A DNA stretch of 56,483 nucleotides, from positions 1 to 56,483 of the forward strand of contig JAHDXH010000005.1 of NCBI GenBank assembly GCA_023382875.1, in the 5' to 3' direction. How positions within the stretch are numbered: position 1 is the stretch's first letter; each line of letters begins with the position of its first letter. Under the pieces are notes generated by a model. That model was not told the DNA's origin, searched no databases, and was given only the letters and a program-made list of their open reading frames with translations. Made by a program: the position numbers and the translations under genes. Shown here piece after piece: positions 1 through 56,483 of this stretch. The DNA is from Patescibacteria group bacterium. Lineage in GTDB: Bacteria > Patescibacteriota > Microgenomatia > UBA1400 > PJMF01.

Positions 1-181
1 CACTTTCAGAAATAATTTCGACCGCATCGAAACTGTCACCCAATACTGATTTAAGCTCTTCAATCAAATCTCTGAAATATTGACTCGATGGAATTGTCAG
101 ACCATTTTCGACGGACCAGTTTTTTAATAATAAATTAGTATCAGCAGATACTAAATAAGGTTTAATAAATTGTTCTTTCAT
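1..181 (-). CDS. hypothetical protein, N-terminal part (runs off left edge)
   Basis: An open frame begins with ATG at 181 and continues through the window edge without a stop, giving 60 residues starting MKEQFIKPYLVSADTN. The visible part is soluble and mixed helical, with a Glu/Leu-rich stretch; I do not recognise a family. No Shine-Dalgarno sequence is visible. The start lies about 45 nt downstream of a terminator-like hairpin on the same strand, so expression may depend on readthrough of that hairpin or on an unseen promoter. Function unknown. Confidence 0.5.
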   Translation of the reverse strand, partial: MKEQFIKPYLVSADTNLLLKNWSVENGLTIPSSQYFRDLIEELKSVLGDSFDAVEIISES

Positions 182-224
182 TTTATTTTTTATGTCGCGA
201 AATCAGCCATTTTTGGTACAGGTA

Positions 225-248
225 CAAAAAACCCGCTTCTTCAGCGGG
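225..248 (-). terminator. intrinsic terminator hairpin (second of a tandem pair)
   Basis: On the minus strand the stem CCCGCT/AGCGGG (232-237 with 243-248) closes a 5-nt loop and is followed by a run of six T. It lies downstream of the minus-strand tRNA genes and upstream of the partial gene at the left edge, so it may end the tRNA transcript or act as an attenuator. Confidence 0.7.
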
Positions 249-265
249 GTGTGACTGTCTTCGCT

Positions 266-310
266 ATAAAAAATAAAGTTAAATCACCCCGCTGTCTGCG
301 TGGGTGTGAT
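266..310 (-). terminator. intrinsic terminator hairpin (first of a tandem pair)
   Basis: On the minus strand ATCAC-CCC-CGC pairs with GCG-GGG-TGAT (about 11 bp with two single-A bulges, loop AGACA) and is followed by a T-rich tract ending in six T. It probably ends the transcript carrying tRNA-Leu and tRNA-Val. Its 3' arm can instead pair with a segment just before the second hairpin. Confidence 0.65.
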
Positions 311-359
311 GAACAAAAGATAGTGATTTTTTTATTAAGTTAACTAACATAAATTGGGG

Positions 360-433
<74 letters not shown>

Positions 434-464
434 ATGTTTTGCCACCGTTCTCGACAAAGAATTC

Positions 465-548
465 TGGTGCCCAGGAGAGGACTTGAACCTCCACAGCTTG
501 CGCTATACGCACCTCAAGCGTACGTGTATACCATTTCACCACCTGGGC
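465..548 (-). tRNA. tRNA-Leu (anticodon GAG)
   Basis: Class II tRNA with a long variable arm on the minus strand. Acceptor GCCCAGG/CCTGGGC, anticodon stem TACGC/GCGTA around loop TTGAGGT giving GAG, T arm GGTTCAAGTCC. The 3' CCA is encoded at 465-467. It lies 47 nt downstream of the lactate dehydrogenase stop on the same strand and may be co-transcribed with it. Confidence 0.95.
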
Positions 549-595
549 TTAGAACTAATATTTTACCACGCTCGGGGAAAATCGTCTTTGGGATT

Positions 596-1522
596 TTATT
601 TATAGTTGGCAGTAAAGGCTTGCAAGGTCTTAGCCGAATTATAAAGCTTTACCACTTCTTCTTCGGAAAGTTTGGCCATTAAAATTCTCTCAACACCTTC
701 TCGACCCAAAACACAGGGTACTGATAAAGCAACATTACTCAAACCATAATAATCATTCAAAGGAACTGACAATGGCAAAACCGTTTCTTCATCGCGCAAA
801 ACCCCATTCATAATTTCAACAATCGCAGCGGCGATGGCGTAATAGGTAGCACCTTTGGCATCAATAATTTTATAGGCAGCATTTTTAGCTTGAGAATAAG
901 CTTCATTAGCAAACTCCATCGAGAAATTTTTGAGCTCAGTAATATTTTGACCACCCACAGATGCAGAGGAGATAACTGGGAATGAACTATCGCCATGCTC
1001 ACCTAAAATGTAGGCGTGAATACTGCCAGGATTAACTTTAAGCTTCTCTGACAAATGACTTCTAAAACGAGCTGTATCAAGAATTGTGCCCGAACCAAAA
1101 ATCTGGCCAGGGGTAACTTTGACCACTTGGTTTGCTCTATAAGTCAAAATATCAACCGGATTGGAAACAATACACACCACTGCGTCTGGAGCAGCTTTCA
1201 TGATCTTGGGCATGGCGTCTTCAATAATATCAACGTTTTTCTTGACCAACTCCAGTCGGGTTTCACCAGGCTTTTGCGCCACACCGGCGGTCATCACAAT
1301 AAACTGACAACCCTCGAGGTCTTTATAACTATCTGTTGGAATTATTCTGGCTGACTGTAAAAAGGGGAGAGCGTGCTCGAGGTCAAGAGCTTCACCTTCG
1401 GCTCGCTTTTTATCCCTCGAAAACAAAACTAATTCGTTCGGAGTTCCATCAATCAGCATCGCAAACGCTGCCGTCACACCAACGTGACCACAACCAATAA
1501 CACCGACTTTAATAGAACTCAT
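596..1522 (-). CDS. ldh: L-lactate dehydrogenase
   Basis: NAD-dependent reduction of pyruvate to lactate, the usual NAD+-regenerating step of fermentative CPR bacteria; cytosolic. The protein (308 aa) shows the Rossmann motif GVIGCGHVG near residue 5, the substrate loop AQKPGETRLELV, SNPVDILTY, and the catalytic histidine in GEHGDSSFPV. The Gln in the loop (LDH position 102) rather than Arg favours lactate over malate dehydrogenase; this rests on family knowledge. I chose ATG 1522 because AAGGAAAG lies just upstream of it; an ATG at 1546 would add 8 residues unlike the family. Minus strand, upstream of tRNA-Leu and tRNA-Val. Confidence 0.93.
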   Translation of the reverse strand: MSSIKVGVIGCGHVGVTAAFAMLIDGTPNELVLFSRDKKRAEGEALDLEHALPFLQSARIIPTDSYKDLEGCQFIVMTAGVAQKPGETRLELVKKNVDIIEDAMPKIMKAAPDAVVCIVSNPVDILTYRANQVVKVTPGQIFGSGTILDTARFRSHLSEKLKVNPGSIHAYILGEHGDSSFPVISSASVGGQNITELKNFSMEFANEAYSQAKNAAYKIIDAKGATYYAIAAAIVEIMNGVLRDEETVLPLSVPLNDYYGLSNVALSVPCVLGREGVERILMAKLSEEEVVKLYNSAKTLQAFTANYK

Positions 1523-1580
1523 ACTTTCCTTACTTAGTTTGTACAAGTCAAATATAGCAATTTTTCGGGATGATTGTCGA

Positions 1581-1609
1581 TTGGAAAGCCGAGTAAAGGA
1601 TGTTATAAT
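1581..1609 (+). promoter_or_regulatory. sigma70-type promoter of tRNA-Phe
   Basis: TTGGAA (1581-1586), a 17-bp spacer, then TATAAT (1604-1609), ending 11 nt before the tRNA. Confidence 0.75.
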
Positions 1610-1620
1610 TTCTCTCTCAA

Positions 1621-1696
1621 GCCAAGCTAGCCAAGTTGGTCACGGCGCATGTCTGAAGAACATGAAATTGAGGTTCGATTCCTCAGCTTGGCACCA
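1621..1696 (+). tRNA. tRNA-Phe (anticodon GAA)
   Basis: Acceptor GCCAAGC/GCTTGGC, D stem GCC/GGC, anticodon stem CATGT/ACATG around loop CTGAAGA giving GAA, T stem TGAGG/CCTCA. CCA is encoded at 1694-1696. Confidence 0.95.
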
Positions 1697-1709
1697 ACAA
1701 AGAAAAAGG

Positions 1710-1868
1710 TTATTTACCAATAAAGGTCATAATCAGGTGTTTAATAAGCTGAGCAATCGCTTTAACACCTTCTGACCCGTAAATAACAACTTGTTTTAAA
1801 ATCGCTTCAATACCTTTACCGGTACTGGAATTAAAATCTGTTTGTTTGATCGAATACGGATTTGACAT
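1710..1868 (-). CDS. small hypothetical amphipathic peptide (52 aa)
   Basis: An open frame from ATG 1868 to TAA at 1710-1712 encodes 52 residues. It is nearly antisense-free, filling the gap between two plus-strand tRNAs. After a polar N-terminus (MSNPYSIKQTDFNSSTGKG) the remainder reads as a continuous Lys-containing amphipathic helix (EAILKQVVIYGSEGVKAIAQ and onward to a terminal GK). There is no signal peptide and no Shine-Dalgarno sequence. Size and character recall phenol-soluble-modulin-like or leaderless-bacteriocin-like peptides, but I see no family signature. It could be a chance frame; the clean helical periodicity is the main support. Confidence 0.42.
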   Translation of the reverse strand: MSNPYSIKQTDFNSSTGKGIEAILKQVVIYGSEGVKAIAQLIKHLIMTFIGK

Positions 1869-1920
1869 AATTAGGAGTGATTATAAAATATAAGAGTCAA
1901 TTAACATAGTATAGATAAAT

Positions 1921-1993
1921 GCGAGAATAGCTCAGTTGGTAGAGCGCCTCCTTGCCAAGGAGGAGGTCGCGGGTTCGAGCCCCGTTTCTCGCT
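1921..1993 (+). tRNA. tRNA-Gly (anticodon GCC)
   Basis: Acceptor GCGAGAA/TTCTCGC, D arm GCTCAGTTGGTAGAGC, anticodon stem CCTCC/GGAGG around TTGCCAA giving GCC, T loop GGTTCGAGCCC. CCA is not encoded. A weak -10 candidate (TATAGAT) lies about 8 nt upstream. Confidence 0.96.
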
Positions 1994-2001
1994 CATTTTT
2001 T

Positions 2002-2613
2002 TTATCTATTATCTAAGCTATACCACAATGCCAGGCAAGCATAAGAACGGTATGGCGACCAAGTTTCCACTTTTTTAGCTAAAGTTTCTTTTTCCAAGAT
2101 TTCTGGACCATAAATTTTGATCATGGCGTTTTTCAAACCGAGATCACCAGGAGAGAAAACGTCATTTCTGCCCATGGTAAAAATCAAAAACATCTCAGCA
2201 GTCCAGCGACCAATACCTTTAACCTTGACCAAATCAGCCACAATTTCTTCATCGCTCAAAGTTGGAAAAGCTTCAAAATTAACCTCGCGATTCATCACCG
2301 CTGCAGCCAAAGCTCGAATATAGCGAGCTTTAGCCCAGGAAGTGCCGATTTCACGATAAACCGATTCTTCTTTAGCCAAAACCAAGTTGGGAGTAGGGGA
2401 GCGCTCGGGAAATAAATCAAGGAATCGACCAATGATCGCATCAGCAGCTTTCATACCTAGCTGTTGAGCGACGATATCTTGGCAAAGTTTGGCGAAATAA
2501 GTTTGCGGATCGGTATTGGCAACTAAAATTCGCTCCGGCATTTTTTCCAAAAAAGGAAATAAAACCGGATCGGCTTGGCGAAAATGAGTCAGGATATCAG
2601 CGTATTTGGTCAT
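2002..2613 (-). CDS. alkA: HhH-GPD DNA glycosylase (3-methyladenine DNA glycosylase II / AlkA type)
   Basis: Base-excision repair enzyme expected to remove alkylated purines. The 203-residue protein carries the helix-hairpin-helix [15 protein letters not shown] around residue 135, followed by the catalytic Asp in [12 protein letters not shown], the order typical of the HhH-GPD superfamily. An AlkA-like [11 protein letters not shown] stretch lies near residue 50. Length matches single-domain family members without the N-terminal AlkA domain; there is no Fe-S cysteine cluster as in endonuclease III/MutY. The start ATG is 8 nt after GATAAT on the minus strand, consistent with a leaderless transcript. 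Exact lesion specificity cannot be read from sequence. Confidence 0.85.
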
Positions 2614-2633
2614 TACGGCCCATTATCGCACAC

Positions 2634-3356
2634 CTATTTTCCAAAAATACCGCGGTAACGATCGACGAGGGAAAACTTTTTATAAAAGGCCTCGACCACT
2701 AAATCCGTTGCGTCTTCAATGCTATAAAAAGCGGTATTCAAAACCATGTCGTAATAACTAGATTTTTTGATGTCGCGTTTGAAGTACTTTTTGACAAATT
2801 CAGCTCGGTCTTGTTCCACCTTCATCACTCTTTCTCTGGCTTCACTCGCGCTCAAACCTTCATACTTAACAGCCCGAATCTGGCGAATAGCCTTTGGAGC
2901 AGTGATGCGAACATGCAAACCTTTAGCTTTAGGGGTAATAAAGTTGGCTCCACGGCCTAAAATCACCACATGGCCTTTATAGGCATAAGCCAAAATTACT
3001 TTGCACAACTCAGAAATATATTTGTAATCACTTACATAATCCTTGTTGAGGTGGGAGTGGACCAAATCTTCAATCGAAGTACGGGCTTTTTCATCGATGG
3101 TTTCGATAATTTTGTTGCGCATTTTGGTCGACTGAGCAATTTCTTCGATAATCTGATGATCGACATATTCATAATTCAATTTTTTGGCGACTCTTTGGCC
3201 GATCAAAGCCCCACCACTTCCCGGCTCACGAGCCAAAGTGATAAATGGAGCAGTAAACAAACCTTCGGGAACAGACGAATTAGCAAATGTTGCACTCTTA
3301 CGAATACCAGCCAAATTGATCATTTTATTGATAAAGGGGTAGTAATGGAGTGACAT
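2634..3356 (-). CDS. cytidylate kinase-like family protein
   Basis: P-loop nucleotide kinase-like protein of 240 residues. After an N-terminal extension of about 38 residues comes FITLAREPGSGGALIGQRVA, the degenerate P-loop typical of the cytidylate kinase-like family, then YVDHQIIEEIA (base of the NMP-binding region), GHVVILGRGANFI, and a C-terminal Arg-rich LID-like segment (RERVMKVEQDRAEFVKKYF). Family members are annotated from similarity to CMP kinase and their substrate is usually unknown. On the minus strand, upstream of alkA with a 20-nt gap. The repeated hairpin element at 3422-3504 lies in its upstream region. Confidence 0.8.
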   Translation of the reverse strand: MSLHYYPFINKMINLAGIRKSATFANSSVPEGLFTAPFITLAREPGSGGALIGQRVAKKLNYEYVDHQIIEEIAQSTKMRNKIIETIDEKARTSIEDLVHSHLNKDYVSDYKYISELCKVILAYAYKGHVVILGRGANFITPKAKGLHVRITAPKAIRQIRAVKYEGLSASEARERVMKVEQDRAEFVKKYFKRDIKKSSYYDMVLNTAFYSIEDATDLVVEAFYKKFSLVDRYRGIFGK

Positions 3357-3421
3357 ACTTTACTATAGCTTGATCAAGATAAAATGACCATGCTTATGCA
3401 ATATGTATGATGAAGTATGAC

Positions 3422-3504
3422 AAATAATAGCCATCATCTTTCTCAAATGATTGGTGATTCATTCCTTCATCAACATCATTTTCGAAAAACGATGGCTATT
3501 ATTT
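3422..3504 (-). repeat. dispersed structured hairpin element, copy 1
   Basis: Perfect 14-bp inverted repeat (3422-3435 with 3491-3504, arm AAATAATAGCCATC). Inside it are a pyrimidine/purine-rich internal segment and an inner 7-bp stem AAATGAT/ATCATTT (3445-3451 with 3475-3481) closing a loop of exactly 23 nt. Read on the minus strand the loop contains GATGAAGGAATGAATC. It is shared with the copies at 22312-22388 and 49014-49105, whose stems differ in sequence. It lies between two minus-strand genes. Confidence 0.8.
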
Positions 3505-3529
3505 ACTAAATTAATCTCCAAATTCTGCC

Positions 3530-4138
3530 TTATCCCTGTTCAAACTTTTCTGGATATAGCTGTCTTAGTGAAACAGAATTGGCATCTCTTTCGGAGATTA
3601 TAAGTTGTTCGTGACTAATTGGCCACTCGATATTCAAGTCAGTATCAAAAAGATTAATCGCTTTATCGCCAGCTTTATCACGATTAGCATAAAGTTCATC
3701 AACCAAATAAACATAATCAGCTGGACCTTCCAAAACCACAAAGCCGTTAGCGATACCCTGAGAAACAAATAAAGCGCCAGCCAAAGCCCCTTCACCACTG
3801 CCCAGCAAAAATTTGACGTGCTGACCAAAAGTGGGTGACTCGGGACGAATATCCACTAAAACACTCATCACTTTACCAGTTACCACCGTTATTAGCTTAT
3901 CCCAAGCTTCAGCGTGGAAACCACGAATGACATTAGTTTCTGAATGAGATAAGTTGACCTGCTTTGCCACAAAAGCTCGACCAGTTATTGCCTCCACCTC
4001 TGGAATTCTAGCGATTTCGGCATAAAAACCCCGGTGGTCAGCAAAAGCGTGGTGTGGCAAAAAATATAAACCCTCAAGCGGTGTTTTATAAACATCTTCA
4101 GCAATTTTAAGCTCTGGGGTGGGTTGGTAGGTCTGCAT
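3530..4138 (-). CDS. rfbC: dTDP-4-dehydrorhamnose 3,5-epimerase-like cupin (RmlC family)
   Basis: Cupin-fold sugar-nucleotide epimerase of the RmlC family (202 aa), expected to act on dTDP-4-keto-6-deoxy sugars for surface polysaccharide. Visible family landmarks in order: FADHRGFYAEIARIPEVEA, KQVNLSHSETNVIRGFHAE with the catalytic His of the RGxH motif, the strand DKLITVVTGKVMSVLVDIRP, SPTFGQHV, and the C-terminal DTDLNIEWPI. The usual AHGF motif reads ANGF, replacing a conserved His, so activity may differ from canonical RmlC. No other rml genes are nearby. Divergent from map with only 27 bp between the two start codons. Confidence 0.8.
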   Translation of the reverse strand: MQTYQPTPELKIAEDVYKTPLEGLYFLPHHAFADHRGFYAEIARIPEVEAITGRAFVAKQVNLSHSETNVIRGFHAEAWDKLITVVTGKVMSVLVDIRPESPTFGQHVKFLLGSGEGALAGALFVSQGIANGFVVLEGPADYVYLVDELYANRDKAGDKAINLFDTDLNIEWPISHEQLIISERDANSVSLRQLYPEKFEQG

Positions 4139-4165
4139 ATATACGAGTATTCTATAATATAGGCA

Positions 4166-4948
4166 ATGATTATCAAAAACTCAAATCAAAGACATCAATA
4201 TTTTGAAGCTTGTCGCATCTCAGTTGAGATTTTAAAACAACTTTACGACCAAGTAGCTATTGGCGTTGTACCGATCGAAATCGACCAATTAGCAGGGAAA
4301 CTTTGTGAAAAATATGGTGTCAAACCAGCCTTTTATGCCGTCCAAGGCAAAAAGGGTATTTATGGTTATAACACCTGCATTCAGGTTAATGATGTGGCGG
4401 TGCACGGCATTCCTGATTCTGTTAATCCCATCAAGTCTGGCGACTTGGTTAGCATCGACTTTGGCATTATTTATGAGGGTCTTTATACCGACCACTGCGT
4501 AACGGTTGGTGTGGGTGAAGTTAGTGAGGCAGATAAAAAACTTTTGCGAGTGGGTCGAGAATCTGTTTTAAACGCTACCAAACAAGCTGTTACTGGCAAT
4601 CACACTGGCGATTTGGGCTATGTCATGGAATCACAAGCTCGCCAAGCAGGCTTTGATACGCTCAAGGAGTACATTGGCCATGGTATTGGCACTGGACTTC
4701 ATGATGAACCAGAAATCCCAGCCTACGGCCAACCACACACTGGCGATCCACTACACAGAGGTGAAGTCATTTGCGTTGAATCCCAAGTGGTAGCTGGTCA
4801 ACCAAAGGTTAAAACTGACGCCGATGGTTGGACAACTAGAACCAGAGATGGCGAAAATGCGGTGATGTTTGAGTTTATGGTCATGGTCGACAATACCAAA
4901 GGTATTATCATGACTCCCACCCAAGATTGGCCACTAATTAAAAAATAA
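4166..4948 (+). CDS. map: type I methionine aminopeptidase
   Basis: Removes the initiator Met from nascent proteins; cytosolic metalloprotease of the pita-bread fold. Of 260 residues, the five metal ligands can be placed: Asp in SIDFGIIYEG, Asp in YTDHC, His in GHGIGTGLHDEP, Glu in VICVESQVV and Glu in VMFEFMVMV. The N-terminal substrate His is in VAVHGIPD. The last motif deviates from the common FEHT, and a segment of about 15 residues (GQPKVKTDADGWTTRTRDG) matches the usual glycine-rich loop. A -10 box TATAAT at 4153-4158 ends 7 nt before the ATG, so the mRNA is probably leaderless. Divergent from the RmlC gene. Confidence 0.92.
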   Translation: MIIKNSNQRHQYFEACRISVEILKQLYDQVAIGVVPIEIDQLAGKLCEKYGVKPAFYAVQGKKGIYGYNTCIQVNDVAVHGIPDSVNPIKSGDLVSIDFGIIYEGLYTDHCVTVGVGEVSEADKKLLRVGRESVLNATKQAVTGNHTGDLGYVMESQARQAGFDTLKEYIGHGIGTGLHDEPEIPAYGQPHTGDPLHRGEVICVESQVVAGQPKVKTDADGWTTRTRDGENAVMFEFMVMVDNTKGIIMTPTQDWPLIKK

Positions 4949-4961
4949 GTTCAAAAGCAAG

Positions 4962-5288
4962 TTAACTTTTATCTGCTTTTTCCTCTTCAACTTCCAATTT
5001 TTGGAATTGACCACGGCGGTAGAGCACACCGATCACGCCATAAACAGCCAAATCGATAAATGTCTCTTCAATAGTTTCATTAGCAGGTTCGCCGCCAGTC
5101 ATTAAAAGGTTTTTAAGACGTTCAGCTTTTTCACTAATACGAAAGGCCATGCCTAACTCTTTGCCAGACAAAATGTTGCCTTTACCGTAATCTTTATGCT
5201 TTTTAAGAAACATTTCCAAAAGCTCAGCATTAACGTTTTCAAATGCTTGGTCTAATGTTTTTGGGGTAACGATCTTTGTTTTTGACAT
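4962..5288 (-). CDS. DUF1599 / nucleotide-modification-associated (Nmad1-like) small protein
   Basis: A 108-residue soluble protein. The core KKHKDYGKGNILSGKELG, followed by ISEKAERLKNLLMTGG and ETFIDLAVYGVIGVLY, matches the pattern I know for the DUF1599/Nmad1 family: K-x-x-DYG, then K-x-x-R, then a D-x-x-x-Y helix, probably related to all-alpha NTP-binding folds. That family occurs in phages and bacteria near nucleotide metabolism; a substrate cannot be named. The C-terminus is charged (EVEEEKADKS). It is convergent with map and divergent from the gene at 5351, so it stands alone. Confidence 0.55.
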   Translation of the reverse strand: MSKTKIVTPKTLDQAFENVNAELLEMFLKKHKDYGKGNILSGKELGMAFRISEKAERLKNLLMTGGEPANETIEETFIDLAVYGVIGVLYRRGQFQKLEVEEEKADKS

Positions 5289-5316
5289 AAATATATATAA
5301 ACCGATCAGAATAAAG

Positions 5317-5344
5317 TTGACAAGTACAAAGTCCTTCGTAAAAT
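5317..5344 (+). promoter_or_regulatory. strong promoter placed for leaderless translation
   Basis: Consensus TTGACA (5317-5322), a 16-bp spacer, TAAAAT (5339-5344), then 6 nt to the ATG at 5351. There is no room for a Shine-Dalgarno sequence, so the start codon should lie at or within a few nt of the transcript 5' end. This is the clearest example of a pattern seen at many genes here. Confidence 0.75.
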
Positions 5345-5350
5345 ACTTCC

Positions 5351-5587
5351 ATGGTCGAAAAAAGAGAACGTAGATCGCCAGAATTTTATGTCTTAATTGA
5401 GTACGAAGCTCGATGTGAGTGCTGTGGTTTTGAGATTGCTGACGATCTTCAAGATGCCAATGAAAGAGATGGTATGGCCAATGTGCGCGCTATTTGTGAG
5501 GGCTGGCATTTCACCACCAACCGCATTGCTAATCACAACTGTAATGGCACCTTAACCATCATGACCAAAACTACTTATTGGGTTTAA
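5351..5587 (+). CDS. small hypothetical protein with paired cysteines
   Basis: A 78-residue protein starting MVEKRERRSPEFYVL. It contains a C-x-C-C cluster (RCECCGFEI) near residue 25, a single Cys in RAICEGWHF and another in NHNCNGTL, a pattern that could bind zinc, but the spacing fits no family I recognise. No signal peptide or membrane segment. It has its own well-formed promoter directly before the ATG, the best evidence that it is a real gene. It is convergent with the secreted dockerin protein. Confidence 0.6.
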   Translation: MVEKRERRSPEFYVLIEYEARCECCGFEIADDLQDANERDGMANVRAICEGWHFTTNRIANHNCNGTLTIMTKTTYWV

Positions 5588-5600
5588 CTTTTTGAAAATG

Positions 5601-7106
5601 TTACTGGCCGCACTGATTTTTGAATTCCACCACAAATAAAGTGTAATCGACAATATTTACTTGGCCATCATCATTAAGGTCACTAACTTTTTGATTATTA
5701 TTTGCTGATCCAGCCAAAAGCTCAGAAACTAAGATTGTATAGTCAGCCAGATTGACTTTGCCGTCTTGATTGAAATCAGCTCGGCAAGCTGGCGCTGGCG
5801 TGGTAGAAGGTGTTGCTGACGGAGTTACTGATGGGGTTGCGTTAACAACGTTAGAAGATTTTTCCAAAGTAAAAACCTGCACTCCTGATTTTGCCACCAC
5901 ACCGCTCATATAATTATCGTTTCCAACTTTTTCCACCACTAAACTCTGACCGTAACGATCATCGTTGGCAAACAAAGGCTTAAAAGTACTCATGTCAAAG
6001 CCACTCGGCAATTTAATCTGATTTTTAGTTTCAAGATCAGATTGTGAGTTGGTATTTAGCACAATAATGAAAGCTTTGTCGCCATGAACAAAAGTGGCTA
6101 CATGCAAACGTGGTTTACCAAACACACCAGGAGTGGTGTCTTGATATGTATACTCACCATTCAAAATTGCCTCCACCAATTCACCATTAATGTCCTGTCT
6201 CAACTTTTTCCATTCAGTCCATAATTCTGTCTTGGTAGATAGATCGCCACTTTCCTCCCAGTATGAATAAGCCAAAATACCTTCCAATCTTGTAACTACT
6301 GCCGCCCAAGTCATGTTGCGAGTTTCCACTGGGTTTGGATAACGTTCACCACCCCAAGCAAATGCCTGCAAATTAGCAAAGACAGCTTTATTGGCTGGCG
6401 CTTGCTCGCGGGCATATTTTAAGTAGGCAAAATTTTCTTCCAATGGGGCATTAGCAAATGATTCATCATTGTTACCAATCGGATATGTTTGAGTGCCCAT
6501 AATATCCATTGCCTCATGATATTCGCCGAAAAGATATTTAGCCGACTGGCCAGATTTAAAAGGATAACCGCCCCCAGACCCATAAATAATTTGGGTGGCA
6601 CCATTGGCTTTGGCTGAATTTCTAACCACATCTGCTTCTTGCTTGGCTTGATCAGGATTAATGCGTGGATTAGAGTAGGGGACATTAAAATCATCCAACA
6701 CATTCCAGCCGATTAAGGTGAGCTCATCTTTGAACACCTGTGTCCATTTATCCAAACTAGGTTTGTAATAAGACGCAATAATGGTCATACCATATTTTTG
6801 CGCCTCCGCTCTGGCTTCCTGTGTACTTTTTTCTGCATCTGGACCAGTAATCACCAACTGCAAAATATTAAAGCCGGCTTCACCCATTTTTTTAACATCT
6901 TCAACCATACCTGCCCCGTAACGATTCTTAACATCAGAAACATGATAAAAACCAAAGGGATAAAAAGCCTGCCCATCTTTTTGCACCACGCCATCGTTTC
7001 TGATGGTGATAATCGGATTTGCAGCTCGAATTGATTTAGTGGAAACAAAAAAACCAGTTACTAAAAGAAGCAACAGCAGTGATTTAAAAAAGACTGCCTG
7101 TTTCAT
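5601..7106 (-). CDS. secreted TIM-barrel-like glycoside hydrolase candidate with C-terminal dockerin
   Basis: A 501-residue exported protein. Residues 1-28 form a signal peptide (basic start, leucine-rich core, cleavage near SIRA-ANP). Residues 30-330 read like an alternating beta/alpha barrel (FYPFGFYHV, NILQLVITGPD, GMTIIASYY, WNVLDDFN, MGTQTYPIG, AYSYWEESG), resembling cellulase/GH-like barrels, though catalytic acids cannot be assigned. A beta-sandwich-like region follows, then a Ser/Thr/Pro linker near 425-440. The C-terminus (about 441-501) is a type I dockerin with two calcium loops, DFNQDGKVNLAD and DLNDDGQVNIVD. No cohesin is present in the window. Likely acts outside the cell on polymers or binds a surface cohesin partner. 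Confidence 0.75.
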   Translation of the reverse strand: MKQAVFFKSLLLLLLVTGFFVSTKSIRAANPIITIRNDGVVQKDGQAFYPFGFYHVSDVKNRYGAGMVEDVKKMGEAGFNILQLVITGPDAEKSTQEARAEAQKYGMTIIASYYKPSLDKWTQVFKDELTLIGWNVLDDFNVPYSNPRINPDQAKQEADVVRNSAKANGATQIIYGSGGGYPFKSGQSAKYLFGEYHEAMDIMGTQTYPIGNNDESFANAPLEENFAYLKYAREQAPANKAVFANLQAFAWGGERYPNPVETRNMTWAAVVTRLEGILAYSYWEESGDLSTKTELWTEWKKLRQDINGELVEAILNGEYTYQDTTPGVFGKPRLHVATFVHGDKAFIIVLNTNSQSDLETKNQIKLPSGFDMSTFKPLFANDDRYGQSLVVEKVGNDNYMSGVVAKSGVQVFTLEKSSNVVNATPSVTPSATPSTTPAPACRADFNQDGKVNLADYTILVSELLAGSANNNQKVSDLNDDGQVNIVDYTLFVVEFKNQCGQ

Positions 7107-7123
7107 AGAACAAGTAAATTTAA

Positions 7124-7558
7124 TTAACTAGCCAAAATTCCTTCAGCCCAAGTGGCGGCCTCGTTGACTCGGTCATCATCAATAAAACCATCGACTTTAT
7201 GTGGAGTACCAATCAAAGTAGCACCAAGTTCACGCAATTTAGCTTCAACTTTTTCTACAGCACCACAATAATGGATGTAACTAGTATCGCCAAGACCAAT
7301 CAAAGCAAAACGTCGACCCTCCACACCACTCAATTGATCCAAAAATTCTTCACATACCAAATTCATATTACCCTCATCCCAAGTTGAGGTAACAAAAATT
7401 ACCAAATCAAAATCTGCAAAATTTTCTCCTTTAGAGTTATCTGCATCTTTGACTTCAAATTGATGATCTGGATGAGCGGCAGCCATTTTTTCACTGAGTT
7501 GTTCGGATAACATGGCTGAGTTGCCACTCAAAGTTGCATAAAGGAATAAAATTTTCAT
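7124..7558 (-). CDS. fldA: flavodoxin
   Basis: Small FMN electron carrier (144 aa). The N-terminal phosphate-binding loop reads YATLSGNSAMLSE, followed by the acidic DADNSKGENFADFDLVIFVTSTW (FMN-flanking aromatic after TSTW) and the second flavin loop GLGDTSYIHYCGAVEKVE, all in the standard order of short-chain flavodoxins. It follows the dockerin gene's start by 17 nt on the same strand (upstream of it in transcription). The riboflavin kinase at 12006 could supply its FMN; this link is inference. Confidence 0.9.
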   Translation of the reverse strand: MKILFLYATLSGNSAMLSEQLSEKMAAAHPDHQFEVKDADNSKGENFADFDLVIFVTSTWDEGNMNLVCEEFLDQLSGVEGRRFALIGLGDTSYIHYCGAVEKVEAKLRELGATLIGTPHKVDGFIDDDRVNEAATWAEGILAS

Positions 7559-7631
7559 AATCCTATGGTACTGGAAACAGGACTTTTTGCAACTTATTAA
7601 CTTAAATAAGTAACTAATACATATTATGTGC

Positions 7632-7660
7632 TTGTTAAGCTTAATACGTAAAGATATGAT
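7632..7660 (+). promoter_or_regulatory. promoter of the 63-aa gene
   Basis: TTGTTA (7632-7637), a 17-bp spacer and TATGAT (7655-7660). It leaves a leader of about 32 nt containing AGGAG, so unlike many genes here this one uses a conventional leader. Confidence 0.65.
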
Positions 7661-7698
7661 TACCGACGTTGTTCGCTCTTACTAGGAGATCATTGAAA

Positions 7699-7890
7699 AT
7701 GCACTACGTAACTTACGGCGAGAAAACTGGTTTTGAAAATCGCACTCGAGGTTTTATTGGTGGCAATGGAGCCGACTCGAAAGCGAAATCCCTAATCGCG
7801 CAGGGTCATAAAATAGTCAGAGTGATGATGGGAAACCAGCTAGCTTGGGCTTACAACAATGGTGAGATTCACTACTATTCCAGACGGTGA
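7699..7890 (+). CDS. small hypothetical protein (63 aa), monocistronic
   Basis: Read from ATG 7699, which has AGGAG 10 nt upstream; a longer frame from 7669 would begin before the ribosome-binding site. The protein starts MHYVTYGEKTGFENRTRGF and has a central GNGADSKAKSLIAQGHKIVRV helix-strand segment and a Trp/Tyr-rich end (AWAYNNGEIHYYSRR). The shape is a small alpha/beta fold and no family is recognised. It has its own promoter and an intrinsic terminator immediately after the stop, so it is a complete transcription unit and very likely real. Confidence 0.65.
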   Translation: MHYVTYGEKTGFENRTRGFIGGNGADSKAKSLIAQGHKIVRVMMGNQLAWAYNNGEIHYYSRR

Positions 7891-7907
7891 CTCACTAGCA
7901 AACCACT

Positions 7908-7944
7908 AACAGCGGCATCGCTCACCAGCATGTCCGCTGTTTTT
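7908..7944 (+). terminator. intrinsic terminator after the 63-aa gene
   Basis: 8-bp stem AACAGCGG (7908-7915) with CCGCTGTT (7934-7941), followed by a T run to 7944. Confidence 0.8.
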
Positions 7945-7954
7945 ATAACTTCTT

Positions 7955-7983
7955 TTGGAGTCAATTTAGCCTTGGGGTATAAT
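7955..7983 (+). promoter_or_regulatory. promoter of tRNA-Arg/tRNA-Lys
   Basis: TTGGAG (7955-7960), a 17-bp spacer, TATAAT (7978-7983), ending 11 nt before tRNA-Arg. The -35 hexamer resembles that of tRNA-Phe (TTGGAA). Confidence 0.75.
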
Positions 7984-7994
7984 ATAGCAGTCAG

Positions 7995-8068
7995 GCACCA
8001 GTAGCTCAGCGGATTAGAGCGCCAGTCTTCGGAACTGGGCGTCGGGGGTTCGAGTCCCTCCTGGTGCA
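7995..8068 (+). tRNA. tRNA-Arg (anticodon TCG)
   Basis: Acceptor GCACCAG/CTGGTGC, D arm GCTCAGCGGATTAGAGC, anticodon stem CCAGT/ACTGG around CTTCGGA giving TCG, T loop GGTTCGAGTCC. CCA is not encoded. Confidence 0.96.
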
Positions 8069-8115
8069 CTTTTTTGTCTGGCCATGATAAAATTGCTCCT
8101 TCTAAAGACACAAAT

Positions 8116-8189
8116 GGGTCAGTAGCTCAGTCGGTTAGAGCACCTGCCTCTTAAGCAGGGTGTCGAGGGTTCGAGTCCCTCCTGACCCA
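8116..8189 (+). tRNA. tRNA-Lys (anticodon CTT)
   Basis: Acceptor GGGTCAG/CTGACCC, D arm GCTCAGTCGGTTAGAGC, anticodon stem CCTGC/GCAGG around CTCTTAA giving CTT. CCA is not encoded. 47 nt after tRNA-Arg and probably on the same transcript. Confidence 0.96.
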
Positions 8190-8258
8190 CATTTAATCTC
8201 AATCTCCCTCCTTCACCAATATTTTTTCAGCTGTTAAGATGTTTATGAGGTAAAAAAC

Positions 8259-8915
8259 ATGACCAACTACGATCACGGCTATAAACCTAGTTACATCGAA
8301 GGACCGAAAGGCCAGCTTCAAGAAACTCACTTTGACACTAGAGAAATGCTTGATGCGGTTCGCGACCATTTTGATATGCCCATGGCCAAATTTTTCACCT
8401 CTGGTTTACCAGAGAGGGGAGTACCAGCGCTTTCAGAATTAATTTTTGCCGCTTTTTCCAGAGAACCTGAGCGCTATATTGTCGAAGGCCACTTGGATGC
8501 CATAACTTTAATTGGTGACGTTTTACCAGATACTTTTAGAGTTGCTGCAGAAAATGAAGTTTTTGACCCAAAACTGGCCAAACGGATTTTTGATATCGCC
8601 GGTAGTGAAGGCATTGATACTGCTATTAGCTACGTCTTTAATGCTAAACCTTTTGGACCAGACACCACTAACGAAGGTGGCAAACTCAATGTCGACAATG
8701 ATCGTTTTAAAAACGATGGCTTAAACCACCCTGACACTGGCGAAAAGCTTTATAAAATCTGTCCCGGCTTTAGAGTTGCACAAGCCATCGAAAGACAGCT
8801 CGTCACTGCTTTTAGAAAAATTTTAATCCATCCAGAAGTTCAGGATTTAGATGTCACCTTACCCCCAGGTGTTTCCGTGGGCGACAGATGCAAAGACATC
8901 GTCCAATCTCTCTAA
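8259..8915 (+). CDS. hypothetical protein (218 aa)
   Basis: Begins MTNYDHGYKPSYIEGPKGQ behind a clear GAGGT ribosome-binding site. It is a soluble, mainly helical protein without signal peptide or membrane segment. Segments such as PALSELIFAAFSREPERYI, ISYVFNAKPFGPD and KICPGFRVAQAIERQLVTAF suggest a compact globular domain. The single Cys residues are isolated. I do not recognise the family. It is convergent with the SDR gene (20-nt gap) and lies downstream of two tRNAs, so context gives no functional hint. Confidence 0.72.
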   Translation: MTNYDHGYKPSYIEGPKGQLQETHFDTREMLDAVRDHFDMPMAKFFTSGLPERGVPALSELIFAAFSREPERYIVEGHLDAITLIGDVLPDTFRVAAENEVFDPKLAKRIFDIAGSEGIDTAISYVFNAKPFGPDTTNEGGKLNVDNDRFKNDGLNHPDTGEKLYKICPGFRVAQAIERQLVTAFRKILIHPEVQDLDVTLPPGVSVGDRCKDIVQSL

Positions 8916-8934
8916 ACTGAAGCTGTTTTTGAGC

Positions 8935-9735
8935 TTAGTTGAGCAAGTATCCGCCATCAACCACTATCTGAACACCAGTCATATAACTAGACATATCAGA
9001 GGCAAGGAACAAAACTACTTTACCAATATCGTCGGGAACACCCATTCTACCCATTGGGACATCCATTTTTTGATACTCTGGGAAACGCTCGGTAGTATTT
9101 TGTTTACCACCACTTTGCATCGATACCACTCCTGGAGTTAAAATTCCACCTGGAGCAACACTAGTGACAGTAATATTATCCTTGGCTAGTTCCAAAGCAA
9201 CATTCTTCATAAAGCCAAAAACTCCGTGTTTTGAAGCATCATAATGGGCCAAACCAACACTGGATGGATGCAGTGAGTCAATGGAAGTAATATTGATAAT
9301 TTTTCCTCCCTGACCACGCTTTTTCATTTCTTCTGAGACGTATTTGGTCATCAAAAAGACACCACGCAAGTTGGTAGCAATCACTTTGTCGAAATCAGCG
9401 CTTGTCATTGAAGCCAGAGGGTTGAAGGGGAAAATACCAGCGTTATTAACCAAAATATCAATATGTCCGTATTGATCCAAAACATCTTTAACTAACTCTT
9501 GAACTTCATCTTCTTTAGACACATCAGTCGAGGCACCAGTAGCCTCCCAACCCTTGGCGATTAATTCTTCGGCAGTTTTTTGAGCTTCTTCCAATCTACG
9601 ACCAGCAATCACAACCCTTGCACCAGCCTCAGCCAAACGATAAGCAATTCCAAAACCAATACCCGCCGCCCCACCAGTCACAATCGCTACTTTACCTGAT
9701 AAATCGAGGAGCCCGGCATGGGATGTAATTTGCAT
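8935..9735 (-). CDS. short-chain dehydrogenase/reductase (SDR)
   Basis: Classical NAD(P)-dependent SDR, 266 residues. The cofactor motif TGGAAGIGFG is near residue 20, the basic GRR after the second strand suggests NADP preference, and NNAGIFP, the catalytic Ser in NITSIDS and YDASKHG (catalytic Tyr and Lys) are in the usual spacing. The C-terminal MTGVQIVVDGGYLL is typical of FabG/glucose-dehydrogenase-like members. The substrate cannot be deduced, since no fatty acid synthesis genes are nearby. Minus strand, downstream of the hydrolase-like gene, separated by 42 nt. Confidence 0.9.
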   Translation of the reverse strand: MQITSHAGLLDLSGKVAIVTGGAAGIGFGIAYRLAEAGARVVIAGRRLEEAQKTAEELIAKGWEATGASTDVSKEDEVQELVKDVLDQYGHIDILVNNAGIFPFNPLASMTSADFDKVIATNLRGVFLMTKYVSEEMKKRGQGGKIINITSIDSLHPSSVGLAHYDASKHGVFGFMKNVALELAKDNITVTSVAPGGILTPGVVSMQSGGKQNTTERFPEYQKMDVPMGRMGVPDDIGKVVLFLASDMSSYMTGVQIVVDGGYLLN

Positions 9736-9777
9736 ATTAACCTAAGGATAAACCTTTTTGGATCTTTGTGCCAATTA

Positions 9778-11028
9778 TTAGGACTTAAAAGGAGGTGTTT
9801 GACTACGATTTAAAAGTTTTGCCCATTTTTGCACCATAAAATTATCTCGCTGATGACCAGCGCTCACTGTAAATTGAAGTCTCTTGCCATCACCTCTCAC
9901 AAAAGGCTTGTCTTGACCATGCCACCAATTTTTTAGTTTTGTACTAACAAGACTAATCACATCACCAAAAGTTGAAGTGGTGACATCACTTATGCCTTTG
10001 CGGACAAAAACGCGTTCATCAACAGAGGAGGGAGAAGCCTGAGCAATTTTTAATGCCTCGCTTAGAGCAACTTGTTTTTTAAGAGCCAATTGCTCAAAGT
10101 CTTCGCTGGGAACCGATTGGTCGAATTTTTTACTTAAAAAAGGATTAAGTTTGGCCAAAAAACCACTTTCACCACCATAAAGCTGCCTATAAGATGGATT
10201 AGTCAAATAAATTCTAGCTGCATCCAAACCAAACCCTAGTGGTAATTGCAGCGCTCTTATCACCCTCAACAACCGATTCTTATATTGATGATCGGCGGGG
10301 TTGTCCAATAAAACTTGCATTTTAGCTCTCTCGTCATCACTTAAACAATCGAGCGTTTCCATCGCAACTAAAGCCCCCATCGAAATTCCATCCAAACGCA
10401 AATAATCTACCTCCGGTAAAATTTCCCCAATATAGTCAGCCACTTGCTCACCATGTGCCTTAAAACCATCGTTTTTAACTCGTTCATGCCATTCTGGAGT
10501 AACGTGACCCCAATCCGAGTTAGCTGAACCAAAAACTCGAACTTCAATTTCTGGCAAAGTTTCACCTCTTCTCCAAGCTCCGACTAAGCGTGGCAAGTCA
10601 GCATAAGCTTGTTGGTAAACGTAGTCCCATAAAGTAAAAGGGTGACCAACGGGTGGAGGAGAAATGCCTGGTAAAAATAAAGTGGTGCGTCGCTCTGGTT
10701 TTGTCGCCAGCTCAGCAAGGTCGGAGCCCACGGCAACCTCTCGGCGCGGCACTTTCCCAGCTAAAATTTTCTCAAACAGTCTAGTCACATTTACAACAGT
10801 GACGGGAAAATCGGCTTCAGGTGTCCTTCTAACTTCAAAGTTTTCAATACCTTGACGGTCGATTTCAGAGGCGATTTCGACTATTAATTCAGCTGATTCT
10901 GGAGCCTCCAACCTAGCTTTCTTTTCCACTATTTCACGAAAATGACTAAAAAAACTAGATTTTAGTGGCTCTGTTTCTTTAGCCTCCAAAACACCACGAT
11001 GGGAAAAGTTACGCTCTATTCCAGGCAT
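9778..11028 (-). CDS. alpha/beta-hydrolase-like protein
   Basis: A 416-residue soluble protein. The nucleophile elbow GISMGALVAME (Ser near residue 216) follows a strand YLRLD. An oxyanion-type FLPGISPPPVGHP lies upstream, and a candidate catalytic His sits in VSAGHQRDNFM near the C-terminus. This order is consistent with an alpha/beta hydrolase; no signal peptide or lid-specific motif identifies a subfamily. The first 90 residues are charged and helical. Its ATG directly follows the stop of the gene at 11029-11304, so the two are translationally coupled. Function otherwise unknown. Confidence 0.55.
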   Translation of the reverse strand: MPGIERNFSHRGVLEAKETEPLKSSFFSHFREIVEKKARLEAPESAELIVEIASEIDRQGIENFEVRRTPEADFPVTVVNVTRLFEKILAGKVPRREVAVGSDLAELATKPERRTTLFLPGISPPPVGHPFTLWDYVYQQAYADLPRLVGAWRRGETLPEIEVRVFGSANSDWGHVTPEWHERVKNDGFKAHGEQVADYIGEILPEVDYLRLDGISMGALVAMETLDCLSDDERAKMQVLLDNPADHQYKNRLLRVIRALQLPLGFGLDAARIYLTNPSYRQLYGGESGFLAKLNPFLSKKFDQSVPSEDFEQLALKKQVALSEALKIAQASPSSVDERVFVRKGISDVTTSTFGDVISLVSTKLKNWWHGQDKPFVRGDGKRLQFTVSAGHQRDNFMVQKWAKLLNRSQTPPFKS

Positions 11029-11304
11029 TTATTCCTGCGTCTCTTGTTTTTTACTATTCAAATAAGCCTGACGATATTCTTTGGGAGTAGTGGGGTAAAA
11101 AATTCCATGCTCAGCCAAATGTTTGAGCTCAATGTCTGTGGCTCGACCCGCTCTAGCGTGACGAATCATCCGGGTAAATTGAAACTTTTTCCACCAACCA
11201 ACTTCTTGGGCTGTTGCCTGAGTTTCTTCATCTTTTGGTAGGTCATCTTTGGCTCGGCCCTCAACTTGATTGATGAATTTTGCGTACTCTGGATTTCTAG
11301 CCAT
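11029..11304 (-). CDS. small basic hypothetical protein (91 aa)
   Basis: Starts MARNPEYAKFINQVEGRAKD at ATG 11304. Eight further upstream residues are possible, but they would cross the -10 box. The protein is charged and helical, with EVGWWKKFQFTRMIRHARAG near the middle, and has no membrane segment or known domain. TATAAT (11314-11319 on the minus strand) ends 9 nt before the ATG, so the transcript is nearly leaderless. The stop is immediately followed by the start of the hydrolase-like gene, implying a two-gene operon. Confidence 0.65.
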   Translation of the reverse strand: MARNPEYAKFINQVEGRAKDDLPKDEETQATAQEVGWWKKFQFTRMIRHARAGRATDIELKHLAEHGIFYPTTPKEYRQAYLNSKKQETQE

Positions 11305-11321
11305 ATGACAGAGATTATAGC

Positions 11322-11353
11322 AAAACAAAAAGCCCAGTGATTTCTCACTGGGC
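11322..11353 (-). terminator. intrinsic terminator after the RRM gene
   Basis: 9-bp perfect stem GCCCAGTGA/TCACTGGGC (11332-11340 with 11345-11353, loop of four), followed on the minus strand by a T-rich run. It insulates the RRM gene from the next minus-strand unit, whose -10 box begins only a few nt further on. Confidence 0.85.
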
Positions 11354-11386
11354 CCAAAATATTGCTATTTTAAGTGACTAAATAAA

Positions 11387-11773
11387 TTAGTCGCGGTAGC
11401 CACCACGGCCACCACCACGGTTGTAACCACCTCGGTCACCACCACGGTTATTGTCGAAGCGACGTGGTTTAAAACCACCTCTGTCTTCTCTTGGCACTCT
11501 TGGCTTAGCTACGTTAACCACCATGTCGCGACCATTGAGGTCACTACCATGAAGGGCTTCGATAGCGGCTTGAGCTGCTTCTTCAGTAGTATATTCAACA
11601 AAACCAAAACCTTTTGATCTTCCTGAAAACTTGTCAGTTAACAAACTGACATTCACTAATTCACCATATTGAGAGAACATCTCGCGGAGATCTTCTTCAG
11701 TGGTGCTGAATGGCAAATTACCAACAAAGAGTTTTTTGTTATTCACCTCTTCTGGTTGAAAATTGTCGTTCAT
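11387..11773 (-). CDS. RRM-type RNA-binding protein with Gly/Arg-rich tail
   Basis: A 128-residue protein with one RNA recognition motif: RNP2 is KLFVGNLPF (residue 14 on) and RNP1 is KGFGFVEY (residue 55 on), with standard beta-alpha-beta spacing. The C-terminal 35 residues are an RGG-type tail (RGGYNRGGGRGGYRD). Bacterial proteins of this build (for example cyanobacterial Rbp) act in cold response and RNA binding, and a chaperone role is likely by analogy. The gene has its own promoter far upstream (TATAAT at 11940-11945, minus strand), a leader of about 160 nt, and a terminator. Translation may be controlled by a hairpin just before the ATG. Confidence 0.9.
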   Translation of the reverse strand: MNDNFQPEEVNNKKLFVGNLPFSTTEEDLREMFSQYGELVNVSLLTDKFSGRSKGFGFVEYTTEEAAQAAIEALHGSDLNGRDMVVNVAKPRVPREDRGGFKPRRFDNNRGGDRGGYNRGGGRGGYRD

Positions 11774-11945
11774 AAATTTGGCTTCTTTTTAAGTAAAGAA
11801 GCGTCCTACTTCCGGCGCCGAACACTAACTCGAGCGATGTGCGCCTAATTAATACTACAATCTCTATTAATTTCTTAATCTGAAAAAGTGGAAAAATTCG
11901 ACTATTCGATAGGTGAAATATAACTTAGATTGAGCCTTCATTATA
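11774..11945 (-). promoter_or_regulatory. long structured 5' leader and promoter of the RRM gene
   Basis: On the minus strand TATAAT at 11945-11940 would start a transcript with an untranslated leader of about 160 nt, unusual in this compact genome. Immediately before the ATG the leader can form GCTTCTTT/AAAGAAGC, an 8-bp hairpin that includes the only purine-rich (AGAAG) candidate ribosome-binding site. A GC-rich near-palindrome TTCCGGCGCCGAA lies about 45 nt further upstream. Confidence 0.5.
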
Positions 11946-12005
11946 CACCTCACTTGGGAAAATTGATAGTGGCAAAGCCAATTATCAAGGCTAAAATTAA
12001 CCGTC

Positions 12006-12362
12006 ATGATTTACACCTCCACCGTCCAAAAAGGCCAACAATTGGGCAGACAGATCAGTTTCCCAACACTCAATTTGGACCCTAATATTTTGCCCAGCAC
12101 ACAAAAACTTGGTGTTTACCAAGCCACAGTCATAGTGAATAAAAAAGAATATAAAGGTGTGTTATTTTTTGGACCCAAAAAAACCTTTGCGGAAATAACC
12201 AATGTTCTAGAAATCAACTTATTAGATTTTGATCAAGAGATTTATGGTCAAAGTGTATCTTTTACTTTAGGCAAATTTATTAGACCTGTTATCAAGTTTT
12301 CTTCTCTTGATGAACTTAAAAAACAAATCGCTAGAGACGTAAAGCTGGCTTGGCCAAATTAA
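12006..12362 (+). CDS. stand-alone riboflavin kinase
   Basis: Phosphorylates riboflavin to FMN. At 118 residues it corresponds to the C-terminal riboflavin kinase domain of bacterial RibF without the FAD synthetase half: GRQISFPTLNLD (substrate and Mg-binding FPTxN motif), LGVYQATVIV, a Glu before INLLDFDQEIYG (catalytic Glu region), and VSFTLGKFIRPVIKFSSLDEL. The -10 box TAAAAT at 11992-11997 ends 8 nt before the ATG. It is divergent from the RRM leader and convergent with the EamA gene. Implies uptake of riboflavin from outside; no rib genes are seen. Confidence 0.85.
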   Translation: MIYTSTVQKGQQLGRQISFPTLNLDPNILPSTQKLGVYQATVIVNKKEYKGVLFFGPKKTFAEITNVLEINLLDFDQEIYGQSVSFTLGKFIRPVIKFSSLDELKKQIARDVKLAWPN

Positions 12363-12374
12363 TTTTTTTCCTGA

Positions 12375-13280
12375 TTAAATCTTATCTTGGTTAAGCTGCG
12401 ACATTCTCCAAATTGAAAACAGCAAAGCACCTGCGGCTAAATATTGACTAGTAGCCAAGGTAGTTTTGTACAAAACCAAATCAATAATCACAGCGGTCAA
12501 AGGGAAAACTAATTCTAAAATGGTGGCGACCCCGACCTTAGTTTTTTTCAAACCTTTGTAATAAATCCACAACGCCAACATTCCAGTAGAAAGAGCAATT
12601 GTGATCAAGCGGCCAAACTGAGAAAGAGTCGGCAAGACCAAGCTCGCACTCTGACCCAAAACGAAAACTCCGATCAAGGACATCAAAGTAGTAAAGAAAA
12701 ATCTCAAACCAGTAATATAAGTATCAGAGTTATCCTTGAGGGCAAAACGAGAAACTGCAGTTGATGAACCCCAGGCAAAAGCTGCACCAACAGCGAATAA
12801 AGCCGCGATACCTGTCTGAGCGCCTGTCGCAAAGTTAACATCACCATCTGGGAAAGTGACAAAATAAGCTGCCACCAAGGCAAAACCAGCCCATACAAAG
12901 TGCTCTTTGCTAATTTTTTCTTTGAGCAAAACTACTCCGGCCAAAGTCGCAAAAATGGGCTGCAACTTTTGGAGCAAGAACACAACAGAAAAAGGAATAA
13001 ATTGCACTTTGAGCAAAGCAGTCGTAAACCATAACGTACCCAGCATTCCAGACAACATACTGACCCACAAAATAGCCAACCAACCAGAACGACTCAAAGT
13101 TTCTTTTTTAGCTGCGGCAAAAAGAGCCGGCAAAATTAAAATCAACCCAATTAAGTGCTCATAAAAAACAATGGTAATCGGAGGCAAAGAAAAAAGACTA
13201 CGTCTTAAGACACCATCTAGTCCCCACAGTACCGCTGCGATAACAATTAAAGTCGGGCCGTAGGAGAGAATTTTTTTCAT
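12375..13280 (-). CDS. EamA/DMT-family transporter
   Basis: Integral membrane protein with about ten predicted helices arranged as two EamA repeats (for example TLIVIAAVLWGLDGVLRRS at the start and AALFAVGAAFAWGSSTAVS in the second half). This drug/metabolite transporter family moves small metabolites, and the substrate cannot be told. I chose ATG 13280 (protein MKKILSYGPTL, 301 aa): the 9 residues before it would overlap the TATACT box at 13289-13294, which lies 8 nt upstream of this ATG. Divergent from secA with 63 bp between starts. Confidence 0.85.
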   Translation of the reverse strand: MKKILSYGPTLIVIAAVLWGLDGVLRRSLFSLPPITIVFYEHLIGLILILPALFAAAKKETLSRSGWLAILWVSMLSGMLGTLWFTTALLKVQFIPFSVVFLLQKLQPIFATLAGVVLLKEKISKEHFVWAGFALVAAYFVTFPDGDVNFATGAQTGIAALFAVGAAFAWGSSTAVSRFALKDNSDTYITGLRFFFTTLMSLIGVFVLGQSASLVLPTLSQFGRLITIALSTGMLALWIYYKGLKKTKVGVATILELVFPLTAVIIDLVLYKTTLATSQYLAAGALLFSIWRMSQLNQDKI

Positions 13281-13343
13281 CGGCGCCAAGTATAACAAAT
13301 CAGGCACTCGATAAAATAGCCATTTTTTGATATAACCTCAAAC

Positions 13344-16271
13344 ATGCTTAAATTTCTAACCGACTTATTTGATGATAATAAGAAAACGCTTGATAAATAC
13401 AGCAAAATTGTTGAACAAATCAATAATTTAGAGCCAACTCTCAAAAAACTTTCCGACGAAAAATTGGCTGCTCAAACCAAAAAATTCAAAACTCAAATTG
13501 CCCAAAATCTTAAAAACGGCAAATCTGAAGCAGAAGCTTTGGATGAAATTTTGGTCGAAGCTTTTGCCACCGTTCGTGAAGCCTCAAGACGTGTCTTGGG
13601 CATGCGCCACTTTGACGTCCAACTTTTGGCTGGTATTGCTCTTCATAAGAAAAACATCACCGAACAAAAAACTGGTGAAGGCAAAACTTTGACTGTGACT
13701 GCACCTCTCTATCTCAATGCTTTGTTGGGCAAAGGTGCTCACCTAATTACCGTCAACGATTACCTGGCCGAAATTGGTGCGGGCTGGATGGGTGCACTTT
13801 ATAACTTCTTAGGTCTAAGTACTGCTGTCATCATTCACGATCAATCCAAGATGTTTGACCCAAACATTGTGTCTGAAGATCGCGGTGACGAAAGACTGGA
13901 GCACTTCGCCAATATCACTCGCCAAGAAGCTTATTTAGCTGACATTACCTACGGTACTAACAATGAATTTGGCTTTGACTATCTACGCGACAACATGGTG
14001 CAAACCCTATCCCAAATGACTCAGCGCCAAGATTATCCCCATCACTATGCGATTGTGGACGAAGCTGACTCAATTTTGATCGATGAAGCTAGAACTCCTT
14101 TGATTATTTCCGCTCCTGATTCCGAGCCAACTGCCAAATATTATGAATACGCCAAATTAGTTCAAACTTTGGTCAAAGATATTGACTACAAAGTCGATGA
14201 AAAAGCCAAGACTGCCAATTTGACCGACTTAGGTGTCAAAAGAATTGAACAAAAATTAGGTGTTAACAATCTTTATGAAGAAAGTTTCGATACCATTCAT
14301 TTGGTCGAATCTTCTCTCAAAGCCAAAACTCTATACTCCCGCGACAAAGAATATATCGTTCGTGAAAACCAGGTCGTGATTGTGGATGAACACACTGGTC
14401 GTTTGATGTTTGGTCGCCGCTATTCTGATGGCTTACATCAAAGTATCGAAGCCAAAGAAGGTGTTCCAATCCAACAAGAATCTAGAACTTTAGCTACTAT
14501 TTCCATTCAAAACTACTTCAGAATGTACCACAAGCTTTCTGGTATGACTGGTACAGCTGCTACCGAAGCTGAAGAGTTTAAAAAAATCTACAACACTGAA
14601 GTTTTGGTTATTCCTACCAACCAATCAGTCGTCAGAGTTGATCGTCCTGACGTGGTCTATAAAACCACCGCTGCCAAATATTCTGCCATCGTCAAAGAAA
14701 TTGAAGAAATTCATGCTCAAGGTCGGCCAATTTTGGTGGGTACTAAATCCATTGAACACAACCAAATCATTTCCAACTTCCTGAAGAGAAAGAAAATTGA
14801 ACATCAACTTTTGAACGCCAAAAATAATGAAAAAGAAGCTTTTATTATCGCTGATGCGGGTAAGAAAAATTCCATTACTGTCGCTACCAACATCGCTGGT
14901 CGTGGTGTCGACATTGTCTTAGGTGGAGCTAAACCAGAAATCAAAGACTTCAAAAAAGAAAAAGCTGGCGGCAAAGTTGATGAAGACTTAGTCAAATCAC
15001 TAAACCTACCTCCAGCTATTGATCCAAGTAAATACAAACTCAAGGAGTACGCCAAAGCTTTGGCCGATTGGAAAAAAGCCCACGAGGAAGTTGTGTCCTT
15101 AGGTGGTCTTCACATCATTGGTACTGAACGTCATGAATCCAGACGTATCGACAATCAGCTCCGTGGTCGCTCCGGCCGTCAGGGTGACGCCGGTTCATCT
15201 CAATTCTTCTTATCACTAGAAGATGACATCATGAGAATTTTTGGCGGAGAACAGATTTCCAAAGTCATGGACTTCTTAAAGATCGAAGAAAATCAACCCA
15301 TCGAACACAGCATGATTGGCAAGGCTATTGAATCAGCTCAAGTCAAAGTCGAAGGTTTCTTCTTTGACCAACGCAAGCGCTTGGTCGACTTTGACGACGT
15401 CATGAATAAGCATCGCGAAATTATTTATAAACGTCGCCGCCGTTTGCTCGAACTAGGCAGTGATGAAAACAAAAACGCCAAATACCAAGATGACAATTTG
15501 CGTGATGAAATTTTGACCTACCTCCATAACGAAGTAGAGGAGATGGTCACCCTTCGAGCTCCACAAAGTTTCACTCCTGACGAATACGAAGCCATCGTCA
15601 AAGAATTCACCAAACTTATTCCTTTTGATTCAGCCTCACAAAGAGAGTTACAAAAAAACCTCTCCCAAAAAACCAGAGCTGAGGAAATCATTGGCGATCT
15701 CAATGACATCATTGACCAAACTTATGAAGCTCGTGAAAAAACCATGGGCAAAGAAATGGTGAGACAAATTGAAAATTATGTTGTTTTGGCTTCTGTGGAT
15801 GAAAAATGGATGGAACATCTTGAAAACATGGACTCGCTCAAAGAAGGTATTTGGCTTCGTGGCGATAAAAACATGGTCTTAAGTGAATACAAAAAAGAAG
15901 CTTTCACTATGTTTGAAGGTTTGATTGGAAGCATTGAGTCGACTATTGCTAGCCGTATTTTCCGCGTCCAACCAGCTAAACAACAACCAATCAGAGTCAT
16001 GCCTAAGCAAGTCATTGAAAGCAAACCTTCAATCGCTGACAGCTTGGAAGCCGAAGTTGAACAAGCTCAAGCAGCTAGTATGGGCACCAGCAACAACGGT
16101 AGCACTCAAGGCTCTATTTCTGATTTAGCAGCCGCTCTCAAAACTGCCAAAGCGCCTAAAAAAGTTTCGCCTGGTGTGAAATACGAAAAAATCGGCCGCA
16201 ATGACCCCTGTCCTTGTGGATCTGGAAAGAAATACAAGAAGTGTCACATGCTGATTGATGGACAAGGTTAA
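13344..16271 (+). CDS. secA: preprotein translocase ATPase SecA
   Basis: Motor ATPase that pushes unfolded preproteins through SecYEG. The 975-residue protein shows Walker A in EQKTGEGKT (about residue 111), DEAD-type Walker B in VDEADSILIDEARTPLI, the preprotein cross-linking domain, motif AGRGVDIVLGG, GRSGRQGD in the second RecA domain, and the helical scaffold. After a Gln/Ser-rich linker it ends with the zinc-binding SEC-C motif (CPCGSGKKYKKCH), which binds SecB/ribosome in other bacteria. TATAAC ends 7 nt before the ATG, so translation is probably leaderless. An insertion of about 50 residues before LGGLHIIGTERHE is common in the family. Confidence 0.97.
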   Translation: MLKFLTDLFDDNKKTLDKYSKIVEQINNLEPTLKKLSDEKLAAQTKKFKTQIAQNLKNGKSEAEALDEILVEAFATVREASRRVLGMRHFDVQLLAGIALHKKNITEQKTGEGKTLTVTAPLYLNALLGKGAHLITVNDYLAEIGAGWMGALYNFLGLSTAVIIHDQSKMFDPNIVSEDRGDERLEHFANITRQEAYLADITYGTNNEFGFDYLRDNMVQTLSQMTQRQDYPHHYAIVDEADSILIDEARTPLIISAPDSEPTAKYYEYAKLVQTLVKDIDYKVDEKAKTANLTDLGVKRIEQKLGVNNLYEESFDTIHLVESSLKAKTLYSRDKEYIVRENQVVIVDEHTGRLMFGRRYSDGLHQSIEAKEGVPIQQESRTLATISIQNYFRMYHKLSGMTGTAATEAEEFKKIYNTEVLVIPTNQSVVRVDRPDVVYKTTAAKYSAIVKEIEEIHAQGRPILVGTKSIEHNQIISNFLKRKKIEHQLLNAKNNEKEAFIIADAGKKNSITVATNIAGRGVDIVLGGAKPEIKDFKKEKAGGKVDEDLVKSLNLPPAIDPSKYKLKEYAKALADWKKAHEEVVSLGGLHIIGTERHESRRIDNQLRGRSGRQGDAGSSQFFLSLEDDIMRIFGGEQISKVMDFLKIEENQPIEHSMIGKAIESAQVKVEGFFFDQRKRLVDFDDVMNKHREIIYKRRRRLLELGSDENKNAKYQDDNLRDEILTYLHNEVEEMVTLRAPQSFTPDEYEAIVKEFTKLIPFDSASQRELQKNLSQKTRAEEIIGDLNDIIDQTYEAREKTMGKEMVRQIENYVVLASVDEKWMEHLENMDSLKEGIWLRGDKNMVLSEYKKEAFTMFEGLIGSIESTIASRIFRVQPAKQQPIRVMPKQVIESKPSIADSLEAEVEQAQAASMGTSNNGSTQGSISDLAAALKTAKAPKKVSPGVKYEKIGRNDPCPCGSGKKYKKCHMLIDGQG

Positions 16272-16304
16272 ACAAAAGAAGCTCGCCATTGTAATGCGAG
16301 CTTC
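16272..16304 (-). terminator. intrinsic terminator of the 16326-16943 gene
   Basis: 9-bp stem GAAGCTCGC/GCGAGCTTC (16278-16286 with 16296-16304), followed on the minus strand by TTTTGTTT. It may also help end secA transcripts, but the plus side lacks an immediate T run. Confidence 0.75.
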
Positions 16305-16325
16305 CAGTTGTTGTGTTTTCCTTCA

Positions 16326-16943
16326 TTATCTAGGCTGACGATAAAGATAGGGCGTTCCGTTCAGATTTGCCTTGAGACATTGCGCGAAGTGCCAATAATC
16401 CCATGGCCCAGCAAATACTGTGTCATATTTACCTTGCCTGCAACTTGGTAGATGAAAAGCAAAGTGGTCAAGTTTTCGATTCAAGGCGCTTTCAATATCA
16501 ACCGCCGAGTATTCGACTACAGTACCAACGCTGAAAATATGCTCATGAGAGTAACGAAGCATTGTCATCTGCCTTGAAAACTCCGACCTTTGCCACTCTG
16601 GAACACCACCGGCAGAAACCTTCCACCAACTAGAGCCATAACAAGTAGGAAGACTTCCTAAATCAGAACTGACGATATTAAACAACCACTTCTTATGTGG
16701 GTAATTTTCTTCCCACCAGCGCGGACCAATCGTCTGCAGAGCATGTTGACCTGATTCGATGGCTTGACCAAGACTAAAACGATGCACCATTTGTCTGGCA
16801 ATTTGAAAGAGCTGAGTGCTTTTGACATCTGCCACACAAGTGCGGTCAGGATGCCAGCGCTCACTTTCGTGAGCCTGCAACTGTGCTTGCCATTCGTCAA
16901 TGCAAGCTTGCTTAATAACCCTTTGCGGGTCAATACTTACCAT
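16326..16943 (-). CDS. hypothetical protein (205 aa), atypical composition
   Basis: I chose ATG 16943 (MVSIDPQRVIKQACIDEWQ) because GAGGTG lies just upstream; an ATG at 16955 overlaps that ribosome-binding site. The protein is soluble and unusually rich in Trp, His, Gln and Cys for this window (RWWEENYPHKKWLF, PSCRQGKYDTVFAGPWDYWH), and its base composition is visibly more GC-rich than neighbouring genes. I recognise no domain. It has an extended -10 promoter (TGGTATAAT, minus strand), a palindrome beside it, and its own terminator, so it is a complete single-gene unit. Composition plus Shine-Dalgarno use suggests acquisition from elsewhere. Confidence 0.65.
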   Translation of the reverse strand: MVSIDPQRVIKQACIDEWQAQLQAHESERWHPDRTCVADVKSTQLFQIARQMVHRFSLGQAIESGQHALQTIGPRWWEENYPHKKWLFNIVSSDLGSLPTCYGSSWWKVSAGGVPEWQRSEFSRQMTMLRYSHEHIFSVGTVVEYSAVDIESALNRKLDHFAFHLPSCRQGKYDTVFAGPWDYWHFAQCLKANLNGTPYLYRQPR

Positions 16944-16990
16944 GACACACCTCATTTGAATTAGAAAATCAGAACGACCGGGAATTATAC

Positions 16991-17007
16991 CATTTTTGCC
17001 AAAAATG
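16991..17007. promoter_or_regulatory. 17-bp palindrome between divergent promoters (candidate operator)
   Basis: CATTTTTG, a central C, then CAAAAATG form a perfect 8+1+8 palindrome. It abuts the extended -10 box of the 16326-16943 gene, where a repressor would block transcription, and is about 27 bp upstream of the pyrE -10 box. The same sequence could be a weak hairpin, but it lacks a terminator T run. Confidence 0.45.
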
Positions 17008-17045
17008 CCCGTTCCTTCTGTCTAAAGGAGTGATAAAATACTCCG

Positions 17046-17669
17046 ATGTCTGCAATCACCAAACACCTCCAAGCAGTCAAAGCCATTTTCACCAATGATC
17101 ATTTTGTTTATACTTCCGGCAAGCACGGTAGTGTTTACATCAATAAAGATTCCCTTTATCCGCACACCAAAACGACAGCTAAAATCTGTCAGATTTTAGC
17201 CAAGAAGTGTGCTCACTTAGAAATTGACACTGTTGTTGCTCCCGCCCTCGGCGGGATTATTTTATCCCAATGGATTTCTTATCATCTGACTAAGCTCAAA
17301 AATAAAGAAATTTTCGGAGTTTACGCTGAAAAAGATCCAGAAAAAACTTTTATTTTCACCAGAGGTTATGACCAATTTGTAAAAGGAAAAAAGGTTTTGG
17401 TTGTGGAAGATCTAACCAACACCGGTGGATCGGTCAAAAAAGTTGTTGATGTGGTTCGTGAATATGGTGGGGAAGTGGTGGGCGTATGTGTCATGGCCAA
17501 TCGCGACCCGCACTTGGCTGAAAAAAATCTTTTTAATGCTCCTTTAATCGTTGGCACTCAAATCCCAGCAGAAGCTTGGGAAGAGAAAGATTGCCAGCTT
17601 TGTAAGAACAATGTTCCCATTAACACCAAAATGGGCCATGGCAAAAAATATGTTCAGTCAAAAGCTTAA
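17046..17669 (+). CDS. pyrE: orotate phosphoribosyltransferase
   Basis: Joins orotate to PRPP giving OMP in pyrimidine synthesis. The 207-residue protein has SGKHGSVYINKDSLYPH at the N-terminus (orotate-binding region), ALGGIILSQWISYHL, and the PRPP-binding motif VLVVEDLTNTGGSV at about residue 119. A C-terminal Cys pair region (DCQLCKNN) is extra. It begins a pyrE-pyrF-cysteine-cluster-prs operon in which the PRPP supplier sits at the end. TAAAAT at 17034-17039 ends 6 nt before the ATG. Confidence 0.88.
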   Translation: MSAITKHLQAVKAIFTNDHFVYTSGKHGSVYINKDSLYPHTKTTAKICQILAKKCAHLEIDTVVAPALGGIILSQWISYHLTKLKNKEIFGVYAEKDPEKTFIFTRGYDQFVKGKKVLVVEDLTNTGGSVKKVVDVVREYGGEVVGVCVMANRDPHLAEKNLFNAPLIVGTQIPAEAWEEKDCQLCKNNVPINTKMGHGKKYVQSKA

Positions 17670-18549
17670 TCAAGCAATTTTAGACAAAAACTCCCGACTC
17701 TGCGTCGGCCTCGACCCTCGACTCAACCTTATTCCTTCTTCCATTCTCAATAAGTCCATCCAACAATTCGGCAAGACCAACCAGGCCGCCGCTACAGCCA
17801 TCTTTATCTTCAATAAACAAGTCATTGATGCGGTCTTACCTCACGCTGCTTGTGTCAAACTACAAAGCGCCTTTTATGAACAATTTGGTAGCGAAGGCGT
17901 GAAAGCATTTTGGAACACTGCTGAATACGCGAAAAAACTAAATCTGCCAGTCATCGCGGACATTAAAAGAGGCGATATTGACTCAACCGCTACCGCCTAC
18001 GCTGAAGCTTATTTAGGCGGTGGTGATTTATTTGGCGAAAAACAAACCACCCCCATCGACTCAATCACCATCAACCCATTTTTAGGCGAAGATTCGCTCG
18101 AGCCATTTGTCAAAATCGCTCATGAGACCAACAAAGGTCTATTTATCTTGGTCAAAACCTCCAATCCCGGCAGCAAAGATTTACAAGATTTGGAAATAAA
18201 TGGCCAAACCGTTTCTCAAAGAATCGCCACTTACCTCTCCAAGCAAAACACCAAATTAGACGAATTTGGCTACGGATTAATTGGCGCCGTTGTCGGAGCC
18301 ACTTATCCAGAACATGCCAAACAACTGCGCCAGCAAATGCCAACTTCAATTTTCTTAGTCCCAGGCATTGGTGCTCAAGGTGGCGATCCGACTTTACTCA
18401 AAAATTTCTTTGATAAAAATGGCCTCGGAGCCGTCGTCAACTCTTCTCGGGGCGTAGTCTTTTCCTTCGAAGAAAATGACAAAAGATATCTTAAAAAAAT
18501 TGCTCAAGCTGCCCAAGATACAAAAGAATTAATTAATAAAAACCTATGA
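17650..18549 (+). CDS. pyrF: orotidine-5'-phosphate decarboxylase (type 2)
   Basis: Decarboxylates OMP to UMP. The catalytic Lys-Asp array appears as VIADIKRGDIDSTATAY (D-x-K-x-x-D), with SRLCVGLDPRLNLIP at the N-terminus and FLVPGIGAQGGDP plus NSSRGVVF towards the C-terminus, matching the longer type 2 (mycobacterial-like) enzymes. I start at ATG 17650 (MFSQKLNQAILDKN, 299 aa); the open frame upstream runs through pyrE and has no homology-like content. The start overlaps the pyrE end by 20 nt and the stop overlaps the next gene (ATGA), so translation is coupled. Confidence 0.9.
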   Translation: MFSQKLNQAILDKNSRLCVGLDPRLNLIPSSILNKSIQQFGKTNQAAATAIFIFNKQVIDAVLPHAACVKLQSAFYEQFGSEGVKAFWNTAEYAKKLNLPVIADIKRGDIDSTATAYAEAYLGGGDLFGEKQTTPIDSITINPFLGEDSLEPFVKIAHETNKGLFILVKTSNPGSKDLQDLEINGQTVSQRIATYLSKQNTKLDEFGYGLIGAVVGATYPEHAKQLRQQMPTSIFLVPGIGAQGGDPTLLKNFFDKNGLGAVVNSSRGVVFSFEENDKRYLKKIAQAAQDTKELINKNL

Positions 18550-18866
18550 TCTCACCAGACAATCCATGCTTTGGCTGCACCGCTCACCGCGGTGGGCGAG
18601 AAATTAAAGCACCTTGTTGTCATGACTCAGTACTTAGAGTTGATAGCGAAGAATATACTCGACTTTTTCTACAGCCATACCTGAACAAAGAAGTGAATGT
18701 TGAAGAATCCTTTGTCGATGGTCAGATGTATTTTTATGTTTATTTGTTAGGCAAATGTCCGCATCTCACAGATGAGGGTTTGTGTGGGGTGGAGGAAGCC
18801 AAACCCAAAGGCTGTCGGGCAGCCGTTCCCAAACATTTCCGCTTCTGTGTTAAGTCAGAAACATAA
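18546..18866 (+). CDS. YkgJ-type cysteine-cluster protein
   Basis: A 106-residue protein with eight or more Cys: CFGCTAHRG, KAPCCHD, GKCPHLTDEGLCGVEE, KPKGCRAAVP, FRFC. This spacing matches the zinc/iron-sulfur YkgJ (CxxCxxxxCC) cysteine-cluster family, whose biochemical role is not known. It overlaps pyrF by 4 nt (ATGA) and precedes prs by 20 nt, so it is transcribed with nucleotide genes although prs also has its own -10 box. Confidence 0.75.
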   Translation: MISPDNPCFGCTAHRGGREIKAPCCHDSVLRVDSEEYTRLFLQPYLNKEVNVEESFVDGQMYFYVYLLGKCPHLTDEGLCGVEEAKPKGCRAAVPKHFRFCVKSET

Positions 18867-18886
18867 CAATATACTATAATCATTTT

Positions 18887-19783
18887 ATGAAACTCATTTC
18901 CGGTACATCCAATCTTCCTTTAGCTCAAAAAATTGCCGACCAATTGGGCTCACCACTCCTTGATGTGGAAATCACTAAGTTTGCTAATGGTGAAAAAAGA
19001 GTTTGGGTCAAAGATAAAATTGCCGGCGAAAATGTTAGCTTGGTCCAATCTTTTAATAATCCTGTAGATGAAAATATTGTCGAAACTTTACTCATCATCG
19101 ATGCCCTAGAGCGCGCTGGAGCGCGCCACATCAACTTGATCATTCCTTGGATGGGTTATTCACTTCAGGATAAAGTCTTTAGAGAGGGTGAACCAATCGC
19201 CGCTAGAGTTATCGCTGACTTGCTTTCCAACTCACATGCCAAACGAGCGGTTTTACTCGACTTACACAACTCAAGTATTCCTGGATTTTTCTCGATTCCC
19301 ACTCAACACTTACTGGCTCTCAATCCTTTCGCCGAATACATCAGAGAAAATTTCAACCAAAATGAAACTATCATTGTCAGTCCTGACTTTGGTGGCTTGA
19401 AAAGAGCTCGCACCTTTGCCGAGCTACTAGGACTTGAGCTCGAAAATATCGACAAACATCGTGACCTTACGACCGGCAAAGTTACCCCCAAAGGCGTCAC
19501 TGGTGATGTCGAAGGCAAAATTTGTATTATCTACGATGATGTCATCAACACCGGCGGAACAGTGGTCGAAGTCGCCAAATTCCTCAAAGAAAAAGGTGCT
19601 AAAGAAGTGCACTTCTTAGTGACACACGGACTTTTTGCTGGCGATGGACTGATGAAAATGGAAGATCCAAGCATTGATAGTGTCGTCATCACCAACTCTA
19701 TTCATCACCTTAATCTGCCGCCAAAAATTAGAGTGATTGATGTGTCAAAATTATTGGCTGATTCAGTCAAAACTTGGGTCTAA
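18887..19783 (+). CDS. prs: ribose-phosphate pyrophosphokinase (PRPP synthase)
   Basis: Makes PRPP from ribose 5-phosphate and ATP, the co-substrate used by PyrE. The 298 residues contain TKFANGEKRVWV, the flexible-loop YSLQDKVFREGEPIAARV, a metal/ATP site VLLDLHNSS (usually DLHA), and the PRPP-binding IIYDDVINTGGTV. Slightly shorter than typical (about 310-320). TATAAT at 18875-18880 ends 6 nt before the ATG, giving it an independent leaderless promoter inside the operon. The DLHN variant and shortened loop suggest a divergent class, but the core is intact. Confidence 0.92.
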   Translation: MKLISGTSNLPLAQKIADQLGSPLLDVEITKFANGEKRVWVKDKIAGENVSLVQSFNNPVDENIVETLLIIDALERAGARHINLIIPWMGYSLQDKVFREGEPIAARVIADLLSNSHAKRAVLLDLHNSSIPGFFSIPTQHLLALNPFAEYIRENFNQNETIIVSPDFGGLKRARTFAELLGLELENIDKHRDLTTGKVTPKGVTGDVEGKICIIYDDVINTGGTVVEVAKFLKEKGAKEVHFLVTHGLFAGDGLMKMEDPSIDSVVITNSIHHLNLPPKIRVIDVSKLLADSVKTWV

Positions 19784-19807
19784 TTTTTTTAGCCAAAAAG
19801 CTCGTGT

Positions 19808-20051
19808 TATAATTTCGACAGAAATATTTTTTGATCGCCAAAAAAAATGTGATCAAAAGCCCTGGCTCCTAACCAAGGTTCGAAACTCTGTTTCGAAATA
19901 GATGAGGACAAGTCTCGACCCTAACTCATCCGGCTCTGACCGTCACCAGCAATGAAGCTTAGAAATTCTAAGAAACCAAGGTGGTACCGCGGGTCAACAA
20001 CTCGCCCTTGCACACTAAATTAATACATTAGTGGTTGAGGGCGAGTTTTTT
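19808..20051 (+). ncRNA. T-box riboswitch controlling proS (transcriptional)
   Basis: TATAAT at 19808-19813 starts a leader that ends in a terminator 23 nt before proS. The hallmark AAGGTGGTACCGCGG is at 19978-19992; its TGGT would pair with an ACCA tRNA end. CCAAGG can pair with CCCTTG (20005-20010) as antiterminator, excluding the terminator whose arms are CTCGCCCT (20001-20008) and AGGGCGAG (20038-20045) before six T. Stem III is CTTAGAA/TTCTAAG. A hairpin GATGAG/CTCATC containing the T-box-like GAGGACAAGT has proline codons CCC/CCT at 19919-19922 as specifier candidates; this Stem I is much shorter than usual. Senses uncharged tRNA-Pro. Confidence 0.9.
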
Positions 20052-20074
20052 GTTATCTCAACCAGAAAAAATAT

Positions 20075-21751
20075 ATGAAATACTCAAAACTTTTTGGCAA
20101 AACCTCATACGGCGACCAAAGCGGTTCAGGCATGATAAGCCACCAGCTATTAACTAAAGGCGGTTTTATTCGCGAGTCAGTTGCAGGACGTTACTTCTTT
20201 TTACCACTGGGGTGGAGGGTTCAAGAAAAAATTAAAGCTGTAATTAAAGATGAGATGGACAAAGCAGGGGCACAAGAAATGATTTCACCTGTTCTGCATC
20301 CTCTCGAACTGTGGAAAGAAACCAACCGCACCAACACGGCTGGTTTTGAGCTGATGCAAGTCACCGACCGTCGTGGTGGCGAATTTGCCCTTGGTGGTAC
20401 TGCAGAAGAAATGTTTGTCGATGTAGTTAGAAAATTCAATCTTTCTTACAAAGATTTACCTTTCAATATTTATCAATTCTCAACCAAATTTAGAGATGAA
20501 TTAAGAGCTCGAGGCGGCTTATTACGCGTCCGCGAATTTGTCATGAAGGATGCTTATTCTTTCCATACTGATGCTGAAGATTTCAAAAAAGAGTACGACA
20601 AAATGGCAGAGACCTATACCAAAATTTATCAACGCCTCGGATTGGAAACTCGCGTCGTCAAAGCTGATAACGGCTATATCGGCGGAGAATATTGTCATGA
20701 ATTTCAAGTTGAGCATCCTGAAGGAGAAGGCCGTTTCTTTGTTTCTGAAGATGGTTCTTATTGTGCACATGAAGATATTGCTGAATTTGCCAGAGATGAA
20801 AAAAACATTGGCGAAACTGAAGACGAATACCAGGTTGTCGATGCAGTTCGCGGTAAAACCATGAATGATGGCGTCGAACTTCATGGCAAACCTTTATGGC
20901 AACAAATAAAAAATGTCATGTTCGCTGACGAAAAAGGTAATTTGATTTTGGCTGTTATTAGAGGTGACTTAGATGTCAATGAAACCAAACTCAAAAATTT
21001 ATTAAAAGCTGCTCAACTGAGAGCTGCCGAAGACAATGAAATTTATGCCCTGGGCAGTGAGCCAGGCTTCATTTCTCCCGTAGGCATGAAGGGTAAAGTA
21101 AAAATTGTGGGTGATATTTCACTAAGAACAATCAAAAATGGCTACACCGGTGCCAATCAAAAAAATAAGGATGCCCTCAATGTCAACCTTGGTCGTGACT
21201 TCGATTTAGATTTGGAAGGTGATATTGCTATGGCAGAAGCCGGCTTTTTGAGCCCTGATGGTCAGAGTAAATTAGAGGAAAAAAGAGGCATTGAAGTAGG
21301 TAACATTTTCCAACTTGGATACCATTACTCCAATCTGATGAAGGATGCCAACTTTGTTGATAAAGATGGCCAGAAAAAACCCTACTACATGGGTTGTTAT
21401 GGCATTGGCCTTGGTCGCACTTTGGCCACAATAGTTGAGAAGCATCACGATGAAAAAGGCATTATTTGGCCAGAAAACATTGCTCCATATCAAGTTCATT
21501 TGATTGATATTAATGAAAATGAAAAAGCTCAAATGATTTATCAAACATTGATTGAGGCTGGCGTTGAAGTTTTGTGGGATGACCGCAGTGAAAATGCGGG
21601 TCGCAAATTCAACGACTCTGATTTACTAGGACTACCCATCAGATTAGTGGTATCTAAAAAAACTGGTGATCAAATTGAGTGGAAAAAACGCAGCGAAACT
21701 CAAGCCGAATTAATCAACCTTGACCAAGTGTTGGAAAGACTGAAACAATAA
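20075..21751 (+). CDS. proS: prolyl-tRNA synthetase (bacterial type)
   Basis: Charges tRNA-Pro. The 558-residue class II synthetase shows motif 2 (FRDELRARGGLLRVREFVMKD), the editing/insertion domain at about 225-385, motif 3 (GCYGIGLGRTLATIVE) and a C-terminal anticodon-binding domain with NAGRKFNDSDLLGLPIRLVV. Length and the insertion place it with bacterial-type ProRS. Expression is governed by the T-box directly upstream, so it should rise when charged tRNA-Pro runs low. It is followed by a small DUF4258 gene, 12 nt after its stop. Confidence 0.95.
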   Translation: MKYSKLFGKTSYGDQSGSGMISHQLLTKGGFIRESVAGRYFFLPLGWRVQEKIKAVIKDEMDKAGAQEMISPVLHPLELWKETNRTNTAGFELMQVTDRRGGEFALGGTAEEMFVDVVRKFNLSYKDLPFNIYQFSTKFRDELRARGGLLRVREFVMKDAYSFHTDAEDFKKEYDKMAETYTKIYQRLGLETRVVKADNGYIGGEYCHEFQVEHPEGEGRFFVSEDGSYCAHEDIAEFARDEKNIGETEDEYQVVDAVRGKTMNDGVELHGKPLWQQIKNVMFADEKGNLILAVIRGDLDVNETKLKNLLKAAQLRAAEDNEIYALGSEPGFISPVGMKGKVKIVGDISLRTIKNGYTGANQKNKDALNVNLGRDFDLDLEGDIAMAEAGFLSPDGQSKLEEKRGIEVGNIFQLGYHYSNLMKDANFVDKDGQKKPYYMGCYGIGLGRTLATIVEKHHDEKGIIWPENIAPYQVHLIDINENEKAQMIYQTLIEAGVEVLWDDRSENAGRKFNDSDLLGLPIRLVVSKKTGDQIEWKKRSETQAELINLDQVLERLKQ

Positions 21752-21763
21752 TCCTAATTAACT

Positions 21764-22102
21764 ATGGATCAAAATTACAAAAATTTAGTTTTTACCAAAC
21801 ACGCTTTGGAAAGATTGGGCGACAGAAGCATCTCAATGGATGCTATTTGGCAGACCGTTAGCCATCCGGATAAAAAGTTCAAAAACGATGGCAATAGCAC
21901 CAAATTTATTCGCAGAGTAAATGGCCGGAAAATTCATGCTGTAGCCACCTTTCTAAATAAAGAAAATAAATGGTTGGTTGTTTCTGTCTGGGTGAGGGGA
22001 GAAGATGACAAGCAACCTTTAGTCTGGCAAATTATTACCTTACCATTTAAAATCCTGTGGTGGCTTGTAAAAGCGATCTTTAAAACCCTGAGCAAAAATT
22101 AA
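21764..22102 (+). CDS. DUF4258-type protein with C-terminal hydrophobic segment
   Basis: A 112-residue protein. Residues 8-78 (FTKHALERLGDRSISMDAIW, GNSTKFIRRVNGRKIHAVAT, KWLVVSVWVRGEDD) follow the DUF4258 pattern, a small alpha/beta domain that resembles RelE/YoeB-like toxins in fold but has no proven activity. Residues 85-108 form one hydrophobic segment (VWQIITLPFKILWWLVKAIF) that could anchor it in the membrane, which is unusual. It is cotranscribed after proS and followed by two terminator hairpins. No antitoxin-like partner is next to it. Confidence 0.6.
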   Translation: MDQNYKNLVFTKHALERLGDRSISMDAIWQTVSHPDKKFKNDGNSTKFIRRVNGRKIHAVATFLNKENKWLVVSVWVRGEDDKQPLVWQIITLPFKILWWLVKAIFKTLSKN

Positions 22103-22160
22103 AAACTCAACCTATAACAGTTTTTTTCATAGCCAATAAATTTGTTATACGTTCTCTTTT

Positions 22161-22186
22161 CAACCCTTTTTGGGGCTGGGTTTTTT
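22161..22186 (+). terminator. intrinsic terminator (first of two)
   Basis: AACCC (22162-22166) pairs with GGGTT (22178-22182), followed by a run of six T (22181-22186). It would end the T-box-proS-DUF4258 transcript. Confidence 0.6.
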
Positions 22187-22228
22187 CTGCGTCAATGTAT
22201 ATATTACTATCAATATCCCGGTGAGGAG

Positions 22229-22276
22229 CCCGCTGCGATCAACTAATTTTAAGTTGACTGCGGCGGGTAATTTTTT
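22229..22276 (+). terminator. intrinsic terminator (second, strong)
   Basis: A nearly continuous 16-bp stem (22229-22244 with 22252-22267; CCCGC pairs GCGGG at the base, one A-C mismatch and two G-T pairs) with an 7-nt loop, then a gap of 3 nt and six T. The rest of the gap between 22103 and 22419 holds the first terminator, the repeated element and a -10 box. Confidence 0.7.
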
Positions 22277-22311
22277 ATCCATTTTCCAAAAAAAACAAAA
22301 GACAAACTCGT

Positions 22312-22388
22312 AATTAGTAATATTATTTTTGAGTTGATCTTGATGAAGGATTGAGTCACACATCAATGAAAAAATAATATTACTAATT
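22312..22388 (+). repeat. dispersed structured hairpin element, copy 2
   Basis: A 19-bp perfect outer stem (22312-22330 with 22370-22388), a short GAG/TG internal loop, an inner stem TTGAT/ATCAA (22334-22338 with 22362-22366) and a loop of exactly 23 nt containing GATGAAGGATTGAGTC. Only the inner loop and the TTTTT/GAAAAA flank are shared with copies 1 and 3; the outer stem sequence is unrelated. It ends 18 nt before the -10 box of the next gene. Confidence 0.85.
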
Positions 22389-22418
22389 CTCGATGTTAGT
22401 CTGGTGTATACTACCTTC

Positions 22419-23291
22419 ATGGACAGAAAACTCATTGTTACCCACCACGCACCAGATTTAGACGCCGTCGGCTCAGTTTGGATGCTAAAACGCTTTGACG
22501 CTCAAGATTTTGCCGATAGTCATTTAGCTTTTGTTAACCCAGGTGAACAAATCAGCCTCGCCGAAGCTGAAGAACAAGGTTTTCAACTTCATGAAGTTAC
22601 CCACGTCGATACCGGACTTGGTGAATTTGATCACCACCAGCCAGAACAAGCTGGACCTAACATTTGTGCCACTTCATTAGTTTACGACCACGCTTGTCAA
22701 ATTCATCCCGAATTAAGTGAAGACAAAGCTCTAAAAATTATTGTCAAATATATTACAGAAATCGACCACTTTGGTGAAATTTTTTGGCCCAATGCCAACG
22801 ACACCAAATATCACTTCATGATCCATGAATTAATTCGTGGTTTAGAGTACCTAGAGCCCCATAACGACGAGTCGCAGATGCAATTTGGGCTAACATGCCT
22901 TGATAGCGTTTATGCCGTTTTAACCCAGCACCTAAAAGCTGAAGAAATCATTGAAGAAAAGGGCGAGAAATTTAAGTTAAGTTTTGGGGAAGCGCTGGCG
23001 CTCGACACTAGAAACGACGACACTCTCAAAGTCGCTCAAAAAATGGGCTATGTCCTAGTTGTCAGAAAAGATACAAAGCTTGGCAATATTCGTATTAAAG
23101 TTCGTCCTGATGCCCCAATTGATTTGAAGCCCCTTTATGAGAAAGTTTTGAAAAATGATAAAACCGGTACCTGGTTTTACCATGCTAGCGGCAAGATGCT
23201 TATCAATGGCTCGGTCAAGCATAGAAGTCAAACTCCCAGTCCATTATCATTAACTCAAATAGTTGATTTAATCAAAGAAGTTTATGAATGA
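22419..23291 (+). CDS. DHH/MYG1-like phosphoesterase candidate
   Basis: A 290-residue protein with a metal-site pattern close to DHH phosphoesterases: VTHHAPDLDAVGSVWML at the N-terminus (H-x-x-x-D-x-D-like) and THVDTGLGEFDHHQP (the DHH motif) around residue 70. His/Asp-rich EIDHFGEIFWP follows, and the C-terminal half reads like a substrate-binding domain (SGKMLINGSVKH). Such enzymes cleave phosphodiester or phosphoanhydride bonds in short RNAs or nucleotides; the substrate here is unknown. I start at ATG 22419, 6 nt after TATACT (22407-22412); a GTG at 22404 would fall before the -10 box. Overlaps the HIT gene by 8 nt. Confidence 0.65.
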   Translation: MDRKLIVTHHAPDLDAVGSVWMLKRFDAQDFADSHLAFVNPGEQISLAEAEEQGFQLHEVTHVDTGLGEFDHHQPEQAGPNICATSLVYDHACQIHPELSEDKALKIIVKYITEIDHFGEIFWPNANDTKYHFMIHELIRGLEYLEPHNDESQMQFGLTCLDSVYAVLTQHLKAEEIIEEKGEKFKLSFGEALALDTRNDDTLKVAQKMGYVLVVRKDTKLGNIRIKVRPDAPIDLKPLYEKVLKNDKTGTWFYHASGKMLINGSVKHRSQTPSPLSLTQIVDLIKEVYE

Positions 23292-23661
23292 AACTAATTG
23301 CCTTTTTTGCAAAATTATCGCTAAACAAATCCCCAGCACTATTCGCTATGAAGATGAAAATTGGCTAGCCTTCGACGACATCCATAAATCAGCTCCAGAA
23401 CATGTTTTACTTATCCCAAAAATCCACTACAAATCTCTAGAAGAGGTAGAAGCTAACGACAGCCAATTTCATAACGATCTACTTAAGACAGCTAGAAAAA
23501 TCGCTAGCCAAATTGGTATTAACGATAACTATAAGCTTTTTATGAATGTGGGCGACAAAGTTCAAATGATCCACCACCTTCACCTCCACCTCATGGGCGG
23601 TTGGTCAAAAGACATTACTACCGAGGAATTGGACAATCAATCTAATCAGGTTTTAAATTAA
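23284..23661 (+). CDS. hinT: HIT-family nucleotide hydrolase (HinT-like)
   Basis: Histidine triad protein (125 aa). It shows the N-terminal zinc-like pair CLFCKIIAKQIPS, the ligand strand APEHVLLIPKIHY, and the catalytic triad HLHLHLMGG near residue 100. HinT enzymes cleave adenosine phosphoramidates, including lysyl-AMP formed by LysRS; relatives cleave Ap4A. It overlaps the DHH-like gene by 8 nt (same operon) and is convergent with, and overlaps by 4 nt, the lysS-HD gene. Links to LysRS-derived nucleotides are inferred from family knowledge and neighbourhood. Confidence 0.92.
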   Translation: MNETNCLFCKIIAKQIPSTIRYEDENWLAFDDIHKSAPEHVLLIPKIHYKSLEEVEANDSQFHNDLLKTARKIASQIGINDNYKLFMNVGDKVQMIHHLHLHLMGGWSKDITTEELDNQSNQVLN

Positions 23662-25721
23662 TTTTTAAAAACTGAAATCAAAAAGCCAATATGCTCATCA
23701 GCGGTTTTACCGATTAAGTCCAAGCCTTCATTAATATCGTCTCTTGAAACGTTGGCGGCAAAAGATTTGTCTTTGAGTTTTTTCTTGACTGATTTTGCTT
23801 CCATATCAACGAAGCCATTTGGTCTCATCAAAGAAATTGCATGCATCAAACCAGATAGTTCATCGCAAGCAAATAAATATCTTTCAATCAAAGTTTCTGG
23901 ATTTTTGCCAGTTCTACCTGGCGCATGAGCTTTAATCGCTTCAATCAAAACACTTGGATAATCGGTCAAAATTTCGGTGACAGCTTTATTAGGATGTTCA
24001 TCTGGGAACATTTCCCAGTCCAAATCATGAAGTAAACCAGCTTGATACCAAAGTTCACTATCTTCACCAAGTTCTTGGGCGTAAGCCTCCATCGCTCTTG
24101 CTACCATTTGGCAATGGTGACGCAATGCTTCACTTTTAATATATTCATCCAATAAAGCTTCAGCTTGAGAGCGAGGCGGTAATCCAGCAGTTGCCTCAGC
24201 TTTTGGCTTGGAAGCTGGAGCTGACTTAACAGCCGGCTCTGTGGATTTTTGAGCTTGGCCATTTTCCTGAGAAACTGGTCTGATTGGTCTTAGAGTAGGG
24301 AAGGCAATGACTTCTTTAATACTCCAAGTATTAGTTAAGAACATCACCAAACGATCAATACCCATACCAATACCTCCGAGTGGTGGCATACCATATTCCA
24401 TTGCTTCCAAATAATCTTCATCCATTGGATGAGCTTCGGCATCGCCGGCTCTCATTCTTTTTTGTTCACCAGCAAAAATATTTCTTTGGTCGATCGAATC
24501 GGTAATCTCACTCCAGCCATCAGCTAATTCTTTACCACCAATGTAACACTCAAATCTTTCAGCAAGCTTATCATTGTGACGATGTTTTTTAGCCAAAGGA
24601 CTAACGTCACGTGGATAATCTCTAACCCAAGTTGGAGCAATTAAATGACCCGTCACTAATTTATCAAACAAACTAAACATTGCTTTGCCTCTGGTATATT
24701 CACCAATCAATTCAATGTTGTTTTGGCGCATTTTGGTTTGAATCTGCTCATCACTCATCTCCTCAAACTGGATGTCTGCATATTTGGCCAGAGCCTCAAC
24801 CATGGTAATTCTTTCCCATTTTCCACCCAGATCAACTTCTTGGTCGTAAACTTGAAGCATAGTGGAGCCATTAAGTTTTTGCACCAAGTGTTTGATCAAA
24901 GCTTCTGCGGTATTCATCATGACGTCGTAGTCAGCATAGGCGTGATACCACTCAATCATAGTGAATTCTGGTTGGTGAGTCTGGTCAATGCCTTCATTTC
25001 TAAAGTTGCGAGCAATTTCAAAAATTCTTTCATAACCACCAACAACCAATCTTTTCAAATAAAGTTCAGGAGCTAAACGCAAATAAAAATCAGTATCCAA
25101 AGCATTCATGTGGGTAGTGAATGGAGTAGCATTAGTACCACCATAAAGTGGTTGCAAAATTGGAGTTTCGACTTCGATAAAGTTGTATTCGTCTTGCAGG
25201 AAGCGACGCACTTCGCGAAGAATCAGCCAACGAGCGTCGAGAATTTTTTTGGTTTGAGGATTAACCAATAAATCTAAATATCTTTTTCTAAAACGAACTT
25301 CTTTGTCATCAGAGGCATTCCAAGCTGATGGCAGTGGTCTCAAGGCTTTGCCGTGGAATTCAAAATCAGAGGCAGTAATTGTAATTTCACCGGTGCGAGT
25401 TGGTGCAACTTCGCCTTCAACACCCAAAAAGTCACCAGCATCAATAAAGGTCAGTTGAGCAAATTTTTCACCCAAGTTTTTGGCATGAAGTAAAACCTGA
25501 ATTTTGCCAGTAGTGTCCTGTAAATCTAAAAAGACAACCTGGCCATGAGCTCTAATACTCATGATACGACCAGCAGTTTTAACACTTTTGCCATCGCTAG
25601 CCAAAGCTTCAGCAACAGAGTGAGTTTTGTTGTAAAAATATGGATGAATAGTTACACCCATATTTTCTAAGCTTTGTCTTTTTTCTTTTTTCGCCTGAAT
25701 TGTGTCGTCAATTCTTGACAT
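23658..25721 (-). CDS. lysS: lysyl-tRNA synthetase (class II) fused to an HD-family hydrolase domain
   Basis: Residues 1-490 are a complete class II LysRS: OB-fold anticodon-binding domain (VKTAGRIMSIRAHGQVVFLD), motif 1 region, motif 2 (RIFEIARNFRNEGIDQTHQPEF) and motif 3 (GIGMGIDRLVMFLTN). A Pro/Ala/Lys-rich linker (about 492-528) leads to an HD domain (about 529-687): HCQMVARAM, GLLHDLDWEMFPDEHP, KAHAPGRTG, LFACDELSGLMHA, RPNGFVDMEAKSVKKKLKDK. The HD part resembles stand-alone predicted HD hydrolases (COG2316 type). Length 687 versus about 500 for normal LysRS. No frameshift separates the parts. The HD substrate is unknown. Confidence 0.92.
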   Translation of the reverse strand: MSRIDDTIQAKKEKRQSLENMGVTIHPYFYNKTHSVAEALASDGKSVKTAGRIMSIRAHGQVVFLDLQDTTGKIQVLLHAKNLGEKFAQLTFIDAGDFLGVEGEVAPTRTGEITITASDFEFHGKALRPLPSAWNASDDKEVRFRKRYLDLLVNPQTKKILDARWLILREVRRFLQDEYNFIEVETPILQPLYGGTNATPFTTHMNALDTDFYLRLAPELYLKRLVVGGYERIFEIARNFRNEGIDQTHQPEFTMIEWYHAYADYDVMMNTAEALIKHLVQKLNGSTMLQVYDQEVDLGGKWERITMVEALAKYADIQFEEMSDEQIQTKMRQNNIELIGEYTRGKAMFSLFDKLVTGHLIAPTWVRDYPRDVSPLAKKHRHNDKLAERFECYIGGKELADGWSEITDSIDQRNIFAGEQKRMRAGDAEAHPMDEDYLEAMEYGMPPLGGIGMGIDRLVMFLTNTWSIKEVIAFPTLRPIRPVSQENGQAQKSTEPAVKSAPASKPKAEATAGLPPRSQAEALLDEYIKSEALRHHCQMVARAMEAYAQELGEDSELWYQAGLLHDLDWEMFPDEHPNKAVTEILTDYPSVLIEAIKAHAPGRTGKNPETLIERYLFACDELSGLMHAISLMRPNGFVDMEAKSVKKKLKDKSFAANVSRDDINEGLDLIGKTADEHIGFLISVFKN

Positions 25722-25771
25722 ATTAATTTTCTTTCTTCTCTAGTATGTATATTATAACCTGATAAATTAAC

Positions 25772-25798
25772 AAAAAACCCCGCCTTTTAAGTGCGGGG
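25772..25798 (-). terminator. intrinsic terminator of greA (bidirectional hairpin)
   Basis: Stem CCCCGC/GCGGGG (25778-25783 with 25793-25798), followed on the minus strand by six T. The plus side also has TTTT. The lysS -10 box (25751-25756) lies just beyond it. Confidence 0.9.
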
Positions 25799-25817
25799 TT
25801 TTGGATTTTCTTAACGT

Positions 25818-26303
25818 TTATTTGATTTCATCTATTACGTAAGTCACCATCCCCGCAGGGGCCTTAACCTGAGCCTTGTCATCCTTGCTCTTACCAAGTA
25901 ATGCTTTGCCGATAGGTGATTCACTAGAAACTTTGCCTTCAAGTGGGTTAGATTCGAATTCACCCACAATATGGAAAGTGAATTTTTTATTTGGTTTGCC
26001 ATCAATGTGAACAATGACAGTGGTACCCATACCAACTTTTGATTTGCTGGTAGTAGCTTTGACAATTTGAGCTGTGTTCAAAACATCTTCGATTTCACTA
26101 ATTCGTGATTCAAGGAAGTTTTGCTCTTCTTTGGCATTGGTATATTCAGCATTTTCACTCAAGTCGCCATGAGCGCGAGCTGCAGCCACTCTTTGCACCA
26201 CGTGAGGCAATTTAACCTCTTTGAGCTCTTTGAGCTCTTGGCCTAATTCGTCAAATCCTTGTTGCGTCAACTGAACAGTTTTTTTGTATTGTTTTGCTGG
26301 CAT
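25818..26303 (-). CDS. greA: transcription elongation factor GreA
   Basis: Rescues backtracked RNA polymerase by stimulating transcript cleavage. The N-terminal coiled coil with acidic tip (RAHGDLSENAEYTNAKEEQ) and the C-terminal FKBP-like domain (SESPIGKALLGKSKDD, VTYVIDEI) are both present. I start at ATG 26303 (MPAKQYKKTVQL, 161 aa) because AAAGG lies 9 nt upstream; the longer frame adds 30 unrelated residues. The leader contains a 7-bp hairpin TCCCGAC/GTCGGGA (26324-26330 with 26342-26348). Downstream of glmS on the minus strand, with a 149-nt gap. Confidence 0.93.
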   Translation of the reverse strand: MPAKQYKKTVQLTQQGFDELGQELKELKEVKLPHVVQRVAAARAHGDLSENAEYTNAKEEQNFLESRISEIEDVLNTAQIVKATTSKSKVGMGTTVIVHIDGKPNKKFTFHIVGEFESNPLEGKVSSESPIGKALLGKSKDDKAQVKAPAGMVTYVIDEIK

Positions 26304-26452
26304 AATTGCCTTTCTAATAATCGTCCCGACACTACTTGAGGGTCGGGAGCGTTTCATCAATTTTTTTGTCCCCACAAGTTTATAATCAACCAACAGTTAT
26401 GTACAGGCTTTATCTACTCGAGATAAATAACCCATAGTTTATGAACAAAAGC

Positions 26453-28213
26453 CTACTTAACTGTAACTGACTTGGCTAAATTTCTTGGTTTATCAGGATC
26501 TAAATTTTTAGCTTTAGCCAAATATAAACCCAGCAATTGTACCAGAACCGCTTCCAGTAAAACGTTAGCATTTGGAACTGATTCAAAAGATAACCATTCA
26601 TCAAAAACCTGATGAAAATAGGGTGAAATACCAAGTATTTTACCCCCACGTGCTTTAATTTCTTCAGCATTGGCCAGAATATTAGCATCTTCCTCATCTC
26701 CACCCACAATCACAATTGTCCAAGTTCCTGGTTCAATTAAGGCAATGACTCCGTGTTTGAGCTCACCACCAGCAAAAGCTTCAAAGTGCAAATAAGCAGC
26801 TTCTTTTGCTTTGAGAGCGCACTCCAGAGCAATGGGGTAGTGAACACCACGTCCCAAAACAAAAACATGATTTTGTATACTCAAAAGATTTGCTATTTTT
26901 GCAACTTTGTCTAAATTTTCCGCTAAAAATAGCTTTCTAATATTTTTACTAGCCAAAGCCAAATTCTTAGTGGTTGCTTTGAGTTGTTTATTTAAACTAG
27001 AACAAATCAACAGCCAAGCGGTTATTTTTGCCACAAATGCTTTGGTAGAAACCACGCTGATTTCGGGACCAGCTTGCAGATGAAAACTTAAAGTTGATTC
27101 TCGGTCCAATGTCGAACTAATCCGATTAACTAATGCCAACAACTTTCTTTTCTTTTTCTTCAAAAATCCAACCTGCTCAATTAAATCAATAGTTTCACCA
27201 CTTTGTGACAAAAAAATTGGCAAAGTACTTTTTTTTATATTTTTCAAAAACAAACTCGCTTCACCCCCAGAGTAGGCTGTAGCAATGCGACTAACTTGGG
27301 CCAATAAATATTGACCAATCAAAGCTGCATAATAAGCTGTGCCGCAGCCGATCAAAAAAAACTCATCGTGTTGGTTTAGCAAAGATAAAAGCGATTTTTC
27401 TTGATTTTTGTAAGTGGAAATTAGCTTTTCAATGACAGTTGGAATTTCATTGATTTCCTTTTCAATAAAAAAATCGAAACCATCTTTTTGTAAATCTGAT
27501 ACTTCAAGATCTAGCATCTGCCAAGTAATTTTTTTACTTTTTTTAGTCTTAGCCGAGAAAAGCCGATCGCCAATGAAAACTTCACCTTCCTTAATGAAAT
27601 AAACTTTTTTTGTGTATGGAAGAAGGGCAATAGCATCACTGGCAAAATAATACCCGCCATCATTTTGACTAAAAACTAGTGGTGAACCATGACGATATGC
27701 CAAAACATTGTTGTTTTTCTTATCCAAAACAACAAATGCATTCAGTCCTTTAACTTTGGCCAGTGATTTGAAAAATGCCTCCTCAACTGACAGACTTTGG
27801 GCATTAAATGCCAAAAGATGAGCAAAGACTTCTGAGTCTGTCTCTGATTTGAAAACTAAATTAGGAATTTGTTTTTGTAACTCATCTTTAAGCTGTAAGT
27901 AGTTTTCAATAATTCCATTGTGAACAATTGCAAACCGACCATCAAAACTAAGATGCGGGTGAGCATTCTGCTTTGTCACGCCACCATGTGTAGCCCAACG
28001 CGTATGACCAATGCCGGCCAAAGAATCTGAGGTATTGGCAAGAACCGTACTGCCAATTTTTCCCGTGTCTTTTTCAACCAAAATTGTGTCATTTTCTATT
28101 GTCGCCACACCCCATGAATCATAACCACGATATTCAAGAGTTTTAAGTTCAGTCAATATTTCCCTATTTATAGCTCTTTTTTCTTTTACCACCATCCCAA
28201 AAATTCCACACAT
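26453..28213 (-). CDS. glmS: glutamine-fructose-6-phosphate aminotransferase (isomerizing)
   Basis: Makes glucosamine 6-phosphate for peptidoglycan precursors. The start is fixed by MCGIFGMV at 28213, where Cys2 is the amidotransferase nucleophile; the 36 codons in front of it belong to the structured leader. The glutaminase domain (GYDSWGVA, HTRWATHGGVT, NAHPH, HNGIIENYLQL) is followed by two SIS domains (FFLIGCGTAYYAALIGQYL, LSQSGETIDLIEQVG, FVLGRGVHYPIALECALK, EAFAGGELKHGVIALI) and ends in DKPRNLAKSVTVK. 586 residues, near family length. Preceded by a glmS-ribozyme-like RNA, so likely repressed by its product. Confidence 0.95.
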   Translation of the reverse strand: MCGIFGMVVKEKRAINREILTELKTLEYRGYDSWGVATIENDTILVEKDTGKIGSTVLANTSDSLAGIGHTRWATHGGVTKQNAHPHLSFDGRFAIVHNGIIENYLQLKDELQKQIPNLVFKSETDSEVFAHLLAFNAQSLSVEEAFFKSLAKVKGLNAFVVLDKKNNNVLAYRHGSPLVFSQNDGGYYFASDAIALLPYTKKVYFIKEGEVFIGDRLFSAKTKKSKKITWQMLDLEVSDLQKDGFDFFIEKEINEIPTVIEKLISTYKNQEKSLLSLLNQHDEFFLIGCGTAYYAALIGQYLLAQVSRIATAYSGGEASLFLKNIKKSTLPIFLSQSGETIDLIEQVGFLKKKKRKLLALVNRISSTLDRESTLSFHLQAGPEISVVSTKAFVAKITAWLLICSSLNKQLKATTKNLALASKNIRKLFLAENLDKVAKIANLLSIQNHVFVLGRGVHYPIALECALKAKEAAYLHFEAFAGGELKHGVIALIEPGTWTIVIVGGDEEDANILANAEEIKARGGKILGISPYFHQVFDEWLSFESVPNANVLLEAVLVQLLGLYLAKAKNLDPDKPRNLAKSVTVK

Positions 28214-28253
28214 AAATGTGCCTTTCACAAAAGACCAAAAGGGAGAGTTGGTT

Positions 28254-28427
28254 GTGCAAAATGCCTCTTTATTTTTGATCTCACGATCAACTTTTGAAGA
28301 CAAATTTAACGATGACACCACACCGAAGGGTTTCCGCAGATACTCAGCTCAAATTAGTTGAGCTGGTCCGATTGTGCTTCAAAGCACCCCTTTCCTCGTT
28401 TCCTAGTTTTCATCCTAGGCCACACGC
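28254..28427 (-). ncRNA. glmS self-cleaving ribozyme (divergent)
   Basis: Read on the minus strand from 28427, the leader matches the glmS ribozyme order: GCGTGTGG at the cleavage end (consensus GCGCCxGG), stem CCTAG/CTAGG (P1), AACGAGG (consensus GACGAGG), AAGGG pairing with CCCTT (P2), AATCGGAC and ATCTGCGG in the core (consensus AUCGA, AUCGGCGG), hairpin CGGTG/CATCG followed by TTA (P3), then CTTCAAA, a GTGA-capped hairpin and AAAGAG (P4/P4.1). CGTG:TGCG keeps the core pseudoknot with wobble pairs. Two extra hairpins (GTGCTT/AAGCAC and CAGCTCAA/TTGAGCTG) are inserted. It ends about 40 nt before the glmS ATG. Confidence 0.85.
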
Positions 28428-28493
28428 CATAATAATAATGAACTCATCTGCCATTTTGGCAAATAAATAACAATCACATCATAACACGGCGGA

Positions 28494-28922
28494 TTAAATA
28501 CCAGCTTTTTTGGTTTTTTGAGCAACTTTAAGCTCGAGCATAGCCAGCTTAAGAGAAGCCTCTGCCATCATCAATTCGCGTTGATCTTCAGATTTGGCCA
28601 TAGTTTCTTGAGCTTCTTCAATAGCTTTTTGGACTTTTTCCATAGAAATGTCGCGAGCATAAATCGCCGAGTCAACCAAAACTGTCACTAAACCAGAAGG
28701 ATTAACGTCAACGAAACCCTTAGCAATAACCACATCTTGCTCATGACCATCTTGAGTAAAGCGTAAACTACCAGTCTCTACTTGAGAGAGGAGAGCAGCG
28801 TGATGAGGCAGAATAGTAATCTCACCCTCAGTGCTGGGCAAGGAAACCTTATCCACCACTTCTTCTAGGAGCTTTTTTTCCTGAGAAATAATGCGGAGAG
28901 TGAGTTTACTTTTTTCTGACAT
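28494..28922 (-). CDS. atpC: F1Fo ATP synthase subunit epsilon
   Basis: Central-stalk subunit (142 aa). The N-terminal beta-sandwich has the typical SLPSTEGEITILPHHAALLS signature, with GFVDVNPSGLVTVLVDSAIY, and the C-terminal two-helix part (DISMEKVQKAIEEAQETMAK, LMMAEASLKLAMLELK) can act as an inhibitory arm in relatives. Last gene of the atp operon; the next gene downstream is glmS with its ribozyme leader. Confidence 0.92.
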   Translation of the reverse strand: MSEKSKLTLRIISQEKKLLEEVVDKVSLPSTEGEITILPHHAALLSQVETGSLRFTQDGHEQDVVIAKGFVDVNPSGLVTVLVDSAIYARDISMEKVQKAIEEAQETMAKSEDQRELMMAEASLKLAMLELKVAQKTKKAGI

Positions 28923-28938
28923 TAATTAAATTTCGAGT

Positions 28939-30342
<1,404 letters not shown>

Positions 30343-30362
30343 TTAATTCCTTAAAATTTCCT

Positions 30363-31232
30363 TTACACAGTTAAAGTTGCAGTCGCAATATCGAGAAGTT
30401 CACTAGTAATTGCAGACTGACGAGATTTATTAAAGACTAACTTCAATTCATCGACTAATTCATGAGCGTTTTCACTTGCATTCTTCATGGTCACCATACG
30501 AGCAGAGTGTTCACTAGCTCTTGATTCTAAGAAAGCTTGATAAATTGAGTTTTCAATATAAAAAGGCAACAAATTGGTCAAAATTTCTTTAGCACTAGGC
30601 TCAAATAAATAGTCAGCCTTTACCACCTTTTTTTGACCATCAGTCACTTCACCAACCACTTCTTCTTTGGCCATTGGCAAAAGTTCTGCCACTCTTGGTT
30701 TTTGCGACAAAGTGTTAATGAAATCCATATAAACTAGACCAACAGAGCGGAAATCTTGCTTTAAATAACCATCGATCACCATCTCACTAATCGCCACTAA
30801 GTCTGAAGTTGTAACTTTTTCGGCTATATCAGTAAATTGAGAATGAATTTTAAATCCACCTAAACGGCAAAAGTGCACAATCTTTTTTCCGACTGCCACA
30901 ATTTCACCATCGGGATGCAATTTTCTCCAGGCATCCATTTTTTTGAATAGTTGGGTGTTCAAACTACCGCACAAACCTTTGTTGGTACCAACGACCAACA
31001 AGATATCTTTACCTGTGAAATTACGAGAGAGCAGAGGATGCAATGATGGGTCAGCTTGTGCAGCGAGTTTCTGCAAAGAGTCCTGCAAAGCCAAAGCATA
31101 GTGACGAGCTAAAATAGCTTGATCCTGAGCTTTTTTCATTTTGCTGGCAGCTACCATTTCCATTGCCTTAGTGATCTTGGAAATGTTAGAAGCAGCGCTG
31201 ATGCGGCGTTTGATTTGTCTAGCGTTAGCCAT
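30363..31232 (-). CDS. atpG: F1Fo ATP synthase subunit gamma
   Basis: Rotor shaft subunit (289 aa). The N-terminal helix ([24 protein letters not shown] region) and the C-terminal helix ([20 protein letters not shown]) form the characteristic antiparallel coiled coil, with the central [17 protein letters not shown]-like strand visible as [17 protein letters not shown]. Its start overlaps the end of atpA by 8 nt, indicating coupled translation. Confidence 0.95.
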
Positions 31233-32886
31233 TATTGTCTGAGTTTACTAAAGCACTGTTATTATTAAATTCCTTAACTGCAGCTTCAAGTTCGGCTTCA
31301 GTGGTTTCGATAATTTTAGCTTCCTTAGTGATACTCTCCAAAATAGCCGCATGCTCATCGCGCATGAAATCTAGATAAGCAACTTCCCATTCTTTAATAT
31401 TATTTGTATCAATTTTGTCTAAGTGGCCTCTGACGGCTGCAAAAATGATCACCACTTGTTCTGCAACAGATAAAGGAGTATCCCAACCTTGTTTCAAGAT
31501 GGCATTAACTCTTTCACCTCTTTCAAGTTGAGCTTTGGTTTTATCATCAAGATCAGAAGAAAATTGAGCGAAAGCTTCAAGCTCTCTAAATTGAGCCAAC
31601 TCCAATTTCATCGTACCAGCCACTTGCTTCATAGCTTTGAGCTGAGCAGCAGAACCGACACGAGACACTGATAAACCAACGTTAATAGCTGGTCTCATAC
31701 CTTTGTTGAACAAATCAGCTTCAAGATAAATCTGACCATCAGTGATAGAAATCACGTTGGTTGGAATATAAGCAGAAACGTCATTAGCTTGGGTTTCAAT
31801 GATTGGCAAAGCAGTAATAGAACCACCACCATGCTTTTCATTCAAACGACAGGCTCTTTCGAGTAAACGAGAGTGCAAGTAAAAAACGTCACCTGGATAA
31901 GCCTCACGACCAGAAGGTCTTCTCAGTAAAAGTGAAATTTCGCGGTAAGCTTGAGCATGTTTTGATAAGTCATCATAGACCACCAAAACGTCTTTGCCTT
32001 TACCCAAGAAATATTCAGCGATAGCGACACCAGCATAAGGTGCCAAAAATTGTTGAGCAGCAGTAGATGAAGCAGTAGCGGAAACGATCACAGTGTAATC
32101 CATAGCACCACGCTCTTCCAAGATACCTCTAGTTTGCGCCAAAGAAGAACCTTTTTGACCGATACAAACGTAAACACAAATTACGTCCTGACCTTTTTGG
32201 TTCAAAATTGTACCAAGCGCCACTGATGTTTTACCAGTTTGGCGGTCACCGATAATTAGCTCTCTTTGACCACGGCCGATTGGAATCATAGCGTCAATAG
32301 CTTTGATACCAGTTTGCATTGGTTGAGTCACTGATTGACGAGACATAACACCAGGCGCAACTCTCTCGAGAAGCATCATTTTGTCAGCCTTAATAGGTTC
32401 ACCACCATCGAGTGGAACACCTAAAGAGTCAACGGTACGACCAATAATTTTATCGGAAACTGGCAAAGATAAAATTGTGCCGGTTCTTCTGACAATAGAA
32501 CCAGCGTGAAGATGTTCAGCGCTATCTAATGCCACAATACCAATGTCTTTTTTATCTAGGTTTAAAGCTAAACCCTTTTTGCCATTACCTAAGTCAATTA
32601 ATTCTCCAGCTTGAACATCATCAAGACCTTCAACTTTGGCAATACCATCACCAAAGGTAGTGACAAAACCGACTGATTCTTTGGTCAAGTCTTTACCTTC
32701 AATTTTTGCTCTCAAAGTAGCGTCAAGCATTTCTGAACCAACTTGAATGGATAAACCACCTAAAACTGATTCATCAATCTTTTCTACAAATTGCAGATCA
32801 GAACCATATTTTTTAATGGCAGCTTTTTTGATTTTTTCCAGTTGACCACTTGAAAGTTGGCTGGCTGAAGTAATTTTGACTAACAT
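31225..32886 (-). CDS. atpA: F1Fo ATP synthase subunit alpha with N-terminal delta (OSCP) C-domain fusion
   Basis: Residues from about 70 to 553 are a normal alpha subunit ([20 protein letters not shown], Walker [33 protein letters not shown]). Residues 1-64 are not the usual alpha N-terminal helix. [18 protein letters not shown], then [20 protein letters not shown] and DATLRAKIE, match the C-terminal domain of subunit delta, where E. coli has ISAAALSEQQLAKI, IDKSVMAGVIIRAGDMVID and SVRGRLE. No separate atpH exists in the operon. So the peripheral-stalk contact appears built into alpha. Overlaps atpG by 8 nt; no Shine-Dalgarno sequence before the ATG. Confidence 0.95.
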
Positions 32887-32893
32887 AGGTTAT

Positions 32894-33379
32894 TTAAATT
32901 GCCTTAAGCAATGATTCCAATTCAGTATCAATTAAGGCAGCGTGCTTCTTAGCATCGAGTGACTTACCGATAACTTTTTCTGCGGTAGCCAAAACTCGAG
33001 ATTCGAATTCTGCTTTAATTTGAGCTTCTTGTTTCTTTTGAGTTTTTTGCCAATCAGAAACCATTTTTTCGATTTCTGCTTGAGCTTTTTCGCGAGCTTC
33101 AGCTAACAATTCTTTTTCTTTGTCTTTTGCTTTTTGTTTAGCTTCTTCGATTAAATCAGCTGCTTTTTGGTCAGTAGCTTTTTTAACTTTTGCTTTGTAA
33201 GCTTCGATTTGTTCTTTTTCTAACAAAGTTTCACCAGCAGCTTTCTGAGCATCGGCGATTCTTTGTGCTCTTTGATCAAGAATTTTAGTAATTGGTTTAA
33301 TTAACAAGAAGGTTAATGCACCAAAAACAACGAAAAAGTTGATTGCCTGAAAAAGGATTTGTGCGATTTGGATTTCCAT
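32894..33379 (-). CDS. atpF: F1Fo ATP synthase subunit b
   Basis: Peripheral stalk subunit (161 aa). One N-terminal membrane helix (ILFQAINFFVVFGALTFLLI), then a long charged coiled coil (KAKDKEKELLAEAREKAQAE) ending in VLATAEKVIGKSLDAKKHAA, the usual C-terminal dimer/delta-binding region. It is not fused to delta, unlike the b-delta fusions of actinobacteria. A strong GGAGGG ribosome-binding site precedes the ATG. Confidence 0.93.
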   Translation of the reverse strand: MEIQIAQILFQAINFFVVFGALTFLLIKPITKILDQRAQRIADAQKAAGETLLEKEQIEAYKAKVKKATDQKAADLIEEAKQKAKDKEKELLAEAREKAQAEIEKMVSDWQKTQKKQEAQIKAEFESRVLATAEKVIGKSLDAKKHAALIDTELESLLKAI

Positions 33380-33401
33380 ATATCCCTCCTTCTTTTAGGT
33401 A

Positions 33402-33617
33402 TTAAACGAACTTGATAATTAAAGCCACGACCAATGAGTAAATAGCGATAGCTTCAGCGAAAGCCATACCCAAAATCATATTGGTTTGGATGGTACTAGC
33501 AGCTTCTGGGTTACGACCGATTGCTTTCAAAGCAGCGGCAACGATGACACCAATTGCTAAAGCTGGGACTGCACCACCTAAGGCCATTGTTAAACCGACA
33601 CTAAGTGAATCTGACAT
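33402..33617 (-). CDS. atpE: F1Fo ATP synthase subunit c
   Basis: Rotor ring subunit, 71 residues, two helices joined by the polar loop GRNPEA. The ion-binding Glu is in FAEAIAIYSLVVALI. The partner positions used for Na+ (Gln in helix 1, Ser after the Glu) are Ile and Ala here, so proton coupling is expected. Helix 1 reads AVPALAIGVIVAAALKAI, so the usual GxGxG packing motif is changed to AxAxG, which in some bacteria correlates with ring size. An AGGAG site precedes the start. Confidence 0.95.
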   Translation of the reverse strand: MSDSLSVGLTMALGGAVPALAIGVIVAAALKAIGRNPEAASTIQTNMILGMAFAEAIAIYSLVVALIIKFV

Positions 33618-33659
33618 AATTCTCCTTTTTTATTATTTTTTTCTACTAATTTTTACTAA

Positions 33660-34604
33660 TTAATGCTCGTCATGGCTAATGGTAGCCATATTGAAAAATA
33701 CTAAACTGAGCATCGAGAAAACGAGAGCTTGAATAAAGCCAACAAAGATTTCCAAGCCGTAAAATGGCATTGGAGCGATAACTGGCACTAAGAATAAGAT
33801 AACAGCCAACAAAACTTCGCCTGCAAAAACGTTGCCAAATAAACGGAAAGCGAAAGACATAATCTTAGCCAATTCCAAAACCAATTCTAAAATTCCCACA
33901 AAGAACATAATTGGACTAGAGAAATTAAAGAATTTTTTCAAATAACCAAATTTCAAATATTTGAAACCAAAGAGTTGGGTAACAAAAACGGAAATAGCAG
34001 CTAAAGCAATAGCAGTATTAAGGTCGGCGGTACCAGCTCTGAATAATGGAATAAAGGTTTTACCATGAGCTTTTTCACCAGTGGCAGCTTCCTCTGAGTG
34101 AGTTTCTCCTGCAGTTGCAGCTTCCTCAACATGTGTTTCATCACCAACAACTTCTAGGGTCTCAACATGATCAGTAGTTTCAATCACTTCGACAGTTGGT
34201 TCAACTTCACTTGCCTTGACTTCAATTGAAGGTAAGCGAGCTTCTTTTGGTTCATGGGTTAAACCAATGGTACCAACGCCAGGTAATAAGCCCAACCAAT
34301 TATTAAGTAAAATCCATAAGAAAAAACTAGCGATGAACGGCAAGAAAACTTTGGTTTTTTTGCTATTGTGAGTCACAGAGTTAGTGAACTCATAAAGCAT
34401 CTCCACAATCATCTCTGAAAAATTTTGGAAGGCACCTGGCCTTCCAAAAACATCGCGAGTATTGAGTTTCTTCTTTGCAATAAGTGCAAAAAGAATAAGA
34501 ATAGCGCTGACAATAAGAGAAGTTAAAATTGAGTTCGAAATCGGGATGTTAGCAAAATAGGAAATAGTTTCTGCTGAAATTGAGATGTGTGGTCCTGAGG
34601 ACAT
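33660..34604 (-). CDS. atpB: F1Fo ATP synthase subunit a with acidic/His-containing insertion
   Basis: Membrane stator subunit forming the proton half-channels (314 aa). The essential Arg is in AFRLFGNVFAGEVLL, with FVGFIQALVFSMLSLVF near the C-terminus and LNNWLGLLPGVGTIG after an early helix. Between about residues 125 and 180, where most homologues have a short loop, there is a low-complexity insertion rich in Glu, Thr, Val and His (for example VEVIETTDHVETLEVVGDE and THSEEAATGEKAHGK), predicted to lie outside the membrane. First gene of the operon, with a promoter at 34659-34686. Confidence 0.93.
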   Translation of the reverse strand: MSSGPHISISAETISYFANIPISNSILTSLIVSAILILFALIAKKKLNTRDVFGRPGAFQNFSEMIVEMLYEFTNSVTHNSKKTKVFLPFIASFFLWILLNNWLGLLPGVGTIGLTHEPKEARLPSIEVKASEVEPTVEVIETTDHVETLEVVGDETHVEEAATAGETHSEEAATGEKAHGKTFIPLFRAGTADLNTAIALAAISVFVTQLFGFKYLKFGYLKKFFNFSSPIMFFVGILELVLELAKIMSFAFRLFGNVFAGEVLLAVILFLVPVIAPMPFYGLEIFVGFIQALVFSMLSLVFFNMATISHDEH

Positions 34605-34658
34605 AATTCGTGCCTACTACTAGTTATTTTATTAATAGGATTCTCTTGAACAACGACG

Positions 34659-34686
34659 ATTTTACACATAGTTTACCCATTGACAA
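34659..34686 (-). promoter_or_regulatory. promoter of the atp operon
   Basis: On the minus strand TTGTCA (34686-34681), a 16-bp spacer, and TAAAAT (34664-34659), about 55 nt before the atpB ATG. Here a normal leader is present. Confidence 0.65.
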
Positions 34687-34702
34687 GTGTTAAATCAAGA
34701 AA

Positions 34703-36544
34703 TTATTTGTTGAGAACCAAAACAGCATCATAGCTGCCTTTTAAATCTTCGGTTTTAATCTCGCTTGAGTAGGTAAAAGCGAGATCGGTGGCCTCTTCCA
34801 CCAAGGTTAGTAATTGTGAGTTTTCCTCAGCCATTAGTAAGTAATTGCCCGCTTCGTAATCACCGCGAGCGTTTCCAGTATCTACGTCAACAAAATCAGC
34901 ATCAGTCAACATTTTTTTAATCGAGCTAGCGTAACCAGCTTTTGAGGTAGCATTGACAACCAAAACACTTAATTCACTAACTTTTAATTGAGCTGCTGGT
35001 GAAGCAGTGGGAGCTGGATTTTCCACCACTGGGCTTGGCGAGACAGTAGTCGTAGCCACTGGAGTAGGGGAAGGTGCACTTTGTTCAGAAACGGTCAAAT
35101 AACTAATTCCCAAACCAACGCCAATACCTACAGTCAAGAAAAAGACCGCCACTGACACAAAAATCATTTTCAACATGGAATTAACTCCGGTTTTATTCTT
35201 AATCACCGGCTTATCATTTTTGACGGTTTTACTAACAATTGGTTCAGCAGTTTTTGGTTCGTTCACAATTGGTTTTTCATCAGCTTCCTTTACAGCAAAG
35301 CGACTTAAAGCTTCATTAGGATCTGATTTTTCACTATCTTCGTTTTTCTCAACTGGTGCTGCAGCTTTTTCTGCAACGTTTTTGGGCGGAAAAAGGTTGT
35401 CATCCTGCATATTTTCTAATATATCATCAGCTGGCTCTTCTGTCTTGTTTGTATCGTTTACATCGTTTGACTCTTCTGGAAGTTGAGCTAGATTGATTTT
35501 TCTCTCTACATCCTCTTGTGCAATGGGCACAAGCTCTACCTCTGTACCAATAACTCTAGGGGTACTAGGAGCTGGCAAAGGTTCATTTACTTCATCCTCC
35601 CCAACCTCATCCTTGGCTGGTGCTGGTTTTTTTATCTCATCTTGGTCTTCTTCATCCCCATCTTTGGTCAACGGCTCAACTGCCACCAGTAAATCCTCAT
35701 CAACTTTTTCGATATTAAAGGCTGGAACATTAAATTCTGGTACCGCTAAGGTCTTAGCTCCTGCTTCAATAATCTGCCTGACGTAGGGAGGTACTTCTGG
35801 ATTTTCTTCACTAAAATTGGTCAATTGTTGAGTGGGTAAAGTTTTGTTGAGTAGTTCTTCAATTTTTTTCTCAACTAATTCATTAGTGAGAAGATACATG
35901 GTCTGAATGCTTGGCTCAGCACCACGCAAAGTTTTGACCGTTTCGGCAATTTTCTCCACATCAACAACCTCTGCACTTGTAGCCTGATCAACACCAATGT
36001 AATGCTGAACTAAGTACAAGTTTTCTCCCATTTGAACCAAACTTAGCGATGGTTCAAGAGAAATCAAAGCCTTAATAGTCCAACTTAAAGAAACCACTTT
36101 GGAGATTTTGATATCGTTTTTAGTAGCAGCATCGTAAATTGGCGCCAACAATGATCTTTCGATCGCGCTTAGCTGAACATTGGATTTTTCACCATATTGT
36201 GTCAAAACAAAGTGGTGAAGCTGGTGGGTTTTGGGTGTTAAACCCAAAGAAGGGAATAATTCTTCAGTGATTTGTTTATCTATTTTAGTTTTGGCTTTTT
36301 CACCAATTTCCAAAATAGTGTTAGTAAAGAAAAAATCTGGCAAAACCAGAACATATTCTTCTTTATCAAGTTTAGCAAATAGCTTTTGAATGTTTTCTAC
36401 AATAAAAACATCGTTATTTAAATACTCGCCGTTAATTTGTCTGAAGTTTTGTAAAGCAAAATCGCCTTGTTTTTTGGCTGGCAAAAGCTCAGTCACGTAA
36501 GCAACATCAGAGAAAATATAGAGTAGCTTCTTGGAATCGAGCAT
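34703..36544 (-). CDS. single-pass membrane protein with C-terminal LytR_C domain
   Basis: A 613-residue protein. Residues 1-280 look globular (LYIFSDVAYVTELLP, EYVLVLPDFFFTNTILE, LSLVQMGENLYLVQHYIG) and could be a degenerate PilM/actin-like fold, but I cannot prove it. Residues 280-455 are a long acidic, Pro-rich disordered region. One membrane helix follows (MIFVSVAVFFLTVGIGVGLG), then a Ser/Thr/Pro linker. The extracellular end (about 525-613) matches the LytR_C domain: LSVLVVNATSKAGYASSIKK and onward. LytR_C domains occur with cell-envelope proteins. Next to the atp operon but on its own. Confidence 0.6.
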   Translation of the reverse strand: MLDSKKLLYIFSDVAYVTELLPAKKQGDFALQNFRQINGEYLNNDVFIVENIQKLFAKLDKEEYVLVLPDFFFTNTILEIGEKAKTKIDKQITEELFPSLGLTPKTHQLHHFVLTQYGEKSNVQLSAIERSLLAPIYDAATKNDIKISKVVSLSWTIKALISLEPSLSLVQMGENLYLVQHYIGVDQATSAEVVDVEKIAETVKTLRGAEPSIQTMYLLTNELVEKKIEELLNKTLPTQQLTNFSEENPEVPPYVRQIIEAGAKTLAVPEFNVPAFNIEKVDEDLLVAVEPLTKDGDEEDQDEIKKPAPAKDEVGEDEVNEPLPAPSTPRVIGTEVELVPIAQEDVERKINLAQLPEESNDVNDTNKTEEPADDILENMQDDNLFPPKNVAEKAAAPVEKNEDSEKSDPNEALSRFAVKEADEKPIVNEPKTAEPIVSKTVKNDKPVIKNKTGVNSMLKMIFVSVAVFFLTVGIGVGLGISYLTVSEQSAPSPTPVATTTVSPSPVVENPAPTASPAAQLKVSELSVLVVNATSKAGYASSIKKMLTDADFVDVDTGNARGDYEAGNYLLMAEENSQLLTLVEEATDLAFTYSSEIKTEDLKGSYDAVLVLNK

Positions 36545-36589
36545 GCCTTTAGTATGGGGAAAGTTTGTCTTTTTGGCAAGACCTACAAA

Positions 36590-36615
36590 AACAAAAAAAT
36601 CAGCTTTCGCTGATT
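36590..36615 (-). terminator. intrinsic terminator of rnpB
   Basis: AATCAGC/GCTGATT (36598-36604 with 36609-36615) with a 4-nt loop, followed on the minus strand by a long T-rich tract. Confidence 0.85.
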
Positions 36616-36621
36616 CTTTTG

Positions 36622-36938
36622 ATGTTTTGCAGTCAATAAGCCAGATTCTGTATTAACTATGATCTATCTATGCCTGAGACACTATCGCCACTAGGGAACA
36701 AAACCATTTCTTTCTCTTTCGAGAAATGAGCGAAATTCGCCAGTTGCAGCAGGGAGGATTGCCACCAATTTCTTGGCACGCGGTCGCTTCGTCGTTTCAC
36801 CCGGCGCCACCCGGTTCGTCACTGTTGCTCTAACTGTCTTAAAACTTAAGTTCTAATCTCTAGCTTTCACTAGACACCCTTTCGTTCGCTGTCCGGACTT
36901 TCCTCTTGAAAAAATCAAGCCATAGTCTAACTGCAACA
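36622..36938 (-). ncRNA. rnpB: RNase P RNA
   Basis: Catalytic RNA that trims tRNA 5' leaders. On the minus strand the universally conserved P4 halves are visible as GAGGAAAGTCCGGAC near the 5' end and ACAGAATCTGGCTTA near the 3' end, and the P1 arms TTGCAGT and ACTGCAA close the molecule. Length is about 317 nt. A GC-rich middle (ACCGGGTGGCGCCGGGTG) fits the specificity domain and P7-P10 region. It has a consensus promoter upstream and a terminator downstream. Confidence 0.93.
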
Positions 36939-36941
36939 ATA

Positions 36942-36970
36942 ATTATATCCTATAATGATGGAAATATCAA
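36942..36970 (-). promoter_or_regulatory. promoter of rnpB
   Basis: TTGATA (36970-36965, minus strand), a 17-bp spacer and TATAAT (36947-36942), ending about 4-6 nt before the RNA 5' end. Confidence 0.8.
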
Positions 36971-36990
36971 GTTAAAAAAATCAAGAATAT

Positions 36991-38007
36991 CTAGAAGAAC
37001 TTGAGATTATTTTCTTTAACCAAAGTGTAAACGCTTCTTAAAACGATGTAGCAGGGGATAGCGAGCAACGCTCCCACCACTCCACCCAATTTGAAACCAA
37101 TCAAAATAGTCACGATTGCCACCAGCGGGTTAACATCAGCATTTTCTTTCATGATTTTGGGGACAATGATGTTGTTTTCAAGTTGTTGGACCAAAATATA
37201 GAAAATTGTCACAACAACTCCTAAAACTGGACCACCGTGAATACTAGCCAAAATCACCGCTGGAACAGCTGCAACCGTTGGACCAAGATTAGGCAAGATT
37301 TCTAGTAACCCAGCAATAATTGCTAGTGGCAAAGCAAAAGGTACACCTAAAATTCCTAAACCGGCATAAGTCAAAAGTCCGATCACCAACATTAAAATCG
37401 CCTGACCTCGAATCCAACCGCCAAGCTGTGACTCCAAAGATGATAAGAATTTTTCAGCCATCTCTAAATGTTTTTTATCGCGTGTAAACCAACTAATTTT
37501 TTTGTGTAAATGTGGTCTGTCCATCATGATGTAAAAAGACATCACCATCAAAGTAAAGAAAGCAAAGACGCCATTAAAAGTAGAACTAATCAATGAAAAA
37601 ACCATACTCGCACCATTACCAACCTGACCTAAAAGTTGCGAAGCTTCTTGAACAGTCAAACTTAAGTCGCTGATTTCTTGTTGGAAAAAAGGAATTTGAA
37701 CACTCTTCAGGAAGTTATATGCCTCAGCCAAAAGGGGAGGCAAAACAATTGCCACCATCAAACCTAAAGTCAAAATCATCATCAAATAAACAATCAAGAT
37801 ACTTAGTGGGCGAGGAACGTGGAGCTTGCGATGTAGTTTATCAACAGCCGGTCGCAAAGCAGTCATGATAATAAAAGACAAAAATAGGGCAGTTAAAATA
37901 CCACCGATCTGAAACAAGAAATAAACAGTAAACAAAAAAGCAAAAGTGAAAATCACAATGCTAGGAGAAATAGTAACTGCGTGTTTTTGATTAGAAGATA
38001 GCATCAT
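36991..38007 (-). CDS. AI-2E/PerM-family permease
   Basis: Integral membrane protein of 338 residues with about seven helices in two groups around a soluble middle part. The conserved family signature ALPLAIIAGLLEILPNLGPTVAAVPAVI is visible (LLEILPNLGP core), as is QQLENNIIVPKIM near residue 280. Family members are reported as exporters of autoinducer-2 or as Na+/H+ antiporters, so the substrate is unknown. TATACT ends 8 nt before the ATG (leaderless pattern). Convergent neighbours: none; lies between rnpB and miaA on the same strand. Confidence 0.9.
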   Translation of the reverse strand: MMLSSNQKHAVTISPSIVIFTFAFLFTVYFLFQIGGILTALFLSFIIMTALRPAVDKLHRKLHVPRPLSILIVYLMMILTLGLMVAIVLPPLLAEAYNFLKSVQIPFFQQEISDLSLTVQEASQLLGQVGNGASMVFSLISSTFNGVFAFFTLMVMSFYIMMDRPHLHKKISWFTRDKKHLEMAEKFLSSLESQLGGWIRGQAILMLVIGLLTYAGLGILGVPFALPLAIIAGLLEILPNLGPTVAAVPAVILASIHGGPVLGVVVTIFYILVQQLENNIIVPKIMKENADVNPLVAIVTILIGFKLGGVVGALLAIPCYIVLRSVYTLVKENNLKFF

Positions 38008-38027
38008 ACTCTTTGAGTATAACAGCT

Positions 38028-39047
38028 TTATGAATTGCTGAGCAGAATAAAATTCTTAACCAAATTTATTGCCTCATCACGCCAATTTTCTTTATTTGTT
38101 TCAAACCATTTAACTTCTGGTCGATTCTTCCACCAGGTTAGTTGACGCTTGGCATACTGAAATTCTCTTAAAGTCCATTTTTCCAGCGTTTCAGATTTTT
38201 CAATTTGCCCATCAAGATACGCTTGAATTTCCCTTACCCCAGTGGCAGAGAGTAGTTGTTTATTTCGTCCGTACTGTTCAAACAAATCAGCAAGTCTACT
38301 GACTTCTTTTTTAGCTCCATCAATAAATCTTTCTTCAACTCTAGAAAAAATTTTGGTTTTAATATTATCCAATTCATCTTTTAACCCAATCACTAAATGA
38401 CGATCTGGCTTGAATAAATTTTCTGCTACTTCTTGGTCCACCCCTAATTGGTTTTCTTTTTCCCACATGGCAATTTCAATGGCTCGTGTCAATCTGGTGG
38501 GATTGAAATAGTCAGAGTTATTCAGTTTTTCCAATCTTGCTGGCGAAATTTCCTTAAGTTTGTTTTGCAAATCTTTCAAATTTAGCTGCGATAATTCAGA
38601 TCTTAGCTCAGAATCTGGCTTAATATCTAAAATAGGCGAGGGATTAAACAATTGATCATGATAAAGACCTGTTCCACCCACCAAGATTGGTAGGCGATTG
38701 CTGAGCCAAGACTCCTCAATTACTTGTTTGGCGAAGCTACGAAAATGGCTGACTGACCACTCGGCTTGGTAGGGTAGAATCGATACGCCATAAATTCTGA
38801 GATGATCTTTTTCATAAAAACAATTTGAAATTTCTTCACCAAAACTTTGGACAAAACCTTCTGGGATATCGGCTCCAGAAATAATTTTCAAATCCTTATA
38901 AACCTGACGTGAATCAGCACTAATTAAATTAAAACCTTTATATGGAGTATCTTTCAACGATTCACACAAAGCCAAAGCTAGACTGGTTTTGCCAACGCCA
39001 GTTGGTCCAACAATAGAGAGAAGTCTTTTTTGATCAGAGAAATCCAT
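38028..39047 (-). CDS. miaA: tRNA dimethylallyltransferase
   Basis: Adds a dimethylallyl group to A37 of tRNAs reading UNN codons. The 339-residue protein has the P-loop SIVGPTGVGKTSLALALCE, NLISADSRQVYKDLKIISGA, LVGGTGLYHDQL, and the C-terminal QYAKRQLTWWKNRPEVKWF (RQxTWxR-like motif). Slightly longer than usual, with extra residues around the HYxxxV-like region. The tRNA-Phe and tRNA-Leu of this window include potential or related substrates. TAAAAT (39054-39059, minus strand) ends 6 nt before the ATG. Confidence 0.93.
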   Translation of the reverse strand: MDFSDQKRLLSIVGPTGVGKTSLALALCESLKDTPYKGFNLISADSRQVYKDLKIISGADIPEGFVQSFGEEISNCFYEKDHLRIYGVSILPYQAEWSVSHFRSFAKQVIEESWLSNRLPILVGGTGLYHDQLFNPSPILDIKPDSELRSELSQLNLKDLQNKLKEISPARLEKLNNSDYFNPTRLTRAIEIAMWEKENQLGVDQEVAENLFKPDRHLVIGLKDELDNIKTKIFSRVEERFIDGAKKEVSRLADLFEQYGRNKQLLSATGVREIQAYLDGQIEKSETLEKWTLREFQYAKRQLTWWKNRPEVKWFETNKENWRDEAINLVKNFILLSNS

Positions 39048-39091
39048 GAAGATATTTTATCAAAGAAAATCTGAGCCAATAATGTGTCTAC

Positions 39092-39796
39092 CTAAACAAT
39101 AGGTGGATTAGGAGGAACTACATTGCTGTCAGTTTTAATTTGAACACTTGTTTTAGTTTTTTTATTAAATTTGTTAAGAAAAAATAAAACAATCGTAAGT
39201 AGCAAAATGATTAGAGGTATCGCAATTAAAATAGGACTAAATTGATTCTGACTTTCTCTAATATCTGCAGCGGGTGTACTTGCAACAGGAGTAGATCTGA
39301 TTTCTTTTTCAATTCCAACTTCGCCAAGATTTATAGCCATATCTTTAATCACAGCCACTGATTCAACGTTATAACTTTTTCCCCAAGTAGTTTTGTATAA
39401 GTCAAATGCAACAGGATTAAATATACGCTCACGCAACACTTTGGCAGAAAAATTTGGTCTTGCCGTAATTAATTCTAAACCATTCTCCAACCAGATGTGA
39501 ACAGTTTCTGGATCATTATTTTTACTGTCGTACCGATAAAAAGATTTATCAGGCTGGCCATATTGATTAACGTATGAACTAAAAATCACACTATCTTTGT
39601 TATGAGAAATTGACTTTAAAACCAATTTATCGTTTTCAAAATAATAATAGTCAGCATTGAGATCTAAATTTGCTCCGTATCTAAAAATTTCTCTTCCTTC
39701 TACAATTGATTTTTTTAGAGGCTCACCCAACTGTAAAATCACTTGAGATTTAGACTGTCCTAAAATAATTTTTTGCTGTGTATTTGTTTCTGTCAT
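39092..39796 (-). CDS. tail-anchored protein with SmpA/BamE-like N-terminal motif
   Basis: A 234-residue protein. The N-terminal ILGQSKSQVILQLGEPLKK resembles the G-x-x-x-x-x-V-x-x-x-LG-x-P signature of SmpA/BamE-like folds. A beta-rich middle region follows (YYYFENDKLVLKSISHN, VHIWLENGLELITA). Near the C-terminus one membrane helix (SPILIAIPLIILLLTIVLFF) is followed by a basic tail, so the bulk of the protein and the tail lie on opposite sides. Its ATG is 3 nt from the stop of the large stalk protein, so the two form an operon and may act together. Function unknown. Confidence 0.6.
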   Translation of the reverse strand: MTETNTQQKIILGQSKSQVILQLGEPLKKSIVEGREIFRYGANLDLNADYYYFENDKLVLKSISHNKDSVIFSSYVNQYGQPDKSFYRYDSKNNDPETVHIWLENGLELITARPNFSAKVLRERIFNPVAFDLYKTTWGKSYNVESVAVIKDMAINLGEVGIEKEIRSTPVASTPAADIRESQNQFSPILIAIPLIILLLTIVLFFLNKFNKKTKTSVQIKTDSNVVPPNPPIV

Positions 39797-39799
39797 ATT

Positions 39800-42412
39800 T
39801 TAGTTTTCAAAAAACATTGAGCAAAATTCTTTAACATTGGGCGTATCATCCAACATTTCTGGTCTTGCATTATATTCACTACATTCCCAAGCCAAGGATT
39901 CGACGGTTGAATCACGATAGCTGTCACCAACAGGGTTATCTTCAGTATAAAGAACAATCCCATCTAATTCTGCCACACCAATATACGCTTCCAAAATAGT
40001 GCAACTATTACCAGATGGACAGTATTCAGATTCAATCACCAAGCTATCTGCCGCATGAATCATTTCATGAGTTAAAACTGATTCACCAGAAAAAAGGAGA
40101 GATTCATCAGAAATAGCAATTTGACCCTCACCCCATGCACAACCACCCGTAATTGTGTTAGCTGGATCATCGGCAGTATCACAAATATCTTGTTGAGATG
40201 CAGCTGAATATAAATAGACATCAACATCAATTTGAGAGAATAGATCACTGTTTAGTGTGTTCAATTGTTCTTGAACCAATAAAATTTGAGCACTATTAAC
40301 TCCGCCAGCATAATCAAACTCAATATTAATATTTTGATGATCTTGTTCAATTTCGCTGACCAAAGCTATGTTTTCCAAATCTGCATTGGAACTAACCACA
40401 GGATAATCGTAACTCAAATATACAGTGTTCCAACTTCCAGAAGGCAGACACTCATAATGCAAGCCGTCACTGCCGACAATTACATCTCCACTGTTAACAG
40501 TGATTGAATTACCTTCTGCATTTTTACCGTTACATGTGGAACTTGAACCAGAAAAATCAGGTGCACCACTCACCACATTGTATCCACAGTATTGACCTTC
40601 AATACAAGCCAAAGTTCCCGTAGCCACAGCATTTTGATAAGTATTATTAGCTCCAATTAAGTTTGATAAATAGTCACAAGAAGATCCGCCAGTCATCTGA
40701 GCATTCGGACCCTCGCAATATTCTTGATATATCTCATTAGCTTGTTCGCTATTCGTAAGAATATTTGCAGATGCTTCATTGGTTGTTGTCGTGTTGGTTT
40801 GAACCATATTTTCAATAGTGGTCCACTTTTTTATATAAGCTTGTTCTGCTGCCACGTCATCAATAGCTGCCTGCAAATTTTGACAACTGGAAACAGAAGT
40901 GTAATTAGCACCACCGCCAACACAAAGCCTTTGGTAATTTTCTCTCGCAACCTCAAGCCTTATATTTCCACTATTTAAACCCTCTGTAATTGTATTTACA
41001 GTTGAAGTATTGCTGGCAACTCTTTCGTTCAGGGCATTCCAACCCGCAGCAGATGAAGTTTTTTCCTCGTTAATAGCTGCCTGCAAATTTTGACAAGCAG
41101 AGGAAGAGGTTTTCTGTGCAGCTGCTCCGACGCAGTATTGATCATATGAAATTTGAGCTGCCTCAACATCCATGACACCCGAATTAATCGCATTGACTGC
41201 ATAATTAACGCTATTAGTATTTGTCACTACAGTGTCATTAATTGCTGTCCACTTGGCAGTTTCTGCTTGGTTAACTAAAGCCTCAATCTCGTCCAACTCA
41301 GATTTTAAGGAATTACAAGCCGATGAGGAAGTTTGCTGAGCTTTGGCTCCCTGGCAGTATTCACGATAAACTGAACGAGCTTCGTTGAAATCCATGGTTC
41401 TTTCGTCTAGGCCACCTATGGCATAACTCACTTGCTCAGTATTATTAGTAACAGCGTCATTAATTGCTGTCCACTTGGCAGTTTCTGCTTGGTTAACTAA
41501 AGCCTCAATCTCGTCCAACTCAGATTTTAAGGAATTACAAGCCGATGAGGAAGTTTGCTGAGCTTTGGCTCCCTGGCAGTATTCACGATAAACTGAACGA
41601 GCTTCGTTGAAATCAACGCTTCGATCGTTCAATCCACCAAGTGCTGAATTTACTGCGCCGGTATTACCAACGACAGTGTCATTAAGTGCTGTATAGCGAA
41701 TATCTTGTTCCATGTTGGTTAACTTATTGCTCAAAGATTTACATCGATCAGTGTCAGTTGAATCGACATTGCTTCTACAGTATTGGTCATAAACAGCTCT
41801 AGCATCTTCATATTCAGCGTCACCTTCAGCTACATCTTTTAAGGTTGCGACTAACGCTAATGATGAAGTGTCATTTGGATCTGTAATCCCGTCATCAGGG
41901 TGGCTCCACAAACCATCTACACACTGCTGACGAATACCGCCGCGATTATCATATGCTCCTGCCGCGACCTCGGTCCCATCCCAATTACGACAGCCTCGTT
42001 GTGGCTTGTTGGCATTTTGCTCGGCAATAATTTGACTTGGATCAACATTGCCATCATCAGGAAGCGTCCATAATCCACCAACACACTGCTGACGAATACC
42101 GCCGCGATTATCATAAGAGCCCTCAGTAGCAGCCTCTCCATTCCAATAAGTACAACCTGAAGCTTGTTGGCGTACGTCCTGCTGCATTTGCGATAAAACC
42201 ATTGCCGAAACACCACCAACGAGTAGTAAGGCAAAAATAATCACACTAATCAAAAGTTTTAAGGATAAACGCCTTTTTGGTTTAAGAGTAAAGGAGGAAT
42301 TGCTAACCATAGTAGGGGAGGCTAATTTTGCCTGATTTCGGCTTTGCCACACTTGCTCGTTCTTTTTTTTGAACAAGCTGTTCACATTGGAAAAATGAAC
42401 AAAATTCGCCAT
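39800..42412 (-). CDS. membrane-anchored Cys-repeat stalk protein with HExxH metalloprotease-like end (paralogue A)
   Basis: An 870-residue protein. Residues 1-34 form a shared cytosolic N-terminus (begins MANFVHFSNVNSLFKKKNEQ), then one membrane helix at about 51-72 (LLISVIIFALLLVGGVSAMV). Outside are two CxxW modules ending NRGGIRQQCVxGLW, then about five repeats of roughly 74 residues with paired Cys (YREYCQGAKAQQTSSSAC), probably helical hairpins held by disulfides. The C-terminal domain contains THEMIHAADSLV, an HExxH zinc motif, and a later Glu (LAWECSEY) as possible third ligand. Likely a surface-exposed peptidase on a stalk; substrate unknown. Operon with the tail-anchored gene. Confidence 0.7.
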   Translation of the reverse strand: MANFVHFSNVNSLFKKKNEQVWQSRNQAKLASPTMVSNSSFTLKPKRRLSLKLLISVIIFALLLVGGVSAMVLSQMQQDVRQQASGCTYWNGEAATEGSYDNRGGIRQQCVGGLWTLPDDGNVDPSQIIAEQNANKPQRGCRNWDGTEVAAGAYDNRGGIRQQCVDGLWSHPDDGITDPNDTSSLALVATLKDVAEGDAEYEDARAVYDQYCRSNVDSTDTDRCKSLSNKLTNMEQDIRYTALNDTVVGNTGAVNSALGGLNDRSVDFNEARSVYREYCQGAKAQQTSSSACNSLKSELDEIEALVNQAETAKWTAINDAVTNNTEQVSYAIGGLDERTMDFNEARSVYREYCQGAKAQQTSSSACNSLKSELDEIEALVNQAETAKWTAINDTVVTNTNSVNYAVNAINSGVMDVEAAQISYDQYCVGAAAQKTSSSACQNLQAAINEEKTSSAAGWNALNERVASNTSTVNTITEGLNSGNIRLEVARENYQRLCVGGGANYTSVSSCQNLQAAIDDVAAEQAYIKKWTTIENMVQTNTTTTNEASANILTNSEQANEIYQEYCEGPNAQMTGGSSCDYLSNLIGANNTYQNAVATGTLACIEGQYCGYNVVSGAPDFSGSSSTCNGKNAEGNSITVNSGDVIVGSDGLHYECLPSGSWNTVYLSYDYPVVSSNADLENIALVSEIEQDHQNINIEFDYAGGVNSAQILLVQEQLNTLNSDLFSQIDVDVYLYSAASQQDICDTADDPANTITGGCAWGEGQIAISDESLLFSGESVLTHEMIHAADSLVIESEYCPSGNSCTILEAYIGVAELDGIVLYTEDNPVGDSYRDSTVESLAWECSEYNARPEMLDDTPNVKEFCSMFFEN
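41236..41614 (-). repeat. 157-bp perfect direct repeat inside the stalk gene
   Basis: The block at 41236-41392 recurs identically at 41458-41614, offset 222 bp, which equals one 74-residue protein repeat. The flanking 65 bp differ, so this looks like a recent unit duplication or gene conversion. Confidence 0.9.
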
Positions 42413-42439
42413 AGATACTAATCAGTATAATTCAGATAT
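42318..42439 (-). repeat. 122-bp duplicated promoter/N-terminal segment, copy A
   Basis: Nearly identical to 46092-46213. It covers the first 32 codons and about 27 bp upstream, including a TATACT box before the ATG. The two stalk genes therefore share both promoter and cytosolic N-terminus. Confidence 0.9.
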
Positions 42440-42476
42440 TGCTTTCAGCACAACAACGGCAAAATAGGAAAAAATA

Positions 42477-45284
42477 TTAAGGACTTACCACCCAAACCAC
42501 CTGATAGCCAGTTTCTGGATTTTCCACCAAATCTGAATTAACTTCAAGAGGAGCGGTGGCTAAAATTACACCTCCAGAACTCTCCATATTTCTAATTTCT
42601 TCATCACTCAAAATGGTTACATTAATGTTTGAATCTGGTGGAACACCCGCTAATGTTGATTGAAGATCGTCATTAACTTCAATATTAAGATTTAGTGAGG
42701 TATCGCTACTAGAATTGGTTGGGTTAGAAATCAGTTGATAAAAGTCCAATCTGTTTGGCAACGGCAGAGTGAAGTTAAAGTCATCTTGCTGTACATTTAT
42801 TCCCATCATCTGACTTTGTGGTAAATCACTCGAATTACCATTCAAAGGTATATTTTCGTTTAATCTCGCTTGCTCGTTTGATAAAGAAACATCAAATGAT
42901 GCATCGGCAAAATTATCATAATCATAACTTCTAACTACCTGCCCGAAACTAACCATGCGATCAGGGGTTAAATTTTCACCACTTTCACTCCTTACTGTAA
43001 TATTGTAATTATAATTACTTGGTTTATAAAAGTTCCCTTCCTGCATGGTGCTCGTAATACCCTGAGCATTAGAAATGGCAACTTCAAAAGCTGACACATT
43101 TGTCAAACCAGCTGATGGATTATTCATAATGTCATCACCCCCAAAATTAGACGAACTCAGATTATTCCAACCAGATAAATATGTTGATGCGGGCACAACA
43201 TCACCACTTGAATTCATAACCACACTATCGTCAGTAATAAACGTTTCGTAATAATCACTTGGACCCAAGACATGAAGTTCTTCATGAATCAAGCCTGTGG
43301 CAACGGGCACGTTGTAAACCGAGTTACCAATATTAACGGGCTGAACTGTTAAGCCATTGACCATGGGGTCATTATCAAAGAAAAGCCAGTTCATATTTGG
43401 AGGCCAAGGGACTTCTTCACCACCAATCACCGCAGTTGGAATATTGGCTATACCAGACTTTGGTTGATGAAGAATTTGCTGATTAATTAGCTTGTCAGGA
43501 ACAACCACAATTCTAAGATTAATCGTAGATGGGACCAAAATTCCCCTTGCTCTAGCATCCTCCAGATTTTGAGTCATTGGATAAACATAAGTTAAATATT
43601 CCAAACCTACCAAAGACATATTTTCCAGACCATCGGAACAGGTACTACATTGTATTTGAACTCCATTTCTGTAGTCACTTTCACTCACCACAATTACACC
43701 ATTAAAATAATTGGCATTCATACCATCTCTTGCTTCGTTATATGCAGCAATAAACTCTGGATCATCAAAGTTATGACCTCCTGCTCTGTAATTTTCCTGC
43801 CATTGAGCATAAAGTTCTGGATTTGATTGCCACAACTCTGCAGCTACTTCTTCCCATGTATCAGCCTCAATTACAGTAGTATTTTCTCTAGCAATTTCAT
43901 CAAATTCCTCCAAACTATCTGCGCTCGCAAATGAATCATTCAAGCTAATTACTGAATCATTATTTCTAAGCTCTTCCACATTACTTGATCCATCAAGTAA
44001 TGGCCTAACCCAATTAGTTGGATTAATCACCAAATTTGTATTGTTATCATTATTTCCAAATAGATCTATACCAAAAGCTGAACCAACCTTGTCCAAAAAA
44101 GTCACCACCAAATTTTCTTTAGGTTGGTGTTTTTCCAATTCAGCATTTAAATTAGCGCACAAAACTGGAGATACTACAGCTCCAGTACAATATTGGTTGT
44201 AAGTATTTTGTGCTTCATCCAGAGTAATATCGCCACGGCTCAATAAAGATTGAGCAATTAAAACATCTCGGTTATTCATTCCAATTACCGTAGTTGGATT
44301 AACAATTTCATTGATTGGCTGAAGGACGTTATTAACAACGGTTTTACCAAGATTAATAATAAGCGCTAGGGGATTATCAGATGGATTTAAGACATATACA
44401 CCATCTTCCATTGAGCAACTATCAACCGCCGAGCTTTGTTGAGAAGCTTTATAGCAGTCAGCTAGTGTTTTATAACCGCCACCTTGACCTGCTGTGCGGT
44501 TGCATATAGATGATGACGCTTGTTCGACCGTTTGATCATCACAAGGATCTTCGAAAACCCTACCTCCATCGCCATCGTTAGCAATCTGCTCCTCTACAAC
44601 TTCGATTCGAGCTGATAAGCGACTACACATGGATGTAGATGTTTGTTGAGCTGTTGAACCAACACAGTAATCATCATAAACCCTTTGCGCATTTTCCAAG
44701 CTGCTAGACTCATCGCTAATTTGTGTAATGGCAGAACTAACCACACTGTTATTAACAGCCACAGCTTCTTCCAAAGCTTGCCAACGAACACGATTAGCTT
44801 CGTCACGCATTGCCTGAGTCAAACTTTCACAAGCACTGGTGGACGTGGTTCCATAATTAGCGCCAGCTGTTTCTGGGTTGCAGTAAGAATTGTAAACATC
44901 ATTGGCTTGAGCGTAGTCAAGATTTGATTGACCTAAAGCCATAGTTGTTTGAGAAACTTCATTAGTATTGGCATTTACCTTATCTTCCAAAGCTTGCCAA
45001 CGAACACGATTAGCTTCGTCACGCATTGCTGATTCCAAAGAATTACAGGCAGATGTAGAAGTATAGTTATAATTTGAACCTGCAGTTGATTGATTACAAA
45101 AACTATTAAAGGTTGCGCTGGCTGCAGCATAATCAATGCTCTGACCCTGCAAGCCGGTGACAGCTGCTGTCACAGCGTTCGTATTACCACTAACCTTTTC
45201 ATCCATAGCTTGCCAACGCATTTCATTTGCTTCCTCACGCAAAGAACTATCTAAAGAGCTACAAACAGATTTGTACTCATCCAA
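42477..45284 (-). CDS. C-terminal part of paralogue B: Cys-repeat stalk and HExxH domain (separated by frameshift)
   Basis: A frame of 935 residues from its first ATG, although the coding signal continues upstream to about 45342 (YSQASAVYNEHCRENPLDEY), where it meets the other frame. It holds at least four Cys repeats like those of paralogue A (NRVRWQALEDKVNANTNEVS, YNSYCNPETAGANYGTTSTS), a spacer with more Cys, and a C-terminal globular domain with TGLIHEELHVLGPSDYYE, an HExxH zinc motif different in context from that of paralogue A. The last 200 residues are beta-rich. Probably expressed only if the frameshift at about 45330-45345 is bypassed or is an error. Confidence 0.65.
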   Translation of the reverse strand: MDEYKSVCSSLDSSLREEANEMRWQAMDEKVSGNTNAVTAAVTGLQGQSIDYAAASATFNSFCNQSTAGSNYNYTSTSACNSLESAMRDEANRVRWQALEDKVNANTNEVSQTTMALGQSNLDYAQANDVYNSYCNPETAGANYGTTSTSACESLTQAMRDEANRVRWQALEEAVAVNNSVVSSAITQISDESSSLENAQRVYDDYCVGSTAQQTSTSMCSRLSARIEVVEEQIANDGDGGRVFEDPCDDQTVEQASSSICNRTAGQGGGYKTLADCYKASQQSSAVDSCSMEDGVYVLNPSDNPLALIINLGKTVVNNVLQPINEIVNPTTVIGMNNRDVLIAQSLLSRGDITLDEAQNTYNQYCTGAVVSPVLCANLNAELEKHQPKENLVVTFLDKVGSAFGIDLFGNNDNNTNLVINPTNWVRPLLDGSSNVEELRNNDSVISLNDSFASADSLEEFDEIARENTTVIEADTWEEVAAELWQSNPELYAQWQENYRAGGHNFDDPEFIAAYNEARDGMNANYFNGVIVVSESDYRNGVQIQCSTCSDGLENMSLVGLEYLTYVYPMTQNLEDARARGILVPSTINLRIVVVPDKLINQQILHQPKSGIANIPTAVIGGEEVPWPPNMNWLFFDNDPMVNGLTVQPVNIGNSVYNVPVATGLIHEELHVLGPSDYYETFITDDSVVMNSSGDVVPASTYLSGWNNLSSSNFGGDDIMNNPSAGLTNVSAFEVAISNAQGITSTMQEGNFYKPSNYNYNITVRSESGENLTPDRMVSFGQVVRSYDYDNFADASFDVSLSNEQARLNENIPLNGNSSDLPQSQMMGINVQQDDFNFTLPLPNRLDFYQLISNPTNSSSDTSLNLNIEVNDDLQSTLAGVPPDSNINVTILSDEEIRNMESSGGVILATAPLEVNSDLVENPETGYQVVWVVSP

Positions 45285-46186
45285 CGGATTTTCACGACAG
45301 TGCTCATTGTAAACAGCTGAAGCTTGAGAATAATAATCCTTCCTTCATCCAATCCACCAATGGCTCTAGAAATTTCGTCGCGACCTTCTTGAACTGGATT
45401 AGACCACAATCCACCTTCGCAATGGCCAGATCCAGATGGACCTTCAACATCGCAAACCCATCGACCTTCATTATTACAATTACTACCCTCAACATATTTT
45501 CCGCACTGTCTGGTGCCGATATTGGCACTACAGGTAGGATCACAGCGACCATTTGTACACATCATTAGCCCTTCGCAACATTTTTCACCCACACCTGGTC
45601 TTGTGCCATTACCACCACAGCCAGTCACAGCGCATTCTTGGTCAATCCAGCGATTGCAAGTTTGAGTTGCTTTGCGGCAACCCGCAATACACCCACCGCA
45701 ATAAATCTCATCGCCCGCGCAGGCAGAGCCACCCCCACCAGAGGATGAGGAATTTTGTGCTCCAATTCCAGTAGTCCCACTATTAGTTAAATTATTAGTT
45801 GAACTATCTGCAGTATTGTTGGTGCCTGGATTTGACCAATAACCATTTTTACAAACTTGAATCACACCACCTCGATTATCTGATGCACCTTCAACCGCAG
45901 GCTCACCATTCCAATAAGTACATCCTGTAGCGCGCTGCCTAACATCTTGCTGAATCTGAGACAAAACCATAGCCGAGGCACCTCCGACCAACAAAAGAAC
46001 AAAAACAATGATGCCCATTAAAACTCTTAATGAGAAACGCTTTTTGGGCTTGATTAATGACAAAGGAACGGAGTTATCGGATAAAGTTGGCGAGGCTAAT
46101 TTTGCCTGATTGCGGCTCTGCCACACTTGCTCGTTCTTTTTTTTGAACAAGCTGTTCACGTTAGAAAAATGAACAAAATTAGCCAT
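45251..46186 (-). CDS. N-terminal part of paralogue B: anchor and Cys-rich head (frame lost after about residue 285)
   Basis: Starts with the same 34-residue N-terminus as paralogue A, then LSLIKPKKRFSLRVLMGI and one membrane helix, a CTYWNGEPA module and a Cys-rich segment of about 110 residues (CAGDEIYCGGCIAGCRKATQ, GEKCCEGLMMCTNGRCDPTC) that paralogue A lacks. After GLDEGR the reading turns into a meaningless tail (IIILKLQLF), while the -1 frame continues with typical repeat sequence. One missing base near 45330-45345 would restore a single protein of about 1,220 residues running to 42477. Whether it is a true mutation, sequence error or recoding is open. Confidence 0.7.
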   Translation of the reverse strand: MANFVHFSNVNSLFKKKNEQVWQSRNQAKLASPTLSDNSVPLSLIKPKKRFSLRVLMGIIVFVLLLVGGASAMVLSQIQQDVRQRATGCTYWNGEPAVEGASDNRGGVIQVCKNGYWSNPGTNNTADSSTNNLTNSGTTGIGAQNSSSSGGGGSACAGDEIYCGGCIAGCRKATQTCNRWIDQECAVTGCGGNGTRPGVGEKCCEGLMMCTNGRCDPTCSANIGTRQCGKYVEGSNCNNEGRWVCDVEGPSGSGHCEGGLWSNPVQEGRDEISRAIGGLDEGRIIILKLQLFTMSTVVKIRWMSTNLFVAL

Positions 46187-46213
46187 AGATACTAATCAGT
46201 ATAATTCAGATAT
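46092..46213 (-). repeat. 122-bp duplicated promoter/N-terminal segment, copy B
   Basis: Partner of 42318-42439, with only a few substitutions over promoter, start codon and the first codons. Confidence 0.9.
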
Positions 46214-46250
46214 AATTCACCCTGCAATACTAGTTCCTAAAAAGGGTGAT

Positions 46251-47177
46251 ATGTATAAAGTAATTCTCCGCCACGAGCAAAATGAACCAATCCAACTTTT
46301 GAATGATTTTGTCCCTGATAGTTGGATTCACATGGAGGAACCCTCACTCAAAGAAATTGATACTTTAGTTGATCAATTTGAACTAGACCCATGGATTGTG
46401 GCTGATGCTCTCGACCTTTTTGAACTTCCTAGAATTGAAAAAGACGAAGACAAACTTTATTACTTTGCCCGTTATCCCATTTACACCCCAGAACTTGACC
46501 AAATCGGCACCGCACCGCTTTTGATCGTGATCGGGAAAAATTTCTTCATTACCATTTGTCCCAAGAAATTTGCCAATGTTTCCTTATTTGAAAAAGGAAA
46601 AATTGACTTTCAAACCAGCCAAAAAGCCAATTTGCTTGGCGAAATTCTTTCCACTATCGATGATGAATATGAAAGCTTGATTAAAAAACTCTCCAAGCAA
46701 ATCAAACAACAAGCTTCAAATTTTGAGAAAATCACCAACAAAAAAATTACCCAGTTCGTCAACTTTGAAAACGTCTTAGATGATTTGCTTTTTAGTCTCT
46801 ATCCAACTTCGATTACTTTGGGTCGCTTACTCAAAGGTCGCTTCATGAAATTGGGTGAAGAGGAAGAAGAACTCATTGAAGACTTGATCCAAAACAACGA
46901 ACAGTTAACTAAAATGTGTGAAAGTAATAGCAAAAGAGTGATTAATACGAGAGAAGCTTATGCCAATATTTTGTCCAACAACTTGAACAAAATTATGAAG
47001 CTTTTAACGGCCGTAACAGTTATTTTGACCATTCCTACTATGGTGTCAGGAATCTTTGGCATGAACGTCGCCATTCCTTTGTCTGACCATCCGCTGGGGT
47101 TCTGGATCATTATTGTTTCCACCGCTTTCTCAGCAATTGGGCTCTTCTTCTTCTTTTTACGACAAGATTGGATATAA
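46251..47177 (+). CDS. corA: CorA-family Mg2+ (divalent metal) channel
   Basis: A 308-residue protein: a large N-terminal cytosolic domain (DSWIHMEEPSLKEIDTLVDQ, VADALDLFELPRIEKDEDKL, typical of CorA), a long helix, then two membrane helices at the C-terminus. The pore signature GMN is present in VSGIFGMNVAIPL. Family members form pentameric Mg2+ channels. An AAAGGG ribosome-binding site lies upstream and TATAAT is at 46211-46216. The tRNA-Cys promoter lies within its last codons. Confidence 0.93.
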   Translation: MYKVILRHEQNEPIQLLNDFVPDSWIHMEEPSLKEIDTLVDQFELDPWIVADALDLFELPRIEKDEDKLYYFARYPIYTPELDQIGTAPLLIVIGKNFFITICPKKFANVSLFEKGKIDFQTSQKANLLGEILSTIDDEYESLIKKLSKQIKQQASNFEKITNKKITQFVNFENVLDDLLFSLYPTSITLGRLLKGRFMKLGEEEEELIEDLIQNNEQLTKMCESNSKRVINTREAYANILSNNLNKIMKLLTAVTVILTIPTMVSGIFGMNVAIPLSDHPLGFWIIIVSTAFSAIGLFFFFLRQDWI

Positions 47178-47188
47178 TCGTTTCACGC

Positions 47189-47265
47189 GCCGCGGTACCA
47201 GAGTGGTCCAATGGACAGGTCTGCAAAACCTCGTTTCGCGGGTTCGAATCCCGCCCGTGGCTCCA
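47189..47265 (+). tRNA. tRNA-Cys (anticodon GCA)
   Basis: Acceptor GCCGCGG/CCGTGGC (one G-T pair), anticodon stem AGGT/ACCT around CTGCAAA giving GCA, T arm GCGGGTTCGAATCCCGC. CCA is encoded at 47263-47265. A TATAAT box at 47173-47178 overlaps the corA stop. Confidence 0.95.
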
Positions 47266-47282
47266 TGTTATAATCTCCTCCT

Positions 47283-48266
47283 ATGTCGACAACAAAAGAA
47301 CCCAAAAAAACCTCTAAAAAGGCAGAAGCTCCTGAGCTTCTTATTGCCAACACTGAAATTAAAATTACTATCCCAATCGCTACCGCCAAAGAAGCTTATA
47401 AAAAAGCTTTGGCCAAATTAGCTCCCAAAGTCAAAACCGCTGGTTTTAGACAAGGCAAAGTTCCTACCCACATTGCTGAAGAATCAATTGGCCAAATCAA
47501 TATTATCGACCAAGCTTTGCAAGATTTAGTTCCAGATCTATACATCGAAGAAATCAAAAAATCAGGAAAAACTCCATTAACTAACCCAGACATTAAACCA
47601 ATCAAGCTCAATATGAACGAAGATTGGGAATTAGTGGCTGAGATCGCGGAAAAACCAGTTTTCAAGCTCGGTGATTACCAAAAAATCGTTAAGAGTGCCA
47701 AAAAAGACGCTGTTAAAGAAATCGAAGTAGAAGAAACCAAAGTTCATGATCACTCTCACGAACATGATGGCCACGACCATCCAGTGGAAAAACCAACCAA
47801 AGGTCATGAAGGCAAACACACTCACAAATTAACTGACAAGCAAAAAGAAGATTTGACCTTGAGTGTCATCTTCAAAAAATTGGTTTCAGAAATCAAGCCT
47901 CAAATTCAAGAACTTTTCCTTAGAGAAAAAGTCCGTGCCGAACTTAGAAGACTCGAGCAAGATCTAAAACAAGTTGGCATGACCCTCGATGATTATTTGG
48001 CCAAGCAACAAGTGACTTTCGAACAATTCTCTCAACAACTAGCTGTCATGCACCTTGGACAAGTTCAACTCGAATTCATTCTTCAAGAAATCATTACTGA
48101 AGAAAAATTGAGTGCCACTCCAGAAGAAATCTCAGCTAAAATCAAAGATATCACTGATAAGTTAGACAAAAAAGCTTTGCAAGACTTTGATGAAAAACAA
48201 TATCATCCTTACTTCGTGACTGTAATTGAACGAGATAAGGTAATTGATTTTTTACTCAAGTTGTAA
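47283..48266 (+). CDS. tig: trigger factor, FKBP-less, with His-rich insertion
   Basis: Ribosome-associated chaperone (327 aa). The ribosome-binding domain is clear from the signature AGFRQGKVPTHIAEE (about residue 56) and KPVFKLGDYQKI. The FKBP prolyl-isomerase domain found in E. coli is missing. In its place, about residues 150-183, is a His/Asp/Glu-rich stretch (HDHSHEHDGHDHPVEKP, KGHEGKHTHKL) that looks metal-binding. The helical C-terminal chaperone arms follow (LRRLEQDLKQVGMTLDDYLA). TATAAT at 47269-47274 ends 8 nt before the ATG and only 4 nt after the tRNA-Cys CCA. Confidence 0.85.
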   Translation: MSTTKEPKKTSKKAEAPELLIANTEIKITIPIATAKEAYKKALAKLAPKVKTAGFRQGKVPTHIAEESIGQINIIDQALQDLVPDLYIEEIKKSGKTPLTNPDIKPIKLNMNEDWELVAEIAEKPVFKLGDYQKIVKSAKKDAVKEIEVEETKVHDHSHEHDGHDHPVEKPTKGHEGKHTHKLTDKQKEDLTLSVIFKKLVSEIKPQIQELFLREKVRAELRRLEQDLKQVGMTLDDYLAKQQVTFEQFSQQLAVMHLGQVQLEFILQEIITEEKLSATPEEISAKIKDITDKLDKKALQDFDEKQYHPYFVTVIERDKVIDFLLKL

Positions 48267-48320
48267 TTTGACAATCTGGCGCAAATGTCCTATAATTCGC
48301 TAACTTTTAGTGATTAATTT

Positions 48321-49010
48321 ATGGATCCATTTGCTAAAGCACTCCAGTCGCAAAGCAAAGCTCGAACCGGTTACAAAGCTCCCACTCTGTCACCAGAACT
48401 CGAGAAAAATTTTAATTCCCAAAACTTGCCTCAAAACAGTGGTTTAAATCCATTTAGTGAAGCCTTAGCTCGCACTGGTGGTAAATCCGTCGCTGATTTT
48501 GGCAATTTTAATCAAAACATGTCTGAACAAGACATGGAACGCCAGCAAGAAGAACTTCTTAAAAAACAAAAAAAAGAAGCTTTACGCCAAAAACTTCACA
48601 AAGAAATCAACCCCGTTGATCTTTCTGAACTTTATTCAGCAGGGGAGAGACGTACTAAAAAACAACTCGAGGAAGTCAGAAAAGAACTTCGCATGTTTGC
48701 TCTTGAAGTAACCAAACTTTATAAAGAGGTTGATGTAGCTTTGTTCCAAGAAGTGGTTAATCCAGGTCAAACTGGTGTTGGTTTACGCGCTTACTTTGAC
48801 AAATTAAGAGAATTTATTAAACTTTTAAGACAAAAAGTTCATTCCGCTCGAACTTGGCTCAATGTTCAATCGAACAAATCCAAGAAAAAACGTGCCGCCA
48901 AAGGTAACAATCGCACTGGTATTGAAATTAGTGGTCAAAGCCACGAGCAGACTAAAGCTGTTTTTGACCAGATGCACCACGAGCAATCATCGTCTTATAC
49001 AGGTGGCTAA
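48321..49010 (+). CDS. Patescibacteria-type hypothetical protein (DUF5660-like)
   Basis: A 229-residue hydrophilic protein. It begins MDPFAKALQSQSKARTG; a related NPFSEALART motif recurs near residue 43. The middle is a long Lys/Glu/Gln coiled coil (QDMERQQEELLKKQKKEALR) followed by a helical segment (GLRAYFDKLREFIKLLRQKV) and a basic, polar tail. I recall this layout from an uncharacterised family restricted to candidate phyla (DUF5660), but this is a weak identification. TATAAT at 48289-48294 gives a leader of about 20 nt. The repeat element starts 3 nt after the stop. Confidence 0.6.
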   Translation: MDPFAKALQSQSKARTGYKAPTLSPELEKNFNSQNLPQNSGLNPFSEALARTGGKSVADFGNFNQNMSEQDMERQQEELLKKQKKEALRQKLHKEINPVDLSELYSAGERRTKKQLEEVRKELRMFALEVTKLYKEVDVALFQEVVNPGQTGVGLRAYFDKLREFIKLLRQKVHSARTWLNVQSNKSKKKRAAKGNNRTGIEISGQSHEQTKAVFDQMHHEQSSSYTGG

Positions 49011-49013
49011 AAT

Positions 49014-49105
49014 AATCAAAAAATATTTAGTCTTTTGAGATTGATCTACGATGAAGGATTGAGTCTGAATCAATCGAAAAAGAGAAAATATTTTATTGTT
49101 TGATT
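49014..49105 (+). repeat. dispersed structured hairpin element, copy 3
   Basis: Outer stem AATCAAA/TTTGATT and AAATATTT/AAATATTT (15 bp with a bulge of about 5 nt in the 3' arm), a CTTTT/AAAAG segment, inner stem GATTGAT/ATCAATC (49039-49045 with 49069-49075) and a 23-nt loop containing GATGAAGGATTGAGTC. It sits in the convergent gap between two genes, and its 3' arm forms the last codons and stop of prmC. Confidence 0.85.
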
Positions 49106-49866
49106 TTACTCAACTTTATAAAACGATTTTGCCCGAATTCATCTCTAAAAAGCTCCATTTGCCAATCTTTTCTATATTGACTGAAGTCTAAAAGAGAGTG
49201 AGTGTGATCGATTTCCAAAAATACATCGCCATCATCGGCAAGGTATTCACTAACCTGATCGAGCAAACGATAAATCAAACTTAACCCCTCTGGACCACCC
49301 TTAAGGGCCAAATGCGGCTCAAAGTCTTTGACACTGGAGTCCAAATGATCAACACGTTCACTAGGAATATAGGGGAGATTGGCAACAATCACATCGAATT
49401 TCTCTTTAGGATAATCATTGAGTAAATCAGAGGTGAGAAAATGAAACTTAGACAAATCTTCCTCCCCAAGCAAGTTTTCACCATTTTGTCGAGCGACTTC
49501 CACCGCTTCCTTTGAATAATCCGACAAATAAAACTCAAAATCTGGTTTTAGCTTGGTCAAAACAAAGCCAAGACTCAAGCCAATTGCACCAGAACCGCAG
49601 CCAACATCAGCCAATTTAAGATTTGATTTGGATAATTTTTTTTCTCTAATTGTTGTCAAAACCAAATCGACCAACTCTTCTGTTTCTACTCGAGGAATTA
49701 AGACATTTTCATTAACGACAAAAACATGACCAAAAAACTCCGCTTTACCGGTCACGTACTCGACAGGTTGTTCACCAATTTCACTCCATTTATCTTGTGG
49801 GTATGAAAAACGTGCCAAGTGAGTTTGTTCGCGTGGTGAGAGTCGACGGCTGGGGTTTTTTGTCAT
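49093..49866 (-). CDS. prmC: peptide chain release factor N5-glutamine methyltransferase
   Basis: Methylates the GGQ glutamine of RF1/RF2 with SAM. The 257-residue protein shows PVEYVTGKAEFFGHVFVV, IPRVETEELVDLVL, the SAM motif LADVGCGSGAIGLSLGF and the catalytic VANLPYIPSERVDHLD. The usual NPPY reads NLPY. The HemK-type N-terminal helical domain is short. The last four codons overlap the 3' arm of repeat element copy 3. The gene is downstream of, and same strand as, tRNA-Val(GAC). Confidence 0.9.
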   Translation of the reverse strand: MTKNPSRRLSPREQTHLARFSYPQDKWSEIGEQPVEYVTGKAEFFGHVFVVNENVLIPRVETEELVDLVLTTIREKKLSKSNLKLADVGCGSGAIGLSLGFVLTKLKPDFEFYLSDYSKEAVEVARQNGENLLGEEDLSKFHFLTSDLLNDYPKEKFDVIVANLPYIPSERVDHLDSSVKDFEPHLALKGGPEGLSLIYRLLDQVSEYLADDGDVFLEIDHTHSLLDFSQYRKDWQMELFRDEFGQNRFIKLSKIKQ

Positions 49867-49888
49867 AAAATCCGTGAAGAACGGAATG

Positions 49889-49965
49889 TGGTGAACCTAA
49901 GAGGACTCGAACCTCTGACCTCTTCAATGTCAATGAAGCGCTCTAACCAACTGAGCTATAGGTTC
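49889..49965 (-). tRNA. tRNA-Val (anticodon GAC)
   Basis: Minus strand: acceptor GAACCTA/TAGGTTC, D arm GCTCAGTTGGTTAGAGC, anticodon stem CTTCA/TGAAG around TTGACAT giving GAC, T arm GAGGTTCGAGTCCTC. CCA is encoded at 49889-49891. Confidence 0.95.
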
Positions 49966-50076
49966 ATGAACAGAAAGCTATTATACTAGGTCAAACTCCT
50001 AAATACAAACTTCAATTTACCTGATATAATAGTCCTTCGTTATTAAAGTATAAATTAGAAAAATAATAACAACTTT

Positions 50077-50628
50077 GTGATAAATAAAAACAACTTTAGA
50101 CATGGACAACCTAAAAAAGAATTCGTCGTAGCGAACCACAATATTCGCTTCCCCGAAGTCAGAGTTTTGTCCGAGTTTGGTGAAATGATCGGAGTAATGT
50201 CCTCAGCAGAAGCCTTGGACAAAGCCCACCAAGCAGAAAAAGACTTAGTTTTAGTCACAGAAACAGCTAAACCACCGATCGTTAAGATCATTGATTTAGC
50301 CAAGTACAAATACCAACTGCAACAAAAAAAAGCAGAAGGTCGTAAAAAAGCAAAGACACAGGATATCAAAGAAGTTCGCTTGACCCCATTCATGGGCGAA
50401 GGAGACTTTGTCGCCAGATTGAATAAGGTTATTCAATTTTTAGAAAAAGGTGATAAAGTAAGACTTTCTTTGCAATTCAAGGGAAGAGCCATTACCAAAA
50501 AAGAATTTGGTTTTGATCTCTTCACTAGAGTCTTTGACGCAACAACAGAAATCGCTACTACCGAAATTGCCCCCAAAATGATGGGCAACAAACTAGTTGC
50601 ACAATTAATGCCGGTTAAGAAAAAATAA
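50077..50628 (+). CDS. infC: translation initiation factor IF-3
   Basis: Binds 30S subunits and checks initiator tRNA and start codon (183 aa). It has the N-terminal domain (VANHNIRFPEVRVLSEFGEM, usually xNxxIRAxxVRLI), a Lys-rich linker and the C-terminal domain (KTQDIKEVRLTPFMGEGDF, VRLSLQFKGRAITKKEFGF). No ATG lies near the expected start; the frame begins with GTG 50077 without a Shine-Dalgarno sequence. IF-3 genes often use rare start codons for autoregulation, and this may be such a case. First gene of infC-rpmI-rplT; TATAAT at 50025-50030. Confidence 0.92.
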   Translation: MINKNNFRHGQPKKEFVVANHNIRFPEVRVLSEFGEMIGVMSSAEALDKAHQAEKDLVLVTETAKPPIVKIIDLAKYKYQLQQKKAEGRKKAKTQDIKEVRLTPFMGEGDFVARLNKVIQFLEKGDKVRLSLQFKGRAITKKEFGFDLFTRVFDATTEIATTEIAPKMMGNKLVAQLMPVKKK

Positions 50629-50644
50629 ATAATCTTGGAGTAAT

Positions 50645-50848
50645 ATGCAAAAGTACAAGCAAAAAACCAGAAAAGGTGCTGCTAAAAGATTCAAAATTAC
50701 CGCTACTGGTAAAGTTTTGAGAAGAACTCAAAACATGAGACATTTGCGCAGTAACAAAAGTAAAAAAGCTAAGCGCGCTTACCGAGTGCCAATCGAAGTC
50801 ACCGGCAAATGGGCTAAAAAAATCAAACACATGCTTGGTTTGAGATAA
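50645..50848 (+). CDS. rpmI: ribosomal protein bL35
   Basis: 67 residues, very basic. The family core KTRKGAAKRFKITATGKVLR and AKKIKHMLGLR at the C-terminus are intact. Preceded by a GGAG ribosome-binding site. Second gene of the classical infC-rpmI-rplT cluster. Confidence 0.95.
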   Translation: MQKYKQKTRKGAAKRFKITATGKVLRRTQNMRHLRSNKSKKAKRAYRVPIEVTGKWAKKIKHMLGLR

Positions 50849-50868
50849 ACTGAAGAAAGAAATAAATT

Positions 50869-51222
50869 ATGCCAAGAGTTAAAGCTGGCACAACCAGACA
50901 CAACCGCCACAAAAAAGTCCTCAAACTAACCAAAGGTTTCAGAGGCACTAACAACAGATTATTCAAAAGAGCTCAAGAAGCTTTGCTTCACGCTGGCCAA
51001 TACGCTTATGTTGGTCGCAGACTTCGCAAAAGAGACTTCAGAGCCCTTTGGATTACCAGAATTACTGCTGGATTAGCTATGGCTGAAGCCAAAGTTAGCT
51101 ACTCTAGATTCATCAAAGCCCTCAAGGACAGTAAAGTTGAATTAAACCGCAAGATGTTATCAGAACTTGCTGTTTTTGACTTTAGTGCCTTTAAAAAACT
51201 TGTTGAAAAAGTGCAGGGTTAA
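50869..51222 (+). CDS. rplT: ribosomal protein bL20
   Basis: 117 residues, typical length. MPRVKAGTTRHNRHKKVLKL, then AYVGRRLRKRDFRALWITRI and SRFIKALKDSKVELNRKMLS, match the family throughout. bL20 represses its own operon in other bacteria by binding the leader; no such structure is obvious here. An intrinsic terminator follows 26 nt after the stop. Confidence 0.96.
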   Translation: MPRVKAGTTRHNRHKKVLKLTKGFRGTNNRLFKRAQEALLHAGQYAYVGRRLRKRDFRALWITRITAGLAMAEAKVSYSRFIKALKDSKVELNRKMLSELAVFDFSAFKKLVEKVQG

Positions 51223-51248
51223 TCTGAAGTAAAAATTAAGAAAAATCT

Positions 51249-51275
51249 AAGCCCCGCACTCAAGCGGGGCTTTTT
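51249..51275 (+). terminator. intrinsic terminator of infC-rpmI-rplT
   Basis: 9-bp stem AAGCCCCGC/GCGGGGCTT (51249-51257 with 51264-51272) followed by T to 51275. Confidence 0.92.
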
Positions 51276-51297
51276 AGATGCTGTTACAATAATGCCT

Positions 51298-52380
51298 ATG
51301 ACTATCGATGAACTAAAACAAAAAATTGAAGCTTTAACTAATGAACTTCAATCACAAAAAGCTTTGACTGAAACTGTCAAAAATCAATATTTAGGAAAAA
51401 AAGGTCATTTTAATATTTTGGCCAAAGTCATTGCTCAAATCGATAATCAAGATAAAAAAGTCGCTGGACAACTGCTCAATGAGTTAAAACTCAAACTCGA
51501 AAATCACTTTTCAAATACAACTTCAAAGAAACAAACCAAACAAATTGACTTCACTTTGCCAGGGCTCCCACAAGACGTTGGCCATTTACACCCCATTTCG
51601 CAGGCCATGGAAGAAATTACCAACATTTTCGAAAAAGTCGGTTTTACTCGCGTTCGCTATCCAGAAGTAGACTGGGATTGGTATGTTTTCGAAAGTCTTA
51701 ATATGCCACCAAGCCATCCTGCGCGCGATGAATGGGAAACTTTCTTTGTCGATGCTCCAGAGCCAGCTCATGATTTGACTTATGATGCCAAAGAACCACG
51801 CAAACGCCACCCCAGCTTAGTTGGCGGCAAAATGGTTTTGACCACTCACACCTCCAATGGCCAAGTGCGGGAAATGGAAAGACTTAAAAACCCTCCAATT
51901 CGCATGATCAACATTGCCAAATGTTATCGTCGCCAACAAGATGCCACTCACACTCAAATGTTCCACCAGTTCGAAGGCTTAGTGGTTGATAAAGGTATTA
52001 ACATTCAACACCTCAAAGGCACTTTAGATTATTTTGCTGAACAATTTTACGGTCCTGGCACCAAGTCCAGAATCAGACCATTCCATTTCCAATTCACTGA
52101 ACCAAGTTTTGAAGTTGATTTTAGTTGCCACATTTGCGGAGGCACTGGCAAGAAAAATGGAGAAAAATGCAAGTTCTGTAAATCTGGCTGGCATGAAGTG
52201 GGTGGAGCGGGTATGGTTCACCCCAACGTATTGAAGGCTGGTGGCATTGATCCAGAAATTTATACTGGCTTTGCTTTTGGTTGGGGAGTGGAAAGAACTT
52301 ACACTCTCAAAGAAGGTCTAAACATCGACGATATTCGCTTGCTTTACAGTGGCGATTTAAGATTTTTACGTCAATTTTAA
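51298..52380 (+). CDS. pheS: phenylalanyl-tRNA synthetase alpha subunit
   Basis: Catalytic subunit of PheRS (360 aa from ATG 51298). It shows an N-terminal coiled coil, then HPISQAMEEITNIFEKVGF (motif 1 region), THTSNGQVREM, NIAKCYRRQQDATHTQMFHQ (motif 2), and GFAFGWGVERTYTLK (motif 3). Near residue 275 a four-Cys ribbon (SCHICGGTGKKNGEKCKFCK) is inserted before the conserved GGAGMVHPNVL, probably a zinc site as in some other bacterial PheS. I prefer ATG 51298 over 51292 because TACAAT (51285-51290) leaves 7 nt before it. Confidence 0.94.
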   Translation: MTIDELKQKIEALTNELQSQKALTETVKNQYLGKKGHFNILAKVIAQIDNQDKKVAGQLLNELKLKLENHFSNTTSKKQTKQIDFTLPGLPQDVGHLHPISQAMEEITNIFEKVGFTRVRYPEVDWDWYVFESLNMPPSHPARDEWETFFVDAPEPAHDLTYDAKEPRKRHPSLVGGKMVLTTHTSNGQVREMERLKNPPIRMINIAKCYRRQQDATHTQMFHQFEGLVVDKGINIQHLKGTLDYFAEQFYGPGTKSRIRPFHFQFTEPSFEVDFSCHICGGTGKKNGEKCKFCKSGWHEVGGAGMVHPNVLKAGGIDPEIYTGFAFGWGVERTYTLKEGLNIDDIRLLYSGDLRFLRQF

Positions 52381-52411
52381 TTTTTTATTTATTTATGAAC
52401 CTAATAAAACT

Positions 52412-54358
52412 ATGAACATCTTAATCCCACACCCTTGGCTACTTGAACATTTAGACACCAAAACTCAACCAGAAAAAATTCGCGAATTGGTTTCATTGTG
52501 CGGACCATCTATCGAAAGAATTTATGAACGAGAAGGGGAGAATGTCTATGACATTGAGGTCACCACCAATCGTGTAGATTCCATGTCTATTCGTGGCATC
52601 GCCAGAGAAGTCGCTGTTATCTTAGATCAATTTGGCGAACAAGCTAAGTTAAAAAAACTTACCTTGCCAAAAATTAGCCAAGACCAAGACGTCAATCTGC
52701 CATTACCAAAAATTACCAATGATCAGACTTTGTGCAAAAGAATCACTTGCGTGGTTTTGGATCAAGTTAAACGCACACCAACTCCCGACTGGATGGCTAA
52801 AAGACTTGTTCAGACAGACATGAATGTTCATGACAGCGTGATTGATATTACCAACTACATCACCCACGAATTAGGACATCCCTGTCACGCTTTTGACTAC
52901 GACAAACTAATGAAAACTGGCGGCGAAATCATCGTCACTACTGCCAAAAAAGGTGAGCATTTTGCCACTTTGGACGGCAATGAATTCAAAACTGTGGGCG
53001 GAGAAGTAGTTTTCAAAAACGGCCAAGGCGAAATTATTGATTTACCTTCAATTAAAGGCACCGCCAATACCTCCATTGATGAATCTACTACTCGAGTTCT
53101 ATTACTTTTAGAATCCATCGTCGCCCAAAAAGTGCGCTTTGCTTCCATGAGTCATGCCATTCGCACCACCGCTGCTCAACTAATGGAAAAAAATGTTGAT
53201 CCAAACTTAATCATGCCAACCCTAGAACTTGGTGTAAAACTTTACCAAGAATTATGCCAAGCCAAAGTGGCCAGTGCTGTTTACGATGATTTTCCCAATC
53301 AAAATCCTACTCAACCTATCGCTACCAAATTAGAGACCATCAACAATTATCTGGGAGTTTCTTTAGAAGAAGATGTGATTGTGACAATTTTGGAAAAATT
53401 AGGCTGTGAAGTTTTGAGAAAAGACAAAGATAAAGTTATTGTGGTCACTCCACCAACATTCCGACCAGACCTAGAAATTGCCGCCGACATTGTCGAAGAA
53501 ATTGCCCGTATTTATGGTTACCACCGTTTGCCCAGCAAACTCATGGACACAGCTATTCCTTTGGATAAACCCAAACACACCAATTTCGAAGTCGAAAATC
53601 GAATCAAACACTTTTTGGTTGATCGCGGTTGGCAAGAAATTTATTCTTACTCATTAGTCAGTGAAGTTTTAGCTGGACAATCTGGTTATCCACTAGAAAA
53701 CCACCTCAAACTGCAAAACCCTTTGACTGAAGACAGGGTTTATTTGCGTCGCTCACTCATCCCATCACTGGTCGAAGTAATCGAGGGCAATCCTTTGGAA
53801 AAACAATTGGCTGTTTTTGAATTGGCCAATGTATATCATCCTGATGCTAAACAAAAACTTCCTACTGAAGAACTCCATTTAACCTTAGTAACTTTGAGAA
53901 ATTACCGGGAGGCAAGGGGAGTGGTAGAAGCTTTACTTAGACAATTTTTCATTGAAAACTTAGAAATTGATGAGACGGGTCAAATCTTAATTGAAGAAAG
54001 TAAAATTGGTGAAGTCAGACAAGAGAGTAACCTGATTGCTATCGACATTGTCATTGCCAAACTTTTACCTTTGATCAAAAAGCACCCAACTTATGAGCCA
54101 ATCACCAAAACCAGTTTCATTGCTGAAGATATTACTTTAACTTTGCTTGAATCAGTAGCGGTGGGCAAAGTCATTAAAACCATCAAAAACCAATCTCCAC
54201 TAATTGAAAAAGTTGAATTAATTGATCAATACCAACAAAACTACACATTTGCCATCAAATACCATGACCCAAGTAAGAATTTGAGCAACACTGACATCGA
54301 GCCCGTGCGCGAAAAGATTCTTACTAGCGTAGCTAACATGGTGGTAAAGAATGTTTAA
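52412..54358 (+). CDS. pheT: phenylalanyl-tRNA synthetase beta subunit, short form
   Basis: 648 residues against about 790-800 in E. coli. The B1 domain runs directly from LVSLCGPSIERIYEREG into YDIEVTTNRVDSMSIRGIAR, so the OB-fold (EMAP-like) tRNA-binding domain normally inserted between them is absent. The editing B3/B4 region (HELGHPCHAFDYDKL, SIKGTANTSIDESTTRVLLL), B5, the inactive synthetase core and a C-terminal ferredoxin-like anticodon-binding domain are present. Overlaps the following membrane protein gene by 8 nt. Confidence 0.93.
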   Translation: MNILIPHPWLLEHLDTKTQPEKIRELVSLCGPSIERIYEREGENVYDIEVTTNRVDSMSIRGIAREVAVILDQFGEQAKLKKLTLPKISQDQDVNLPLPKITNDQTLCKRITCVVLDQVKRTPTPDWMAKRLVQTDMNVHDSVIDITNYITHELGHPCHAFDYDKLMKTGGEIIVTTAKKGEHFATLDGNEFKTVGGEVVFKNGQGEIIDLPSIKGTANTSIDESTTRVLLLLESIVAQKVRFASMSHAIRTTAAQLMEKNVDPNLIMPTLELGVKLYQELCQAKVASAVYDDFPNQNPTQPIATKLETINNYLGVSLEEDVIVTILEKLGCEVLRKDKDKVIVVTPPTFRPDLEIAADIVEEIARIYGYHRLPSKLMDTAIPLDKPKHTNFEVENRIKHFLVDRGWQEIYSYSLVSEVLAGQSGYPLENHLKLQNPLTEDRVYLRRSLIPSLVEVIEGNPLEKQLAVFELANVYHPDAKQKLPTEELHLTLVTLRNYREARGVVEALLRQFFIENLEIDETGQILIEESKIGEVRQESNLIAIDIVIAKLLPLIKKHPTYEPITKTSFIAEDITLTLLESVAVGKVIKTIKNQSPLIEKVELIDQYQQNYTFAIKYHDPSKNLSNTDIEPVREKILTSVANMVVKNV

Positions 54359-55601
54359 TCAAAAAACCAAAAGTTTAATTAATCATCTGTTAATCTCTGC
54401 CTTAATTTTTGCTATTCCGAGCAACCTATTTTTAGTGCTCACAGAAAAAACCGCCTATGTTCATGGACTAAGAATTGATTACCTATTGCCCAAATTTTAC
54501 TTGAGTGACATTATTTTTTTGTTGTTAACTTCCTGGGTCTTTTTTAGCAAGCAAATAAAATTTCCCAAATTTGAGATTAAAAATAATCTATTTTTAATTA
54601 CAGCCACTGGAGCCTTTTTACTTTTTCAGCTCATAACCAAACAACCGATTGTCGTTGGTTGGCAAATTATTAAAATCATTGAAATAGTCTGGTTGATTTT
54701 TTTACTCAAATCGCTTTGGCCAAAATTAAAACCTTCACTAATTTTAATTAGCACTAATGTAGTTTTAATTTTTCAATCCACAATTGGTTTATTGCAATTT
54801 TTCAATCAAAAATCTGTCGCAGGGTATTGGTTACTAGGAGAACCCAATTTAGCTCGACCAATTGACCTAGCCAAACAAATAATCTTTGGCCAAAACTTAA
54901 TTTTGCCTTACGGCACGACTGCTCATCCAAATGTTTTGGCTGGATTTATTGCTGCCATTTTGATTTTAAATATTTTGTTATTTAAGAAAATCAAACCAAA
55001 TAAATTAGCAATTTTTTCCTTAGGTTTTTCCAGTTTCTTAGGTATAGCTGCTCTGCTTTTAACAGGCTCTTGGTCTGCCGGACTATCACTGATTATCGCC
55101 TTAATATTAATCAAGCTAAAGCCAACAAGTAAAAATTTAATAGTAATGATGATTGCGATTTGGGTTGTTTCGACCATCATCATCAGTAAAGCCAATATTT
55201 TTCTTAATACTACCAATCCTTCCATCGTGCGGCGCCAGTATCTCAACCAATCTGCAATCATGATGTTAATAGATCATCCACTAGTTGGGGTTGGACTCAA
55301 TAATTTCACCACTCAGGTAGAAAAATATAGTCCAACTAGGGAAGTGGTTAGGTTCACCCAACCAGCACATAACACATTTCTCTTAATTTTAAGTGAGATA
55401 GGAATTCTAGGCGTAACTTTTGCTATTTTTTGGTTGAAAAAACTTAACAAGCCTTGGATTTGGTCTCTGACCATGACCTGTGCCACCATTTTGCCGATTT
55501 TGACCCTAGATCATTATCTTTATACTCTCCAAACAGGAAACTTGATTTTCGCCACTTTGCTACTAAGTTTTAAAAACTTCTTAGACCCACGCCAGAAATA
55601 A
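54351..55601 (+). CDS. O-antigen ligase/polymerase-like (Wzy-type) membrane protein
   Basis: A 416-residue polytopic membrane protein with ten or more helices. The O-antigen ligase signature is visible in the large external loop and after it: VGVGLNNFTTQVEKYSP and FTQPAHNTFLLILSEIGILG (the HN-x-x-L-x-x-x-x-E-x-G motif). Such proteins join or polymerise undecaprenyl-linked glycans, or glycosylate surface proteins such as pilins. It overlaps pheT by 8 nt and is convergent with (and overlaps by 32 nt) the pilin-like gene, which makes a pilin-glycosylation role conceivable but unproven. Confidence 0.75.
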   Translation: MFNQKTKSLINHLLISALIFAIPSNLFLVLTEKTAYVHGLRIDYLLPKFYLSDIIFLLLTSWVFFSKQIKFPKFEIKNNLFLITATGAFLLFQLITKQPIVVGWQIIKIIEIVWLIFLLKSLWPKLKPSLILISTNVVLIFQSTIGLLQFFNQKSVAGYWLLGEPNLARPIDLAKQIIFGQNLILPYGTTAHPNVLAGFIAAILILNILLFKKIKPNKLAIFSLGFSSFLGIAALLLTGSWSAGLSLIIALILIKLKPTSKNLIVMMIAIWVVSTIIISKANIFLNTTNPSIVRRQYLNQSAIMMLIDHPLVGVGLNNFTTQVEKYSPTREVVRFTQPAHNTFLLILSEIGILGVTFAIFWLKKLNKPWIWSLTMTCATILPILTLDHYLYTLQTGNLIFATLLLSFKNFLDPRQK

Positions 55602-56106
55602 ATTCTTGTTCTAGAATATCTCTTTGCACATCTAAAGTTGGAGTTCCTTTTCTTAAGGTAAACCTGATGTTTACATATTGAGTCAATTTGTCCTGGCTTT
55701 GAGTACAATCAAAATAGGGACCATTTGTAATATCGACATCTCCAGATGTTAAAAATTTAGTAGAGTTTGAAGCAATTTTTGCTTTGCTATCTGATGGATC
55801 AATTGTTTTATTTAACAAGGTTTCGCCGCTATCAATAGAAACAAAAGCAATTGAAGTCATATTTCTTTCGCAGACTTGATTATTGTCGTTAGCAACAAGC
55901 TGAACAGCATTTCTAAGCAAAAATTCCATTTGGGACATAACATACTCACCTTCATGCTTAATCAACTGCATTCTTGTTACCTTAGTATTGCCTAACAAGA
56001 AAGTCATGAATAATGACGAAGCAGATAGCATCAACATCACAGATAAACTAACTACGATTAAAAGTTCGATCAAAGTAAAACCAGATAGTTTAGAGTGTCT
56101 GTTCAT
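55570..56106 (-). CDS. type IV pilin-like protein (minor pilin, PilW/PulJ-like)
   Basis: 178 residues from ATG 56106 (MNRHSKLSGFTLIELLIVVS). It has a short basic leader, the prepilin peptidase site G|FTLIE and a hydrophobic N-terminal helix (LLIVVSLSVMLMLSASSLFM), followed by a Cys-containing globular domain (NNQVCERNM, GPYFDCTQSQ). A start at 56157 would add 17 residues before the leader, which is unlike the family. Its 3' end overlaps the convergent ligase-like gene by 32 nt. It belongs with the overlapping pilin-like gene at the right edge and probably with a type IV pilus operon outside the window. Confidence 0.85.
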   Translation of the reverse strand: MNRHSKLSGFTLIELLIVVSLSVMLMLSASSLFMTFLLGNTKVTRMQLIKHEGEYVMSQMEFLLRNAVQLVANDNNQVCERNMTSIAFVSIDSGETLLNKTIDPSDSKAKIASNSTKFLTSGDVDITNGPYFDCTQSQDKLTQYVNIRFTLRKGTPTLDVQRDILEQEFISGVGLRSF

Positions 56107-56483
56107 ATTTTTTAAATAATTGAATGAGGTTAGTGGAGCGGGGAACATTACCGTCAATCCAATTAACTACAATCTCGACTCTAATTTCTTCAGCTGAAAT
56201 AATGTTAACCAAAGCCTCTCTAACAAAAGATGTACCAGCAATTTTTTGATCATCATCACAAGCTCCAGTATTCATAGCTTTAAACTGCGCACTATCACTA
56301 GCCAAAGAATTAAGACAATATGTTCCTGAACTTAAAACATCATAATATTGACTCCAACCCAACAAAACTTTTTCTCTTCTAAAAACCTCCATTGCTTCTT
56401 GGGCGCGAGTGGATGCCAAAACTTTATATTTACTAACTGAACTATTTTTAACTGACAAAACCAAACTAGAAGCCACAGCGGTC
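56090..56483 (-). CDS. type IV pilin-like protein, PilV-like, C-terminal part (runs off right edge)
   Basis: The frame is open to the window edge (first visible residues TAVASSLVLSVKNSSVSKY), so the true start with the prepilin leader lies beyond it; an internal GTG at 56476 is not a credible start. The visible hydrophobic stretch followed by KVLASTRAQEAMEVFRREKV fits the N-terminal helix of PilV/PulI-type minor pilins. A disulfide-like Cys pair (GTYCLNSL, TGACDDDQ) lies in the globular part. It overlaps the next pilin-like gene by 17 nt, so they are coupled. Confidence 0.7.
   Translation of the reverse strand, partial: TAVASSLVLSVKNSSVSKYKVLASTRAQEAMEVFRREKVLLGWSQYYDVLSSGTYCLNSLASDSAQFKAMNTGACDDDQKIAGTSFVREALVNIISAEEIRVEIVVNWIDGNVPRSTNLIQLFKKYEQTL

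Follow-up and report, generated by a model that had tools for sequence, protein, structure and literature searches.

The proS Leader and Its Gene

The leader of the proline--tRNA ligase gene (proS) in the window (the whole 56,483-nt stretch of DNA analyzed here, from a very small, uncultured Patescibacteria group bacterium) raises the question of whether so compact an RNA is a T-box riboswitch and, if it is, which of its hairpins displays the proline codon. A preliminary description of the sequence had proposed a terminating proline T-box with a very short Stem I, for which it took the hairpin GATGAG...CTCATC, and had placed the specifier at CCC/CCT (19919–19922). Our analyses bore out the core, antiterminator, terminator and hairpins of that description, but not its specifier hairpin and codon.

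A gene ending at 19783 precedes the leader, and the proS start codon follows it at 20075. The assignment to proline agrees with the downstream gene, which NCBIfam identifies as a proline--tRNA ligase. A consensus promoter scan found no promoter upstream of the leader; a candidate extended -10 element is listed in Table 1. The source genome (1.0 Mb in 29 contigs) has tRNA-Pro genes with the anticodons GGG, UGG and CGG. Elsewhere in the window, on the minus strand, we noted a glmS ribozyme/riboswitch (28249–28439, 51.9 bits, above its Rfam cut-off) near a 622-aa reading frame (26453–28321), and a 687-aa frame (23658–25721) for a lysine-type class II tRNA synthetase with Pfam tRNA-synt_2 and OB fold matches and a C-terminal HD domain.

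A structure-aware search, which the preliminary description had suggested as a check, was run with Infernal and matched the Rfam T-box family RF00230 at 19822–20012 (E 2e-8, 43.3 bits). The curated cut-off of this family is 93 bits, more than twice the score of the proS leader, and the leader is therefore missed by a default Rfam scan. Its folding z-score was -4.5, and it was more stable than all 200 shuffled sequences.

The T-box core ACCAAGGTGGTACCGCGG (19975–19992) holds the bulge UGGUACC inside an antiterminator in which CAAGG (19977–19981) pairs with CCUUG (20006–20010), with additional GCGGG/CUCGC pairing. The terminator hairpin (19999–20047, -24 kcal/mol, followed by the T run) shares a strand with the antiterminator, so that the two structures exclude each other. 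For comparison we assembled six proS leaders from five genera: that of the window, L039 from the same genus, which precedes an archaeal-type ProS, and L053, L062, L102 and L169 from four others. Where related proS genes come from a named genome, it is a Patescibacteria MAG that bears the label Pacebacteria, Collierbacteria or another. In all six leaders the bulge is UGGU, which is complementary to the 3' end of tRNA-Pro together with its discriminator, A, and a terminator is present; all six also display a proline codon, CCU or CCC, in the 5' domain. Judged by its sequence and predicted structures, the proS leader is a genuine, transcription-terminating T-box and has every structural T-box feature that could be tested.

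Table 1. Features of the proS leader and gene (positions in the window).
Feature	Position	Strand	Basis
Extended -10 promoter element, TGT-TATAAT	19805–19813	+	Inferred by sequence; without a good -35
H0, 5' hairpin flush against Stem I, TTTTGATC/GATCAAAA	19829–19858	+	Folding; 11 bp if extended to 19828–19859
Stem I, specifier hairpin CCCUGG-CUCCUAA-CCAAGG, 19 nt, one C.A mismatch	19860–19878	+	Conserved loop, covarying stem
Specifier codon CCU (Pro), followed by A	19868–19870	+	Comparison of six proS leaders
H1, linker hairpin from Stem I to Stem II, TTCGAAAC-TCT-GTTTCGAA	19879–19897	+	Folding
Stem II, GATGAG-GGA..CUAA internal loop-CTCATC	19901–19930	+	Covariation; position relative to IIA/B
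IIA/B element, CGG-CUCUGA-CCG	19931–19956	+	Infernal and folding
Stem III, CUUAGA-AAU-UCUAAG	19958–19972	+	Infernal and folding
Antiterminator with T-box bulge UGGUACC (19982–19988)	19977–20010	+	Infernal and folding
Intrinsic terminator, 12-bp stem and T run	19999–20051	+	Mutually exclusive with antiterminator
proS, proline--tRNA ligase, 558 aa	20075–21751	+	NCBIfam NF006625 match

The Specifier Hairpin

Comparison of the leaders indicates that the specifier hairpin is the small stem-loop at 19860–19878, between the "two extra hairpins" of the preliminary description, both of which are present (H0 and H1 in Table 1). We looked to this position because five of the other six T-boxes of the genome show their cognate codon in a short hairpin ahead of Stem II, and we regard the assignment as settled because the five further proS leaders keep the proline loop on covarying stems. 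The codon CCU lies within a 7-nt apical loop, CU-CCU-AA. This loop is CUCCUAA in five of the six leaders, including that of the window, and CACCCAA in L062, and the stem sequences are unrelated. CCU pairs with the GGG anticodon through wobble only.

Because MAFFT misaligned whole leaders, each hairpin was excised manually and aligned on its own. In this small sample of six sequences, 92.9% of the cells of the Stem I alignment were paired, and six of its seven pairs had changed on both sides. Shuffle and slide controls were run because hand-cut hairpin alignments favor pairing. None of 500 shuffles reached as high a pairing or covariation score, and the pairing collapsed once the partner strand was slid.

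Other specifier hairpins were considered. H0 contains CCA, a codon that is not conserved in the other proS leaders, and it was ruled out. Infernal forces a canonical long Stem I from the upstream hairpins, but this had low posteriors and lacked S-turn or platform motifs. Such a fold was what the preliminary description had named as speaking against it; it did not materialize, yet an upstream hairpin that the description had not listed is Stem I. "Very short" was thus apt, as the true Stem I is even smaller than the hairpin for which the term was used.

Stem II and the Flanking Hairpins

The GATGAG...CTCATC hairpin exists, and is conserved and covarying across the proS leaders. We assign it as Stem II because it lies directly 5' of the CGG...CCG hairpin of the IIA/B element and because a proline codon is absent from its loop in all five other leaders (UACUAA, AACUAA, UACUAA, UGCUAA and UGCUAA). 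The only common loop element is GGA...CUAA, an internal loop in the place where an S-turn, GAA/AGUA, would be. The IIA/B element may form a weak pseudoknot with a downstream CAG (by eye).

Five of the six proS leaders have a hairpin that ends flush at the 5' side of Stem I. In the window it is 11 bp, which was matched in none of 1000 mononucleotide shuffles; those of the other leaders are 5–7 bp, with individual shuffle values between 0.007 and 0.12. On the 3' side of Stem I there is usually a weaker hairpin. At the base of Stem I, the canonical K-turn-like motif GNUGA...GA was absent by sequence from all six leaders, although a non-canonical K-turn may be present.

T-Boxes in the Genome, Order and Phylum

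The source genome has six more T-boxes below the threshold, upstream of argG, argH, the gene of a 396-aa protein, serS, ileS and glyS. In five of the six, the cognate codon is in a small apical loop (GU-CGC-GA, GU-CGC-G, AGU-CGC-GC, UU-AGC-AC and CU-AUC-AA, representing Arg three times, Ser and Ile, with Arg assumed for the 396-aa protein gene); in the sixth, that of glyS, GGC lies in a hairpin that is less clearly defined. The 396-aa protein, which follows a compact T-box with loop codon CGC (L004, G000 contig C1, 1501–2968), had no NCBIfam or Pfam match. Compact T-boxes with the cognate codon in the loop also occur in relatives for Gly, Trp, Asn and Asp, the glyS leaders having GGC in 8–9-nt loops and the trpS loops UGG. 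Outside the class, 6-nt loops were found with GAC in L182 and AUC in L184 (by eye, aspS and ileS leaders).

To quantify this pattern, codons were compared with permuted labels. In a loose test, 32 of 39 compact leaders had the cognate codon, with a purine directly after it, in some hairpin loop, versus 12.0 with permuted labels (maximum 21 in 2000 permutations), a count that includes some matches in other hairpins. A strict test, which required a 7-nt loop with the codon at positions 3–5, the peak offset for the cognate codon, is cleaner and gave 16 leaders versus 5.3 (maximum 13 in 5000). The T-box bulge is UGGA in all 14 glyS leaders, and the discriminator of tRNA-Gly is U. For Pro, Gly and Thr, position 4 of UGGN agrees with the discriminators of the tRNAs that this genome encodes; the ileS T-box of the source genome does not fit.

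In the order, the 700 nt ahead of most other proS genes of bacterial type held no T-box-like core, and the occurrence of the proS T-box is therefore patchy. When 374 genomes of the class were scanned with a pattern for the exact proS arrangement, only the window and G019 matched; the pattern was so strict that it missed L053, L062 and L169. The leaders L039 and L053 on the one hand, and those of the window, L062 and L102 on the other, are alike but precede two types of ProS (proS_fam_I and proS_fam_II), so that a swap between leader and gene type must have occurred in the past. Several other arrangements were observed. L036 (G069 contig C10) is a compact T-box with the loop GU-CCC-CA before a short gene resembling, by eye, CsaA or the MetG C-terminal tRNA-binding protein. 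L043/L100 (G061 contig C18) has the T-box loop UUUCCCG, ambiguous in its codon register, ~550 nt before proS, with a small frame between, and L091 (candidate division CPR3) has a T-box-like core ~130 nt upstream of proS in a different leader. Canonical long-Stem-I T-boxes, e.g., of alaS (L015, L029), coexist in the order; ten further leaders of relatives (L010–L014, L016–L018, L020 and L022) have a long canonical Stem I with GAAUUACC-like specifier regions and unnamed proteins downstream.

RF00230 matches were found in 51 of 89 relatives, above the curated cut-off in only 10, and across the phylum in 29 of 97 genomes, above it in only three. These few matches above the cut-off suggest that the Rfam threshold largely misses amino-acid regulation in Patescibacteria. 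In the part of the literature that was searched, we found no description of T-boxes in Patescibacteria or candidate phyla. On balance, we lean toward the view that Patescibacteria possess a large, largely unannotated group of terminating apical-loop T-boxes for many amino acids, with a K-turn-free proS subtype in which the flush and linker hairpins position Stem II instead.

Proposed Mechanism and Alternative Explanations

We consider it highly probable that the proS leader is a T-box riboswitch that has a minimal Stem I and acts by transcription termination, with uncharged tRNA-Pro leading to readthrough; uncharged proline tRNA is most likely what it reads. The nascent leader would fold H0, next the CCU specifier hairpin, followed by H1, Stem II and IIA/B. 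tRNA-Pro would pair through its anticodon with CCU in the Stem I loop; the analogy to Class III T-boxes (PMC10482949, PMC7583486) suggests that the anticodon would be held between this codon and Stem II, whose conserved internal loop may brace the codon–anticodon helix and so substitute for the absent distal platform. We infer that the flush hairpins take the place of a K-turn in allowing Stem II to dock. An uncharged tRNA would pair through its ACCA end with the UGGU of the bulge and stabilize the antiterminator, which would hold the strand needed by the terminator, and proS would be transcribed. Charged tRNA would be unable to pair with UGGU, and transcription would stop at ~20050. The C.A mismatch in the window's Stem I, the sub-cut-off score, the weak pseudoknot, the wobble between CCU and the GGG anticodon and the lack of a visible K-turn count against this mechanism.

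Some of these same points would be expected if the leader were a decayed T-box that no longer responds to tRNA and whose terminator sets a constant low level of expression. The mismatch, the weak IIA/B pseudoknot and the patchy occurrence within the order all fit such decay, but the leader retains an intact codon loop, UGGU bulge, antiterminator and terminator, and the same elements are conserved in the same-genus leader L039 before a different ProS type, which makes decay very improbable. We also regard as very improbable that 19901–19930 is Stem I, as in the preliminary description. Its loop, GACAAGU...GA-CCC-U, does resemble an S-turn plus a proline codon; against this, that codon is peculiar to the window among the six leaders, the hairpin occupies the Stem II position adjoining IIA/B, and a conserved, covarying proline-codon hairpin lies upstream of it.

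Least probable of all is that control is mainly translational, with the 3' hairpin as a sequestrator, even though a short Stem I with an apical loop is characteristic of T-boxes that act on translation (PMC7583486, PMC10482949). The strength of the hairpin, the T run directly after it and its ending before the proS start codon all speak for a terminator, as does the presence of terminators downstream in 35 of 40 related leaders. A terminating T-box with a minimal Stem I remains our preferred reading; its compact design is here below the standard RNA-family cut-off and has been described mostly in translational actinobacterial switches.

Comparison with Known T-Box Classes

Class I T-boxes have a long Stem I with an internal specifier loop and a distal double T-loop platform; short-Stem-I T-boxes are said to need a basal K-turn that connects Stem I to Stem II. 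With Class I (the Bacillus tyrS type and proBA/proI), the proS leader shares the transcription-termination mode, Stem II, Stem III and antiterminator, and its codon CCU also specifies proline in the proBA and proI T-boxes of Bacillus (PMC3858371). It differs in having no long Stem I, internal specifier loop or double T-loop platform; the preliminary description had correctly noted that a platform for the tRNA elbow was missing.

That description had also pointed to the short-Stem-I T-boxes of Actinobacteria, and the short Stem I with its apical-loop codon supports the likeness. As in the Class III ileS T-boxes of Nocardia farcinica and Mycobacterium (PMC10482949, PMC7583486), Stem I is short and without an elbow platform, the apical loop holds the specifier with an A after it, Stem II and IIA/B are present, and the T-box bulge is identical. 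By this analogy, the proS leader probably works like a Class III T-box. However, it has a terminator rather than a sequestrator, a 7-nt loop in all six leaders rather than a pentanucleotide or hexanucleotide (PMC10482949), no K-turn-like base, and a Stem II internal loop of GGA/CUAA rather than GAA/AGUA; it also reads a proline codon and its hosts are Patescibacteria. We have not filed it as Class III because the K-turn, the 5–6-nt loop and translational control were each tested and did not apply.

A further comparison is with the other compact T-boxes of the order (argG, argH, serS, ileS, glyS, trpS and aspS). Many of those keep a K-turn-like base (GCGNUGA...GAGC), in contrast to the proS leader, and the glyS loops differ in being 8–9 nt long, but in all of them, as in the proS leader, a small apical loop carries the cognate codon, and most have a terminator.
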